Assembly (NCBI GenBank): GCA_026395795.1 | Contig: JAPLYB010000033.1 | Span: 1-49,547, forward strand | DNA length: 49,547 nucleotides | Source: Candidatus Pacearchaeota archaeon | GTDB lineage: Archaea > Nanobdellota > Nanobdellia > Pacearchaeales > UBA284 | Direction of reading: 5' to 3' | Made by a program: the position numbers and the translations under genes | Notes under the pieces: generated by a model | What the model saw: only the letters and a program-made list of their open reading frames with translations | Database searches by the model: none | Told to the model about the DNA's origin: nothing | In this document: positions 1 to 49,547 of the stretch, piece by piece | Layout of the letters: each line of letters starts with the position of its first letter | Position numbering within the stretch: the stretch's first letter is position 1

Positions 1-62
1 AGAAAGCATCTTATTCCTTTCAGAATAAGTGTTGTTTTTGTTATAATCTTCACTCTTTTCAT
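1..62 (-). CDS. 5' end of a truncated CDS running off the left edge (MKRVKIITKTTLILKGIRCF...)
   Basis: Open frame from ATG at 62 to window edge; TATA-like TTTAAATA about 25 bp upstream, consistent with leaderless start. Confidence 0.35.
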   Translation of the reverse strand, partial: MKRVKIITKTTLILKGIRCF

Positions 63-81
63 ACCTATCTAATAGATAGGT
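63..81. promoter_or_regulatory. Perfect 8-bp inverted repeat ACCTATCT-AAT-AGATAGGT between TATA-like box and ATG
   Basis: Read directly; lies at expected transcription start of the leftward ORF. Confidence 0.5.
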
Positions 82-211
82 TAAGTATTTAAACTTTTCG
101 GAGTAACTTTATAGTATTAAACTTCATTCGGAGATACTGTATTAAAAGACAATAAGCTTAACTGTTCGGTGAGGATAAAAACCCATAAAATTCAGATTTC
201 TCTTTAAAGGA

Positions 212-832
212 TTAGCCTCCAAAAAGACCTACAAAGAATAATTTAACCCATCCAAGTTTTGGGATTCTAAAAACAGCTTTTCCAAGCACCTGAGGATTAT
301 ATATTTCATGCTCGTAAGACAATTGTCCGTTATTATGATCCCCCTTCGTAGCATATGCTCTTACTCCATCCACAGTTTGTACAGAGATAATTCTATGAAT
401 AATCGGTGTGCTTTGTTGAGGAACCTTGAAAACAATTACATCTCCCAGTTCATAATTCATATCTTTCAGCCCCCTAACAACAATTACATCTCCTTTATTC
501 ATTCCATTATTAAATTCCCAGGAATAAACAATGTCTTTGCTTAAATTATTATCAAGATACCATTCTCCAGCCCAAGAAAACCAAGAGTCAAAAGTTGCCT
601 GATGCTCCATACTTCCACTTTCTACAATAACCAAAGGAACAGACGTCCCAAGTAACAATCCAACTCCTGGAAGAATTAAGAATTTAACGATGATAAAAAC
701 AAGCAGGATATCAACAATCCAACTCCAAACAGAGTTGCTTTCTGTTAAAAAATGCCATATCTTCTTCCAAGTTTCTTTGAATGCCATATATAATTTTGTT
801 ATTTCTTGTTTAAAAATCTTGGCAATGACCAA
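212..832 (-). CDS. Signal peptidase I (S26, archaeal/ER type)
   Basis: VESGSMEHQ, GDVIVFKVP...IIHRI and ATKGDHN motifs, N-terminal TM. Confidence 0.85.
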   Translation of the reverse strand: MVIAKIFKQEITKLYMAFKETWKKIWHFLTESNSVWSWIVDILLVFIIVKFLILPGVGLLLGTSVPLVIVESGSMEHQATFDSWFSWAGEWYLDNNLSKDIVYSWEFNNGMNKGDVIVVRGLKDMNYELGDVIVFKVPQQSTPIIHRIISVQTVDGVRAYATKGDHNNGQLSYEHEIYNPQVLGKAVFRIPKLGWVKLFFVGLFGG

Positions 833-843
833 ACATTTTTAAA

Positions 844-1515
844 ATGCAGACCATACATGTTCGTATGTGGGTTGCCAAATTTGTTTATAGTCATGATTGT
901 ATCCTAGGGAATAGATGCAAGAAATTTAAAGTAAGTCTTCAAGGTGTTGCTTTTTCTGTATTCAAAGAAAAAGGGAGAACAATCACTTCTTCTATGTTTC
1001 AGGCTTCTGGTGAAGAGACAGATATAAATCAATTTTTTATTGATCTCAAAAAAGATAAAAATGTTATAAAATTGGAAAGAAAAGGCCACACCTTTTTATT
1101 ACACGAAAAAGCAGAAAAAAAAGCAGTCAAGCATTATAATCCAAGGATAATATTCATCAAACCAGTTTTAATCAATGAAAAAGGTGAAGAAACCTGGGAA
1201 ATATCATCCTGGGAAAAATCGGAAGTTTCAAAGTTTTTTTATAGTGTAAAAAGGGAAATGAAAAATTTCAAACTTTTGAAATTCGTGAACATTCCATTAG
1301 ATAATGTTTTCTTTCCAAGGCTAATGCCTAACTTAACTGAAAAACAAAAACATGCAATCGAGCTAGCAGTTTATCAAGGCTATTATACAAGTCCTAGACA
1401 GATTGATTTGAGAAAACTTGCAAAATTAATGAAGATTTCTCTAGCAACATATGATCAGCATCTCAGAGCAGCAGAAGAAAAGCTTATTCCTAATCTTCTT
1501 TACTACACAAAATAG
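844..1515 (+). CDS. HTH-10 (bacterio-opsin activator-like) transcriptional regulator
   Basis: C-terminal LTEKQKHAIELAVYQGYYTSPRQIDLRKLAKLMKISLATYDQHLRAAEEKL. Confidence 0.75.
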   Translation: MQTIHVRMWVAKFVYSHDCILGNRCKKFKVSLQGVAFSVFKEKGRTITSSMFQASGEETDINQFFIDLKKDKNVIKLERKGHTFLLHEKAEKKAVKHYNPRIIFIKPVLINEKGEETWEISSWEKSEVSKFFYSVKREMKNFKLLKFVNIPLDNVFFPRLMPNLTEKQKHAIELAVYQGYYTSPRQIDLRKLAKLMKISLATYDQHLRAAEEKLIPNLLYYTK

Positions 1516-1998
1516 TTATTCAATTTCATTAAAAAACTTCTTAAATTTTTCTCTGTATTTCAAAATATCTGAATTATTCATCTTAGATATAAAATCAATT
1601 ATTTTTTCATTGAACTTTTCTGCAGTTTTAATGGTTTCTTCTACTTGATTTTTGAGAATATGAAAATTTACATAATATTGTTTGTCTATTCTTTCAATTT
1701 TTGCATTAGAAATCTCTTCATTTTCAATTCCAAAAATTTCTTTAAGTAAAATTATCGAAATAGAATGATTTTCAGATTTTACCCCTACCTTAAATAACAA
1801 AGCAAGTAAAAGATGGTACATGCTATAATAAACTAAAGAAACTGCTTCTTCTAATCTATCGTTTTCCAATAAAATTTTTGCTGAAATCAAATTACTTTCT
1901 GATTTTTCAAGATAAGCTTTCTTAACTTCTTCATTTGGTTCAACAAGCAAAAATTTTCCCTCTTTTTTTAGTTTACTCAAAAAATTCATTTTTTTCAT
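1516..1998 (-). CDS. HEPN domain protein (putative toxin of HEPN/MNT module)
   Basis: HEPN-like helical repeat (KSESNLISAKILLENDRLEEAVSLVYYSMYHLLLALL); overlaps the MNT gene. Confidence 0.7.
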   Translation of the reverse strand: MKKMNFLSKLKKEGKFLLVEPNEEVKKAYLEKSESNLISAKILLENDRLEEAVSLVYYSMYHLLLALLFKVGVKSENHSISIILLKEIFGIENEEISNAKIERIDKQYYVNFHILKNQVEETIKTAEKFNEKIIDFISKMNNSDILKYREKFKKFFNEIE

Positions 1999-2533
1999 AA
2001 AACTCCTCTATTCCTTTTAAAATAACATGATTTTTGATTATCTCTTTAATTAACAAAGACTTCAAATCAAAAGTCCCAATTTTTACACTTAGTTTAGAAT
2101 TAATCATCTCAATTGATTTTTTTAGCTTTATATCCTCGGTTTCAATATAAATATCAATATCACTTTCTTGATTTGCTAAACCCTTTGTATAAGAGCCAAA
2201 AAGAATAGCAAGTTTGATTTTTTTCTCTTTTTGTATTTTTTCAATAACATTTCTTAATTCGGGGTATTTATTTAAAAAATTAATAAGATTATGGTTTTCA
2301 TTCATAAAAACCATTGATCTCGCTTCAATTGTTTTCTTTAAAAAATAAACCTTGTTTCTTCCATTTTTTTCATAATCTAAAACATTTTCTTTTACTAATC
2401 TATTTACAATTCTGATAATATTGGTATGGCTTGTCTTTAGATTCTTCGCTAGACTTCTAATGTAATCTTCTTTCTTCAATAATTCATTTATTATGCCGAA
2501 GGTTAATCCTCTATTGGTTCTTTTTTGTTCCAT
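1973..2533 (-). CDS. MNT-type nucleotidyltransferase with N-terminal winged HTH (putative antitoxin)
   Basis: LAILFGSYTKGLANQESDIDIYIE; start MEQKRTNRG preferred over the longer ORF. Confidence 0.75.
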   Translation of the reverse strand: MEQKRTNRGLTFGIINELLKKEDYIRSLAKNLKTSHTNIIRIVNRLVKENVLDYEKNGRNKVYFLKKTIEARSMVFMNENHNLINFLNKYPELRNVIEKIQKEKKIKLAILFGSYTKGLANQESDIDIYIETEDIKLKKSIEMINSKLSVKIGTFDLKSLLIKEIIKNHVILKGIEEFYEKNEFFE

Positions 2534-2553
2534 ATGGAACGAATATGTTCCAT
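2527..2553. promoter_or_regulatory. GTTCCAT/ATGGAAC inverted repeats at MNT start (putative autoregulatory operator)
   Basis: GTTCCATATGGAACgaatatGTTCCAT. Confidence 0.5.
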
Positions 2554-2647
2554 ACTTATAAATCTTTCTTTTACCCCAGCACAAATTCTAAGGCATACAT
2601 GTTCGGTATAAAATATTAATAACCCCTTGCTGTTACTATATCATAAC

Positions 2648-2699
2648 AGCGAAAATCAAGAGATTCTCGGTGTGCAGAAAATCTATGATTTTCTAGCAT
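2648..2699. repeat. Double-hairpin element, copy A
   Basis: GCGAAAATC-AAGA-GATTCTC-GGTGTGC-AGAAAATC-TAT-GATTTTCT-A-GCAT; ends about 22 nt before the 2722 ATG. Confidence 0.65.
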
Positions 2700-2721
2700 A
2701 AATAAACAAGAGAAAAATAAA

Positions 2722-3630
2722 ATGATAAAAATAAAAACAATTGGAAGAATTCCAACACAAGAAGAGCTGGCAAGGATAACACAACAAACTAAAGTTATGC
2801 CCTTCAGAATTTGCTATGCCGGAGAAGGCGGAGATACTTGGAAAGTTCTTAGACAAGAAGAAACATATTCAGATAAATCAGTTGGTAATAGAGAGATTAC
2901 AACACTGCAAAGAAGCATTTCTGAAATTGCTAAACTTATTGGCGCAGAACCGATTAATTTGATTCATATTGGCCCTGGAGAAGGCATTGAAATTCCAGTT
3001 CTTTTTGAAAGGATTAAACCAACTAACAAGGCAGTTTACACCGGAGTAGATATAAGTAAAGAAATGTTAGTTAATACAGCAAGATTACAGAGTGCACAAT
3101 TGAAGGGTGTTAAACCATTATGGTATCAAACTGATATTGAAACAGAAGGAAATCTTGAACTCGTTGCAGAAGAAACAAGAAAACAGGGGGCAAAAAGAAA
3201 TTTAGTCTGTCTTCTAGGTCAAGGAGTTATAAGTTCAAATGAGAAATCATGGGAAAACATAAGTCAATGCTTAAAATCAGGAGATTTTTTCTATTTAACA
3301 ATAGAGGGCGATGATATTGCAAGAAGAGATGAAATTTGTGCAAGTTATGATCTGCCTTTTGTAAGAGGACTAATCTCCATTGGTCTAAGAAGAGCAGGAT
3401 ATGACACAAGAAAAGGATCATTCAAAACAAGTTTTAATCCAAAAAAAAGCAGAGCAGAAGTTCATTTCACAACAGGATACAGGGGAGATATTCTGAGCCT
3501 CACATCATACAAACCAACTCCAAAAAACCTTCAAAAAAGATTAATACGACAAGGATTTGAGATAAAACATTTAAAGTTTTACAAGGATTTGCATACTTTT
3601 GCAGTTCTTTGTCAGAAAAGAAATCATTAA
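2722..3630 (+). CDS. EgtD-like SAM-dependent methyltransferase (Methyltransf_33-type)
   Basis: LIHIGPGEGIEIPVL...YTGVDISKEML...; overall EgtD-like layout. Confidence 0.55.
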   Translation: MIKIKTIGRIPTQEELARITQQTKVMPFRICYAGEGGDTWKVLRQEETYSDKSVGNREITTLQRSISEIAKLIGAEPINLIHIGPGEGIEIPVLFERIKPTNKAVYTGVDISKEMLVNTARLQSAQLKGVKPLWYQTDIETEGNLELVAEETRKQGAKRNLVCLLGQGVISSNEKSWENISQCLKSGDFFYLTIEGDDIARRDEICASYDLPFVRGLISIGLRRAGYDTRKGSFKTSFNPKKSRAEVHFTTGYRGDILSLTSYKPTPKNLQKRLIRQGFEIKHLKFYKDLHTFAVLCQKRNH

Positions 3631-4490
3631 TTTAGCACCTTAAAGTCCACCCTCACATGATATTTGTAAGGTGCAAGTTCTCTTATAATTTTTGTGCTAT
3701 GAATTTCAACTTTTCTTTTTGCTTTCTTAGCCGCATCCAACACTCGCTTGATATGAATCCCTTTTTTCATGTCTTGCTCATTAATAAAATCTTGGAAATG
3801 CACAATTGTTCCTTTTTTCACAATCATAAACGTTTCTTTCAAGAAAGTGTCTTTCAATTGCGGTCTGCCCATTATAATTCTGTCAAAAAAATCTTTTTTC
3901 TTCTTCAAGAAAGGACAAATTCTTTTAACATCACCCTGAATAATCTCCACATTGATTAATCTGTTAAGTCTCACATTCTCTCTAGCATATTCACTCGCTT
4001 CTTTGCTTATTTCAACACACACAACTCTTCTCACATGAGAATTTTTCGCAATCACGATTCCATAGGGGGCAACTCCTGAAAACATGACAAGCACATTCTC
4101 TCCTTTTTTGCTCATTTTTGCAATTTCAAGTCTATCAGTAGAGAGTCTAGGAGAGAAGAAACAGGTTTTAACATCCATTTTGAAAAAACATCCTGCTTCC
4201 TTGTATACTGTCTCAGAAATTTTCTTGCCAACAATCCATCTAAGCTTTGGTTTTCTCAATCTTCCATAAAATTTTCCTTTTGCATAAATTGTCTTAATAT
4301 TATTATGCTGTTTTAACAAGCTCTCGGCGATAATCTTTTCTTTCTTCTCAAGTTCATGGGGAATCTGTATTATAATTATCTCTCCAATTATATCAAAGCT
4401 TCTTGGAAGGATCTTTAGTTCTTTCTCTGTAAAGTTTTTATCATCTTTTAAGACATCTTTTAGTCTTTGCCTCTTTTTATCTAAGTTCAT
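3627..4490 (-). CDS. trm5: Trm5-like tRNA (guanine37-N1)-methyltransferase
   Basis: VLVMFSGVAPYGIVIAKN...VVCVEISKEASEYARENVRLN; Met-10+ family; start trimmed to MNLDKKRQ. Confidence 0.7.
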   Translation of the reverse strand: MNLDKKRQRLKDVLKDDKNFTEKELKILPRSFDIIGEIIIIQIPHELEKKEKIIAESLLKQHNNIKTIYAKGKFYGRLRKPKLRWIVGKKISETVYKEAGCFFKMDVKTCFFSPRLSTDRLEIAKMSKKGENVLVMFSGVAPYGIVIAKNSHVRRVVCVEISKEASEYARENVRLNRLINVEIIQGDVKRICPFLKKKKDFFDRIIMGRPQLKDTFLKETFMIVKKGTIVHFQDFINEQDMKKGIHIKRVLDAAKKAKRKVEIHSTKIIRELAPYKYHVRVDFKVLN

Positions 4491-4573
4491 AATTAAACTA
4501 GAACAAAACAATATAAAAAGATTACCCAAACTATAACCGATTGGCAAGTTCGACTAAATCTTTTCTTTTTCTC

Positions 4574-5692
4574 TTAAATTTTTACAAGTTCCACAATCGC
4601 CTCAATATGGGGGGTCTGGGGAAAAAGGTCAAACATGGCCACGCTTCGGATTTTATAATTCTTAAACTTTAAACTATCTTTGCCAAGTTGCTGAACATTA
4701 CAAGAAATATAAATTATAACTTCTGGTCTCAAAAGGTTAAGCTGGTCTATTATCTTTGGATCCATTCCAGAACGGGGGGGATCGTTTATAACAAACACCT
4801 GGCCTTTCAAACCGAGTTTTTTTAAGTTCTTAGCATCCATTGTTTTTGCTTTAACATTAAGAAGATTATTTCTTTTAATATTTAAGTTAGCTGCAATACC
4901 GCAATTTTTATCATTTTCAACAGTAATCACTTCCTTAAACAAATCAGAATTAATTATCCCAAATGTTCCAACACCCCCATAAAGATCCAACAAGGTAGCC
5001 CCACGGGTTTTATTTAATTGATCATATTTTTTTAACAATAAATTACAATATTCTTGCATCTTTTCAGCCATCTCAGAATTATTTTGGAAAAAACCCTGGA
5101 TAGAAAATAAAAATTCCTTGCCCAAGTATTTTTCTTTCATCATCTCGCTACCTTTAACAACAAAAAATTCATTTGAGATACCACTATCTATACTAGAAGA
5201 CACATAAGTTATAACAATACTCTCTGCACTTGATTTTTCTGCAAACTCTTTAATCTTTTCAACAGCCTCTGAAAGCTCTGGTGAATCTTCATTTAAAACA
5301 AAAGACATAGATGAACTCATATTTGAAGCCCGAATAACCACATACCTAAATGTCCCAGTCTTTTTTATTACATCAAATGCATCAACATTCTTGAAGTACA
5401 TCTTAACCTCTTTTAATAGCTCATTAATCCTTTCATTCACAATCTCACATCTTTCAATATCAACAATCTTCCGCCACTGTCTTTTTTTTCTTAATCCAAC
5501 TCCCCCAGCATAGAAAAGAAAATCCATTCTATTTCTATACCCATACTCTTTATCATAAAAAACTTCAACTTTTTTAAAATTAAGCAGATTTGATAAAATG
5601 TTCTTTTTATTTTCCAACTGTTTATTATAATCAATATGCTGCGCACTACAACCCCCGCAATTTCCAGCATAAAGGCATTTTGATTCAACCAT
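4574..5692 (-). CDS. TrmA/RumA-type RNA (uracil-5-)-methyltransferase
   Basis: N-terminal CLYAGNCGGC Fe-S cysteines, LLDLYGGVGTFGI, DPPRSGMDPKII, YISCNVQQLGKDS. Confidence 0.85.
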   Translation of the reverse strand: MVESKCLYAGNCGGCSAQHIDYNKQLENKKNILSNLLNFKKVEVFYDKEYGYRNRMDFLFYAGGVGLRKKRQWRKIVDIERCEIVNERINELLKEVKMYFKNVDAFDVIKKTGTFRYVVIRASNMSSSMSFVLNEDSPELSEAVEKIKEFAEKSSAESIVITYVSSSIDSGISNEFFVVKGSEMMKEKYLGKEFLFSIQGFFQNNSEMAEKMQEYCNLLLKKYDQLNKTRGATLLDLYGGVGTFGIINSDLFKEVITVENDKNCGIAANLNIKRNNLLNVKAKTMDAKNLKKLGLKGQVFVINDPPRSGMDPKIIDQLNLLRPEVIIYISCNVQQLGKDSLKFKNYKIRSVAMFDLFPQTPHIEAIVELVKI

Positions 5693-5693
5693 A

Positions 5694-6743
5694 TTAAACT
5701 TCCTCAGAACTAATTTGGAAGGCATCCCAAGTTGGCATCTCTTCAACCCTCTTTATCTTTGCTTTTCCAATTATCTGATTCGCAGCTTTTTCAGAAAGAA
5801 TTAATCTCTTATTTTTATTATCAACATAAGTCTGGTTCTTAAAATCCCTTAACAAAGTCTTCTTACTTTTGTTGCTTATATCCTTATTATATACAACAAA
5901 ATACTTCACAGAACCCTCTTTGGTTTTAAAACCAAAAGGCAGAATCTTTCTCAATTTCAGTCTATTCTTATACTGAGAAAGGTTTTTTGTTTTTGCAGTA
6001 CAAAAATGCACCCTTAACTTTAACTCCGCTTTTTCACATTCTTTTAAAATAGCCAAACCAGCTTCTTTGGATCCTCTTATTGTGTATGTATCCTCATTTG
6101 TTTTATACTTTTTAATTATATAATCAAAGTTTGTATCACTTATTTCAAGCTCATTAAGATTGACAAATCCGATGAAAGAGGAAACTGCCTTAATAACACT
6201 AAATGTTTCTTTAATTTTGCCTGGAAACATGGGAAGTTCTATTCCAATATTTTGTCTTGTCCAAAACTTGCTTGCAATTTTTATTTTATCAACTTCTTTA
6301 TTTATATCTCCATCTAGAAATCTTGGGTGAAACCTTATCTCATCAACACCAGCGAGTTTTAACTTTCTTAATTTTTCTTCTGTGACAAGATCTGTTGGAA
6401 CATAAATATGTATATGGAATTGTTTTCCAAACCTGTTCTTCAAAGCATGGATAAATTTAATTGTTCTCGACAAGCAAAGCAATGGATCTCCTCCTGTAAC
6501 TCCGGCTCCTTTTGATTGACTTGCAACTCCTTCTTCAATCATCTCCTTAATATTTTTGCATTCTCTTTCATTTGCCCAAATCTTATCAACATTCTTCCTT
6601 TTATTGCTAAGAGAACAGTACCAACAATTTCTAGAGCATTTCCCAGAAATGAAAAGCACGAGTTTTCTTCCTTGAACGCAATATTTACACCCTTCTGCAA
6701 ATCCGTTTACACAGTAAGAATCGAACCTTGTTTTCTTTATCAT
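5694..6743 (-). CDS. Radical SAM protein (COG2108-like)
   Basis: GKCSRNCWYCSL CxxxCxxC and GAGVTGGDPLL. Confidence 0.8.
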   Translation of the reverse strand: MIKKTRFDSYCVNGFAEGCKYCVQGRKLVLFISGKCSRNCWYCSLSNKRKNVDKIWANERECKNIKEMIEEGVASQSKGAGVTGGDPLLCLSRTIKFIHALKNRFGKQFHIHIYVPTDLVTEEKLRKLKLAGVDEIRFHPRFLDGDINKEVDKIKIASKFWTRQNIGIELPMFPGKIKETFSVIKAVSSFIGFVNLNELEISDTNFDYIIKKYKTNEDTYTIRGSKEAGLAILKECEKAELKLRVHFCTAKTKNLSQYKNRLKLRKILPFGFKTKEGSVKYFVVYNKDISNKSKKTLLRDFKNQTYVDNKNKRLILSEKAANQIIGKAKIKRVEEMPTWDAFQISSEEV

Positions 6744-6751
6744 GGAAAAAA

Positions 6752-6770
6752 ATATGAGCCTGCTGTGATT
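6752..6770. repeat. 19-bp direct repeat of the tRNA-Ile 3' end (ATATGAGCCTGCTGTGATT)
   Basis: Identical to 6857-6875. Confidence 0.85.
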
Positions 6771-6826
6771 CCCTAAAAAATCTGTGATTTTTGGGGTGCC
6801 GAAAATTCTCCTGAATTTTCAAGCAT
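6771..6826. repeat. Double-hairpin element, copy B
   Basis: CCCT-A-AAAAATC-TGT-GATTTTT-GGGGTGC-C-GAAAATT-CTCCTG-AATTTTC-AA-GCAT. Confidence 0.65.
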
Positions 6827-6859
6827 GAACACAGTTCAAATCACAAAGTAATAATGATA

Positions 6860-6934
6860 TGAGCCTGCTGTGATTTGAACACAGGACCCCTGCCTTATCA
6901 GAGCAGTGCTCTAACCGGGCTGAGCTACAGGCTC
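6860..6934 (-). tRNA. tRNA-Ile (GAT)
   Basis: GAGCCTG TA GCTC AGCCCGGTTA GAGC A CTGCT CTGATAA GGCAG GGGTC CTGTG TTCAAAT CACAG CAGGCTC: full cloverleaf. Confidence 0.95.
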
Positions 6935-7057
6935 ACGAACACCTATAACTAAGACAATTTATAAAGTTTTTCAATTGATTTCACATCCACAAAATTTATA
7001 AACATGTCTTCCGAAAAATAACAACCGAAATTAAATTTTAAAAATAAACAAAACAAA

Positions 7058-7687
7058 ATGAAACACATGCCTTACTGGACATTAGCACCTTTAGCAGCAC
7101 TTTTTGCACTAAATTGCGCAACAGGCACGGTTGCAGTACGCCCCCATAATGAATCCGCAGTACCAAGAAAACAGTTATTATCTGATTATTTGACTGGAGT
7201 AGACTTTTCTAGTAAAAACCTTCACAGTTTGCTAAATGCAAACTTGCCAAAGGGTTTAGAAAATGTGATCTTACGATGTCCTTTAAATGAAGGGGCGTTC
7301 ACAATTGGAGATAAATTTGGAATGAGGATGCATCCCATTAAACATGAAAGAATAGAACACACTGGTGTTGACCTCAAAGCAAGCGAAGGAACAAATGTTT
7401 ATGCAGCCTATGGGGGCACAATTATTTCTGTCGGGAGAAACGGAAACTATGGCCGTAGGATAGTAATCGAGCATGGGGGGTTTCTAACAACATATAATCA
7501 CTTAAAATCATACAATAAGATGCATCCTAGTCAAGAAGTAGAAATAGGTCAAATAATTGGAAAAATTGGAAGCTCAGGGCTCTCTACAGGCCCGCATTTA
7601 CATTTCGAAATAGTTGATGAAACAGGAAACTTCCGAGATCCATTAGCATATATAACTGAAAGGCACACAGAAATTGCTTATAGATGA
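7058..7687 (+). CDS. Lipoprotein-like M23 family metallopeptidase
   Basis: N-terminal signal with FALNC lipobox; GVDLKASEGTNVYAAYGG...STGPHLHFEI. Confidence 0.85.
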   Translation: MKHMPYWTLAPLAALFALNCATGTVAVRPHNESAVPRKQLLSDYLTGVDFSSKNLHSLLNANLPKGLENVILRCPLNEGAFTIGDKFGMRMHPIKHERIEHTGVDLKASEGTNVYAAYGGTIISVGRNGNYGRRIVIEHGGFLTTYNHLKSYNKMHPSQEVEIGQIIGKIGSSGLSTGPHLHFEIVDETGNFRDPLAYITERHTEIAYR

Positions 7688-7729
7688 ATCAAAATTAAAA
7701 AAAGAATTACGCCTCAGAAAAGTTTAGCT

Positions 7730-7756
7730 TTTTGGTTTAAAATTAGGGGCGTTGAT
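7730..7756 (+). repeat. Direct repeat 1 flanking the TA cassette
   Basis: TTTTGGTTTAAAATTAGGGGCGTTGAT, 26/27 match to 8359-8385. Confidence 0.9.
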
Positions 7757-7757
7757 A

Positions 7758-8021
7758 TTATTCTTTATATGCTTTATCATGATGGTCAAAATCTAGAATT
7801 CTAACCACTCCTCTTTTATAATCTATTTCAAAAGTCATAACAAAAGGCCCAAAATGAATTCTCCTCTCACCTTTCATAGAACCCCTTAAGGGTTTAAAAT
7901 GCTCGGGGTTAAACTTAAGTTCTTCTATTTTCTTTGATATTGATTCAAAAAGAACTTTATTTTTTCTAGCAATCTTATAAAATTTCTTATCTGCTAATTC
8001 AGAAACTTCTATTTTATACAT
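7758..8021 (-). CDS. RelE/ParE family toxin
   Basis: MYKIEVSELADKKFYKIARKN...LRGSMKGERRIHFGPFVMTFEIDYKRGVVRILDFDHHDKAY. Confidence 0.8.
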   Translation of the reverse strand: MYKIEVSELADKKFYKIARKNKVLFESISKKIEELKFNPEHFKPLRGSMKGERRIHFGPFVMTFEIDYKRGVVRILDFDHHDKAYKE

Positions 8022-8038
8022 CTAAGGAATAACATGTT

Positions 8039-8260
8039 TTATTTTAAATATCTTTTCTTAAAATCCTTAACTTCAATAAACCTGCCTTTTCTTATATTAT
8101 CTAACTTTTCAAGATATTCTTGTCTTACTTCTGGTTCTGTCTCTAATTGAGCTTGCATAAATGTCCCTATTTGCTTGCTCATGCTTATCCCATTTTCCTT
8201 ACAAAATTTAGAAAATTCTTTGTAAGTTTTCTCATCAATATTAAAAGTTTTTAATACCAT
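8039..8260 (-). CDS. Antitoxin partner (ribbon-helix-helix-like)
   Basis: Small ORF immediately upstream of the RelE toxin; FNIDEKTYKEFSKFCKENGISMSKQIG. Confidence 0.65.
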   Translation of the reverse strand: MVLKTFNIDEKTYKEFSKFCKENGISMSKQIGTFMQAQLETEPEVRQEYLEKLDNIRKGRFIEVKDFKKRYLK

Positions 8261-8358
8261 TTTTATTCTTTTTATTTGTTATTTAATATTAAATAAGATT
8301 ATTTAATACTATTTAAATCTTCCTTTTTTTGTTTTTAGAATTCCGGGAAGGTTTATCA

Positions 8359-8385
8359 TTTTGGTTTGAAATTAGGGGCGTTGAT
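8359..8385 (+). repeat. Direct repeat 2 flanking the TA cassette
   Basis: TTTTGGTTTGAAATTAGGGGCGTTGAT. Confidence 0.9.
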
Positions 8386-8442
8386 TTAGGGTTTTTCTTG
8401 TTTTGGCATAAAATTTAAATAAACAATATTTTTATCTTTTTA

Positions 8443-8994
8443 ATGGAAGAAGTAGAGAAATTTGTGAGATCAAAACTATTGCCATACTTTGTAGAGGTGC
8501 ATGTTAAAGTAGTTTTAAAAGAAGCAGAATATCTTTTAAACTTTTATCCAAACGCAGATAAAGAAGTTGTTAAATATGGTTGCTGGTTACATGATGTTGG
8601 AATAAAATTTGGAGAAAAAAATGTCGAAGGTTATGCTCGAGTAGATAAAAGTGGAGAACCACACCATCTAGCAAGTTTAAGATTAGCAAAAGAATTTCTA
8701 AAAACAACAAACCTTCCTGAAGATAAAGTAAGAAATATACTTCATTGTGTAGAATCTCATAGAACAAGTACGCCCCCAGACCCAGAAACAATCGAAGCCA
8801 AAATAGTTGCTTCTGCAGACAATCTTGCTCATTTTGTGATGGCTGGTTTTATGATAAAAATGTGGGAAAAAGAATCAGTAGTTCGCAAATTAAAAAGAGA
8901 CCTAGAATTTCCCTTTATGCTTCCAGAAGCGTTAGAAAGAGCAAAGAAATTATCTCTTGAAATAGAAAAAGAATTTGATGTGAAAATTCTATAG
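8443..8994 (+). CDS. HD domain phosphohydrolase
   Basis: GCWLHDVGIKFGE...HHLASLRLAKEFL...VESHR...SADNLAHF. Confidence 0.8.
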   Translation: MEEVEKFVRSKLLPYFVEVHVKVVLKEAEYLLNFYPNADKEVVKYGCWLHDVGIKFGEKNVEGYARVDKSGEPHHLASLRLAKEFLKTTNLPEDKVRNILHCVESHRTSTPPDPETIEAKIVASADNLAHFVMAGFMIKMWEKESVVRKLKRDLEFPFMLPEALERAKKLSLEIEKEFDVKIL

Positions 8995-9057
8995 CTTTTC
9001 TTTTAATGTTTCAATTTCTCCGTCGACAAATCGCATTTTGTCGTCGATAAAACCGAA

Positions 9058-9130
9058 CGCCCCGGGAAGGACTCGAACCTTCGACCCTACGGTTAACAGC
9101 CGTATGCTCTAGCCACTGAGCTATCGGGGC
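9058..9130 (-). tRNA. tRNA-Asn (GTT)
   Basis: GCCCCGA TA GCTC AGTGGCTA GAGC A TACGG CTGTTAA CCGTA GGGTC GAAGG TTCGAGT CCTTC CCGGGGC. Confidence 0.95.
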
Positions 9131-9313
9131 AATTTATCTAACTAAATTAAGAGAAAACGGCGTTTTATAAAAGTTTAGATTAATCAAAAATACTAAATGC
9201 TGAATCGATTAATTAAAAAGAACTCATATAAATAATATAAAAAAAATTTGAGTCCCGTCCCAGAAAACAAGTTGGTGCGTAATGATTAAATGATTTTAAG
9301 TATAGAATAAATA

Positions 9314-9886
9314 TCAATTTTTCCCATCTCTTTTTTCTTCTTCAAATTCTTCCAAAAGTTCTGCCCGCTCTTTTAACGTTCCTTGAGATTTTTCTAGAAA
9401 TTTAAAGACATTAGCATGTTTCGTCCCCCTTATCAAAGATTCAATTGCCTTAGAAGCGAGATCTATGCTTTCTGGCTTCCCAATTATGGCAACATAATTA
9501 TCAGATAAAGAAATGAAACAGTCAGTAAGACTTTGTATCACTTTTTTTGATTTTCCCTCACTTCCAACAATTCTTCCTCGAACAAAGCTCAATCTCGAAC
9601 CTCTAGCATAAGTCCTTAAATTCACCTTTTTAAAAACAAATTCTTCATCTTCTAATAATATGGCGATTCTTAAATCAAAACCAGATGAAAGTGCTTCTAA
9701 AATTTCACTGAGAACATACTCTTGCATTGCGTTTTTTCCTGTAATTAAAATATCTGCGTTATCATTATCTCTTTGTCTTTTAACATCAATCTTAGCACCA
9801 AGCTTTTGACGCAAACTTTTGATATTTCTTTCATCCTTCCCAAGGACTCTCCAAAGTTCTTTCCCAGAAAAATGACTTTTTCTCAT
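9314..9886 (-). CDS. KH domain protein (Pno1/Krr1/Dim2-like)
   Basis: GRIVGSEGKSKKVIQSLTDCFISLSDNYVAIIGKPESIDLASKAIESLIRG; next to aIF1A. Confidence 0.8.
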   Translation of the reverse strand: MRKSHFSGKELWRVLGKDERNIKSLRQKLGAKIDVKRQRDNDNADILITGKNAMQEYVLSEILEALSSGFDLRIAILLEDEEFVFKKVNLRTYARGSRLSFVRGRIVGSEGKSKKVIQSLTDCFISLSDNYVAIIGKPESIDLASKAIESLIRGTKHANVFKFLEKSQGTLKERAELLEEFEEEKRDGKN

Positions 9887-10006
9887 ATTTTATATTATGA
9901 TCTCAAATTTTTATAGTTTATTATAGTTTACAAAAATAATTTAACATTTATAAATTAATTGAAAAAAAGCATTATAAGAAGTGATTTATTTAACATATAC
10001 AAAGTC

Positions 10007-10375
10007 CTACAATTCTCCTTCTGTTTTCAAAAGTCCTTTTTTTCTCAACCATTCAACTTGAGCATGACTGTATTTTAGAAGAATATCCCCTCTTTCATCT
10101 CCCCCCAACTCCCAAGGTTCAACCAAGACAATATCTCCTTCTCTCAGCCATAGCTTTCTCTTTAATCTTCCAGGAACTCTGCAATTTCTTGCTCTTCCAT
10201 CAAAGCACTTAATCATCATGTGATTTGCTCCAAGTCTTTGTTCAAGAAGACCTATTACCTGTCTTCCTTTAGGCAATGGAACTCTGACAAACTCACCAGT
10301 TAATGGAGTATACGCACTTTGCGGAGCGCCTCTTTGTGGTGCACTATTCTTCTTGCTTTTATCCTTGAATTGCAT
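10007..10375 (-). CDS. Translation initiation factor 1A
   Basis: RVPLPKGRQVIGLLEQRLGANHMMIKCFDGRARNCRVPGRLKRKLWLREGDIVLVEPW. Confidence 0.93.
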   Translation of the reverse strand: MQFKDKSKKNSAPQRGAPQSAYTPLTGEFVRVPLPKGRQVIGLLEQRLGANHMMIKCFDGRARNCRVPGRLKRKLWLREGDIVLVEPWELGGDERGDILLKYSHAQVEWLRKKGLLKTEGEL

Positions 10376-10422
10376 GTTACAGTTAAAGAAAAATTCTTTA
10401 TAAATCTTATCAAATTTTATTT

Positions 10423-10443
10423 ACGCTCGAAAAACGAGGGCGT
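10423..10443. repeat. Short single hairpin with ACGC/GCGT closing quartet (possible half-unit D)
   Basis: ACGC-TCG-AAAAA-CGA-GG-GCGT. Confidence 0.35.
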
Positions 10444-10712
10444 CACTTATATTTAAGTTTGAGAACTAGAACTATAAGGGTTAAAATAAATGTGATGGCA
10501 TTTGCTAGGATAATAGGCAAATTCTTTATCAAAATTCCATAACTTAACCATAAAAAAATACCGATTACGTAAACTGAATACATGCCTAAAGAGACGTCAT
10601 TTGTTTTTTTAGATTTTATTGATTTTATTGCCTGAGGTAAAAAAGCAATTGTTGTACCAAAAGCAGCAAATAATCCTAAAATTGTTATCCAATCCATAAA
10701 CAAAAAATACAA
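10443..10712 (-). CDS. SemiSWEET/PQ-loop transporter
   Basis: FAAFGTTIAFLPQAIKSIKSKKTNDVSLGMYSVYVIGIFLWLSYGI. Confidence 0.85.
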   Translation of the reverse strand: MYFLFMDWITILGLFAAFGTTIAFLPQAIKSIKSKKTNDVSLGMYSVYVIGIFLWLSYGILIKNLPIILANAITFILTLIVLVLKLKYK

Positions 10713-10739
10713 TTTTATTTATAAATCTTCTTAGAATAA

Positions 10740-11255
10740 TTAAATAGGAGATACAAACAAAGCAATATTAATCAATATTAACAAAGAATAACTGGCGATA
10801 ATCATCCAATTATGCTCCTCAAATTCTATACCATTGAAACTTATCTTTGAAAATGGATAGAACAGAATCGGCCCGCGAATTCTGCCATGAGAGGGGATAT
10901 CTATGATAATGTGTGATAGATAAACAAAAGAAAGAAAGAGGTGATTTCTGAAGAAAAGAACAACAATCAAACTGAAAAGCCACCACCCAAAAAGACTATG
11001 CATAAAAAAATGCATTGTTCTCAAATAATTTGGCTGATGTTTATGCAGATAGTGCATGACCTGCCCCTTTTTACTCTTGAAAATAGAGATTATTTTTTCG
11101 TGTTTCTTTTCAGCTTCCTTAAATTTATGAAGGTAAAAATCAATCCAGGGGAGATCTGGAAGAATTGCAACAATCAACACGATTGCAACTGGACCAAATC
11201 CCAGAATAAAAATGAAGATTGTCAATGCCCAGCACAGATGAGATATCGGGTCCAT
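10740..11255 (-). CDS. Membrane-bound metal-dependent hydrolase-like protein (YdjM/DUF457-like)
   Basis: MDPISHLCWALTI...LPDLPWIDF...MHSLFGWWLF...HIIIDIPSH; start trimmed. Confidence 0.65.
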   Translation of the reverse strand: MDPISHLCWALTIFIFILGFGPVAIVLIVAILPDLPWIDFYLHKFKEAEKKHEKIISIFKSKKGQVMHYLHKHQPNYLRTMHFFMHSLFGWWLFSLIVVLFFRNHLFLSFVYLSHIIIDIPSHGRIRGPILFYPFSKISFNGIEFEEHNWMIIASYSLLILINIALFVSPI

Positions 11256-11263
11256 TTTTTTAG

Positions 11264-11737
11264 TTAGAAGAAGATTGTCTTGATTAATTGTGGAAATAAA
11301 ACAACTATAGCAAATCTGATCAATCTTCCTGTTCCTCCCCAAACCAAAAATTTAAAATAATTTATCTTAAAAGATCCGCAAAGTATGCTTGTTATATAGA
11401 GCGGGGGCACACCAACAACCCCTGCAAAGAATATCAATGGTCCTGTTTTGTTTTCCCATTTCTTAAATTTTTTAATTGTCTTTTCAAAACTTTTATCATC
11501 TTTCTTTATTGCAATTTTTACAATCCCCCTTCCAGCAAAATAAAATAAAGATTTTGCGACCATCTGTCCTAAAACAGATAAAAGAATAATGGGGATGAGG
11601 AATTCTTTTGGAGCAAAAAGAGACATTCCAACCAAGAAGATTTCGGTTATAGTTATCGGAATGAGTCCTCCGACAAAACCAACAATAAAAGAACCGAAGT
11701 ACACCCCAAACACCCCTATTAGCCAGCTAACATCCAT
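11264..11737 (-). CDS. DedA/SNARE-associated-like small membrane protein
   Basis: Multi-TM, FFAGVVGVPPLYITSILCGSFKINYFKFLVWGGTGRLIRF. Confidence 0.5.
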   Translation of the reverse strand: MDVSWLIGVFGVYFGSFIVGFVGGLIPITITEIFLVGMSLFAPKEFLIPIILLSVLGQMVAKSLFYFAGRGIVKIAIKKDDKSFEKTIKKFKKWENKTGPLIFFAGVVGVPPLYITSILCGSFKINYFKFLVWGGTGRLIRFAIVVLFPQLIKTIFF

Positions 11738-11774
11738 TCACTTCAAATAAAAATAAGGTTTTATACTTTTCTGA

Positions 11775-12083
11775 TTATAAGAAAGCAAGTGCATGGGGCA
11801 CACCTTGAATCACAATCTGATTTTCTTTTTTTATCAGACCAGCTTCAACTCCCAGATCAATAGAATTCTTCCCAACAAAATTAAAACAGGCATCATCATC
11901 TAAAGCATTTTTTAATATTTTTAGAGCTTTTTTCTTTTCATACTCTTTTCCACCATAAAATTTTTCATTTACATCTAATTGCATCTTTCCTTCTTCAAAC
12001 TTCTTTCCAAGAAGATCTTGATCACAAACAGCAATAATCTTCCTGTAGTTTTCATGAATAGTAATTAAAATCTTTTTTTCCAT
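11775..12083 (-). CDS. DUF424 family protein
   Basis: VAVCDQDLLGKKFEEG...LDVNEKFYGG...IQGVPHALAF-type layout. Confidence 0.75.
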   Translation of the reverse strand: MEKKILITIHENYRKIIAVCDQDLLGKKFEEGKMQLDVNEKFYGGKEYEKKKALKILKNALDDDACFNFVGKNSIDLGVEAGLIKKENQIVIQGVPHALAFL

Positions 12084-12104
12084 TTTTATCAATTAATAAC
12101 TTAA

Positions 12105-12166
12105 ATGCTTAAAATCTCCGATTTTGGGCATGTTGAAAAAGAAAATTAACTTTCTTTTTCAAGCAT
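12105..12166. repeat. Double-hairpin element, copy E
   Basis: ATGC-TT-AAAATC-TCC-GATTTT-GG-GCATG-TTGAAAAAGAAA-ATTAAC-TTTCTTTTTCAA-GCAT. Confidence 0.7.
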
Positions 12167-12226
12167 AAATGTTTTTGGAACTCTGAAAATTCATTCAAAG
12201 CATTGTATTATTAGAGGTGCCCTGAC

Positions 12227-12451
12227 CTACTTTGCTTTGACCTTAAAAAATTTTCCCCTACATGCAGGAGACTGAACTTCTTTTACCATTTTGCTTATCT
12301 CAAAACAAGAGCCTATGCCTTTCTTATCTTTATTGGGAACATAGAAAATACAATCTCCGCATTTTCCTTTAACCTTCACTTTTGAAGTTTTCGCAACCTT
12401 TTTAGCTGCTTTGTTTTTCTTAACTTTTGTTTTCCTCTTTTTTGCTTTCAT
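12227..12451 (-). CDS. Small Lys-rich protein with Cys cluster
   Basis: GKCGDCIFYVPNKDKKGIGSCFEISKMVKEVQSPACRGKFF. Confidence 0.5.
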   Translation of the reverse strand: MKAKKRKTKVKKNKAAKKVAKTSKVKVKGKCGDCIFYVPNKDKKGIGSCFEISKMVKEVQSPACRGKFFKVKAK

Positions 12452-12470
12452 TTTATTCTCTCAAGTTTAG

Positions 12471-12890
12471 TTAAACAATTTTTGCTCTCACACTATGCTT
12501 AGCTCCGCAAGCTAAACATCTTAAAAATAAGAATACCTTATCTTTTATAAGTTCTGTGTCTGGCTTGCCGCATTGAGGGCATGTGACAAATTCTTTTACA
12601 TAAGCTGCAATTTTCTCATTTATCTGCGAAGGCAGAAGTCTTCTGTTAAAGACTGCTTGATCTCCTCTAATGATTATTTGTGTAGCAAGTTCTTTTGATA
12701 AGAACTTAGTAAAATGATTTATATCCCTTCTCAAAAAAGAAGCAATCTGTAAAAGATTAGAAACAAGTGTCTTGCTCCCTTCAACAGCACTGTCTACTTT
12801 AGGAATTTCAAATCTTTCAGTAACTTCAACCTTCTTAATCTTAGAATATGCCCTGTCTAAAAGCGTTTCATAATCTTTATCGTTTTGCAT
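12471..12890 (-). CDS. Translation initiation factor 2 subunit beta
   Basis: YETLLDRAYSKI...FLSKELAT...RRLLPSQINEKIAAYVKEFVTCPQCGKPDTEL...CLACGA. Confidence 0.93.
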   Translation of the reverse strand: MQNDKDYETLLDRAYSKIKKVEVTERFEIPKVDSAVEGSKTLVSNLLQIASFLRRDINHFTKFLSKELATQIIIRGDQAVFNRRLLPSQINEKIAAYVKEFVTCPQCGKPDTELIKDKVFLFLRCLACGAKHSVRAKIV

Positions 12891-12978
12891 ATTTTTTATA
12901 GATAAAAAGAGTTTAAAAGGTTTCCTTTATGTTTTCAATCACAATAAAAGTTAAAAAGTAAATTAGAGGGCCATATAC

Positions 12979-13383
12979 ATGAACCCATATGACCAAGCAA
13001 TCGACTGGCTTTATACCGACAAAACCGACTTTGAAACCGATGGACCGATTTGCGGAGATATGAGGAAATTTGTTAAAAATGGTTTGGATAGCGTAATCTT
13101 CGGTACTCAAACTAATAATACTCAATTTAAAACATCCCAGCAAAATCGATTTTTATTGCTTTTATTTGCACTATCTTCTAGATATGCGGGTTTGTCTGAA
13201 AGAAAATGTTTGGGGGCATCGCAAAAACAATGTGAACAAAGAGCGTACTATGATTTGATAACTATAGTTTATTTCATGGAAGAAGGAGAAACGTACGTCC
13301 CATTAGAAAAATGCGAAAAATTATTTCAAAATGCCCGTAGAATGAGAGGTTTGGAAAAATGGACCCCTGCATCTCCTATATAA
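12979..13383 (+). CDS. Hypothetical protein
   Basis: 134-aa ORF, coding-like, fills gap between flanking genes. Confidence 0.5.
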   Translation: MNPYDQAIDWLYTDKTDFETDGPICGDMRKFVKNGLDSVIFGTQTNNTQFKTSQQNRFLLLLFALSSRYAGLSERKCLGASQKQCEQRAYYDLITIVYFMEEGETYVPLEKCEKLFQNARRMRGLEKWTPASPI

Positions 13384-13386
13384 TTT

Positions 13387-14196
13387 CTATAGTATCCTCA
13401 ACTTCCCCGGCTTAGGCTCATAGATTGAGCCTTCTTCAAGAAGGACAGTAATTTCTTTATTAATATGATCAACAGGTTCTTTCATAGCCATAATTATCTT
13501 GTCTATGTCCATACCGCCATCACTTTCTGCATTCCTGATCATGTCTAGTAAGACATCTCTCATTGATTTGATCAAAGGAGCAGTTTCTTTATTTCCATTT
13601 GAAAGATCAATTTTTTCCTCTTCAGTAAAATTCATATTGTCATCTGCTTTATTTCTCTCAGTTGAGGGTATTGTAGAATATTTTGGAGGATTTATGACAT
13701 TCAAAGAACTTCCTTGCACGCCAACGTTCTCACTAGTCTCTCCAGATTGGGCATCATAACTTGTGACAGATTCATTGTACATATTCCCATACTCTTTTTC
13801 AAGTTCAAGTTTTCTGGCCACAAGCCATTTTGGCTCAACACTTCTAACAATTTCAGGCATGATATAGATTTCTTCGTTATAATATCTTAATACTCCAATA
13901 ACAAGAAGTGTATCCCCTAATTGTGATGCTTGCAATAAATGAACATCATCTGCGAAAGCTTTAACTCGTATGTCTCCTGTGCCGTCATCTAGGGTCATAT
14001 TTACATAAGGCTTTTGATTGCTTTCAAATTTATCAATAACATTTGCAATTAAATTGATTCTATAAACATCCTTGCCTTTTATATCAAGGAATTTGAATCT
14101 CTGTGATTCATCTAATTCAACTCCTTCCATCGCAGCGAGTATAAGTCCGATTGAGATTTTATACGCCGTGTTTCTTTTTTTAAATTCTTCAGCCAT
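13387..14196 (-). CDS. RPA-like OB-fold nucleic-acid-binding protein
   Basis: YRINLIANVIDKFESNQKPYVNMTLDDGTGDIRVKAFADD...LGDTLLVIGVLRYYNEEIYIMPEIV. Confidence 0.7.
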   Translation of the reverse strand: MAEEFKKRNTAYKISIGLILAAMEGVELDESQRFKFLDIKGKDVYRINLIANVIDKFESNQKPYVNMTLDDGTGDIRVKAFADDVHLLQASQLGDTLLVIGVLRYYNEEIYIMPEIVRSVEPKWLVARKLELEKEYGNMYNESVTSYDAQSGETSENVGVQGSSLNVINPPKYSTIPSTERNKADDNMNFTEEEKIDLSNGNKETAPLIKSMRDVLLDMIRNAESDGGMDIDKIIMAMKEPVDHINKEITVLLEEGSIYEPKPGKLRIL

Positions 14197-14275
14197 AATT
14201 TTTTCCTTTTTTATGATTTAATCTTGTTTTTTCAGTTTAAATTCATTATTGCATTGCGGCAATCATCTTTTTTGT

Positions 14276-16273
14276 TCAAACTCTTTGGATAAATCCCCTT
14301 TTAGGCTCGAACAAATCACCCATTCTCTCAAGTTTTTCCAACATCTCTTCAACCTGATCTTCATTGATTTTGTCAGCAACCTCATGTTTCAATTCATCAA
14401 TCGGGATTAATTTTCCTATTCTGGATTCAAGTCTCACAACAGCTTCTCTTAAGATGGCTATTTTATTTCTTTCAGAAGCAGGAATTCCAGTCGTAACTCG
14501 ATCAATATCTATATTGCCTGTTTCTTTATCAATCCCTATCTGTAATAAATAGAGATGCATAATCTGGATAGCCCTTTTTGCATCTTCTTTAGTGACTTTT
14601 AAAGAAAGTCTAATTTTAGCAGATGCTTCTGATAATCTTATTAATGCCTCAAGTTGTCTAGCTGAAATTGGAATTGGTCTAATCAAAGAATCTCCTGAAG
14701 TTGGAGCATTCCTTAGTTCAACATAGAAATTCTTAATTTCTTCAACTGCTTTTTCAGTTAATTTAGGAGAAATTTTTTGTTTTGCATAAGCAATATATTT
14801 TTTTAATAAAACTTGTTCAATAGGGGGACGAGCAGCAGCCTGTCTATGTTCAAGCAAAACATGAGCTGCGATTGCTTCATCTCTTTCTCTTTGAGGGATA
14901 TCTTTTAGAATGAATATTAAATCAAATCTGTTTAATAAAGTTGGAGCCATATCAACTTGAGACGCAACTGGTTGGTAAGGGTCAAACCTTCCAAACTTTG
15001 GATTCGCAGCTCCTAAAACACTTGTCTCAGCTCTTAAGGTCGCCTGCACGTTAGCCTTGCTAATTGTAACCGTTTGTTGCTCCATTGCTTCATGTAATGA
15101 GCTTCGGTCTTCTTCAGTCATCTTTTCCATCTCATCTATACAAGCGATTCCTTTATTCGCCAAGACCATTGCTCCTGCTTCTAGTGCCCATCCTCTTAGG
15201 AACTCATCTCTAACAACACTTGCTGTAATTCCTGCTTTTGTAGCAGATTTTCCAACAATATATCTGCCTTTCGGCGCAATAGTAGAAACGAATTTTAAAA
15301 TAACACTCTTTGCAACTCCTGGATCTCCAACAAACAAAAGATGAATGTCCCCTCTTATAGCTGTCCCATCACTTCTCTTTTTTTTAACAGCCCCAAATAA
15401 TTGTAAAGCAACAGCAAGTTTAACGTCTTCATGACCAAAGATACTTGGAGCAATGCTAGCTACAAGTTTTTCATACACTAGAGGGTCTGCTGCAAGTTCT
15501 CTTATCTGTCTTTCTTCTTCTTCAGAGATTTCAAGTTCTTCAAAGGTTTCTTCTAGAGGGATAATATTATTCGCTTCAACAGCAAGGTCAAATCTTGTCG
15601 ATATGCCCCCTGTTTGTAAAGGGATTGTAATTTCTTTTAGCAAACCTATGATCCTTATCCTAGCCCCGGGAGTTGTTTTTTCTTCCATCTTTGGTTCAAC
15701 CAAGTCTTCCTTAAGAAAAACATTCAATCTTCTTGGCTGCTCCCCTCCTTCTAAACCCTCAGGACTTTCCTCTAAAACAAGTCTTTGAGCATCCACCATC
15801 TCCTTGCTTATTAGCTTAAAACCCATTTTTCTTCCGCATGAACATCTTGAAGGTTCTGCAAACTTCTTTTCAACCTGTAGCACAGAGATCAATGTCCCAC
15901 ACTGAGGACATTCAAACTTAGCATTGACAATCTGGGGGCGTACATCAGAAGCCTGTCTGACAATGCCTTCAATTGCAATTAACTGCCCTATATGTCTAGA
16001 ACGAATTTGTCTAATTTTTATGTGTTGAGACGCAGGCATGTCTAAAAGCCTAATTTTTGCATTGCTCACTAATCCGACTTCATCTAGCGCAAGCTCCATA
16101 ACAGACAAGACTTCTTCTGGCTTAGCAAGCAGTTGATCTGCTAAAGTATTAGAAAAAGAAGCAATATCCTGAAAAGAAACATGAATAGCCTTTTCTCCTT
16201 TTTTAGCTGACTTTCCTATCTGAGTCCTATAGTACTCAAAAAATTCCTTTGCCTCAATAATCAAATCTTCCAT
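14276..16273 (-). CDS. mcm: MCM replicative helicase
   Basis: GDPGVAKSVILKFV Walker A, GIACIDEMEKM, SLHEAMEQQTVTISKAN, LLNRFDLIF. Confidence 0.97.
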   Translation of the reverse strand: MEDLIIEAKEFFEYYRTQIGKSAKKGEKAIHVSFQDIASFSNTLADQLLAKPEEVLSVMELALDEVGLVSNAKIRLLDMPASQHIKIRQIRSRHIGQLIAIEGIVRQASDVRPQIVNAKFECPQCGTLISVLQVEKKFAEPSRCSCGRKMGFKLISKEMVDAQRLVLEESPEGLEGGEQPRRLNVFLKEDLVEPKMEEKTTPGARIRIIGLLKEITIPLQTGGISTRFDLAVEANNIIPLEETFEELEISEEEERQIRELAADPLVYEKLVASIAPSIFGHEDVKLAVALQLFGAVKKKRSDGTAIRGDIHLLFVGDPGVAKSVILKFVSTIAPKGRYIVGKSATKAGITASVVRDEFLRGWALEAGAMVLANKGIACIDEMEKMTEEDRSSLHEAMEQQTVTISKANVQATLRAETSVLGAANPKFGRFDPYQPVASQVDMAPTLLNRFDLIFILKDIPQRERDEAIAAHVLLEHRQAAARPPIEQVLLKKYIAYAKQKISPKLTEKAVEEIKNFYVELRNAPTSGDSLIRPIPISARQLEALIRLSEASAKIRLSLKVTKEDAKRAIQIMHLYLLQIGIDKETGNIDIDRVTTGIPASERNKIAILREAVVRLESRIGKLIPIDELKHEVADKINEDQVEEMLEKLERMGDLFEPKRGFIQRV

Positions 16274-16354
16274 TTTAGCCCTTTTTGCATTTTTGCATAT
16301 TTACCTCTCACAACCCTTTACAGCCCTTCAGCCCTGAGAAAAACCGCACTCTTA

Positions 16355-16427
16355 TGTGCTCAAGAATTGCGATTTTTCCATACTTATTTAATTCTTGGCA
16401 TGACGAAAATCTAAGATTTTCTAGCAT
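16355..16427. repeat. Double-hairpin element, copy F (long first loop)
   Basis: GTGC-T-CAAGAATT-21 nt-AATTCTTG-GCATG-AC-GAAAATC-TAA-GATTTTC-TA-GCAT. Confidence 0.6.
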
Positions 16428-16485
16428 ATTTATAGTTTGTTGTGACAGAATGAACTATAATCCTTAATAATATAAAGAAAAAGAC

Positions 16486-17034
16486 TTATTTTTTGACTTT
16501 AACAACTGCTTTTGTATTCTTGATTAACTTCTTCATAGAATCTTCAAGTTGTGCTCTGTTCTTTGTTCCAGTGCACACAAGCTTTCCATTACTAAACAGC
16601 AAAAAAGTGGCATTTGGTTCGTTTAACTTGTAGACAAGTCCTGGAAATTGTTCTGGTTCATACTCTGTATTCTCTAGAGTTAAAGCTAATTCATTCAAAT
16701 TAAGAGCCATATTTATTGATCCAGAAGCGACAATGTTCTGGACAGATATTTTAGGAACTCCCGTAACCTTGACTCCAATCTTTCTCAATTGTTTTATGAC
16801 TTGAAGGATAACTTGTTTAACTTGTGCCGTGCTTTTAGTTCCAGTGCACACAAGATTCCCTGAGGAAAAAACAAGAACAGCTGATTTAGGATTTTTTATC
16901 CTTAGGACAAGTCCCGGGAATTGTTCTGGATTGTATTCTGTATTCGCTTGGCTTCTCACAAGTTTTACCAGAGGAACTTTTGTTCCAAGAGAAGCAGTTG
17001 CGACAATATTTTGAATTTTTAAGTTAGACTTCAT
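16486..17034 (-). CDS. tbp: TATA-box binding protein
   Basis: Two imperfect repeats: LKIQNIVATASLG...YNPEQFPGLVLRI...VCTGTKS and ISVQNIVASGSI...YEPEQFPGLVYKL...VCTGTKN. Confidence 0.96.
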   Translation of the reverse strand: MKSNLKIQNIVATASLGTKVPLVKLVRSQANTEYNPEQFPGLVLRIKNPKSAVLVFSSGNLVCTGTKSTAQVKQVILQVIKQLRKIGVKVTGVPKISVQNIVASGSINMALNLNELALTLENTEYEPEQFPGLVYKLNEPNATFLLFSNGKLVCTGTKNRAQLEDSMKKLIKNTKAVVKVKK

Positions 17035-17100
17035 TTTGTTTCTGTTTATCGAGGACAATAGAAATTTTGTCACTCATAAGCTATAAAATATATGGAAAAT

Positions 17101-17151
17101 ACCTTTATAAACCTTTTTAAATGCCCCTCGAGAAAAAAGGTTTATAAAGGT
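17101..17151. repeat. 18-bp perfect inverted repeat containing two TTTATAAA boxes, upstream of tbp
   Basis: ACCTTTATAAACCTTTTT-15 nt-AAAAAGGTTTATAAAGGT. Confidence 0.85.
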
Positions 17152-17200
17152 TGTACTTTCTTACAATAATGTTTATATAACACCCATTCTACCATAAATA

Positions 17201-17653
17201 ATGGCAGGCATATTATATTCATCAGCTCAAGATAGTTTCAAAACAAAAAGTAAACTTACTAAAAAAGTTAAAAGAGCATTGAGCAATGAGGGTTATTCTA
17301 TTTTGAATGAATCTGTTTGGCCTTATTTTCCAAATTTTGTTGGGTTAGAACATCAATTACTAAGTCAAAAACCGGTAGCAGTTGTTTTAGATCTTACAAG
17401 CCCAGATATTGTTACAGATCCAACAAAGTTTTGTGACCATATTGCTGAACAAGCACGAAGATTATATGGAAAAAGAGCGCCACCAATAATCGTGATAGTG
17501 GACACATTTAAAAGAGGAATTCAGGCGATGCTCGGTGGAGCTTATGATTATATCTCAACAGAATATGATTGTATGCATTCTTTTAGAGATGCTCTTGTGA
17601 ATACAGTAAATGAAGCTGTTCTTGCAATACGTCCAGAATTGCAAGCTGCCTGA
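17201..17653 (+). CDS. Receiver-like (pseudo-REC?) hypothetical protein
   Basis: KPVAVVLDLTSPD...IIVIVDTFKRGIQAMLGGAYDYIS resembles a REC fold; leaderless TATA at about 17171. Confidence 0.45.
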   Translation: MAGILYSSAQDSFKTKSKLTKKVKRALSNEGYSILNESVWPYFPNFVGLEHQLLSQKPVAVVLDLTSPDIVTDPTKFCDHIAEQARRLYGKRAPPIIVIVDTFKRGIQAMLGGAYDYISTEYDCMHSFRDALVNTVNEAVLAIRPELQAA

Positions 17654-17658
17654 TCATC

Positions 17659-18213
17659 TTATATCCTTAGCTTTCTTTTTAACTTTTCAAGCTCTTTGTA
17701 CAGATGTTCTTTCCCTTTATCACTGAATATCTTGAAATCAGCTAATTTTTTTGTTTTGTGAAAATCAAAGATGCTATTCTCAACAGCATCTTCATGTAAA
17801 AATTCAAGATATGTTTGAGAAAAACCATTTCTGTGCCTCTCTTTTTGTCTTCTAAACCTGACAGAAGGATCTGCATCGATTAATATAATCTTCAATTTAA
17901 ATTTTTTCTTAGCATATTTCGCTTCTCTATAATCTCTTAGTCCATCAATCACAAAATTTTTTTCAGGATTATCTTTCACTTTTTTTCTAGCCATCTCAAC
18001 AAGAATATTTTGTCCAAATTTCTCTCTTAACTCCTTCTGCAATTTTCTAAAGTATAACCTGGTTGGATGAACTCTTCTCCTTCTTGCCTCTTGTCTTAAA
18101 AAATCACTCATTGTGATTTTTTTGAATTTATACTTCTTAACAAAAAAATCAGCAGATGTCCCCTTTCCAGAAGCAATGGGTCCAATAATCGCAATTACTT
18201 TTTGCTTTTTCAT
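17659..18213 (-). CDS. P-loop nucleotide kinase (dephospho-CoA kinase/adenylate kinase-like)
   Basis: IAIIGPIASGKGTSADFF; FVIDGLRDYREAKY; RFRRQKER. Confidence 0.75.
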   Translation of the reverse strand: MKKQKVIAIIGPIASGKGTSADFFVKKYKFKKITMSDFLRQEARRRRVHPTRLYFRKLQKELREKFGQNILVEMARKKVKDNPEKNFVIDGLRDYREAKYAKKKFKLKIILIDADPSVRFRRQKERHRNGFSQTYLEFLHEDAVENSIFDFHKTKKLADFKIFSDKGKEHLYKELEKLKRKLRI

Positions 18214-18974
18214 TTTTTAATTGATTTAAAAATTATTGTTGCGGGAAAAATGGACATTCTCTTTCTTCCGTAACTGTCACCTACTCCTATCCAAGAGTCT
18301 CCTTTACATTTTTTTCTTGAATCTGGTTCAATTATTCTTTCAACAAAAAATCCTGCCTGGACAAGTGCATCGAATAAATCCTGGATTTTGTGCGAGTATC
18401 CTACAAAGGTATGCTTTGAACCATCTGGCCAAAAATCGTCCTCTACTATTTCTCCAGCATCAAAGTAACTTTGTTTAATTTTCTCTCCTTTATGATCTAA
18501 AGTGTAGAAAAAGGGATGTTCCAAACTAAAAGTAAAAATTCCATTAACTTTGAGGACTCTGTAAACTTCCTTGAAGCATTTCTTTAGATTTCCGATATAT
18601 TGCAGTGAATAAGCAGAAAAAACAATGTCTTGTGAATTTGACTTGATAACCTTTAAATTTAGAATACTTCCTTGAATTAATTTAATGTTGACTTTATTCT
18701 TATTAACAAGGTCTTTTGCAAACTTAAGTTCCTCCTCAGATATATCAATTCCAATAACCTTTGCGCCTTTTTTAGCCATAGCGATTCCACATTGTGCGCC
18801 TCCACAACCTATTTCAAGAATGTTTTTTTTGTTAATATTTCCTAGCAATTTCAACTCATCTTCTAACGGGGCTCCTGGACCATAATGAATCCCAATAGGG
18901 ATATTAAATTTCTTTTGATAGTATTGAGAAGCGTCTTCCCACCATCTTTTTATTTTTTTGGATTTGTCTTTCAT
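18210..18974 (-). CDS. SAM-dependent methyltransferase
   Basis: ILEIGCGGAQCGIAMAKKGAKVIGIDISEEELKFA. Confidence 0.85.
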   Translation of the reverse strand: MKDKSKKIKRWWEDASQYYQKKFNIPIGIHYGPGAPLEDELKLLGNINKKNILEIGCGGAQCGIAMAKKGAKVIGIDISEEELKFAKDLVNKNKVNIKLIQGSILNLKVIKSNSQDIVFSAYSLQYIGNLKKCFKEVYRVLKVNGIFTFSLEHPFFYTLDHKGEKIKQSYFDAGEIVEDDFWPDGSKHTFVGYSHKIQDLFDALVQAGFFVERIIEPDSRKKCKGDSWIGVGDSYGRKRMSIFPATIIFKSIKK

Positions 18975-18987
18975 TCTATCCTCCTTT

Positions 18988-19386
18988 TTACCTCTTATTA
19001 AAAGTATCTACTCTTTTTATAATTTCTTTAATAGTTTCTTTTATTGCTAATTTAACATTTTTAGTATTATCTACATCTTTTATTTTCCATATAATAATTT
19101 TATAATTTTTATAGTTTTTTATCTGGCTCTTTTTAACATCATCTGCAACAATGATAATCAAATTCTGCCATTTCAGCATTTTTTCATTCACTTTTCTTGG
19201 CTTTCCTCTAATGTCAATTCCAAAACTTTTAGAAATTTTAACTTCATTTTTATCTAGAGAAGAATTATCTAAATAAATTCCTGCACTAATTGCTCCATTC
19301 TTAGTTTTCCGATTCAGTCGATTATAATAAGCTGAAGCTACTCTGCTTCTGAATCTATTATGTTTGCACACAAAAAGAAATTTCAT
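18988..19386 (-). CDS. Low-molecular-weight protein tyrosine phosphatase-like protein
   Basis: FLFVCKHNRFRSRVASAYY (CX5R-type loop). Confidence 0.65.
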   Translation of the reverse strand: MKFLFVCKHNRFRSRVASAYYNRLNRKTKNGAISAGIYLDNSSLDKNEVKISKSFGIDIRGKPRKVNEKMLKWQNLIIIVADDVKKSQIKNYKNYKIIIWKIKDVDNTKNVKLAIKETIKEIIKRVDTFNKR

Positions 19387-19521
19387 GATGTCTCTTTGAT
19401 TGTTTAAACAAAATCCTATTTAAAATTCTTTCTTAACTGAAAAAAGAATTTTAATTAAGTAAAAAACATTATATATTTTAAAATACAACAATGATTATAA
19501 ATAAACAAACCAAATCTACAA

Positions 19522-20055
19522 ATGGCAGAATACACTAAAAAACCACTTGATAAGCATATTCTTGTATGTGCCCCTGACTCAGAAAATGTAGCTTGTGTTG
19601 CATATCATGCTCAATTAGTTCTTCAACCCCCAAGAAATTCTGATGAAAAAAAAAGTTATACTCATCACTTAGTAATTGAATCAACAGACCTTGCATTTTA
19701 TAATCATAGACTTAATCCAATTTTTGGAGTATATTCTCCAGTTCTAAGATTCTTAGATTGGGACCCACATAGTTTGAACACAGGAGAGAGATTAGATACT
19801 GAAAAAGCAGGAGAAATGTTTTTGGGTGGTATCGAACAAAAAATAATGGCTGCTATGAATTCTGTAAAAGAAAGGCTCTTGAAATTACGTATCTCAGGAA
19901 GGGGATGTTTCACAGGAGCAGATTTAGAAAAATATATATACTTTCTAATGAAAGTAGTAAAAATAGAAGCTGGAGCAATTACTAGTGAAGCTGGAATAGG
20001 GCCAATGACTTATGAAAATGGCTTGTTTCTTAGTCCACTCAAACCAGCTTCTTAA
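19522..20055 (+). CDS. Hypothetical protein
   Basis: 177-aa coding-like ORF with leaderless-type TATA upstream. Confidence 0.5.
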   Translation: MAEYTKKPLDKHILVCAPDSENVACVAYHAQLVLQPPRNSDEKKSYTHHLVIESTDLAFYNHRLNPIFGVYSPVLRFLDWDPHSLNTGERLDTEKAGEMFLGGIEQKIMAAMNSVKERLLKLRISGRGCFTGADLEKYIYFLMKVVKIEAGAITSEAGIGPMTYENGLFLSPLKPAS

Positions 20056-20088
20056 TTAACCTAAAATAAATTCTTAAATTTAATCAAA

Positions 20089-20364
20089 CTACCACCATTT
20101 ATAATCTTTATAGGTAGTATACCATTTATTTTTTGCTTTTCTTAAAGATAATCCTTCTACCAGTACTTTATTTTCAAGATTATTAGATTCTAAATCATTT
20201 AAGAACCTAGTCTCGCAAACCTCGCGATGATGAATTCCTCCCATATACCTTAGCTTAATAAACACATGAGAAACCTTGCTTACAAAAACATAAACCGGAA
20301 TCTCTATTTGTTTCCTAGGTCCTCTATGACCTAATTTTACAAGAACATAACACCATTTCTTCAT
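20089..20364 (-). CDS. Small hypothetical protein
   Basis: Start MKKWCYVLVKLG; the longer ORF N-terminus overlaps EF-2. Confidence 0.4.
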   Translation of the reverse strand: MKKWCYVLVKLGHRGPRKQIEIPVYVFVSKVSHVFIKLRYMGGIHHREVCETRFLNDLESNNLENKVLVEGLSLRKAKNKWYTTYKDYKWW

Positions 20365-20389
20365 AATTAAAAAACAAATAAATTTAAGT

Positions 20390-22579
20390 TTATTGTCCTT
20401 CGGCCAATCCTTTCCTTTGTCTAATCTGTCTAATAGTCTTCTCTTGTAAATCAGAAGGTATTCTTGCGAAGGACTGGTCAATAATGTAGAATGTTGCTCT
20501 CCCTTCAGATGAACTTCTCAAATCATTGCTTAATCCAAACATCTCTGAAACAGGCAAGGTGCATTTCATCGTAAGATGATCTTCTTCTTGCTCTGCCCCC
20601 ATCATCTGACCCCTTCTGCTTTGGATGATCTTTGTAACTTCGTTTACGAAATTAATTGGAGCTTCAACTTGAACTTCTTGTAATGGTTCATACAAAACAG
20701 GTCTGGCATCCATAACACAAGATCTTATCGCATCCCTAACAGCAGGGATAACTTGTGCCGGCCCTCTATGAATAGCATCTTCATGTAGCTTTGTATCAAT
20801 AAGGGAGACTTTTAACTTTATTGAAGGCTCCCTTGATAAAACTCCCTGATCTACAATCTGCTCAAATGCGGTCATCACCAGCTCTATAACTTCTCCAATA
20901 TGAACTTCTCCTCTTGTCTTATCAAGTAAAACGCAGTCTCTATAAATCTCCTTATACTGTTTAGCTTCATCATTCTCTATTCCAAGAGAAGTTAATTTCT
21001 TAAATAAAAGTTCATCTTTTTTCTTCACTTTTGTCTCTGGAATTTCCTTGTTCTTGATTGCTTGATAAACAGCATCTTCTAAAGGCTCCACAGTCATTGT
21101 AAATACGTTATGCTTATTCGGACTTCTTCCTTCAAATTCTCCACTCGCTTTAGTTATACTCTCTCTATAAACAACAATTGGCGGAGATGTTGAGATTTCA
21201 ACATTTTTCTCAGTCCTTATTCTGTTAGTTATGATTTCTAGATGCAGTTCTCCCATGCCACTTATCAAATGCTGTCCAGTTTCTTCATTGATCTGGACCC
21301 TGATGCAAGGATCTTCCTTTCCAACCTGTTTTAATACTGAAATCAATTTAGGCAAATCAGATGCTTTTTTAGATTCAATTGCTTCTGTAACAACCGGCTC
21401 AAAAATATGCCTTATTTCTTCAAAAGAAGTTTCTGGTTCAGAAGTGATTGTCTCGCTGGTGTTTGCGACAATTCCTCCAAGAGCAAGAACATTTCCAGCA
21501 GGAATTTCTTTTAATGATTCAGCTTTTATCCCATCATAGATAAAAACTTGTTGGATTTTTTGTCTTAATTTTGCATTGTTCAAATAAACATCCATCCCTT
21601 CATAAACCGTTCCAGAAAATAATCTTCCAACAGAAAGTTCTTTTCCAGTTTTAGTATCAACAATGATTTTTGTAATGATAAATGCTAATTTTCCATTTGG
21701 ATTGCAGGCAAGTAAATCTTTTCCAAATTCTGAATCAGGATCGCCATTCCAAATTTTTGGGATTCTGTATTTCTGGGCATCAACAGGGCTTGGATGATGT
21801 TTAATGACCATATCAAGGATTACTTCATACAATGGTGCATTTTTCCAACACCATTCCTTCATTTCAGTTTCTTCCATATCATAAATCTTTGTGATGTCTT
21901 TAAAAGAAACATTTTTCTTTTTCATGAATGGCAATGACAATGCCCAATTATCTCTTGCAGATCCAAAAGCAACACTTCCATCCCCAATATTCACTTTCCA
22001 TTTCTCTTTATATTCTGGTTCAGCAATCTTTTCAATTAATTTATTAAAGTTAGCAATGATCTTGACAATTCTGTCCTGCATAGCTTCTGGTCCAAGCTTA
22101 AGTTCTTTAATCAATCTGTCAAACTTATTAATAAAAAGAACAGGTTTAACCCTTTCTCTTAAGGCTTGCTTAATAACTGTCTCTGTTTGGGGCATTATTC
22201 CTTCAGAAGCACAAACCAAAACAATTGTTCCATCAACTGCCCTCATTGCACTTGTAACATTTCCTGAGAAATCAATATGCCCAGGGGTATCAATTAGATT
22301 GATTAAATATTCTTGTCCATTAGATTCGTGGACCATAGAAACATTTGCAGAATCAACAGTCAAAAGCCTTTCTTGTTCATCAGCATGCTGCCAGGTCATC
22401 ATCCCAGAATCTAGGTCTCCTGCATTTTTTGAAGCCATCATTCCAGCTGCAGCTAATAGATTATCAGTTAGGGCTGTTTTTCCATGATGTATGTGGGCAG
22501 AAGTACACACATTCCTTATATGACTTTGCTGACTAACAAGTCTTCTAAACTTATCGATTCTTAATTCTTTTTGTGCCAT
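20390..22579 (-). CDS. Elongation factor 2
   Basis: SAHIHHGKTALTDNLL, IDTPGHIDFSGNV, INKFDRLI; C-terminal RRGQMMG. Confidence 0.97.
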   Translation of the reverse strand: MAQKELRIDKFRRLVSQQSHIRNVCTSAHIHHGKTALTDNLLAAAGMMASKNAGDLDSGMMTWQHADEQERLLTVDSANVSMVHESNGQEYLINLIDTPGHIDFSGNVTSAMRAVDGTIVLVCASEGIMPQTETVIKQALRERVKPVLFINKFDRLIKELKLGPEAMQDRIVKIIANFNKLIEKIAEPEYKEKWKVNIGDGSVAFGSARDNWALSLPFMKKKNVSFKDITKIYDMEETEMKEWCWKNAPLYEVILDMVIKHHPSPVDAQKYRIPKIWNGDPDSEFGKDLLACNPNGKLAFIITKIIVDTKTGKELSVGRLFSGTVYEGMDVYLNNAKLRQKIQQVFIYDGIKAESLKEIPAGNVLALGGIVANTSETITSEPETSFEEIRHIFEPVVTEAIESKKASDLPKLISVLKQVGKEDPCIRVQINEETGQHLISGMGELHLEIITNRIRTEKNVEISTSPPIVVYRESITKASGEFEGRSPNKHNVFTMTVEPLEDAVYQAIKNKEIPETKVKKKDELLFKKLTSLGIENDEAKQYKEIYRDCVLLDKTRGEVHIGEVIELVMTAFEQIVDQGVLSREPSIKLKVSLIDTKLHEDAIHRGPAQVIPAVRDAIRSCVMDARPVLYEPLQEVQVEAPINFVNEVTKIIQSRRGQMMGAEQEEDHLTMKCTLPVSEMFGLSNDLRSSSEGRATFYIIDQSFARIPSDLQEKTIRQIRQRKGLAEGQ

Positions 22580-22630
22580 AAACTGTTTATCAAAAGAATG
22601 TTTAAAAAGGTTTCTAAAAAGAAATTAGTT

Positions 22631-23347
22631 TTATCTTACGTATTTTCTCAATCCCAAAACTTTACATAAAATTTTTGGAGTTAGCTTTCGCCCAAAATTC
22701 CTTGGAAACAAACCATGTTGTCTTATCATATGGGCATCGTCTGAAAAGAGAGATAGTATGTAATCTTCATAGTCTTCAAAGTTGCCCTTAGCAAATTTTT
22801 CAGCTTCTTCCAAACTAGGATAACTGCTTTCAACTATTCTGCATACTGCTGCAAGAATAGCGTTATTGGCCTGAGAAGAATCGTCTAGATCTACATCAGA
22901 GATTAAATTAACTCCAGGCATCGACTCGGAGATTATTTCTTTAAGTCTTTTTAGACTTCCTTTTGGACCATACTTCAAATAAAGGTCATTATAGAAATCA
23001 ATAAATTTTCTATCAATACCTTTCCTGCATATTGTCTCAGAATATTTCCCTGAAAAACCATCAAACGGACAAATTCGAGACATTGCTCCAAAGGTTGATA
23101 CAACCACTCCAGGATATGGTTGATAACCTGTACTAAATCTTCCACTTTCCAAAGCATCGGCAATTTCTTGATTTGAGACCTCAAGTTCTTTTAATTGCTT
23201 CCAGTCATCTCGGAAAACATGTAATAAAGAATCTCTTTGACCGATAAATCTCTGTTTTCTTAATCGTCTCTCAAGTTCCGCAAAACCAATTTCCCCAAAA
23301 GAAGTTTGAAAAGTTAAGTCTTGGTATCTACTTAATACATCCTCCAT
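22631..23347 (-). CDS. Hypothetical protein inside the str operon
   Basis: 238-aa ORF between S7 and EF-2, same strand. Confidence 0.55.
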   Translation of the reverse strand: MEDVLSRYQDLTFQTSFGEIGFAELERRLRKQRFIGQRDSLLHVFRDDWKQLKELEVSNQEIADALESGRFSTGYQPYPGVVVSTFGAMSRICPFDGFSGKYSETICRKGIDRKFIDFYNDLYLKYGPKGSLKRLKEIISESMPGVNLISDVDLDDSSQANNAILAAVCRIVESSYPSLEEAEKFAKGNFEDYEDYILSLFSDDAHMIRQHGLFPRNFGRKLTPKILCKVLGLRKYVR

Positions 23348-23364
23348 AATTTCCTATCAGATCT

Positions 23365-23949
23365 TTATCTAGCAGAATTTGCCTGTTTCTCGGTTTCAAT
23401 TTTCTTTGTTACAGAAAAACTTTCATTAGAATTCTGTGCAGCATTGATTATTTCTTCTGCAAGGGTCTCATAAATCTTCTTCTTTTTATTGAAAGACTTG
23501 TCATGAGATCCATGCACCATATTCCTTATTGAAAGACTTAATCTTCTTACAGGAGATACATCAACTGCTTGAGGATATCTTGCTCCACCATATTCTATAC
23601 TTGTTACTTCATCTCTAGGAGAAGCATTCTCAATAGCCCTTATAAAAACTTGAACAGGATTTTCTTTTGTTTTTTCTTCAATTATCTTAAAAGCAGCAAT
23701 AACAACCTTTGCTCCTTGGGTGTATTTTCCAGAAACTCTAGTTATAATCTTATGTTTCTTTCCCCTGTGTCCTGGAACAGCTAGTTCTGAAATTAACTTT
23801 TCAATGATATTAACCTTTGATTTTGAAAATCTCTCCCTTGCTCTTCCATGACTCTTAATAATCAGCCTTGGTTCTAAATTGATGTACTTTTTCAAAGCAG
23901 GATCTTTTATTTCAATTTTATCCACATCAAATATATCAAATATTTTCAT
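23365..23949 (-). CDS. rps7: Ribosomal protein S7
   Basis: NPVQVFIRAIENASPRDEVTSIEYGGARYPQAVDVSPVRRLSLSIRNMV. Confidence 0.95.
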   Translation of the reverse strand: MKIFDIFDVDKIEIKDPALKKYINLEPRLIIKSHGRARERFSKSKVNIIEKLISELAVPGHRGKKHKIITRVSGKYTQGAKVVIAAFKIIEEKTKENPVQVFIRAIENASPRDEVTSIEYGGARYPQAVDVSPVRRLSLSIRNMVHGSHDKSFNKKKKIYETLAEEIINAAQNSNESFSVTKKIETEKQANSAR

Positions 23950-24090
23950 TTTAATGTTATTTTATTAATTTTTAGTTTATATTGAGTTTAATTTTTTATA
24001 TTATTAACATGCTTTTGCCTTTGATTTTTTGTTTATAAATTTTCAAGTTATTGATATTATTTATTAATTTATAGATGTTTATTTCAGATT

Positions 24091-24513
24091 TTATCTTCTT
24101 CCTTTCTCAACTTTTCCATGCACAAGTCTGCTTAATGGTTGATCATTTACAGAAATAACTTGATATCTAACACAAGGAATATCTCCTTTTGCTCTTCCCA
24201 TCTTCCCGCCAATGCATTCAACAAGAACTTCATCATGCTCATCAATAAACTTCTGAGCTAAATTTCCTGGAATGAAAGCAGTAATTGTCTTATTATTCTT
24301 AAGCAACTGGACCTTGGCACATTTTCTCATAGCAGAGTTTGGCTGTTTAGCCTCAAGTTGAACCTTTTCAAGAACAATTCCTTTAGCCTGACTTGTTCCT
24401 TCTAAAGGATCAGTCTTCTCCTTCAAGTTAAGCATCCTTCTCTTGAATCCAAAATGCTTCCATCTAGCCTTTTTCCTTATTTTTATCAGTTTTCTTGCAC
24501 TCATTAATCCCAT
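24091..24513 (-). CDS. rps12: Ribosomal protein S12
   Basis: [39 protein letters not shown]; start trimmed. Confidence 0.95.
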
Positions 24514-24562
24514 GATAATATTGTTGAACATACCTTTATAAATCTTATTCAAAAGTACATTT

Positions 24563-24616
24563 ATGCTAGAAAATCATAGATTTTCTGCACGCCGAAAATG
24601 GTTCATTTTCGAGCGT
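24563..24616. repeat. Double-hairpin element, copy G
   Basis: ATGC-T-AGAAAATC-ATA-GATTTTCT-GCACGC-CGAAAATG-GTT-CATTTTCG-A-GCGT. Confidence 0.8.
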
Positions 24617-24641
24617 AAATCTTTTTAAAGAAATCAGCCCT

Positions 24642-25457
24642 ATGTTATTCATGAAAAAAGAGACCTGGAATGATAGTCTATATTTTAAGGGGCATTTAGA
24701 TTGTTTATTCTTTTATTCAAAGCATATTAAGGAAATTGCTCCATTTATAAAAAATAAGGAAATTGCAGCAAAAATTCATGTAGAAAATGGTGTTTTTCTA
24801 AGAAGGGGGTCTAAGGATTTGCCTTTATTTATCAAAGAGTTCTCAGACAAAGAACTAAACAATAAATTTTTTGAACTAAGAACAAAGATGAAAAGAGCAG
24901 AAGCAATTGAAAACAAGCTATTAACAAAAGTTCAAGAAAAACTATGGCTATATTTCCCCCCAAACAAACCAGTTGAATTCTTTTATGCAACAAATGGTGA
25001 AGGACAAGGAAAACAGATAGAAAGAATTTTTATAGATTTAGATAGGACTAATCTTCCAACAGAGAAGGCAAAGATTGTTGCAAAAGCCCTAGTTAAGGAT
25101 ATTAAGGAAGACAAGGGATTTAACAAACTCTTGAAGTATAAAATCCAAGTTCTTTTTACAGGTTCAAGTTATCATGTTTATCTTCTGCTTGAAAAACCAA
25201 TCAACCATAACTTCTATGAAAAATATCTTTCTTACAGTAAAAATGAAAAGATTCCTTCTTTTATTGGAAAGTGGGCAAAATCCATCTCAAAAAACACAGG
25301 CATCTCAGTTACAGGAGGTCATGAAAAAACAAAAGACATAATTATTCTAGATCCTTCAGGGACTCCATCGGGCAAACTGGCAAGAGTTCCTTTTTCAATC
25401 CATATTAAGAACGATAAAATTGATAGCATCGCTAGATTTATAAGTTTAGAACATTAA
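24642..25457 (+). CDS. Archaeo-eukaryotic primase (PriS)-like protein
   Basis: IERIFIDLDRTN acidic motif, VLFTGSSYHVYLLLEKP, PSGKLARVPFSIHIKND. Confidence 0.65.
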   Translation: MLFMKKETWNDSLYFKGHLDCLFFYSKHIKEIAPFIKNKEIAAKIHVENGVFLRRGSKDLPLFIKEFSDKELNNKFFELRTKMKRAEAIENKLLTKVQEKLWLYFPPNKPVEFFYATNGEGQGKQIERIFIDLDRTNLPTEKAKIVAKALVKDIKEDKGFNKLLKYKIQVLFTGSSYHVYLLLEKPINHNFYEKYLSYSKNEKIPSFIGKWAKSISKNTGISVTGGHEKTKDIIILDPSGTPSGKLARVPFSIHIKNDKIDSIARFISLEH

Positions 25458-25483
25458 GAATAGCAAGGATAAACAATAAACTT

Positions 25484-25538
25484 ATGCTAAAAAACAGAAA
25501 TTTTTTGGCATGCAGAAAAAGTCCTCTTTTTCAAGCAT
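25484..25538. repeat. Double-hairpin element, copy H
   Basis: ATGC-T-AAAAAA-CAGAAA-TTTTTT-G-GCATGC-A-GAAAAAG-TCCT-CTTTTTC-AA-GCAT. Confidence 0.75.
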
Positions 25539-25575
25539 AATGTTAGAAAACTTGGTTCAAGAGATATGAGATAAA

Positions 25576-26088
25576 ATGAGTGAAAATCCAGTTCTAAGAA
25601 AAGAGTGGGAAAAAATAAAAAGAGAGCTTGAAATAGGGGCTTATTTTCTAACACCAAGTTTATATTTATCGGAGGCTTATGCTTTATTAGCTAAAGGGAC
25701 GATATCAAAAGAAGAACTTTTAGAAAGCATAAAAAGTGGTGCCGAATATTATAAATCTGAAAAATTTGTTGGTGAATTAGGAAGAAAAAGAAGGACAATA
25801 GAAGCAGATGAAGTAATAAGGGGGATTAAAAAAAGTTCAACAACAGAAATAAGGGGTTACAAAATTCCTGATCGCGGGGATATTATGATAAGAGAGGGGA
25901 TGATGTATGTCGGTTTTTGCACTCCAAGTGCAGCAAAACAGTATTTTCCCAGACAAGAAATAGGTTCTAAATACGAGATACGTCTTCCAACAAGTCTAGA
26001 GTTAGTTAGATTTGAGAGACAACTTTTAGAAAAAAGCCCAGCAGAATTGCATCTTTTCCCAAAAATGAAATCAGCTAAACCCTATTAA
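25576..26088 (+). CDS. Hypothetical protein
   Basis: 170-aa coding-like ORF. Confidence 0.5.
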   Translation: MSENPVLRKEWEKIKRELEIGAYFLTPSLYLSEAYALLAKGTISKEELLESIKSGAEYYKSEKFVGELGRKRRTIEADEVIRGIKKSSTTEIRGYKIPDRGDIMIREGMMYVGFCTPSAAKQYFPRQEIGSKYEIRLPTSLELVRFERQLLEKSPAELHLFPKMKSAKPY

Positions 26089-26120
26089 AATATCTCTCAA
26101 TTTTCATGACTTTTATTAAA

Positions 26121-26330
26121 ATGAAACTTTCAATTAAAGTTAAGCCAAATTCAAGAGAAAGCAAGTTTGATGAAAAAAGTTCTTTAGCTTATCTCAAATC
26201 TCCTCCCCAAGATAACAAAGCTAACATCGAACTTATTAAACTTCTTGCAAAACACTTTAAAGTTTCAAGTTCTCAGGTTAAGATAATAAAAGGGTTGACG
26301 AGCAGAGAAAAAGTGGTTGAAATAAACTAA
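26121..26330 (+). CDS. DUF167/YggU family protein
   Basis: LSIKVKPNSRESKF...PPQDNKANIELIKLLAKHFKVSSSQVKIIKGLTSREKVVEI. Confidence 0.85.
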   Translation: MKLSIKVKPNSRESKFDEKSSLAYLKSPPQDNKANIELIKLLAKHFKVSSSQVKIIKGLTSREKVVEIN

Positions 26331-26331
26331 A

Positions 26332-26958
26332 ATGGATATTCAAAAACTAGAACAGATTTTCAAAAAAAATTTAGAACCTTATAAGAAAGATTTTGGTTTT
26401 GTCTGTTTCTTTGGTAGTTTGAATCTAAAACATGACCTAGATTTATTCGTTTCTCCAAACAAGAACATAAAAAAAGGATATTTTCTAAAAAAATTGATTT
26501 CTTTTCTAGAAATAATTAAAAGCGATTTATCAAAAGAAAAAACAAGACTTTTAGTGATTTGGCATTCTACTTATGAAGAAGAAGTCGAATACCTAAATAC
26601 TGAAAAAAACTCTTTAATAATTCATATTTCTTCGTTTCCAGATATTCAACCAGTTCCAACTCCAAACTATTTGCCTTTTTTAAAAAAGACTGAAAAAGTA
26701 TTATCGGGAGACTATAATTCTATTTCAAAAATAAAGAGGACTAAATTAGATTATTATTATAATTACTTATTTATCTCAAATTGTTTATTTTCAAATTATC
26801 CAGGGAAACTAGAAGAAAAGAAAGTATCTGCGAAAGTGAATTATATCTACAAACATCTAACCGGAAAGAAAAGAGAACTAAACGGCTCATCAAAACAACA
26901 ATTTTTTGATTGTTGCGATTTCTTAGATAGTTTAGCTTACCAAAATCCAGTAAAATGA
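26332..26958 (+). CDS. Nucleotidyltransferase-fold-like hypothetical protein
   Basis: VCFFGSLNLKHDLDLFV (GS...DLDL). Confidence 0.45.
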   Translation: MDIQKLEQIFKKNLEPYKKDFGFVCFFGSLNLKHDLDLFVSPNKNIKKGYFLKKLISFLEIIKSDLSKEKTRLLVIWHSTYEEEVEYLNTEKNSLIIHISSFPDIQPVPTPNYLPFLKKTEKVLSGDYNSISKIKRTKLDYYYNYLFISNCLFSNYPGKLEEKKVSAKVNYIYKHLTGKKRELNGSSKQQFFDCCDFLDSLAYQNPVK

Positions 26959-27821
26959 TAATTAAAAATAGAAAAATAAGAGAATCAGCCCATGAGCTAA
27001 TTTCTAAATTATCTAAACTTGAATTTATCGAGTCAATTACCCTCGTTGGAAGTCATTCAGATTTAAAAATAAGCCCTTCAGAAAAGGTTATAGATCTAGA
27101 TTTTGTGATTATAGCTAATAAATTAATTTACAGAAACTACAAGACAATTTCCAAGATCTTTAGTGAAATTGCAAGAAAATTTTCCGATAGCAATTATTCT
27201 TTTTTCGTTGAAAGAAAAATCGGTCCATTTAAACCTCAAAGTCTGGAAAAAAAGTTTACAATTGTTCTCCACCAGATTATTTTTGACATAAAAGGCTATA
27301 GAGATTATTCTCAAAAAAGCGCCTTAGCATCCTATGACTGGCAAAGAACTAAACCACTTTATGGAAATCCGCTAAATTATTTTTTTAAAATTAAAAAGAT
27401 CAATACAAACCAACTTATTAAAGAAAGATTGGGGATAAATTTTTACTTAGATGCTCTCTCAAAAAAAGAAGGAGTTTGCATCATCTATAAGAAAAACAAA
27501 GAAAAGGTATGTCCTAAAATTAAAAAAATTAAGCTTTCAAAAAATCAACAAATTGAATTAATGTACCATGCTCTTTTTAACACACAAAACAATATGTTAA
27601 AGGTTATAAGCGGGAAAAATGAGATTTATTCTTTTTATAAACTAAATAAAACCTTTTTCGGAAAATTTGAAAATACAAAGAAATACAAAGATTTGTTTTT
27701 GCGATTACATATCTTAAAAACATCAATTAGGAGTAAGAAAAAAACAAGTGTTAATCTAAATGATTTAAGACAACAAACAATTTTCTTTTTAAATGATCTT
27801 AAAAAGATTCTAGCAAAATAA
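26955..27821 (+). CDS. Nucleotidyltransferase-fold-like hypothetical protein
   Basis: ITLVGSHSDLKISPSEKVIDLDFVIIA; ATGA overlap with upstream ORF. Confidence 0.45.
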   Translation: MIIKNRKIRESAHELISKLSKLEFIESITLVGSHSDLKISPSEKVIDLDFVIIANKLIYRNYKTISKIFSEIARKFSDSNYSFFVERKIGPFKPQSLEKKFTIVLHQIIFDIKGYRDYSQKSALASYDWQRTKPLYGNPLNYFFKIKKINTNQLIKERLGINFYLDALSKKEGVCIIYKKNKEKVCPKIKKIKLSKNQQIELMYHALFNTQNNMLKVISGKNEIYSFYKLNKTFFGKFENTKKYKDLFLRLHILKTSIRSKKKTSVNLNDLRQQTIFFLNDLKKILAK

Positions 27822-27880
27822 AACCACAATCCTTAAAACCTCTATTTTCTCTAGAGTCGATATTAAAAGGGGTATGTAAT

Positions 27881-28363
27881 ATGGCAGGAATAAAATATCA
27901 TGAAGCGCAAGATGTAGCATTTAACATAAAAAAGATATGTACTGTCCTAGACATGGACCATATTGACTTAAACCGAGTTTTTTGTATTAGAAGCATAGGA
28001 ACTGGTTCAAGGAATATCATAGCAAGATGTCATTCTCTTCCAAAAATCCTTCAACAAGTTTTAAACATCGAACCAGCTTATGTTATAGAAGTGATAAGTG
28101 AGAAATATGACCGAGCAGATGAAGAAGAAAAGATGAAAATTCTCATTCACGAACTCGCACACATTCCTAAAACATTTGGTGGCGGATTCGTTCATCATAA
28201 TGTTGTCCGTGATTCATTCATAAACAAGTTATATAAAAAATACGTTGAGAATTTGAGAAGAGATCCTTTTCCACTTACACCACAAAAAGAAATGACAGAA
28301 ACAACTGAAAAAACAGAGGAACCAAAAAAAGACTTTAGTTTAGGAAATTGGCTTGATGATTAA
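27881..28363 (+). CDS. Putative zinc metallopeptidase
   Basis: ILIHELAHIPKTFGGGFVHHN (HExxH). Confidence 0.7.
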   Translation: MAGIKYHEAQDVAFNIKKICTVLDMDHIDLNRVFCIRSIGTGSRNIIARCHSLPKILQQVLNIEPAYVIEVISEKYDRADEEEKMKILIHELAHIPKTFGGGFVHHNVVRDSFINKLYKKYVENLRRDPFPLTPQKEMTETTEKTEEPKKDFSLGNWLDD

Positions 28364-28506
28364 GATAGAAAGACCAGATAAAGAAGGATTTAAATTATAT
28401 TATTAGTCAAATCTGATTTACGAGACAACGCCATGTTAAGAATTTGGTTTATATTAATTATAAAAATATAGGGCAAGATTTATTAATGATTTTTTATTTA
28501 TCACTT

Positions 28507-29688
28507 ATGCAATACTTATTTGTTCTGGGAAGAAATGTAGAATTGTCTAAAGTAGAGATATTTAGTTATATTGAAAAAGAAAAAATTAATTGTAAGAACT
28601 TTTCAATAAACTCCAATGGTCTTATGATAGATATCACTCGGGAGATTGACAAGGAACAGTTAATACGAAGGCTTGGAGGAACAATTGCTATTGGACAAGT
28701 TCAGTTTACGGGAAGTCTTAATCAACTCTTAGATTATATCAAGCAAAATGAGATTTATTTAGAAACTGAAACAAAATTCACATATACGATTATGAACTTT
28801 TGTAGCGAAAGTTCGTTTGATGCTTTTTCAGATGAATTAAAACAAAAGTTTCGTGATGAGAAATTAAAAGCGAGGTATCAGGGATTAAGGGGAAACATAA
28901 AAATGCAGGGGGGAGAAGTAATTCATGGAAGTCCTGCAAAAATAAAAGCTAGAGATATAATCTATTTTATATTTGAAGATTCAAAATCTAAAAAATATTT
29001 CTTCGGGACCATAGACTGTATTTCAGACTCAAAAGAAATGGAAAGAAGAGACATGTCTCGCCCTATTAGAAGAGAAGAACTTGCAATCTCTCCAAGATTA
29101 GCAAAGATCTTGGTTAACTTATCTCAAGTTAAGGAAAAGGAGGTTCTCTTAGATCCTTTTTGCGGAATTGGAATTGTACTTCAAGAAGCGATGTTAGACA
29201 ATATCAATGTTGTTGGTATTGAAGTAGACAGACAAGCCGTTACTGACGCAGAAAAAAACATGGTTTGGTTTAAGAACAACTATCAAACAAACGTATTCTT
29301 CAGGATTTTAAATGAAGATTCTAGGAAAGTTGTTTTGACTAAGAAAGTAGAGGGAATTGCAACAGAACCTGCATTAGGAGTTTTGTTGAAAAGTGTTCCA
29401 AATCAAGAGAGGGCTCGTGAAATGATCCATAAATTTGATAATCTTATGATTCAAGTTTTAAATAATCTTAAAAACTATCTTAAACCAACAACAAAACTTG
29501 CGTTTACTGCCCCTTTAATAAAGACCAATAAAGGAAGCGTATCATGCAATATAACAAGAATCTGCGAAGAAACTGGTTTGGAAAGATATGATCTCAGAAT
29601 CTGTGAACAGATATTCTCTTTTCCAATAAAAGAAATAAGAAAAGAGAAAGTAGTTAACAGAGAATTTTTTGTGTTGGAAAAAATTTGA
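28507..29688 (+). CDS. Trm11/Trm-G10-like RNA methyltransferase
   Basis: N-terminal THUMP-like region; EVLLDPFCGIGIVLQEAMLDNINVVGIEVDRQAV; start trimmed to MQYLFVLGRN. Confidence 0.65.
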   Translation: MQYLFVLGRNVELSKVEIFSYIEKEKINCKNFSINSNGLMIDITREIDKEQLIRRLGGTIAIGQVQFTGSLNQLLDYIKQNEIYLETETKFTYTIMNFCSESSFDAFSDELKQKFRDEKLKARYQGLRGNIKMQGGEVIHGSPAKIKARDIIYFIFEDSKSKKYFFGTIDCISDSKEMERRDMSRPIRREELAISPRLAKILVNLSQVKEKEVLLDPFCGIGIVLQEAMLDNINVVGIEVDRQAVTDAEKNMVWFKNNYQTNVFFRILNEDSRKVVLTKKVEGIATEPALGVLLKSVPNQERAREMIHKFDNLMIQVLNNLKNYLKPTTKLAFTAPLIKTNKGSVSCNITRICEETGLERYDLRICEQIFSFPIKEIRKEKVVNREFFVLEKI

Positions 29689-29695
29689 TATTTTC

Positions 29696-30607
29696 TTACT
29701 TTTTGCCCAATCCTTCTGCAAAATGCAAAACACAAAGTCCAATTAAAACGATTATTGTCCCAATAAATCCCTCCCAAACCCATTCATGCAAAATAAAGTA
29801 AGACAGGAACAACAAGGGGATTAGTTCTCCATTACTCAAAATGGCGATTATTGCTTCTTGAAGTTTCGTTTTATTGGTTGTGGCTTTATATGCTTTATAT
29901 GTAAAAAAACAACCCCCCACTACTGCGAGACCAGCAATTGCTGGGTAAAGATATCCCTTAAAAGAAAGTGAAAAAACCCCAGAAAACATTGATGGGCTAA
30001 AGATTAGTGTTACAATAATTGCAACAAAAAATGATGCTGCAACATTCCAAAAATTGTATGTGACTGCATCGATTTTTTCTTTTGATGCAGACTTATATGT
30101 AAAAAAAGTCCAAAAAGTAAATCCTAGAAGGACCATAACAACTTGAAGAAGATATGTCCAATTAAATGTGAATTGTTTAATAAATTCAGATATCCCAACA
30201 GAACCTATTGCAACAAGGAACATTCCAATAAAATTTAGTATTATACCAATACTAATCAAAATTTTTTGCCCACGATTGTATTTTGGTTTTTCAATAAAGA
30301 GAATCATCAAAAAGAAAGCAACCGATGCCATTGAAACAAACGGCAGAACCAGTATTAGATAATTTTTAACAAGAGAGTAAATTAAGAAGAAGTTTCCGAC
30401 TCCAGCAAAAAGACCAGCTAAAAGACTATACTTAGAAAATCTAAGTTTTTTAGAGAATAAAACAAATAATAAAAATCCCGACAAGATAGCAGTTGAATAC
30501 AAAATCAGGTTTGAAGCAAAAGGATTTTGAAAACCAGATAGCTTATCAAACAATCCCCATAAACCAGAGATAAGAACCCCTATTATTCCAAACCACAGCC
30601 ACTTCAT
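29696..30607 (-). CDS. EamA/DMT-type transporter
   Basis: About 10 hydrophobic segments; ILSNGELIPLLFLSYFILHEWVWEGFIGTIIVLIGL. Confidence 0.7.
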   Translation of the reverse strand: MKWLWFGIIGVLISGLWGLFDKLSGFQNPFASNLILYSTAILSGFLLFVLFSKKLRFSKYSLLAGLFAGVGNFFLIYSLVKNYLILVLPFVSMASVAFFLMILFIEKPKYNRGQKILISIGIILNFIGMFLVAIGSVGISEFIKQFTFNWTYLLQVVMVLLGFTFWTFFTYKSASKEKIDAVTYNFWNVAASFFVAIIVTLIFSPSMFSGVFSLSFKGYLYPAIAGLAVVGGCFFTYKAYKATTNKTKLQEAIIAILSNGELIPLLFLSYFILHEWVWEGFIGTIIVLIGLCVLHFAEGLGKK

Positions 30608-30936
30608 GCTCTCACCCCTTTCCTTAACTTCTTCAACGGGATTTCCAAGACATACCTCGCCTTGGCACTTCCAAAAGAGACAAAAGGTTTCATTTTCTCA
30701 GCTTTAACAACATTCATTTTTTCATCAAACCATACCACGAGCAAGGGAGTAAACACGAAGAGCATATGAATATCGACTTCTCTTTTCTCTAGAAACACAA
30801 AGAAAATAGGTTCTTTGCTAAAGCTGAACATTTTTCCCCAACCTTGACTCCAAAGGCTTTTATAAACTCGTGCATCTACTAAAAAATCCTTTCCATTGAG
30901 GGTGAAACTTATCTTTTTTCTGTTTTCTTCTTTCAT
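30604..30936 (-). CDS. DUF192 family protein
   Basis: WGKMFSF...HMLFVFTPLLVVWFDEKMNVVKAEKMKPFVSFGSAKARYVLEIP. Confidence 0.75.
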   Translation of the reverse strand: MKEENRKKISFTLNGKDFLVDARVYKSLWSQGWGKMFSFSKEPIFFVFLEKREVDIHMLFVFTPLLVVWFDEKMNVVKAEKMKPFVSFGSAKARYVLEIPLKKLRKGVRA

Positions 30937-31069
30937 TTTGCCTCTTTTTCTTGTCTTATAACAAATTTTGTCTAGTATAAAAATCTGTTCACGAAAAAGA
31001 AGTAACTCTTAATTCCGCAATTCCCGTCGGCAGTAGAAAGGTTTAAATATAACCTCGTCGTTGATACCA

Positions 31070-31125
31070 ATGCTAGAAAACACAATTGTTTTCTGCATGC
31101 CAAAAATCTCATGATTTTTGAGCAT
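31070..31125. repeat. Double-hairpin element, copy I
   Basis: ATGC-T-AGAAAACA-CAAT-TGTTTTCT-GCATGC-CAAAAATC-TCAT-GATTTTTG-A-GCAT. Confidence 0.8.
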
Positions 31126-31163
31126 AGTAAATGTTCATATTAAATTAAAAGGAGGTATTTCAA

Positions 31164-31292
31164 ATGGGAAGTATTTTAGTAAAAAACGCAATTAAGAGAA
31201 AACCAGGCTTTCTATACTACGTAGACGGTAAAGGAAACGTATGTGAAGCAAAGATGGCTCGGGGCGGCAAAAAGAAAAAGAAGAAGAAGTAA
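31164..31292 (+). CDS. 42-aa small basic protein, MGSILVKNAIKRKPGFLYYVDGKGNVCEAKMARGGKKKKKKK
   Basis: Not in ORF track (too short); preceded by AAAGGAGGT; KPGxLYYVDxxGNVxxAKMARGG pattern plus poly-Lys tail. Confidence 0.8.
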   Translation: MGSILVKNAIKRKPGFLYYVDGKGNVCEAKMARGGKKKKKKK

Positions 31293-31397
31293 GTCTCCTC
31301 AAAATTTAATTTTTTATTTTTTTATTTTTATTATTTCTTCTTATTCTTCGCTTTATTTTTTCGTTAGTATTATAAATCTCTTTGTACTTTCTCAAGT

Positions 31398-31919
31398 ATG
31401 AATAAGTACACTGGCGAGTATCGGCAGATTGTTAATGAACTGATAAAAAAATCCTTTCCTTCTTTGAAAAATAGAAAGATCCTTATTTTAGAGATAAACC
31501 ACCCAATTTATTGGTGGTCTTGGGCATTTGCATTTTGTTTCTTTAAAATGAACATGATCGGGGTAAGTCAAAGAACAAGAAAGATGGACTTAATTTCAAA
31601 AAGAGGTTTGTTCGTCCATGAGTTATGCCATATAGAAAACTTTAGAAAGAATAGTAGAAGACACGGAACTTTTCTAATTTACAGATACTTAAAATTCTTG
31701 TTTAACAAAAGTTATGTTGCACAAAATGAAAGACAAACAGATATAGAGAGTATTAAGAAAGGGTATGGTAAAGAAATATTACACCTAAAAATATTTGTTT
31801 TGAAAAAAGAAAGCCAGAAGATGCAGGAAAGAAGAAAGAAAATGGGATACCTAACTCCAGAACAGATCAAGCAATACATGAAGAAATTTAAAAACCAGAG
31901 AAATCTAAAAGTAAAATGA
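31398..31919 (+). CDS. Putative metallopeptidase-like protein
   Basis: LFVHELCHIENFRK (HExxH). Confidence 0.55.
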   Translation: MNKYTGEYRQIVNELIKKSFPSLKNRKILILEINHPIYWWSWAFAFCFFKMNMIGVSQRTRKMDLISKRGLFVHELCHIENFRKNSRRHGTFLIYRYLKFLFNKSYVAQNERQTDIESIKKGYGKEILHLKIFVLKKESQKMQERRKKMGYLTPEQIKQYMKKFKNQRNLKVK

Positions 31920-32653
31920 AATGCATTATCGTTTGCGGCGGATACGCGACTAGACTTTACCCCCTAACAGAAAACCAGCCGAAAGCATTGCTCCATGTAA
32001 AGGGCAAGCCCATAGTCGACTATTTAGTCGAAAAGATAAACCAAGTAAAAGACATTGATTCAATCTATCTTATTTCAAATAACAAGTTCTATATGAAATT
32101 TGCTTGGTGGCTTTCAAGCAAAAAATTCCCAAAGTCAATTGATCTAGTTGATACCGGTTCTGTAACAGTTGAGGATCAACTTGGTCCGATTCATGATTGC
32201 CTCATGGCTATTGATCAATTTGAAATAAAAGAAGACATTTTGATTTTATACGGGGACAACCTCTTTTCTCTTGACATAAACGAATTCATAAACTTCTTTA
32301 AGGAAAAGAAGGCGACATGCCTCGCCTGTTATAAGATTGATAATCCAGCAGATACCAAAAAGTTTGGCATAGTCACAGTTGATGAAAACAAGAAGATAAT
32401 AAAAACAGAAGAAAAACCAGAAAAATCAGATTCAAATTTAGCAGTAACTGGAATCTACATGATCAGAAAAGAAGACATTCCTAAACTAAAGGAATTTCAC
32501 AAAAAGTCAGAAGAAGAGAACAAACTTTCTCCCGGCTGGGGTCTAACATATTTTATAAAAGATCTTTACGAAAAACAAGATGTTTACGCTTTCCCATTTT
32601 CAGGGGATTGGATTGATATCGGAAGTAAAGAAGATTATGAAAAGATAAAATGA
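31916..32653 (+). CDS. Sugar-phosphate nucleotidyltransferase
   Basis: CIIVCGGYATRLYPLTENQPKALLHVKGKPIVDYLVE. Confidence 0.9.
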   Translation: MKCIIVCGGYATRLYPLTENQPKALLHVKGKPIVDYLVEKINQVKDIDSIYLISNNKFYMKFAWWLSSKKFPKSIDLVDTGSVTVEDQLGPIHDCLMAIDQFEIKEDILILYGDNLFSLDINEFINFFKEKKATCLACYKIDNPADTKKFGIVTVDENKKIIKTEEKPEKSDSNLAVTGIYMIRKEDIPKLKEFHKKSEEENKLSPGWGLTYFIKDLYEKQDVYAFPFSGDWIDIGSKEDYEKIK

Positions 32654-33216
32654 TAAAAGCGATCATCTGGGACATCGGCGGAGTTTTAGGAGAATATATT
32701 GGAAATTGCAATTTTTGGAAGAATGTAAAAGAAGAAGCAAGAGAATTAAGAGATAAATTCGGATCCTCCAAGATGTCTGCAGAAGAATTTATTGAAAAAG
32801 GATCAAAACTCCTCAATATGAACAAAGAAGATTTTCTTAAGGGATATAAAGACTATACCGCAATCCGATTAAATGAACCTGCAATAAAGATCTATAAAAA
32901 AATCAAGATAGACAAATACATTCTTTCTGATGTAAGCCCTCTTTTTAGAGCAGACAGGGCTGAATTTTTCAAAGGAGTGTGCGAATTAGCAAAAGAAACT
33001 TTTTGGTCCACAGACATAAAGATGAGAAAATCTTCAATAGAAGCGTTTAAGTTTGTTCTTAAGAAGATAAACAGAAAACCAGAAGAAGTGTTGTTTATCG
33101 ATGATGTAAAAGAATTGACGGACCGTGCAAAATCTTTGGGTATAAACACAATTCATTATCAAAATCCAGAACAACTTAAATTAGAACTAAAAGATTTCGG
33201 GATTAAGATAAAATGA
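32650..33216 (+). CDS. HAD superfamily hydrolase
   Basis: AIIWDIGGVLGEY...YILSDVSP...EEVLFIDDVKELTDRAKSLGINTIHY. Confidence 0.85.
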   Translation: MIKAIIWDIGGVLGEYIGNCNFWKNVKEEARELRDKFGSSKMSAEEFIEKGSKLLNMNKEDFLKGYKDYTAIRLNEPAIKIYKKIKIDKYILSDVSPLFRADRAEFFKGVCELAKETFWSTDIKMRKSSIEAFKFVLKKINRKPEEVLFIDDVKELTDRAKSLGINTIHYQNPEQLKLELKDFGIKIK

Positions 33217-34217
33217 TAACCCTAGGCATAGAATGCACAGCGCATACCTTTGGAATCGCAATTCTAAAAGATAAAAAGTTTCTGTGCAATCTCCGCGACA
33301 TGTACAAAACAGAGAAAGGGGGCATCATTCCTATTGAAGCTGCAAAGCATCATGAACAAATTAAACATCCTCTCCTAAAACAATCTCTTGACACTGCAAA
33401 CATAACATTTAATGACATTGATCTTATCGCAGTCTCAAACGCACCCGGCCTTTCTCCATGTCTTTTACAAGGCTTAAGATTTGCCAAAGAGTTATCTAAA
33501 GAACACAACCTTCCCATTGTTCCTGTAAATCACTGTCTTGCTCACCTCGAAATAGGGGAGATTACGGGTGCAAAGGACCCAGTATTATTATACTGTTCTG
33601 GTGCAAACACACAAGTTATTGCTTATGCGGCAGGAAAATACAGGATATTCGGAGAAACATTAGATTTAGGGATAGGAAATTTTATTGATACATTTGCAAG
33701 ATATGCCGGGATAGGTTTTCCAGGTGCTCCAAAGATAGAAGAGCTCGCAATGAAAAGCAAAAATAAAGCTTCCTTGATTCAACTTCCATATTCTGTTAAA
33801 GGAATGGATGTTGCTTTCGCGGGATTACTAACAAATTTAAGACAAAAATTAGAATCTAAAAAATATCCATTAGAAGACTTATCCTTTTCATTACAAGAGA
33901 CAGCATTTGCAATGTTGATTGAAGTTGCAGAAAGAGCAATGGCCCATCTTGGGAAAAAAGAATTGCTTCTCGGAGGAGGAGTTGCTTGTAATAAAAGACT
34001 TTGTGAAATGGCAAAAATAATGTGTAAAGAAAGAGGAGCAAAATGTTTTGTTCCAGAACGCGAGTTTCTTGTTGACAATGCTGCGATGATTGCCTTTCTA
34101 GGACAAAAAATGTTCAAATCAGGGATAAAAATCATGCCAAAAACAAAAGAATTCAATAAATTAGATATCAAACCATACCAGAGAACAGATGATGTTGATG
34201 TTAAATGGAAAAAGTAG
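33213..34217 (+). CDS. kae1: Kae1/TsaD tRNA t6A synthesis protein
   Basis: LGIECTAHTFGIAIL, VNHCLAHLEIGEI, KELLLGGGVACNKRL. Confidence 0.95.
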   Translation: MITLGIECTAHTFGIAILKDKKFLCNLRDMYKTEKGGIIPIEAAKHHEQIKHPLLKQSLDTANITFNDIDLIAVSNAPGLSPCLLQGLRFAKELSKEHNLPIVPVNHCLAHLEIGEITGAKDPVLLYCSGANTQVIAYAAGKYRIFGETLDLGIGNFIDTFARYAGIGFPGAPKIEELAMKSKNKASLIQLPYSVKGMDVAFAGLLTNLRQKLESKKYPLEDLSFSLQETAFAMLIEVAERAMAHLGKKELLLGGGVACNKRLCEMAKIMCKERGAKCFVPEREFLVDNAAMIAFLGQKMFKSGIKIMPKTKEFNKLDIKPYQRTDDVDVKWKK

Positions 34218-34345
34218 AACAAATTCATATGTAACCTTTATCTTATAACATATTTCTATCGATAGTTATTAACAAGATATAAAAAACAATGTCATCAAAA
34301 TAATTTATAATCTAATTAATTATAAGGTTATACGATAATTTTGCT

Positions 34346-34374
34346 GTGCTAAAAAATCAGGATGTTTTTGGCAC
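34346..34374. repeat. Single hairpin, half-unit J
   Basis: GTGC-T-AAAAA...TTTTT-G-GCAC. Confidence 0.5.
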
Positions 34375-34381
34375 CACGAAA

Positions 34382-34906
34382 TTACACAATAATTTCTTGG
34401 TAATCAAACCTTTTTAAATCATTCTCGATATCTTCATAAGATTTTCCGCACAACATCCCACCAGCTAAGAAAAGTTCATGCGTAACCTCTGCTAAACAAA
34501 ATTCTGGCATTTCAAACTCCTCTTTTTCTTGCTCATTATCAAATTCAAAATCAACTAACACAAGACCTTTTAACTCTCCTTGAAAAACATCTATTTCAGC
34601 AACTTTATCCTTGAACTTATAAAAATATCTTATCTTACTGACTATTTTTCCATCCAACTTTTGAAATTCCTTAAATTCTTCTTCAAGCAGTTTGATTGTC
34701 TGTTCCATTTGTTTGGAAGCATCATCTGTAACCGGCTCTTTCTTTGTCACTTCAAATTTGTTACCATCTTTTCTAATCCTTAAAGTAGGGTGTTCTCTTA
34801 TTTTAGGAATGTAAATGTCAATTATCTCTTTATTTTCACAATTATGCAGTCCATCAGGCACAAACTTTAGAAGATATGTTTTTTCAAGTTCTATCATAGA
34901 CACCAC
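34382..34906 (-). CDS. CYTH domain protein
   Basis: ELEKTYLLKFVPDGL...EIIDIYIP...LRIRKDGNKFEVTKKEP...AEIDVFQGELKGLVLVDFEF. Confidence 0.8.
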   Translation of the reverse strand: MVSMIELEKTYLLKFVPDGLHNCENKEIIDIYIPKIREHPTLRIRKDGNKFEVTKKEPVTDDASKQMEQTIKLLEEEFKEFQKLDGKIVSKIRYFYKFKDKVAEIDVFQGELKGLVLVDFEFDNEQEKEEFEMPEFCLAEVTHELFLAGGMLCGKSYEDIENDLKRFDYQEIIV

Positions 34907-35054
34907 AGGATTTTAAATATTTTAAACTTATCCAAAAAGAAGATAAAAATCTCCTAAAAAGAAGATTGAAAAAATAGTGGAAACCTTTTTAAATCCTCTT
35001 TTCTCATGATATTCGTAAACCAATGACTGACTTAAATATGAGGGAGGTTAAAAA

Positions 35055-35360
35055 ATGGTTTCTAATTATGAGATAGTAGAAAACGCAAAGAAAACCGGAA
35101 AAATAGAAAAAGGAATAAACGAAGTTACAAAAGCAATAGAAAGAGGAACTGCAAAAGTTGTCGTTTATGCAGAAGATGTTACACCAAAAGAAATAACTCA
35201 ACACTTACCAGTACTATGCAAAGAGAAAGGTATAGACTGTAAAACAGTTGATAGTAGAAAGAAGCTTGGTGTTTCAGCTGGAATCAATGTATCCTGTGCT
35301 GCAGTTGCAGTTATCGAAACCGGCGGCGTAAAAGAAAGTAAAGAAAAAGCAAAGAAATAA
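35055..35360 (+). CDS. rpl7ae: Ribosomal protein L7Ae
   Basis: KGINEVTKAIERGTAKVVVYAEDVTPKEITQHLPVLCKEKGI. Confidence 0.95.
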   Translation: MVSNYEIVENAKKTGKIEKGINEVTKAIERGTAKVVVYAEDVTPKEITQHLPVLCKEKGIDCKTVDSRKKLGVSAGINVSCAAVAVIETGGVKESKEKAKK

Positions 35361-35436
35361 TCTGTTTTACTTAACTTAAGCAGAAGAAGGATACTAATTA
35401 GAAACTTTGAATAATATTAAAATCGGAAATTTTTAA

Positions 35437-35545
35437 ACACGCTCAAAAATCAGAAGATGCTCAAAATTATCAAATTTTGGGCACACAGAAAATCTCGGAT
35501 TTTCTAGTGTTTTTGGCGTGTCAAAAACCCGGAGGTTTTTAGCAT
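35437..35545 (+). repeat. Nested double-hairpin element, copy K, in the rps28e leader
   Basis: Outer ACACGC-T-CAAAAA / TTTTTG-GCGTGT encloses a complete inner unit (35457-35510); followed by AAAAACC-CGGA-GGTTTTT-AGCATG. Confidence 0.8.
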
Positions 35546-35846
35546 GGCTGAAAAAAAACAATATCAAAAACAAGGCCAACAAGGCCAGCAGCAAGACAGA
35601 AGAGGAGAAAGAGGAGCTGGACAAGAAGCTGTTCCAGCAGTAGTTGAAGAAATTCTTGGAAGAACAGGCTTTAGAGGAGAATTAACACAGGTTATAGTAA
35701 AAGTTCAAGATGGTTTTGACAAAGGCAAAACAATTAGAAGAAACGTAAAAGGCCCAGTAAGATTAAGAGATACTTTAATGTTAAGGGAAACTCAAATTGA
35801 AGCGAGAAAGATAAGAACAAAAATCATGAAAGGGGCATTCACATAA
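35544..35846 (+). CDS. rps28e: Ribosomal protein S28e with Q-rich N-terminal extension
   Basis: [57 protein letters not shown]. Confidence 0.93.
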
Positions 35847-35847
35847 G

Positions 35848-36126
35848 ATGCTAAATACAACCACGCCAAGGATGAGTGAAAGCGGAATGATGTTTCGAGA
35901 ATTACTAAGAAGATGCATAGAAGAAGATCGTGTGCCAGAAGTCATAGCAGTTCATGTCTTCACACATGACCCAAATGATAGACTAAAAGACGACTCTTTT
36001 CCACAAAGAACCGATACAGCCAATCCAGTTGCGGAATTTGATGCACTAAAATATGACTTTCTAAAGGAAAGGAATGCATTTGTAAAAGATAGAAAATATG
36101 CCGGTGTTCTCTGGAGGGATATATAA
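35848..36126 (+). CDS. Hypothetical protein between S28e and L24e
   Basis: 92-aa ORF tightly packed between ribosomal genes. Confidence 0.5.
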   Translation: MLNTTTPRMSESGMMFRELLRRCIEEDRVPEVIAVHVFTHDPNDRLKDDSFPQRTDTANPVAEFDALKYDFLKERNAFVKDRKYAGVLWRDI

Positions 36127-36127
36127 A

Positions 36128-36334
36128 ATGATGAAATGCATATTTTGTTCAAAACTGCAACAACCAGGGAAAGGCGTAATCTTAGCAATGAACGATGGGA
36201 GGATTCTTTACTTTTGTTCTTCAAAATGCAAGAAGAACTATAAGTTAGGAAGAAACCCAAAAAAGACTAAATGGGTAAGACCTGCTGAAAAAGTAAAGAA
36301 GAAAGTTGAAGTTAAAACAGAAGAAAGCAAGTGA
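36128..36334 (+). CDS. rpl24e: Ribosomal protein L24e
   Basis: KCIFCSKLQQPGKGVILAMNDGRILYFCSSKCKKNYKLGRNPKKTKW. Confidence 0.93.
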   Translation: MMKCIFCSKLQQPGKGVILAMNDGRILYFCSSKCKKNYKLGRNPKKTKWVRPAEKVKKKVEVKTEESK

Positions 36335-36345
36335 TTAACAAGCCC

Positions 36346-36978
36346 TCATTTCTTAGGTATTTTTTTGGAATCAAAATAAAAAAGATAGAGATCTAATTCT
36401 GCTTGTGAGATATTTAATTTTCCTGCTAATTTCTCTAGAACCTTTTCTATTTCAAGATATTTGTTTTTTGTCAATGTTTTTGGGATTTCTTTGATCATCC
36501 CATTTTCTTTTAATGTTTTCAGGACATGCGTGTCAAGAATTGCAAAATTTTCATAACCTAAGTTCCTAAGGAAATGCGAAGCTTCCTTCATTCCTAACCC
36601 TTTGATATTTTTCACAAGTTGTTCTCTAAGCGTAAAATGATCTTTTTCATTGAAATTTATGTTCTTTATTGTCTCTCTCGCTTCTACGATGTAGCTTGCT
36701 CGATGATTAAAACGACATCCAGACTCTTTCAATTTTTTTCTTAGCTCTTTGTAGCCTAGTGTCTGAAAATTATTTTTATTCTCCTGCCAAGCTTTTTTTG
36801 TTTGCTCCAGATTGGATCCAGCAACCAAAATACAAAAACAAAGCTCATTAAATCTTTCCTCATCACTTAAACCTGAATTTCCCTTGAATTCCTGGAGTTT
36901 ATCTGCACATCCCCCATCAAAATCTTCCCTTATTTTCTGTATCTTGCTCATAAATAATTTTTCAGGCTTCATTTTCAA
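36346..36978 (-). CDS. N-glycosylase/DNA lyase (Ogg2-type HhH-GPD)
   Basis: IKGLGMKEASHFLRNLGYENFAILDTHVLKTL. Confidence 0.85.
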   Translation of the reverse strand: MKMKPEKLFMSKIQKIREDFDGGCADKLQEFKGNSGLSDEERFNELCFCILVAGSNLEQTKKAWQENKNNFQTLGYKELRKKLKESGCRFNHRASYIVEARETIKNINFNEKDHFTLREQLVKNIKGLGMKEASHFLRNLGYENFAILDTHVLKTLKENGMIKEIPKTLTKNKYLEIEKVLEKLAGKLNISQAELDLYLFYFDSKKIPKK

Positions 36979-37052
36979 ATTAGATAAATTTAATGTACTT
37001 CATTAGGGTTCACAGATATTTAATGTATTGTCTTTATCATTGATTGTTATAG

Positions 37053-37124
37053 TCAACGATTTAGATATTTCCCCATTTTGTCGTTGAGTATCTAGGGAAA
37101 GACTTATGTCTTTCACTATAGATA
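37053..37124. other. Two adjacent hairpins, possible ncRNA/leader/terminator
   Basis: TCAACGA...TCGTTGA then TATCTA-GG-GAAAGAC-TTAT-GTCTTTC-...-TAGATA. Confidence 0.45.
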
Positions 37125-37200
37125 AAACAAAGTCGGTTATTATTATTTGATTATCGATTCAAGAGAGATAGTTTATACGCATAAATCTGCTCTTTCAAAT

Positions 37201-37980
37201 TCATATCTCATTTATAAAAACTCTTTCTGGCTTAATCCTCTCCCCCTCTTTTATCATCAAAGCTATAACCTTCCCTTCATGATTCAAAGCAACAAAAATC
37301 TTTCCACCCTCAATGTCCACTTTGGTATCTAAAAATCGCCCATGTTTGATATCTTCTTCTTGTTTTTCATTCAGTTTTATCGTCTTTGTCTTTAGTCTCT
37401 TAATAGTTTCTTCTATGCTTAACAAACTTTTTTTTAATTTGCCCTCATTTTTCAAATCATCAACCTTAATTGATTCTTTTTCAGAAAAAGGTCCTTGGGT
37501 GATTCTTCTCAAAGAGGTCATGTGGCACCCTATTCCCAATTCCTTTCCAAGATCATCCATCAGTTTTCTTATGTACGTGCCTGCCTGACATAAGACCTGA
37601 AACGTAAAATCTCTTCCATTTTTTTCAAGAACCTCAAAGTCAAACACTTCTCTTTCTCTTTCAACTCTCTTTACTCTGGATCTTTTAGGAGGAGTTTGTT
37701 TTATCACCCCAAGAAATTTCTTCTCGATAACCTGTTCTAATTTTTCTTGAGAAATATCTTGATGCAATTTGGCAACCCCCACATATTCTTTTGGCAATCC
37801 AGACAATAATCTCAAAATTTTCACAGCATCATTTAAAGCAATAACCAATACGCCAGTTACATCTGGATCAAGTGTTCCAGCATGTCCTGCTTTTTCAATC
37901 CCTAGCTTACCTTTAACCACATCACAAGCATCGTGGCTTGTTATCCCAGCAGGCTTGTCTAAAATTAATATTCCATTCAT
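37201..37980 (-). CDS. Cbf5/TruB-type pseudouridine synthase
   Basis: GILILDKPAGITSHDACDVVK...KAGHAGTLDPDVTGVLVIAL. Confidence 0.9.
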   Translation of the reverse strand: MNGILILDKPAGITSHDACDVVKGKLGIEKAGHAGTLDPDVTGVLVIALNDAVKILRLLSGLPKEYVGVAKLHQDISQEKLEQVIEKKFLGVIKQTPPKRSRVKRVEREREVFDFEVLEKNGRDFTFQVLCQAGTYIRKLMDDLGKELGIGCHMTSLRRITQGPFSEKESIKVDDLKNEGKLKKSLLSIEETIKRLKTKTIKLNEKQEEDIKHGRFLDTKVDIEGGKIFVALNHEGKVIALMIKEGERIKPERVFINEI

Positions 37981-38076
37981 CTTTCTATTATAACCTTATA
38001 TTATAAATTATTAATGGTCTTGTTTTGCGGTGTTGTATCCAATCAAAACAGATTTCTAATTTAAATATTATATTTA

Positions 38077-38787
38077 TCAAATTTTTCCTTCTAAATATCT
38101 CCTTCTCTTCTTTTCATCAAATCTTTCTATTGCATATCTCAACATTGTTCTTGGCATCTTTTTGTAATGTTTCTTTAAAAATTCTTCTTCTTTATCCTGA
38201 TCTCTCTTTCCTATCTCCCTTAACATCCAGCCAACTGCTTTGTGCATCAAGTCATGTTTATCGTTTGATAATATCTCGGCAATTCTTAAAGAGTCCTTAA
38301 ATTCATTATTCTTAATAAACATAAAAGTTGCAAGTACAGCAATTCTTCTTTCCCATAAATCATGAGACTTTGCAAGTTTGTATAAAATTGCCCGGTCCTT
38401 ATCTAGAAGATATGTTCCAATAATATTCGGCGCACTCAAATCGACTAGATCCCAATTATTAATATTCTTACTATTCTTCAAGTAAAAATCAAAAATCCTT
38501 TTCTTTTCTGAATTGTTCTTGCTTTTCTCAAAGGTTTTTCTTAGAACAATTAAAGCTATCTGTCTCTCTTCATGAATCTTAGAATTTAATAATTTTTGAA
38601 TGTCGTCAAAACACAAGTCAAGATATTTTTTAGCAACTTCTCTCTGACCTGCGGAGGTTAATCCAAGGAATATATCTCCTTCGCCATATTCCCCTTTTCC
38701 AGTCTTGAAATATCTTGAAAGTTGTTTTGCTTTTTCTGGATTCGCGCATCTTTCAAGCTCCTTTTTCAAGTCATTCGCATCTAACAT
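38077..38787 (-). CDS. DNA alkylation repair protein (AlkD-like)
   Basis: HEAT-like: NNWDLVDLSAPNIIGTYL...SHDLWERRIAVLATFMFIK...DLMHKAVGWMLREIGKRD. Confidence 0.85.
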   Translation of the reverse strand: MLDANDLKKELERCANPEKAKQLSRYFKTGKGEYGEGDIFLGLTSAGQREVAKKYLDLCFDDIQKLLNSKIHEERQIALIVLRKTFEKSKNNSEKKRIFDFYLKNSKNINNWDLVDLSAPNIIGTYLLDKDRAILYKLAKSHDLWERRIAVLATFMFIKNNEFKDSLRIAEILSNDKHDLMHKAVGWMLREIGKRDQDKEEEFLKKHYKKMPRTMLRYAIERFDEKKRRRYLEGKI

Positions 38788-38919
38788 GAGAATCTAAAGA
38801 ATCTAGTGTTTAAAAAACTAAAGAAAAAAAGAAAGGGGATTTATAATTTTTGATAATTTGTTACCCCTATAAAATGATTAGAAGAAATAATTTATAAACT
38901 CTATTTTCTTACGAGAAGG

Positions 38920-39534
38920 ATGAACAAGCAATATTCCCCCATACTTAAGTCTACAAGTCTTTGGAATATAGTAAAAGGCAAAGTTAGTAACGCATATCAC
39001 ACATTCTCATATGGACTTTCTCAATTTAGTGATGCTTTAGCAGCTGATCCCTTGAGAACTACTGGAACAGCAGGTTTGATTGCTTTAGGTTTGGTTGCTT
39101 TAATTGAATGCGATGCACCAACTAAGCCAAAAGTTGCGGGGGCTAACCCAACACCGCAGTACTCTGATTTTAATCAAAAATCTAAATTTGGGCCATATAT
39201 TATTGAATCAGATGTTGATAGTTCTTCTAATGAATATTGTCGTTCCTTAGCCATAGGTGATTCTGGGTCTAATGAAGAGAAAGTTAAAGTCGTCTGCATA
39301 ACGGATAAAGAAGGGAGATTAAGATTAATTGGAGTAGAATATCCCCAACTTACTGCCCCAACTCCAACCTGGATGCTATGGTCGGGAAAAAATCCACAAG
39401 AACTTATATACTTAGAACTACCCGAAGTAAAAGGAGTAATTCAACCAGATATTTATGATATTTTAAGAAAGTCTGGGGGATTTAGGCAAGATAGTACGAA
39501 TCATAGTAAAGCAGTTAAATCTAGTAGAAAGTAA
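38920..39534 (+). CDS. Hypothetical membrane-anchored protein
   Basis: One TM segment (TGTAGLIALGLVALIEC), coding-like. Confidence 0.45.
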   Translation: MNKQYSPILKSTSLWNIVKGKVSNAYHTFSYGLSQFSDALAADPLRTTGTAGLIALGLVALIECDAPTKPKVAGANPTPQYSDFNQKSKFGPYIIESDVDSSSNEYCRSLAIGDSGSNEEKVKVVCITDKEGRLRLIGVEYPQLTAPTPTWMLWSGKNPQELIYLELPEVKGVIQPDIYDILRKSGGFRQDSTNHSKAVKSSRK

Positions 39535-39604
39535 ATATCTACTCTATTATTTTCTTGAATTGAAAAATTTAAAAAAATAAAAAATAAAAATTTTTTAGTG
39601 TTTA

Positions 39605-40609
39605 TTAATATTTGGCTTTGCAATCACAGTGGTCTACAGTTTCATATCCTCCAGCATTATGATTACACATCTCTTCCCAGTGACGCTCACAACTATAAGA
39701 GCCTACCATGCAGTAATAGTCTGAATTGCAACGTGTGGCACATGCGCCATATCCCTCACAGTGATCACTACATGCATTTCCCGAGTCATAGTTAAGGTAA
39801 CCACAATTTCTTGGTGGACCGCCATCCATCACTCCTCCGTAAAATCTATTCAAATCATATAAAACACCTGTTCCAGATATACATGCACCGTCCTTACAAC
39901 CGTCAATGCAGAACCATGTCGCTCTTCTTCCTCTACCAGTGGAATCACAATAGAACTCATCTAAAGTCTTAGAAGAATTAGTTACATTCTTCATATCACT
40001 CAAAGTATTCCAACAAGTATCGATGTACTTTGTACCATTGTAAGTCATATTTCCAGGAATATATACCATTATTCCGCCATCACTATCTGTACAATTGGTT
40101 CCGTTTCCAGCAAATGTTAAAGCTCCTCCACTGCTTGAACTACTTAATGTAGCGTTGTATTTTCTCACACAAGCTCCATTTGAACATTGTCCTGTACTCT
40201 CATTAAGATTCGCACAATTCATATTAATTCCTGCACATTTTCTTTGATAGTTACAGTAATATTCAAAACAAGTAGTTGTACTATTACAAAAATCCCATTT
40301 ACTCACATTTGTGGTTGAATCTATACAATACCCTCTTATAAAATACTGATCAGGCCATGTTAAACTTCCGTCACTATCATAGCAGGTAGCATTTAATGCA
40401 GAGATATCACTTGTTCCTCCGCTAGAACTAGAAGTTGAAAATATTGCTTGTCCTGTCAAGTTTCCATATGTCATAAATCCTAAAGTGAAAAGGAATATTG
40501 CTCCGAATACAATGCTAGCAACTGCAAACACTGGCGTACCTTGTTTTGGCATCGCACTTGGCATTGGTGCATTATATCTTCCAGAAACCTTCTTTTTTGA
40601 TTTTTTCAT
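39605..40609 (-). CDS. Cys-rich secreted/surface protein
   Basis: N-terminal TM then DSDG repeats, many NxS/T sequons and abundant Cys. Confidence 0.6.
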   Translation of the reverse strand: MKKSKKKVSGRYNAPMPSAMPKQGTPVFAVASIVFGAIFLFTLGFMTYGNLTGQAIFSTSSSSGGTSDISALNATCYDSDGSLTWPDQYFIRGYCIDSTTNVSKWDFCNSTTTCFEYYCNYQRKCAGINMNCANLNESTGQCSNGACVRKYNATLSSSSSGGALTFAGNGTNCTDSDGGIMVYIPGNMTYNGTKYIDTCWNTLSDMKNVTNSSKTLDEFYCDSTGRGRRATWFCIDGCKDGACISGTGVLYDLNRFYGGVMDGGPPRNCGYLNYDSGNACSDHCEGYGACATRCNSDYYCMVGSYSCERHWEEMCNHNAGGYETVDHCDCKAKY

Positions 40610-40734
40610 TTGTTTAACCCCCTTTCAATTTCTTTAAAAAAATATTATCTATGTTGTATCTAAAAGAAAGGGATTTATATATTTATCTTTGACGAATATA
40701 AATGTGTAAAGGGAATTTCAGAAAAAATCTAATT

Positions 40735-41301
40735 TTACTTTCCTGTTTGCATCTTGTGAACGTGTTGTCTCTCAACTTTCCCGCCCTTCAAGTGATCTGT
40801 TTTAACTTCGTGCTTCTGAACTTCGTTATGTAATGCTTTTTCCTTTTCTTTTTCTTCTTTCTCTTTTAAAAGTTCTTCCTCTGTTTTTTTCTCTTTCTTC
40901 TCTTCTTTTTTAGTTTCTTTCTTTTCCTTAACTGCTGTTTTTCTCTTAGCTTCTTTTTCCATTTTCTTCTTAAAAAAAGCATCTTCTGCTTTGAAATTTT
41001 TAGGTAAACCAATAAATTCAGCATAAACTATTCCATTAGAATCTTTTGTTGCTTTTACAGTAATTTTGTGCGGAGGACTTTTAATTCCTCTTGACCACAA
41101 TGCCTTGTTCAACCAAGAGTCTAATTTTACTTTTGAAAGATTTCGATCTTCAACCTTCATATGTTTAGCTAAAAACTCTTTAACAAGTCTTACTGCTTTC
41201 TTGGCTCTTCTATGCTGTGGGGCCTTTAACCATCCTCTTCTCAAAGGAATAACATAAGTTCTTTCCAAAACCTTTTCAGCTTTCTTTTCTTTTTCTGCCA
41301 T
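40735..41301 (-). CDS. rpl31e: Ribosomal protein L31e with long charged C-terminal tail
   Basis: ERTYVIPLRRGWLKAPQHRRAKKAVRLVKEFLAKHMK...VKLDSWLNKALWSRGIKSPPHKI. Confidence 0.92.
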   Translation of the reverse strand: MAEKEKKAEKVLERTYVIPLRRGWLKAPQHRRAKKAVRLVKEFLAKHMKVEDRNLSKVKLDSWLNKALWSRGIKSPPHKITVKATKDSNGIVYAEFIGLPKNFKAEDAFFKKKMEKEAKRKTAVKEKKETKKEEKKEKKTEEELLKEKEEKEKEKALHNEVQKHEVKTDHLKGGKVERQHVHKMQTGK

Positions 41302-41409
41302 TTTTTAGTTTTTTAATTAATCTTTAATATTTATTTAATCAACAAGATAAGTTATTTTTATTGACGTTGTTTTTATCTTTTTTATCAACTTTTATAATTA
41401 TAAATTTCT

Positions 41410-41652
41410 CTAGTATTTCTTCTTTATTCTGCCAGGTTTAAACTCAACATTTGGTCTTCTCTTGGCATTTGTTTTTATTTTGGTTTTAATTGAAGTTCTT
41501 CTCCATGATCTCTTGACTCTAGTTAAGTAAGAAGGATGAACTCTTTTTCCTTTTCCACAAGCTTTAGGAATAACCCAGAATGGGGCCCACTTTGTTCTTC
41601 TGCCTTGCTTTCCGAGTCTTAATTTGCTTGTTATGTGTTTTTTCTTTGCCAT
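41410..41652 (-). CDS. rpl39e: Ribosomal protein L39e, extended
   Basis: MAKKKHITSKLRLGKQGRRTKWAPFWVIPKACGKG...RVKRSWRRTSIK. Confidence 0.8.
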   Translation of the reverse strand: MAKKKHITSKLRLGKQGRRTKWAPFWVIPKACGKGKRVHPSYLTRVKRSWRRTSIKTKIKTNAKRRPNVEFKPGRIKKKY

Positions 41653-41656
41653 ATTT

Positions 41657-41705
41657 AAAAACCCCGGGGTTTTTGACACGCCAAAAATCTTCTGATTTTT
41701 TAGCG
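41657..41705 (-). repeat. Double-hairpin element, copy L, in the rpl39e leader
   Basis: Minus strand: ACGC-T-AAAAAATC-AGAA-GATTTTT-G-GCGTGTC-AAAAACCCC-GGGGTTTTT; about 4 nt from ATG. Confidence 0.75.
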
Positions 41706-41850
41706 TTTTTCAGTTTATAATCTTTATAATGTAAGATTTAATTTATTTTTATTGATGTTTTAAATTGATAACAATAAATGTTTGGTTTAACTTATAAATT
41801 GCCCATATTTTAATTGACGTTTCTATTTTTTTATACGAATTTAAACTTAT

Positions 41851-42120
41851 TTATGCTTTAAATTTATATGTTTTTTTGCCTTTCTGTATTTCAATTAATA
41901 TTTCTCTAAACTCATTATCAGACAATACTTGTCTAAGCTGACCCATCTGAACTGCCTGAGCAACAATTGCGATTGCTTTTATTGCTGTTTCGGGATGAGC
42001 TGTTTTCAAATTTCCGTATCTTGAAATGGATTCTTTGCTCATCATGGGTTTGGCGATCTTCTCTAAAGCCATAACTTGTTGTGCCATTTGTTCATACTGA
42101 TCTTCTTCGGCACCATCCAT
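41851..42120 (-). CDS. PDCD5-like DNA-binding protein
   Basis: YEQMAQQVMALEKIAKPMMSKESISRYGNLKTAHPE. Confidence 0.88.
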   Translation of the reverse strand: MDGAEEDQYEQMAQQVMALEKIAKPMMSKESISRYGNLKTAHPETAIKAIAIVAQAVQMGQLRQVLSDNEFREILIEIQKGKKTYKFKA

Positions 42121-42144
42121 GTTGTTATTAATGAAAATGATAAT

Positions 42145-42597
42145 TTACTTTTTATTTAGCAATTCTTTTGCAATATTTTCTAAAAAACTAACCCCTTGTT
42201 TAGTTAATCTTTTCCCTGCTTTCTTATCTTTAACTACTTCAACAATTCCTGCTTTTGCAGCTTGCTGCAAGATCACTCTGATAACCTTTCCAGAAGATTT
42301 GTAAAATTTTTCTGGTCTCATTCCTCTATTCTTTCTAGAACCGTATTTTGTTCTCAATCTAGAGACGCCAACAACTCCTTTGACATAAGCTGTTCTCAAA
42401 ATAGAAGCAGCACGAACATACCACCAATCTTCTCTATCAGGAACTCTTTCTTTGCTTCTTCCTGTTTTGACATATCCTGCCCATTCAGGCATTTTAAATT
42501 CTTCAAGACTTTCTAATTTCTTTGCTAAAGCATCAATGAAAATTTGCGCATCAATCTCGTGCACAAGGCCTTCTGGTTTCTCTATTTTTATTTCCAT
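42145..42597 (-). CDS. rps19e: Ribosomal protein S19e
   Basis: PEWAGYVKTGRSKERVPDREDWWYVRAASILRTAYVKGVVGVSRLRTKYGSRKNRG. Confidence 0.95.
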   Translation of the reverse strand: MEIKIEKPEGLVHEIDAQIFIDALAKKLESLEEFKMPEWAGYVKTGRSKERVPDREDWWYVRAASILRTAYVKGVVGVSRLRTKYGSRKNRGMRPEKFYKSSGKVIRVILQQAAKAGIVEVVKDKKAGKRLTKQGVSFLENIAKELLNKK

Positions 42598-42598
42598 T

Positions 42599-42901
42599 TT
42601 ATTTCTTTGTTGTTTTTGTCTTTACTCTGTTCTTTTCACTGGACTTTTTGATTTTTTTGATTATTATCGTGAACCCTATAATCCTAGTTATAAACTTTCT
42701 GTTTTCGTTCTCTGTTCTTTTATCTAAACCCACACGCAACCCTTCAGCAATCTGTTTTATCTCTTCTCGGTCTCTTGTACAGGTTTTCAGGACTGATAAT
42801 TTAATAAGCCCATGGTTTTTAAATGTTTTTGATAAGCTATCTAGAAATCCCTCGCTAAGACCTTTTTTTCCCATCTGTAGCATTAAAATTGTTGTCTTCA
42901 T
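42599..42901 (-). CDS. YhbY/CRM-like RNA-binding protein
   Basis: QMGKKGLSEGFLDSLSKTFKNHGLIKLSVL. Confidence 0.65.
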   Translation of the reverse strand: MKTTILMLQMGKKGLSEGFLDSLSKTFKNHGLIKLSVLKTCTRDREEIKQIAEGLRVGLDKRTENENRKFITRIIGFTIIIKKIKKSSEKNRVKTKTTKK

Positions 42902-43347
42902 TCCAAAGCCTCCTTTAACAATTGATCTTTCTTTTCTCTTTTTTCGAAATCTCCCAGGACTTTCTTCTTTATAATCACCTTTTTGAACTTCTTTACTCCA
43001 AAAGCTCCCAAGTTCATGCCTTTCTCCTTAAATATGTCTTTTTTAAGAAAAACATGGATTTCAACATCTCCATGACTCTTCTTCCAATCTCTTGAGTATT
43101 TCGCACAGAATACAGCAGCTTCTTTTATGTCTTTGACACTAGACTTCTCCTCCCCCTTTATATTAACAAAAGGGCTTCCAGCAGCTTTTGTGTGCAATAC
43201 TGTTTCTCCTGATTCAGCTTGCCACACAAGTGCTTCATTTTGTTCTGCATCTTTTCCAGCAAGCATCACTCTTCCAGATGATGTAAATGCTTGTCTAAAC
43301 TTTACTTCTTTCATATCTTTAATTTTTCGTTTTGTTAGATCTGCCAT
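42898..43347 (-). CDS. Stand-alone NFACT-R (DUF814) domain protein
   Basis: GRVMLAGKDAEQNEALVWQ...VLHTKAAGSPFVNIKGEE...AAVFCAKYSRDWKKS. Confidence 0.8.
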   Translation of the reverse strand: MADLTKRKIKDMKEVKFRQAFTSSGRVMLAGKDAEQNEALVWQAESGETVLHTKAAGSPFVNIKGEEKSSVKDIKEAAVFCAKYSRDWKKSHGDVEIHVFLKKDIFKEKGMNLGAFGVKKFKKVIIKKKVLGDFEKREKKDQLLKEALE

Positions 43348-43398
43348 GTTTTAGTAAGAAAAAGGCTGTTTTAAAATTAACTAAATGGTTCTTAGACA

Positions 43399-44244
43399 TT
43401 AAAGTTTCTTAACTCTTTGTCCTTCACTCGTATCTTCAACACGATATCCTAATTCATAGATTTTTTGTCTTATCTGGTCAGAGAGTTTGAAATTCTTGTT
43501 TTTTCTAGCCAACTCTCTTTCTTTCATCAACAACCTTATGCTTTCTGGGATCTCGGTCTTATCTTGTTGTACATTGTCTAAACCAAGTCCGAATACTTGA
43601 TCAAATTCTAGAATTAGGGCATACTTATCATTATTGCTTAGATTATCACTTCTTAATATCTGCCAAAAGAATGCAAGAGCCTGGGGAACATTTAAATCAT
43701 CATTAATTATCTTTCGAAATTGTTTCTTATATTCAACAGTCCCTTCCCCACACATCTCTCTTCTTTCAAGATTTTGTTTTATCTCAATCACTTTATTCTT
43801 TAATGTATTGAATGTTTTTTGAGCAGCATCCATGTTCTGCCAGGAAAAAATAAGTTCATTTCTATAATGGGCAGTTAAACACAAATATCTATACGCGAGA
43901 GGTTCATATTTTCTTTCAATTAGAGTTTGCAACGTTATGAAATTTCCAGTTGATTTAGACATTTTTTCAACTTCTCCAAAATCCTCTTGCCCCGTATTCT
44001 CTTGTTTTTTCTCCTTGCCCATAACAAGGAAGTTTCCATGCAACCAATAATTAACCCATTTCTTGCCTGTTGCAGCCTCGCTTTGCGCAATTTCATTTGT
44101 ATGATGCACCGGAATATGATCTATCCCTCCACAATGAATATCGAAATGTTCTCCGAGATACTTCATCGACATTGCCGAGCATTCTATATGCCAGCCAGGC
44201 CAACCGGTAATTTTAAGTTTAATTTTTTTCATTTTTAACACCAT
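43399..44244 (-). CDS. cysS: Cysteinyl-tRNA synthetase, C-terminal fragment
   Basis: TGWPGWHIECSAMSMKYLGEHFDIHCGGIDHIPVHHTNEIAQSEA...EKMSKSTGNFI. Confidence 0.92.
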   Translation of the reverse strand: MVLKMKKIKLKITGWPGWHIECSAMSMKYLGEHFDIHCGGIDHIPVHHTNEIAQSEAATGKKWVNYWLHGNFLVMGKEKKQENTGQEDFGEVEKMSKSTGNFITLQTLIERKYEPLAYRYLCLTAHYRNELIFSWQNMDAAQKTFNTLKNKVIEIKQNLERREMCGEGTVEYKKQFRKIINDDLNVPQALAFFWQILRSDNLSNNDKYALILEFDQVFGLGLDNVQQDKTEIPESIRLLMKERELARKNKNFKLSDQIRQKIYELGYRVEDTSEGQRVKKL

Positions 44245-45130
44245 TTAAAATATCCAAAAATTTATTATTTTTTATTAAATTTATTTCCTTTTTACCAACA
44301 AGAAAAACATCAAAACCTTTGCTTTTTATTCCATCCATCTTATCTTTTGTCTTCTGAGTTTTAAATTCAGCATTGCTTTTCACTTCAATTATTAGGTTCT
44401 TTGAGGGGATAAAAAAGTCTGGAATTGTAACTGCTTCCCTCTTTCTTTCAGTATCCCAATAAGGGATTTTTTTTGTTTCATATTCCCAATCTAATTTGTT
44501 CTTATCTAAAAATTCAGCTACTTCCCCCTCCCAATAAGATCTTAGATTCAATTTACCATATGGGACTTTTTTCCAACTAGGAGACAGTTTGATTTTACCA
44601 GATTTAATGCCTTCGATGAGACTCTTCGAAACTTTTTTTGCAATTTGTCTTTTTTGTACTTCACTCATATTTTGAACGGGGAGTTTTCCTTGTTCTCCTA
44701 AAAGTCTTAATGTTTTAGATATTTTTTCGAATCTTTTCTTCCTTTTTTCATGACTTTCTAATTGTATAGGGTGCTTTCCAGCAATCCACAGGCGATTAAG
44801 GGCGATTGAAACATTTTTTCTTCTTTTTTCTTTCAACTCCTTAGATTCTGTTTGTTGGGGAAGCAGGTTCATTTCTCCTTTTTTCTTTAAAGTAATAGAA
44901 CATTTTTTGTTTCTTTCTTGAGAATGATTTTTAGCACAAATAATTGGGTTTTGCATCGGATTTTTTTCATTTTTGGACTCTTCTAGTCTAAACTTTGAAA
45001 TAGATCTGCCCCTCTTTTGTTCTATCTGGGGACATGCAACTCCAAATCTATTTCCGGATTTCCATTTTACTTTGCACCATCCATGATATACTGCTTTACC
45101 ACCACACTCGCCCTTGCATAATTCAGACAT
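44219..45130 (-). CDS. Putative homing endonuclease (NUMOD3-like repeats, PD-(D/E)xK nuclease domain)
   Basis: Cys-rich N-terminus; [51 protein letters not shown] repeats; [20 protein letters not shown]...[18 protein letters not shown]. Confidence 0.75.
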
Positions 45131-45986
45131 CCTCCACCTCCAATATCTCTACACTTGAATTTTTTTCAGCAATTTCCTTTAAATGATTATATTCCTCATC
45201 AGAAACTATCATTTCATCAACAAAATCCCATCTTAACAAATGCCCTTTAAATTTTGATCCCTGTAAAGAGAACCATAATACAAAATCTCTTGGGTTTTTC
45301 TTTTCAGAATCTTTTTCAACTCTTGCTCTTCCCCTTGATTCATTCTTAAGATCAAGCATTGCTAGTTTTCCATATTTTTTGAATTTTGCAGTGTTAAAAT
45401 AAACATTTCCATTCTTTCCAATATAAGTGTATCCTTTTTCTTCCAGTTTCTTAATCAAAGAGATTTGATCAGAAATATGCTCTGTTGCCTTACACCATAA
45501 ATCTGGTGGAACAATATTAAGATACTTCAAATCATTCTTAAACGCAGCAGTATAATAACTCGCAATCTCTTGAGGACTTTTATGTTCTCTCTCTGCTCCT
45601 AACTCAATCTTATCTTCTCCAGCATCTTCGTCGCTTGTCAGGTGTCCAACATCAGTTATATTCATTATATGCTGAGTGTTAAAACCATTGTATTTCAGCA
45701 CCCTCTTCAAAATATCTTCAAAAACATATGTCCTAAGGTTTCCGATGTGAGCATAGTTATACACGGTCAGCCCACAAGTGTACATTCCAACATAACCTGG
45801 TTTGATTGATTTGAACACTTCTTTCTTTCTTGTTAGTGTATTAAAAAGTTTAAGTTGGTCTTCAGTTTCTTCCTTATGCACAACTACTTTTGACTTTCCT
45901 TGTTTCTTCTTTATCTTCTTAACAGCATTCACGGCTTTTACTTCCTTTTTCTTCACGACCTTCTTTATCGTTTTTTTAATTGCCAT
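45123..45986 (-). CDS. cysS: Cysteinyl-tRNA synthetase, N-terminal fragment with non-homologous tail
   Basis: [25 protein letters not shown]...[20 protein letters not shown]...[22 protein letters not shown] then FVDEMIV...EVEDV*. Confidence 0.92.
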
Positions 45987-46053
45987 TTTAATGAGATTTA
46001 TAGTTAAATATAACAAAGAAAACAAACTTAAAAATTTATCTTAATACAAGAAA

Positions 46054-46632
46054 TCAACAGATTGTTCCTCTGAACCAATCTAACCTTCTCACATTAAGGT
46101 CTAGTGTAGGGGATAAGATTAGTTTACCATCCTTATAAACTTCCAAATAAACTTGCACTGGCCCTTCTGGAGAATCTTTTGAGATATCTAATCTGATTAT
46201 TTTTTTAGGTTCAATGTCACTTGTACTAACTGGTCCTTTCCAACCAGCTTGCCCAATCAAACCTAATGTATTCAAAGGAGGAATTGAACTCATAACGCGA
46301 ATATCATATACTGGAACTTGTTCTCCAAGTTTTTGACTAGATTTTATTCCACACCAAATATAATTTACCTTTCCAGGAATTATATCAACAGCACCAGTTC
46401 CAGAGCCAATACACTGAACTTCTCCACCTGTTGACTGAAATAGATCATCAATTTGTCCTCGAACTTTGTCATTGATATCAGTTGTTAATCCCATTGCTCC
46501 ACACATCATCTTTCTGACAAGGACCATTCCGAGAATTAGCATGGTCATTGCGATGACTAAAATAACAATAGTCGTAATAGACATCTCAAAGGCTGCTTTC
46601 TTATTTTTACCTCTTAACTTAAGTCTTTTCAT
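46054..46632 (-). CDS. Type IV pilin-like protein
   Basis: KKAAFEMSITTIVILVIAMTMLILGMVLV hydrophobic pilin-like N-terminus. Confidence 0.6.
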   Translation of the reverse strand: MKRLKLRGKNKKAAFEMSITTIVILVIAMTMLILGMVLVRKMMCGAMGLTTDINDKVRGQIDDLFQSTGGEVQCIGSGTGAVDIIPGKVNYIWCGIKSSQKLGEQVPVYDIRVMSSIPPLNTLGLIGQAGWKGPVSTSDIEPKKIIRLDISKDSPEGPVQVYLEVYKDGKLILSPTLDLNVRRLDWFRGTIC

Positions 46633-46750
46633 TCTTTCTAACTTTCCTCTTTTTATCTATAAACTATGGGGTTTTTTATTTTATAAACCTTTCGCGATAA
46701 GAATCAAAAAATTTTCAAAACATATTTAAAATGGAATTCCTTGAAAGTTT

Positions 46751-47440
46751 ATGACATTAGACAAAGAACAAGCAGAACAAGTTAGAAAACAACTTCTTGC
46801 ACAAATCGCAAAACTTCCAAAAGAACAGCAAGGAGATTTAAAAGAACAAATTGAAGAAGCAACGCCTTCAGAACTTGAAGAATTTATAAAACAATCCCAA
46901 GGCAAAGGAGAAGGGGGAAAATGTATTTTCTGTGAGATAATAGCCGGAAAGATTGATTCAGTAAAAGTTTATGAAGATAATGATATCGTTGCAGTAATGG
47001 AGATAATGCCAGCAAGCAAGGGCCATATTCTTGTTATCCCAAGACAACACTTCCAATTTATTCAAGAAATTCCAGAAAAGGTCCTGAATAAATTATTTTA
47101 TTTTGTTAAAGTTACAACCCCTCTTTTAACCAAGATACTAGATGCAAAAGCAGTTAGTATATACATCCCTCAAGGAGTTTTAGCAGGACAACGGATTCAA
47201 CATTTTGTTATAAACCTAATTCCAAGATATGAGAGTGATGGTCTTGTTTTTGATTGGGAGCATAAGAAGACAGATACAAAGAATCTAGAAGAAATTGCAG
47301 AGAAAATAAGGAATTCAACTCAAGTAGAAGTAAGAAAAGGGATTGCAGAAGAACAAGAAAAATACGAAAAACAAAAAAAAGTAGCGATAGAAAGCGAAGC
47401 TGACAAGATTGTTAAAAGAAAAGGCAAACGTATGCCGTGA
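46751..47440 (+). CDS. HIT-like protein with degenerate His triad
   Basis: CIFCEIIAGKIDSVKVYEDNDIVAVMEIMPASKGHILVIPRQH...GQRIQHFVINLIPRY. Confidence 0.8.
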   Translation: MTLDKEQAEQVRKQLLAQIAKLPKEQQGDLKEQIEEATPSELEEFIKQSQGKGEGGKCIFCEIIAGKIDSVKVYEDNDIVAVMEIMPASKGHILVIPRQHFQFIQEIPEKVLNKLFYFVKVTTPLLTKILDAKAVSIYIPQGVLAGQRIQHFVINLIPRYESDGLVFDWEHKKTDTKNLEEIAEKIRNSTQVEVRKGIAEEQEKYEKQKKVAIESEADKIVKRKGKRMP

Positions 47441-47448
47441 TTCCTGCT

Positions 47449-48357
47449 TTAAACCAAGATTTCAAGAATTCTGATAAGCAAATTTCCTAAAAGAAGGCTA
47501 ACAATAAGAGAAATTAAAAAAACTGGGACAAATGGCAATCCATCTTTAATTAAAACTTTTTTTCCAGATTTTTTAATTAAGCTGATATCTTCCTTAGAAA
47601 GGCCATCAGCGCTTGGATTGATAATCTTCTTGTTAATTTTCACACTCTTCACAAGCCAATCTCCTTCAGTTAATTCTTTCCAAGATTTCATTTTTATTAG
47701 ACATGAATTTTCAACGCTTCTAACAAAGATGTAGAGATAGGGAAAGATTAATACGAAAACGCCAAGGACAAGCAGCATCTGATTAATTTGATTATAAAAG
47801 GCCATAACAAGCAGCACTAATCCTAAAACTAAGAACACAATCCTTAATGTCTTCTTTTCTTTGCTTATTTCAGAAAAAGTCTTAACAAATCTTTCTTTAT
47901 TCAAAAATGCAAGCACGAATGAATAAACCAAGCTGTATACAAGCCCAACAAACAAACAATTAACAATAAAGTCGAAGATAAAAAGATTCTTAGTAAAAAA
48001 TGAGCTGATTCCCAAAAGATAGATGCCATAATTAAAATTCAAAAAACTTGGGGCAGTTGCAAATGCACAAGCCAAACCAATCAACAACTTAGCATCTGCT
48101 CCACCAAGAGCTTTTCCGTAATAAAGTAAGCTTGCTATGATAAAAGCAACAACTCCATAAATTAAAGCGTAGACAAAATATGTCCAACTTCCAGTTAAAA
48201 TCCATATCAAAACCCTTAAAGCAAGCATAACAGCAAGAAAAGAGAAGACAAGCCAATTAGCGACTTCTCTCTTTTTTATATCAGTGATTGATGCAGCAAC
48301 CAGCACAATCAGAGAAGTTACAATAATGAACACATCGCCTACAAAAATTAGATTCAT
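47449..48357 (-). CDS. Archaeal prepilin peptidase (A24)
   Basis: SITDIKKREVANWL...GGADAKLLIGLA two-Asp signature, multi-TM. Confidence 0.8.
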   Translation of the reverse strand: MNLIFVGDVFIIVTSLIVLVAASITDIKKREVANWLVFSFLAVMLALRVLIWILTGSWTYFVYALIYGVVAFIIASLLYYGKALGGADAKLLIGLACAFATAPSFLNFNYGIYLLGISSFFTKNLFIFDFIVNCLFVGLVYSLVYSFVLAFLNKERFVKTFSEISKEKKTLRIVFLVLGLVLLVMAFYNQINQMLLVLGVFVLIFPYLYIFVRSVENSCLIKMKSWKELTEGDWLVKSVKINKKIINPSADGLSKEDISLIKKSGKKVLIKDGLPFVPVFLISLIVSLLLGNLLIRILEILV

Positions 48358-48473
48358 TTTTTATTTTGATAGGGCTCTTTCATGTCCACCCCGTTTATAC
48401 ACTCTTTCCTTCCTCTTTTTTCTCGAGTTCTTCTTGCTTTTTCTTTGTTCTCCACAAACATAATCATTCATTT

Positions 48474-48992
48474 TTACCCCTTTGCTTTAGATATTACATC
48501 AGCAATAACTTTGTTATATTCCTTTGCAACTTCTGCATCTGCTTCTTCTTTAAGTTTTTTTAGTTCTTTATCTTTTCCAATCTTTCTATTGACAAGCCAC
48601 TCAAATAAGTATGTTCCAAAAAAGAGGAGAATATTTATTGCTAATGCAATAATAAAACTTAAAGAATAAAAGAAAGATTCAATTTTTCCTATCATTCCAG
48701 TCACTGCCCCGACTATAGATATTCCAATTCCTAAAACCCAAGCAATCCAAGGAGAAAATCCAGAAAAATCCTTTATTATCTTAGAAATTGCGATAAAAAA
48801 CAATACAAAAAAGAGGATGCATAGTATCATGATTTGCCAATTAGAAGAGGACAAAGTAAAAAAAGAGTTTATTGCGCTGATTACCTGATCTCCCCCTTCT
48901 ATATTGTATGTAGCTGCACTTACTATCGGAAGGATAATAGAAGTGAATAGCAGTACTAAAAACACAAACCTGGAATGAATTCCTCTTTTCAT
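48474..48992 (-). CDS. Hypothetical membrane protein
   Basis: Signal peptide and 3 TMs. Confidence 0.5.
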   Translation of the reverse strand: MKRGIHSRFVFLVLLFTSIILPIVSAATYNIEGGDQVISAINSFFTLSSSNWQIMILCILFFVLFFIAISKIIKDFSGFSPWIAWVLGIGISIVGAVTGMIGKIESFFYSLSFIIALAINILLFFGTYLFEWLVNRKIGKDKELKKLKEEADAEVAKEYNKVIADVISKAKG

Positions 48993-49041
48993 ATTTTAGT
49001 TTAGTACTTTATTTTTATAAATCTATCTCCCCCCTTAGAAT

Positions 49042-49356
49042 TTATCTTCTTCTTTTTGCCCCAAATATGAAAGACACGAAAGCAATGATAATTAAAACAA
49101 ATACAACAACCATAAACCCCGCGGCACCAAATGCATAAACAAAATGCATTGCCTTTGTTGTTAAACCAGAGAAAACAGCCATCATTGCAATCGCTAATGC
49201 AATAATAATTGATGCTCCTTTATTGAACTTTGCAACATTCAGTATGATATCAAAAACAACAAAGAAGATGATGGCGAAAATAGCAAGAGCAATCAAAAGT
49301 TCATTTGTACTAGAAGTAAACAATTCAAACACTTGATTAAAAATTGCCCACGCCAT
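49042..49356 (-). CDS. Hypothetical small membrane protein
   Basis: 104 aa, 3 TMs, RRR C-terminus. Confidence 0.5.
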   Translation of the reverse strand: MAWAIFNQVFELFTSSTNELLIALAIFAIIFFVVFDIILNVAKFNKGASIIIALAIAMMAVFSGLTTKAMHFVYAFGAAGFMVVVFVLIIIAFVSFIFGAKRRR

Positions 49357-49418
49357 CTTTTTGTATTATTCAAAAGAGAAAAGAGTTTTTAAGTTTAGCG
49401 CTTTATCGATACTGTATA

Positions 49419-49547
49419 CTAATCATCAGTTCTCTCGTTAGCCAAATATCTCGCCAATCCCAAAATCTTGTTTCTGCCTAGTGGCAGAAAGATGTCTGCC
49501 ATTTCTGCCGGAGTTTTGTCTTTTAATTCTTGGTGTGGATTTACAAA
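49419..49547 (-). mobile_element. C-terminus of a truncated DDE-type transposase/integrase (off right edge)
   Basis: FVNPHQELKDKTPAEMADIFLPLGRNKILGLARYLANERTDD*; resembles the (N/R)PHxxLxxKTPAE tail of DDE transposases. Confidence 0.6.

Follow-up and report, generated by a model that had tools for sequence, protein, structure and literature searches.

What are the short double hairpins that recur between the genes of this archaeal contig, keeping one folded plan while the sequences of their stems differ? The locus that raises the question, at positions 31070–31125, lies in a stretch of 49,547 nucleotides, analysed at full length and called the window below, which is contig 35 of a 957-kb draft archaeal genome in 44 contigs (G000). 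Sequenced relatives of this genome include Pacearchaeota, which places it within that DPANN group. The original prediction described a dispersed family of intergenic double hairpins. The answer reached here, to which a probability of about 0.78 is given, is a single family of short, non-autonomous, hairpin-ended mobile elements of DPANN archaea that has been partly domesticated. The observation itself is confirmed and proved wider in extent than first described; the interpretation given in the original prediction is partly supported, and it was incomplete: mobility, nesting, insertion between A and T, a class of units carrying a Shine-Dalgarno motif at start codons, and the spread through DPANN archaea went unseen in it. 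DPANN genomes are among the smallest of archaea, yet they hold up to about 100 units in less than 1 Mb.

Architecture and Distribution of the Units

Seven units went into a covariance model (R1): A, B, G, H, I and K of the window, together with a unit of locus L002. The match of these six window units is therefore built in; E, F and L stayed outside the model. R1 finds 10 unit copies in the window (Table 1). A, B, E, F, G, H, I, K and L score 42–77 bits (rough E-values, 1e-15 to 1e-7) over a noise level of 13 bits, with a clear gap below J at 26 bits, and the shared double-hairpin plan proposed for these nine sites is borne out. Of two proposed half-units, J (34346–34374) is matched, but weakly, and D (10423–10443) gives no R1 match and is to be dropped. 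Two sites depart from the plan as described: hairpin 1 of A is degenerate, and the left root of B is CCC/GGG in place of ATGC. K, read at first as one unit at 35437–35545, is actually two, one inside the other. L is a unit on the minus strand as predicted, but it extends beyond the predicted 41657–41705, and on that strand its 3′ end coincides with the start codon of a gene for a ribosomal protein. This eL39-like gene has no Pfam match and was named by inspection. Unit B lies 32 nt beyond the 3′ end of tRNA-Ile, and the right root of unit G is ACGC/GCGT, a compensated change.

Table 1. Double-hairpin units and associated features of the window (a caret marks an insertion point)
Feature	Positions	Strand	Remarks
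Unit A	2646–2699	+	between divergent genes; hairpin 1 degenerate; R1 58.0 bits; used to build R1
Unit B	6770–6826	+	left root CCC/GGG; R1 57.9 bits; used to build R1
Unit E	12105–12166	+	R1 43.7 bits; outside R1 build
Unit F	16356–16427	-	one hairpin with long loop; R1 43.7 bits; outside R1 build
Unit G	24563–24616	+	canonical; R1 76.6 bits; used to build R1
Unit H	25484–25538	+	R1 67.0 bits; used to build R1
Unit I (site of original prediction)	31070–31125	+	R1 70.7 bits; used to build R1
Unit J	34346–34401	-	weak; single good hairpin; R1 26.1 bits, E 6e-4
Unit K, outer	35439–35545 (start approximate)	+	start-codon unit of eS28; GGAGG in last hairpin; 3′ end GC-ATG
Unit K, inner	35457–35510	+	within hairpin 1 of outer K at GA^TTTTT; R1 68.8 bits
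Ribosomal protein S28e gene	35544–35846	+	PF01200, E 1.8e-25; ATG begins on last two bases of outer K
74-bp palindromic repeat, distinct from units	37048–37121	-	empty in window; paralogues L062 and L055 hold units
eL39-like ribosomal protein gene	41410–41652	-	ATG abuts unit L; orthologs in 12 relatives
Unit L	41651–41706	-	start-codon unit of eL39-like gene; R1 51 bits, both strands

A unit is about 51–59 nt long and is composed of a 3-bp root, an unpaired base, an A-rich/T-rich stem, a loop, the returning stem and root, and then the mirror image of the whole. The two ends are mirror images (YNN...NNR) with one hairpin each, so that both look alike when each is read on its own 5′ strand. The single unpaired base between root and stem occurs on the outer arms only. 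As the original prediction held, the left arm has T (129 of 150 aligned rows) and the right arm has A (125 of 150). In some other DPANN lineages the bulge pair is A/T instead of T/A, and therefore its position is conserved more than its base.

The stems vary and stay complementary, also as first noticed. Among 148 distinct aligned rows, 93% of the pair cells are standard, and all 22 of 22 pairs change on both sides. Cells changed on both sides number 618, against 177 ± 21 in shuffled alignments and at most 66 with the partner slid, well above the background covariation that would have told against the prediction; because the alignment was fitted to R1 and includes both strands of many units, the exact figures are inflated, a bias which the slid controls share. 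In each stem four A-T pairs are nearly invariant, and the neighbouring pairs, like the roots, change freely in a compensating manner (ATGC/GCAT, ACGC/GCGT, ATCC/GGAT, ATCA/TGAT and GTCC/GGAC). Dispersed and covarying in this way, the units are, as had been argued, neither terminators nor decayed simple repeats.

The whole G000 genome gives 153 R1 strand-matches at no fewer than 80 places, which is a floor, as 150 of 1340 first-look candidates were scored. Direct reading of 394 kb found 97 distinct or overlapping places; 78 clusters reach at least 28 bits. Beyond this genome the family has a patchy distribution among DPANN archaea, all represented by draft assemblies. A unit is present in 16 of 55 relatives, leaving 39 without a match (E ≤ 1e-4), and in 76 of 279 genomes of a phylum sample, or 62 of 207 genera, leaving 203 genomes without a match (E ≤ 1e-6; strict filters, 20 candidates scored per genome); such absences do not fit the AT-rich background that the original prediction had named as its possible undoing. 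Named genomes with units belong to Pacearchaeota, Woesearchaeota, Aenigmatarchaeota, Nanohalarchaeota and other DPANN groups. Pattern matches in bacteria scored below 28 bits with R1 and were set aside as chance, and IMG/VR viral contigs gave no match to a pattern that is narrow. The Rfam search suggested at the outset yielded two tRNAs only in the window and no family at gathering threshold for the units (best sub-threshold score at site I, 21.9 against a threshold of 55.5), and the literature searched had nothing on DPANN palindromic elements or repeats of such kind.

Several settings of the units recur. In several genomes they are embedded in larger nested palindromes: repeats of about 200 bp with units at several positions occur in one bin, CAIVED (L094, L110, L138, L156, L160, L165), and similar ones in DeMMO3_27 (L103, L148, L123), with outer stems that are variable yet paired. 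Other units stand directly against the 5′ end of a tRNA-Lys gene, or some 30 nt beyond the 3′ end of a tRNA (L055:17029 and L067:8016-8020; also window 6770, L060:16714 and L067:7856). At L132:2105-2230 and L163:7460-7573 a unit sits in a second copy of the 16S rRNA 3′ tail (anti-Shine-Dalgarno), just past the real one. Apart from the units, an RT-16 RNA (RF03019) adjoins a reverse-transcriptase gene at L062:18132-18360 and G000:C39:17200-17808.

Insertion, Nesting and Composite Copying

The units are mobile. Where a repeat, a tRNA gene or an orthologous gene is filled in one copy and empty in another, the difference is a clean insert of 51–59 nt, mostly placed between A and T (A^T). In genome G203, an outer unit that is empty at L196 contains a 55-nt inner unit at L195, and the flanks are identical over more than 60 bases on either side. 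Tandem tRNA-Ser copies at L104 differ by a unit whose position is unique (TGGTA^TTGCG), and the joined flanks are identical at 56 of 56 positions; a second insert at L104 is offset. L104 alone excludes a 2-bp AT duplication, and several other inserts fit either A^T without duplication or a 2-bp duplication. Target dinucleotides other than A^T are found in the CAIVED bin. Most events fit A^T insertion, and the A-T pair on the outside of each root thus comes from the target. A gene of the Prismane/CODH family holds a unit in frame, and its ortholog in genome G008 is without it.

The 74-bp palindromic repeat (TATAGTGAAAGACATAAGTCTTTCCC...TCGTTGACTATA), present in at least three copies (that of the window, L062:1832-1963 and L055:19237-19529), is a landing site for units. 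Empty in the window (site 37076), it has one 59-nt insert in L062, and in L055 this insert and two further ones, of 107 and 51 nt; the 59- and 51-nt inserts were recovered by an exact-match script, and the 107-nt insert rests on printed sequences. Degenerate copies of tRNA genes are another setting: in two Woesearchaeota (L104:3475-3650, L131:1560-1916) a degenerate second tRNA-Ser(TGA) has a unit at the boundary of D-arm and anticodon-arm, beside an intact copy, and at L131 the intact gene sits within the broken one, between inverted repeats.

Units also lie within units and are copied together. Deletion of the inner K leaves an outer K with the layout of unit L. Window 35435–35546 corresponds to L061 13513–13625 at 96% identity, and L070 7133–7239 to L058 8446–8552 at 86%; as these composite arrays stand at unrelated sites, it seems to be the outer ends that determine what moves. 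In the reading preferred here, a unit enters between A and T without duplication, taking the outer A-T pair of a 4-bp root from the target. A resident unit offers further A^T sites at its centre (GCATGC) and in its stem (GA^TTT), so that units nest and form multi-hairpin arrays, and entire arrays move together.

Units at Start Codons

In 394 kb, 13 units end on the first two bases (A and T) of a start codon ATG. Exact coincidences of this kind were expected 0.77 times, and the maximum in 2000 permutations was 5. The last hairpin contains a Shine-Dalgarno motif in 10 of these 13 units against 17% of all genes, as called, start-codon genes included, by a home-made gene caller that gives the motif a small bonus. 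The genes concerned include uS8, uL29, eS28, the eL39-like gene, gyrase A, RFC small subunit and phosphomannomutase. The gyrase A gene that starts at a unit bears an intein (L057:12729-16712).

In 12 relatives, the eS28 and eL39-like genes start directly after an A-rich leader without a unit, and uS8 lacks one in relatives with readable upstream sequence; therefore the unit arrived in this lineage and now serves as leader. The old motif of uS8 (AAGGAG) is displaced upstream of the unit in G000. The same arrangement occurs in other DPANN genomes, with the motif in 6 of 7 and 3 of 4 cases, and a distant eL39-like gene with a start-codon unit is found at L141. For a nucleotidyltransferase/HEPN-like pair, the unit stands at the start codon of the second gene in one genome and within that gene in another (L140:5423-5481, L146:7678-7735). 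In predicted folds the Shine-Dalgarno motif falls within the loop and 3′ arm, and the AUG lies in the root. The best reading is that units have been partly domesticated as portable ribosome-binding hairpins: a subset inserted at A^TG of start codons has retained or evolved the motif and become the leader of housekeeping genes, where the hairpin may affect translation.

Candidate Enzymes, Rival Explanations and Known Systems

Three features, namely covariation, a fixed bulge and mirror-image symmetry, suggest an enzyme that reads each end as a folded single strand, in the manner of HUH/Y1 enzymes at REPs and at the ends of IS200/IS605; such an enzyme would presumably act in trans. HUH single-strand enzymes (IS200/IS605, REP/RAYT) use bulged hairpins and clean insertion. 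The remark in the original prediction that no RAYT is visible calls for refinement: of 23 genomes tested, none passes the RAYT cut-off (NF047646), but the genome does have three IS200-type Y1 genes. The three Y1 loci (L001, L002 and L003, in C3, C23 and C43 of G000) share an end repeat of their own (AGCTCTCGCTAAGCGAAAGC...), distinct from the units, and none is flanked by unit ends, the loci being bounded by other repeats. Y1_Tnp is absent from G004, which has 56 matches, and from G007, G014, G055–G059, G069 and G075; a link to RAYT/Y1 was rejected, Y1 genes being missing from many element-rich genomes and found in element-free ones. Reverse transcriptase was likewise rejected (11 of 23 genomes, no pattern). 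No autonomous copy, that is, solo half-hairpins flanking a gene, was seen in 394 kb, and the only gene family recurring beside units is that of orthologous DEAD-box helicases in three related genomes.

With no transposase found, copying could be driven by the host, through template switching or recombination mediated by hairpins; palindromes, nested ones included, are the dominant form, and an A...T is common to donor and target at the junctions. Template switching should, however, give variable ends, and the units have identical exact ends at unrelated sites and in distant phyla, which leaves this explanation unlikely. Slightly more doubtful is a Helitron- or IS91-like rolling circle, in which units would be the minimal ends of an HUH replicative transposon inserting at A^T. 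Inserts often begin with TC or TG, and duplication-free A^T insertion is a Helitron hallmark (PMC4778049), whereas the mirror-image hairpins at both ends of a unit differ from the one hairpin near the 3′ end, without inverted ends, of Helitrons. No Y2/Rep-helicase element came to light, the protein models searched being those of Y1, RAYT and reverse transcriptase. A small chance, lower again, is given to true REPINs, in which archaeal REP doublets would owe their movement to a RAYT (Y1 transposase), present in the genome or recently lost. The inverted doublet of bulged hairpins, insertion without target duplication, arrays with singletons, patchy spread and the three Y1 genes would all suit them, but the distribution of Y1_Tnp, the RAYT result, the other repeats that end the Y1 loci and the lack of a GTAG tag in units tell against them.

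Explanations without mobility fare far worse. Stationary regulatory elements under selection (terminators, processing sites or 5′ UTR switches) would account for a mostly intergenic location, strong covariation, the start-codon class and the units some 30 nt beyond tRNA 3′ ends, but units are also found within coding genes, tRNA copies and other units, and in co-directional, divergent and convergent gaps alike (58/8/4); their absence at orthologous sites of relatives and the pairs of empty and filled sites make this reading very improbable. Chance hairpins in AT-rich intergenic DNA can practically be discarded. The genome is AT-rich, and a half-hairpin scan of the window, a weak one, gave only 6 against 2.4 in shuffles; E-values down to 1e-15, covariation, conserved bulges and zero matches in most equally AT-rich relatives have already refuted this explanation.

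The preferred reading thus remains a family of mobile, hairpin-ended elements. More tentative, and held at somewhat below even odds, is the wider proposal of a pan-DPANN mobile DNA recognised by its structure and moved by an undescribed single-strand transposase, the hairpin end acting as a portable translation-initiation cassette that enters the start codons of housekeeping genes and puts a Shine-Dalgarno hairpin in place of their own leaders. Confirmation of the family would mean a class of mobile elements whose enzyme remains to be hunted, a clear case of DNA structure, not sequence, conserved by covariation, and natural experiments in which ribosomal-protein genes swap their leader for a transposon-borne ribosome-binding hairpin.

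The units work like a REPIN, an IS200/IS605 derivative or a Helitron, and are filed as none of them because no Y1, RAYT or reverse transcriptase tracks them and no gene is flanked by them. IS200/IS605 ends are hairpins with an unpaired T, inserted without target duplication. Duplication-free insertion is shared by the units (unambiguous at L104, compatible elsewhere), but co-occurrence with a Y1 transposase is not, and their ends are mirror images with no linked tnpA, in contrast to the ends of IS200/IS605, which are not mirror images and carry tnpA. Helitrons insert between A and T without duplication and have a hairpin near an end (PMC4778049), and most unit events, with exceptions in one genome, also fall at A^T; Helitrons, however, are eukaryotic, with kilobase-sized autonomous forms and ends of 5′-TC...CTRR-3′ with one 3′ hairpin, which the archaeal units do not have. 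Archaeal MITEs (reviewed in PMC10969869) are likewise small non-autonomous repeats, but they are bounded by long terminal inverted repeats and duplicate their target, instead of having two separate hairpins and no duplication. Rickettsia palindromic elements and CGTC REPs (PMC3733652, PMC10969869) are palindromes that enter genes in frame and for which no dedicated transposase is known; the units differ in sequence, two-hairpin plan and A^T insertion. The nearest analogy, agreeing with the original prediction, is REP/BIME/REPIN with RAYT in bacteria (PMC3116915, PMC3733652): short, bulged, inverted-pair palindromes, mainly intergenic, clustered or single, patchy and without coding capacity. 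Dispersed imperfect palindromes in inverted pairs describe the units as well. In place of the GTAG/CGTC tag of those elements, however, the units have roots that are RYGC/GCRY and variable; they are archaeal and without RAYT, carry a root and an unpaired base at both ends, take their outer A-T from the target, and include a class at start codons that supplies its own Shine-Dalgarno motif.
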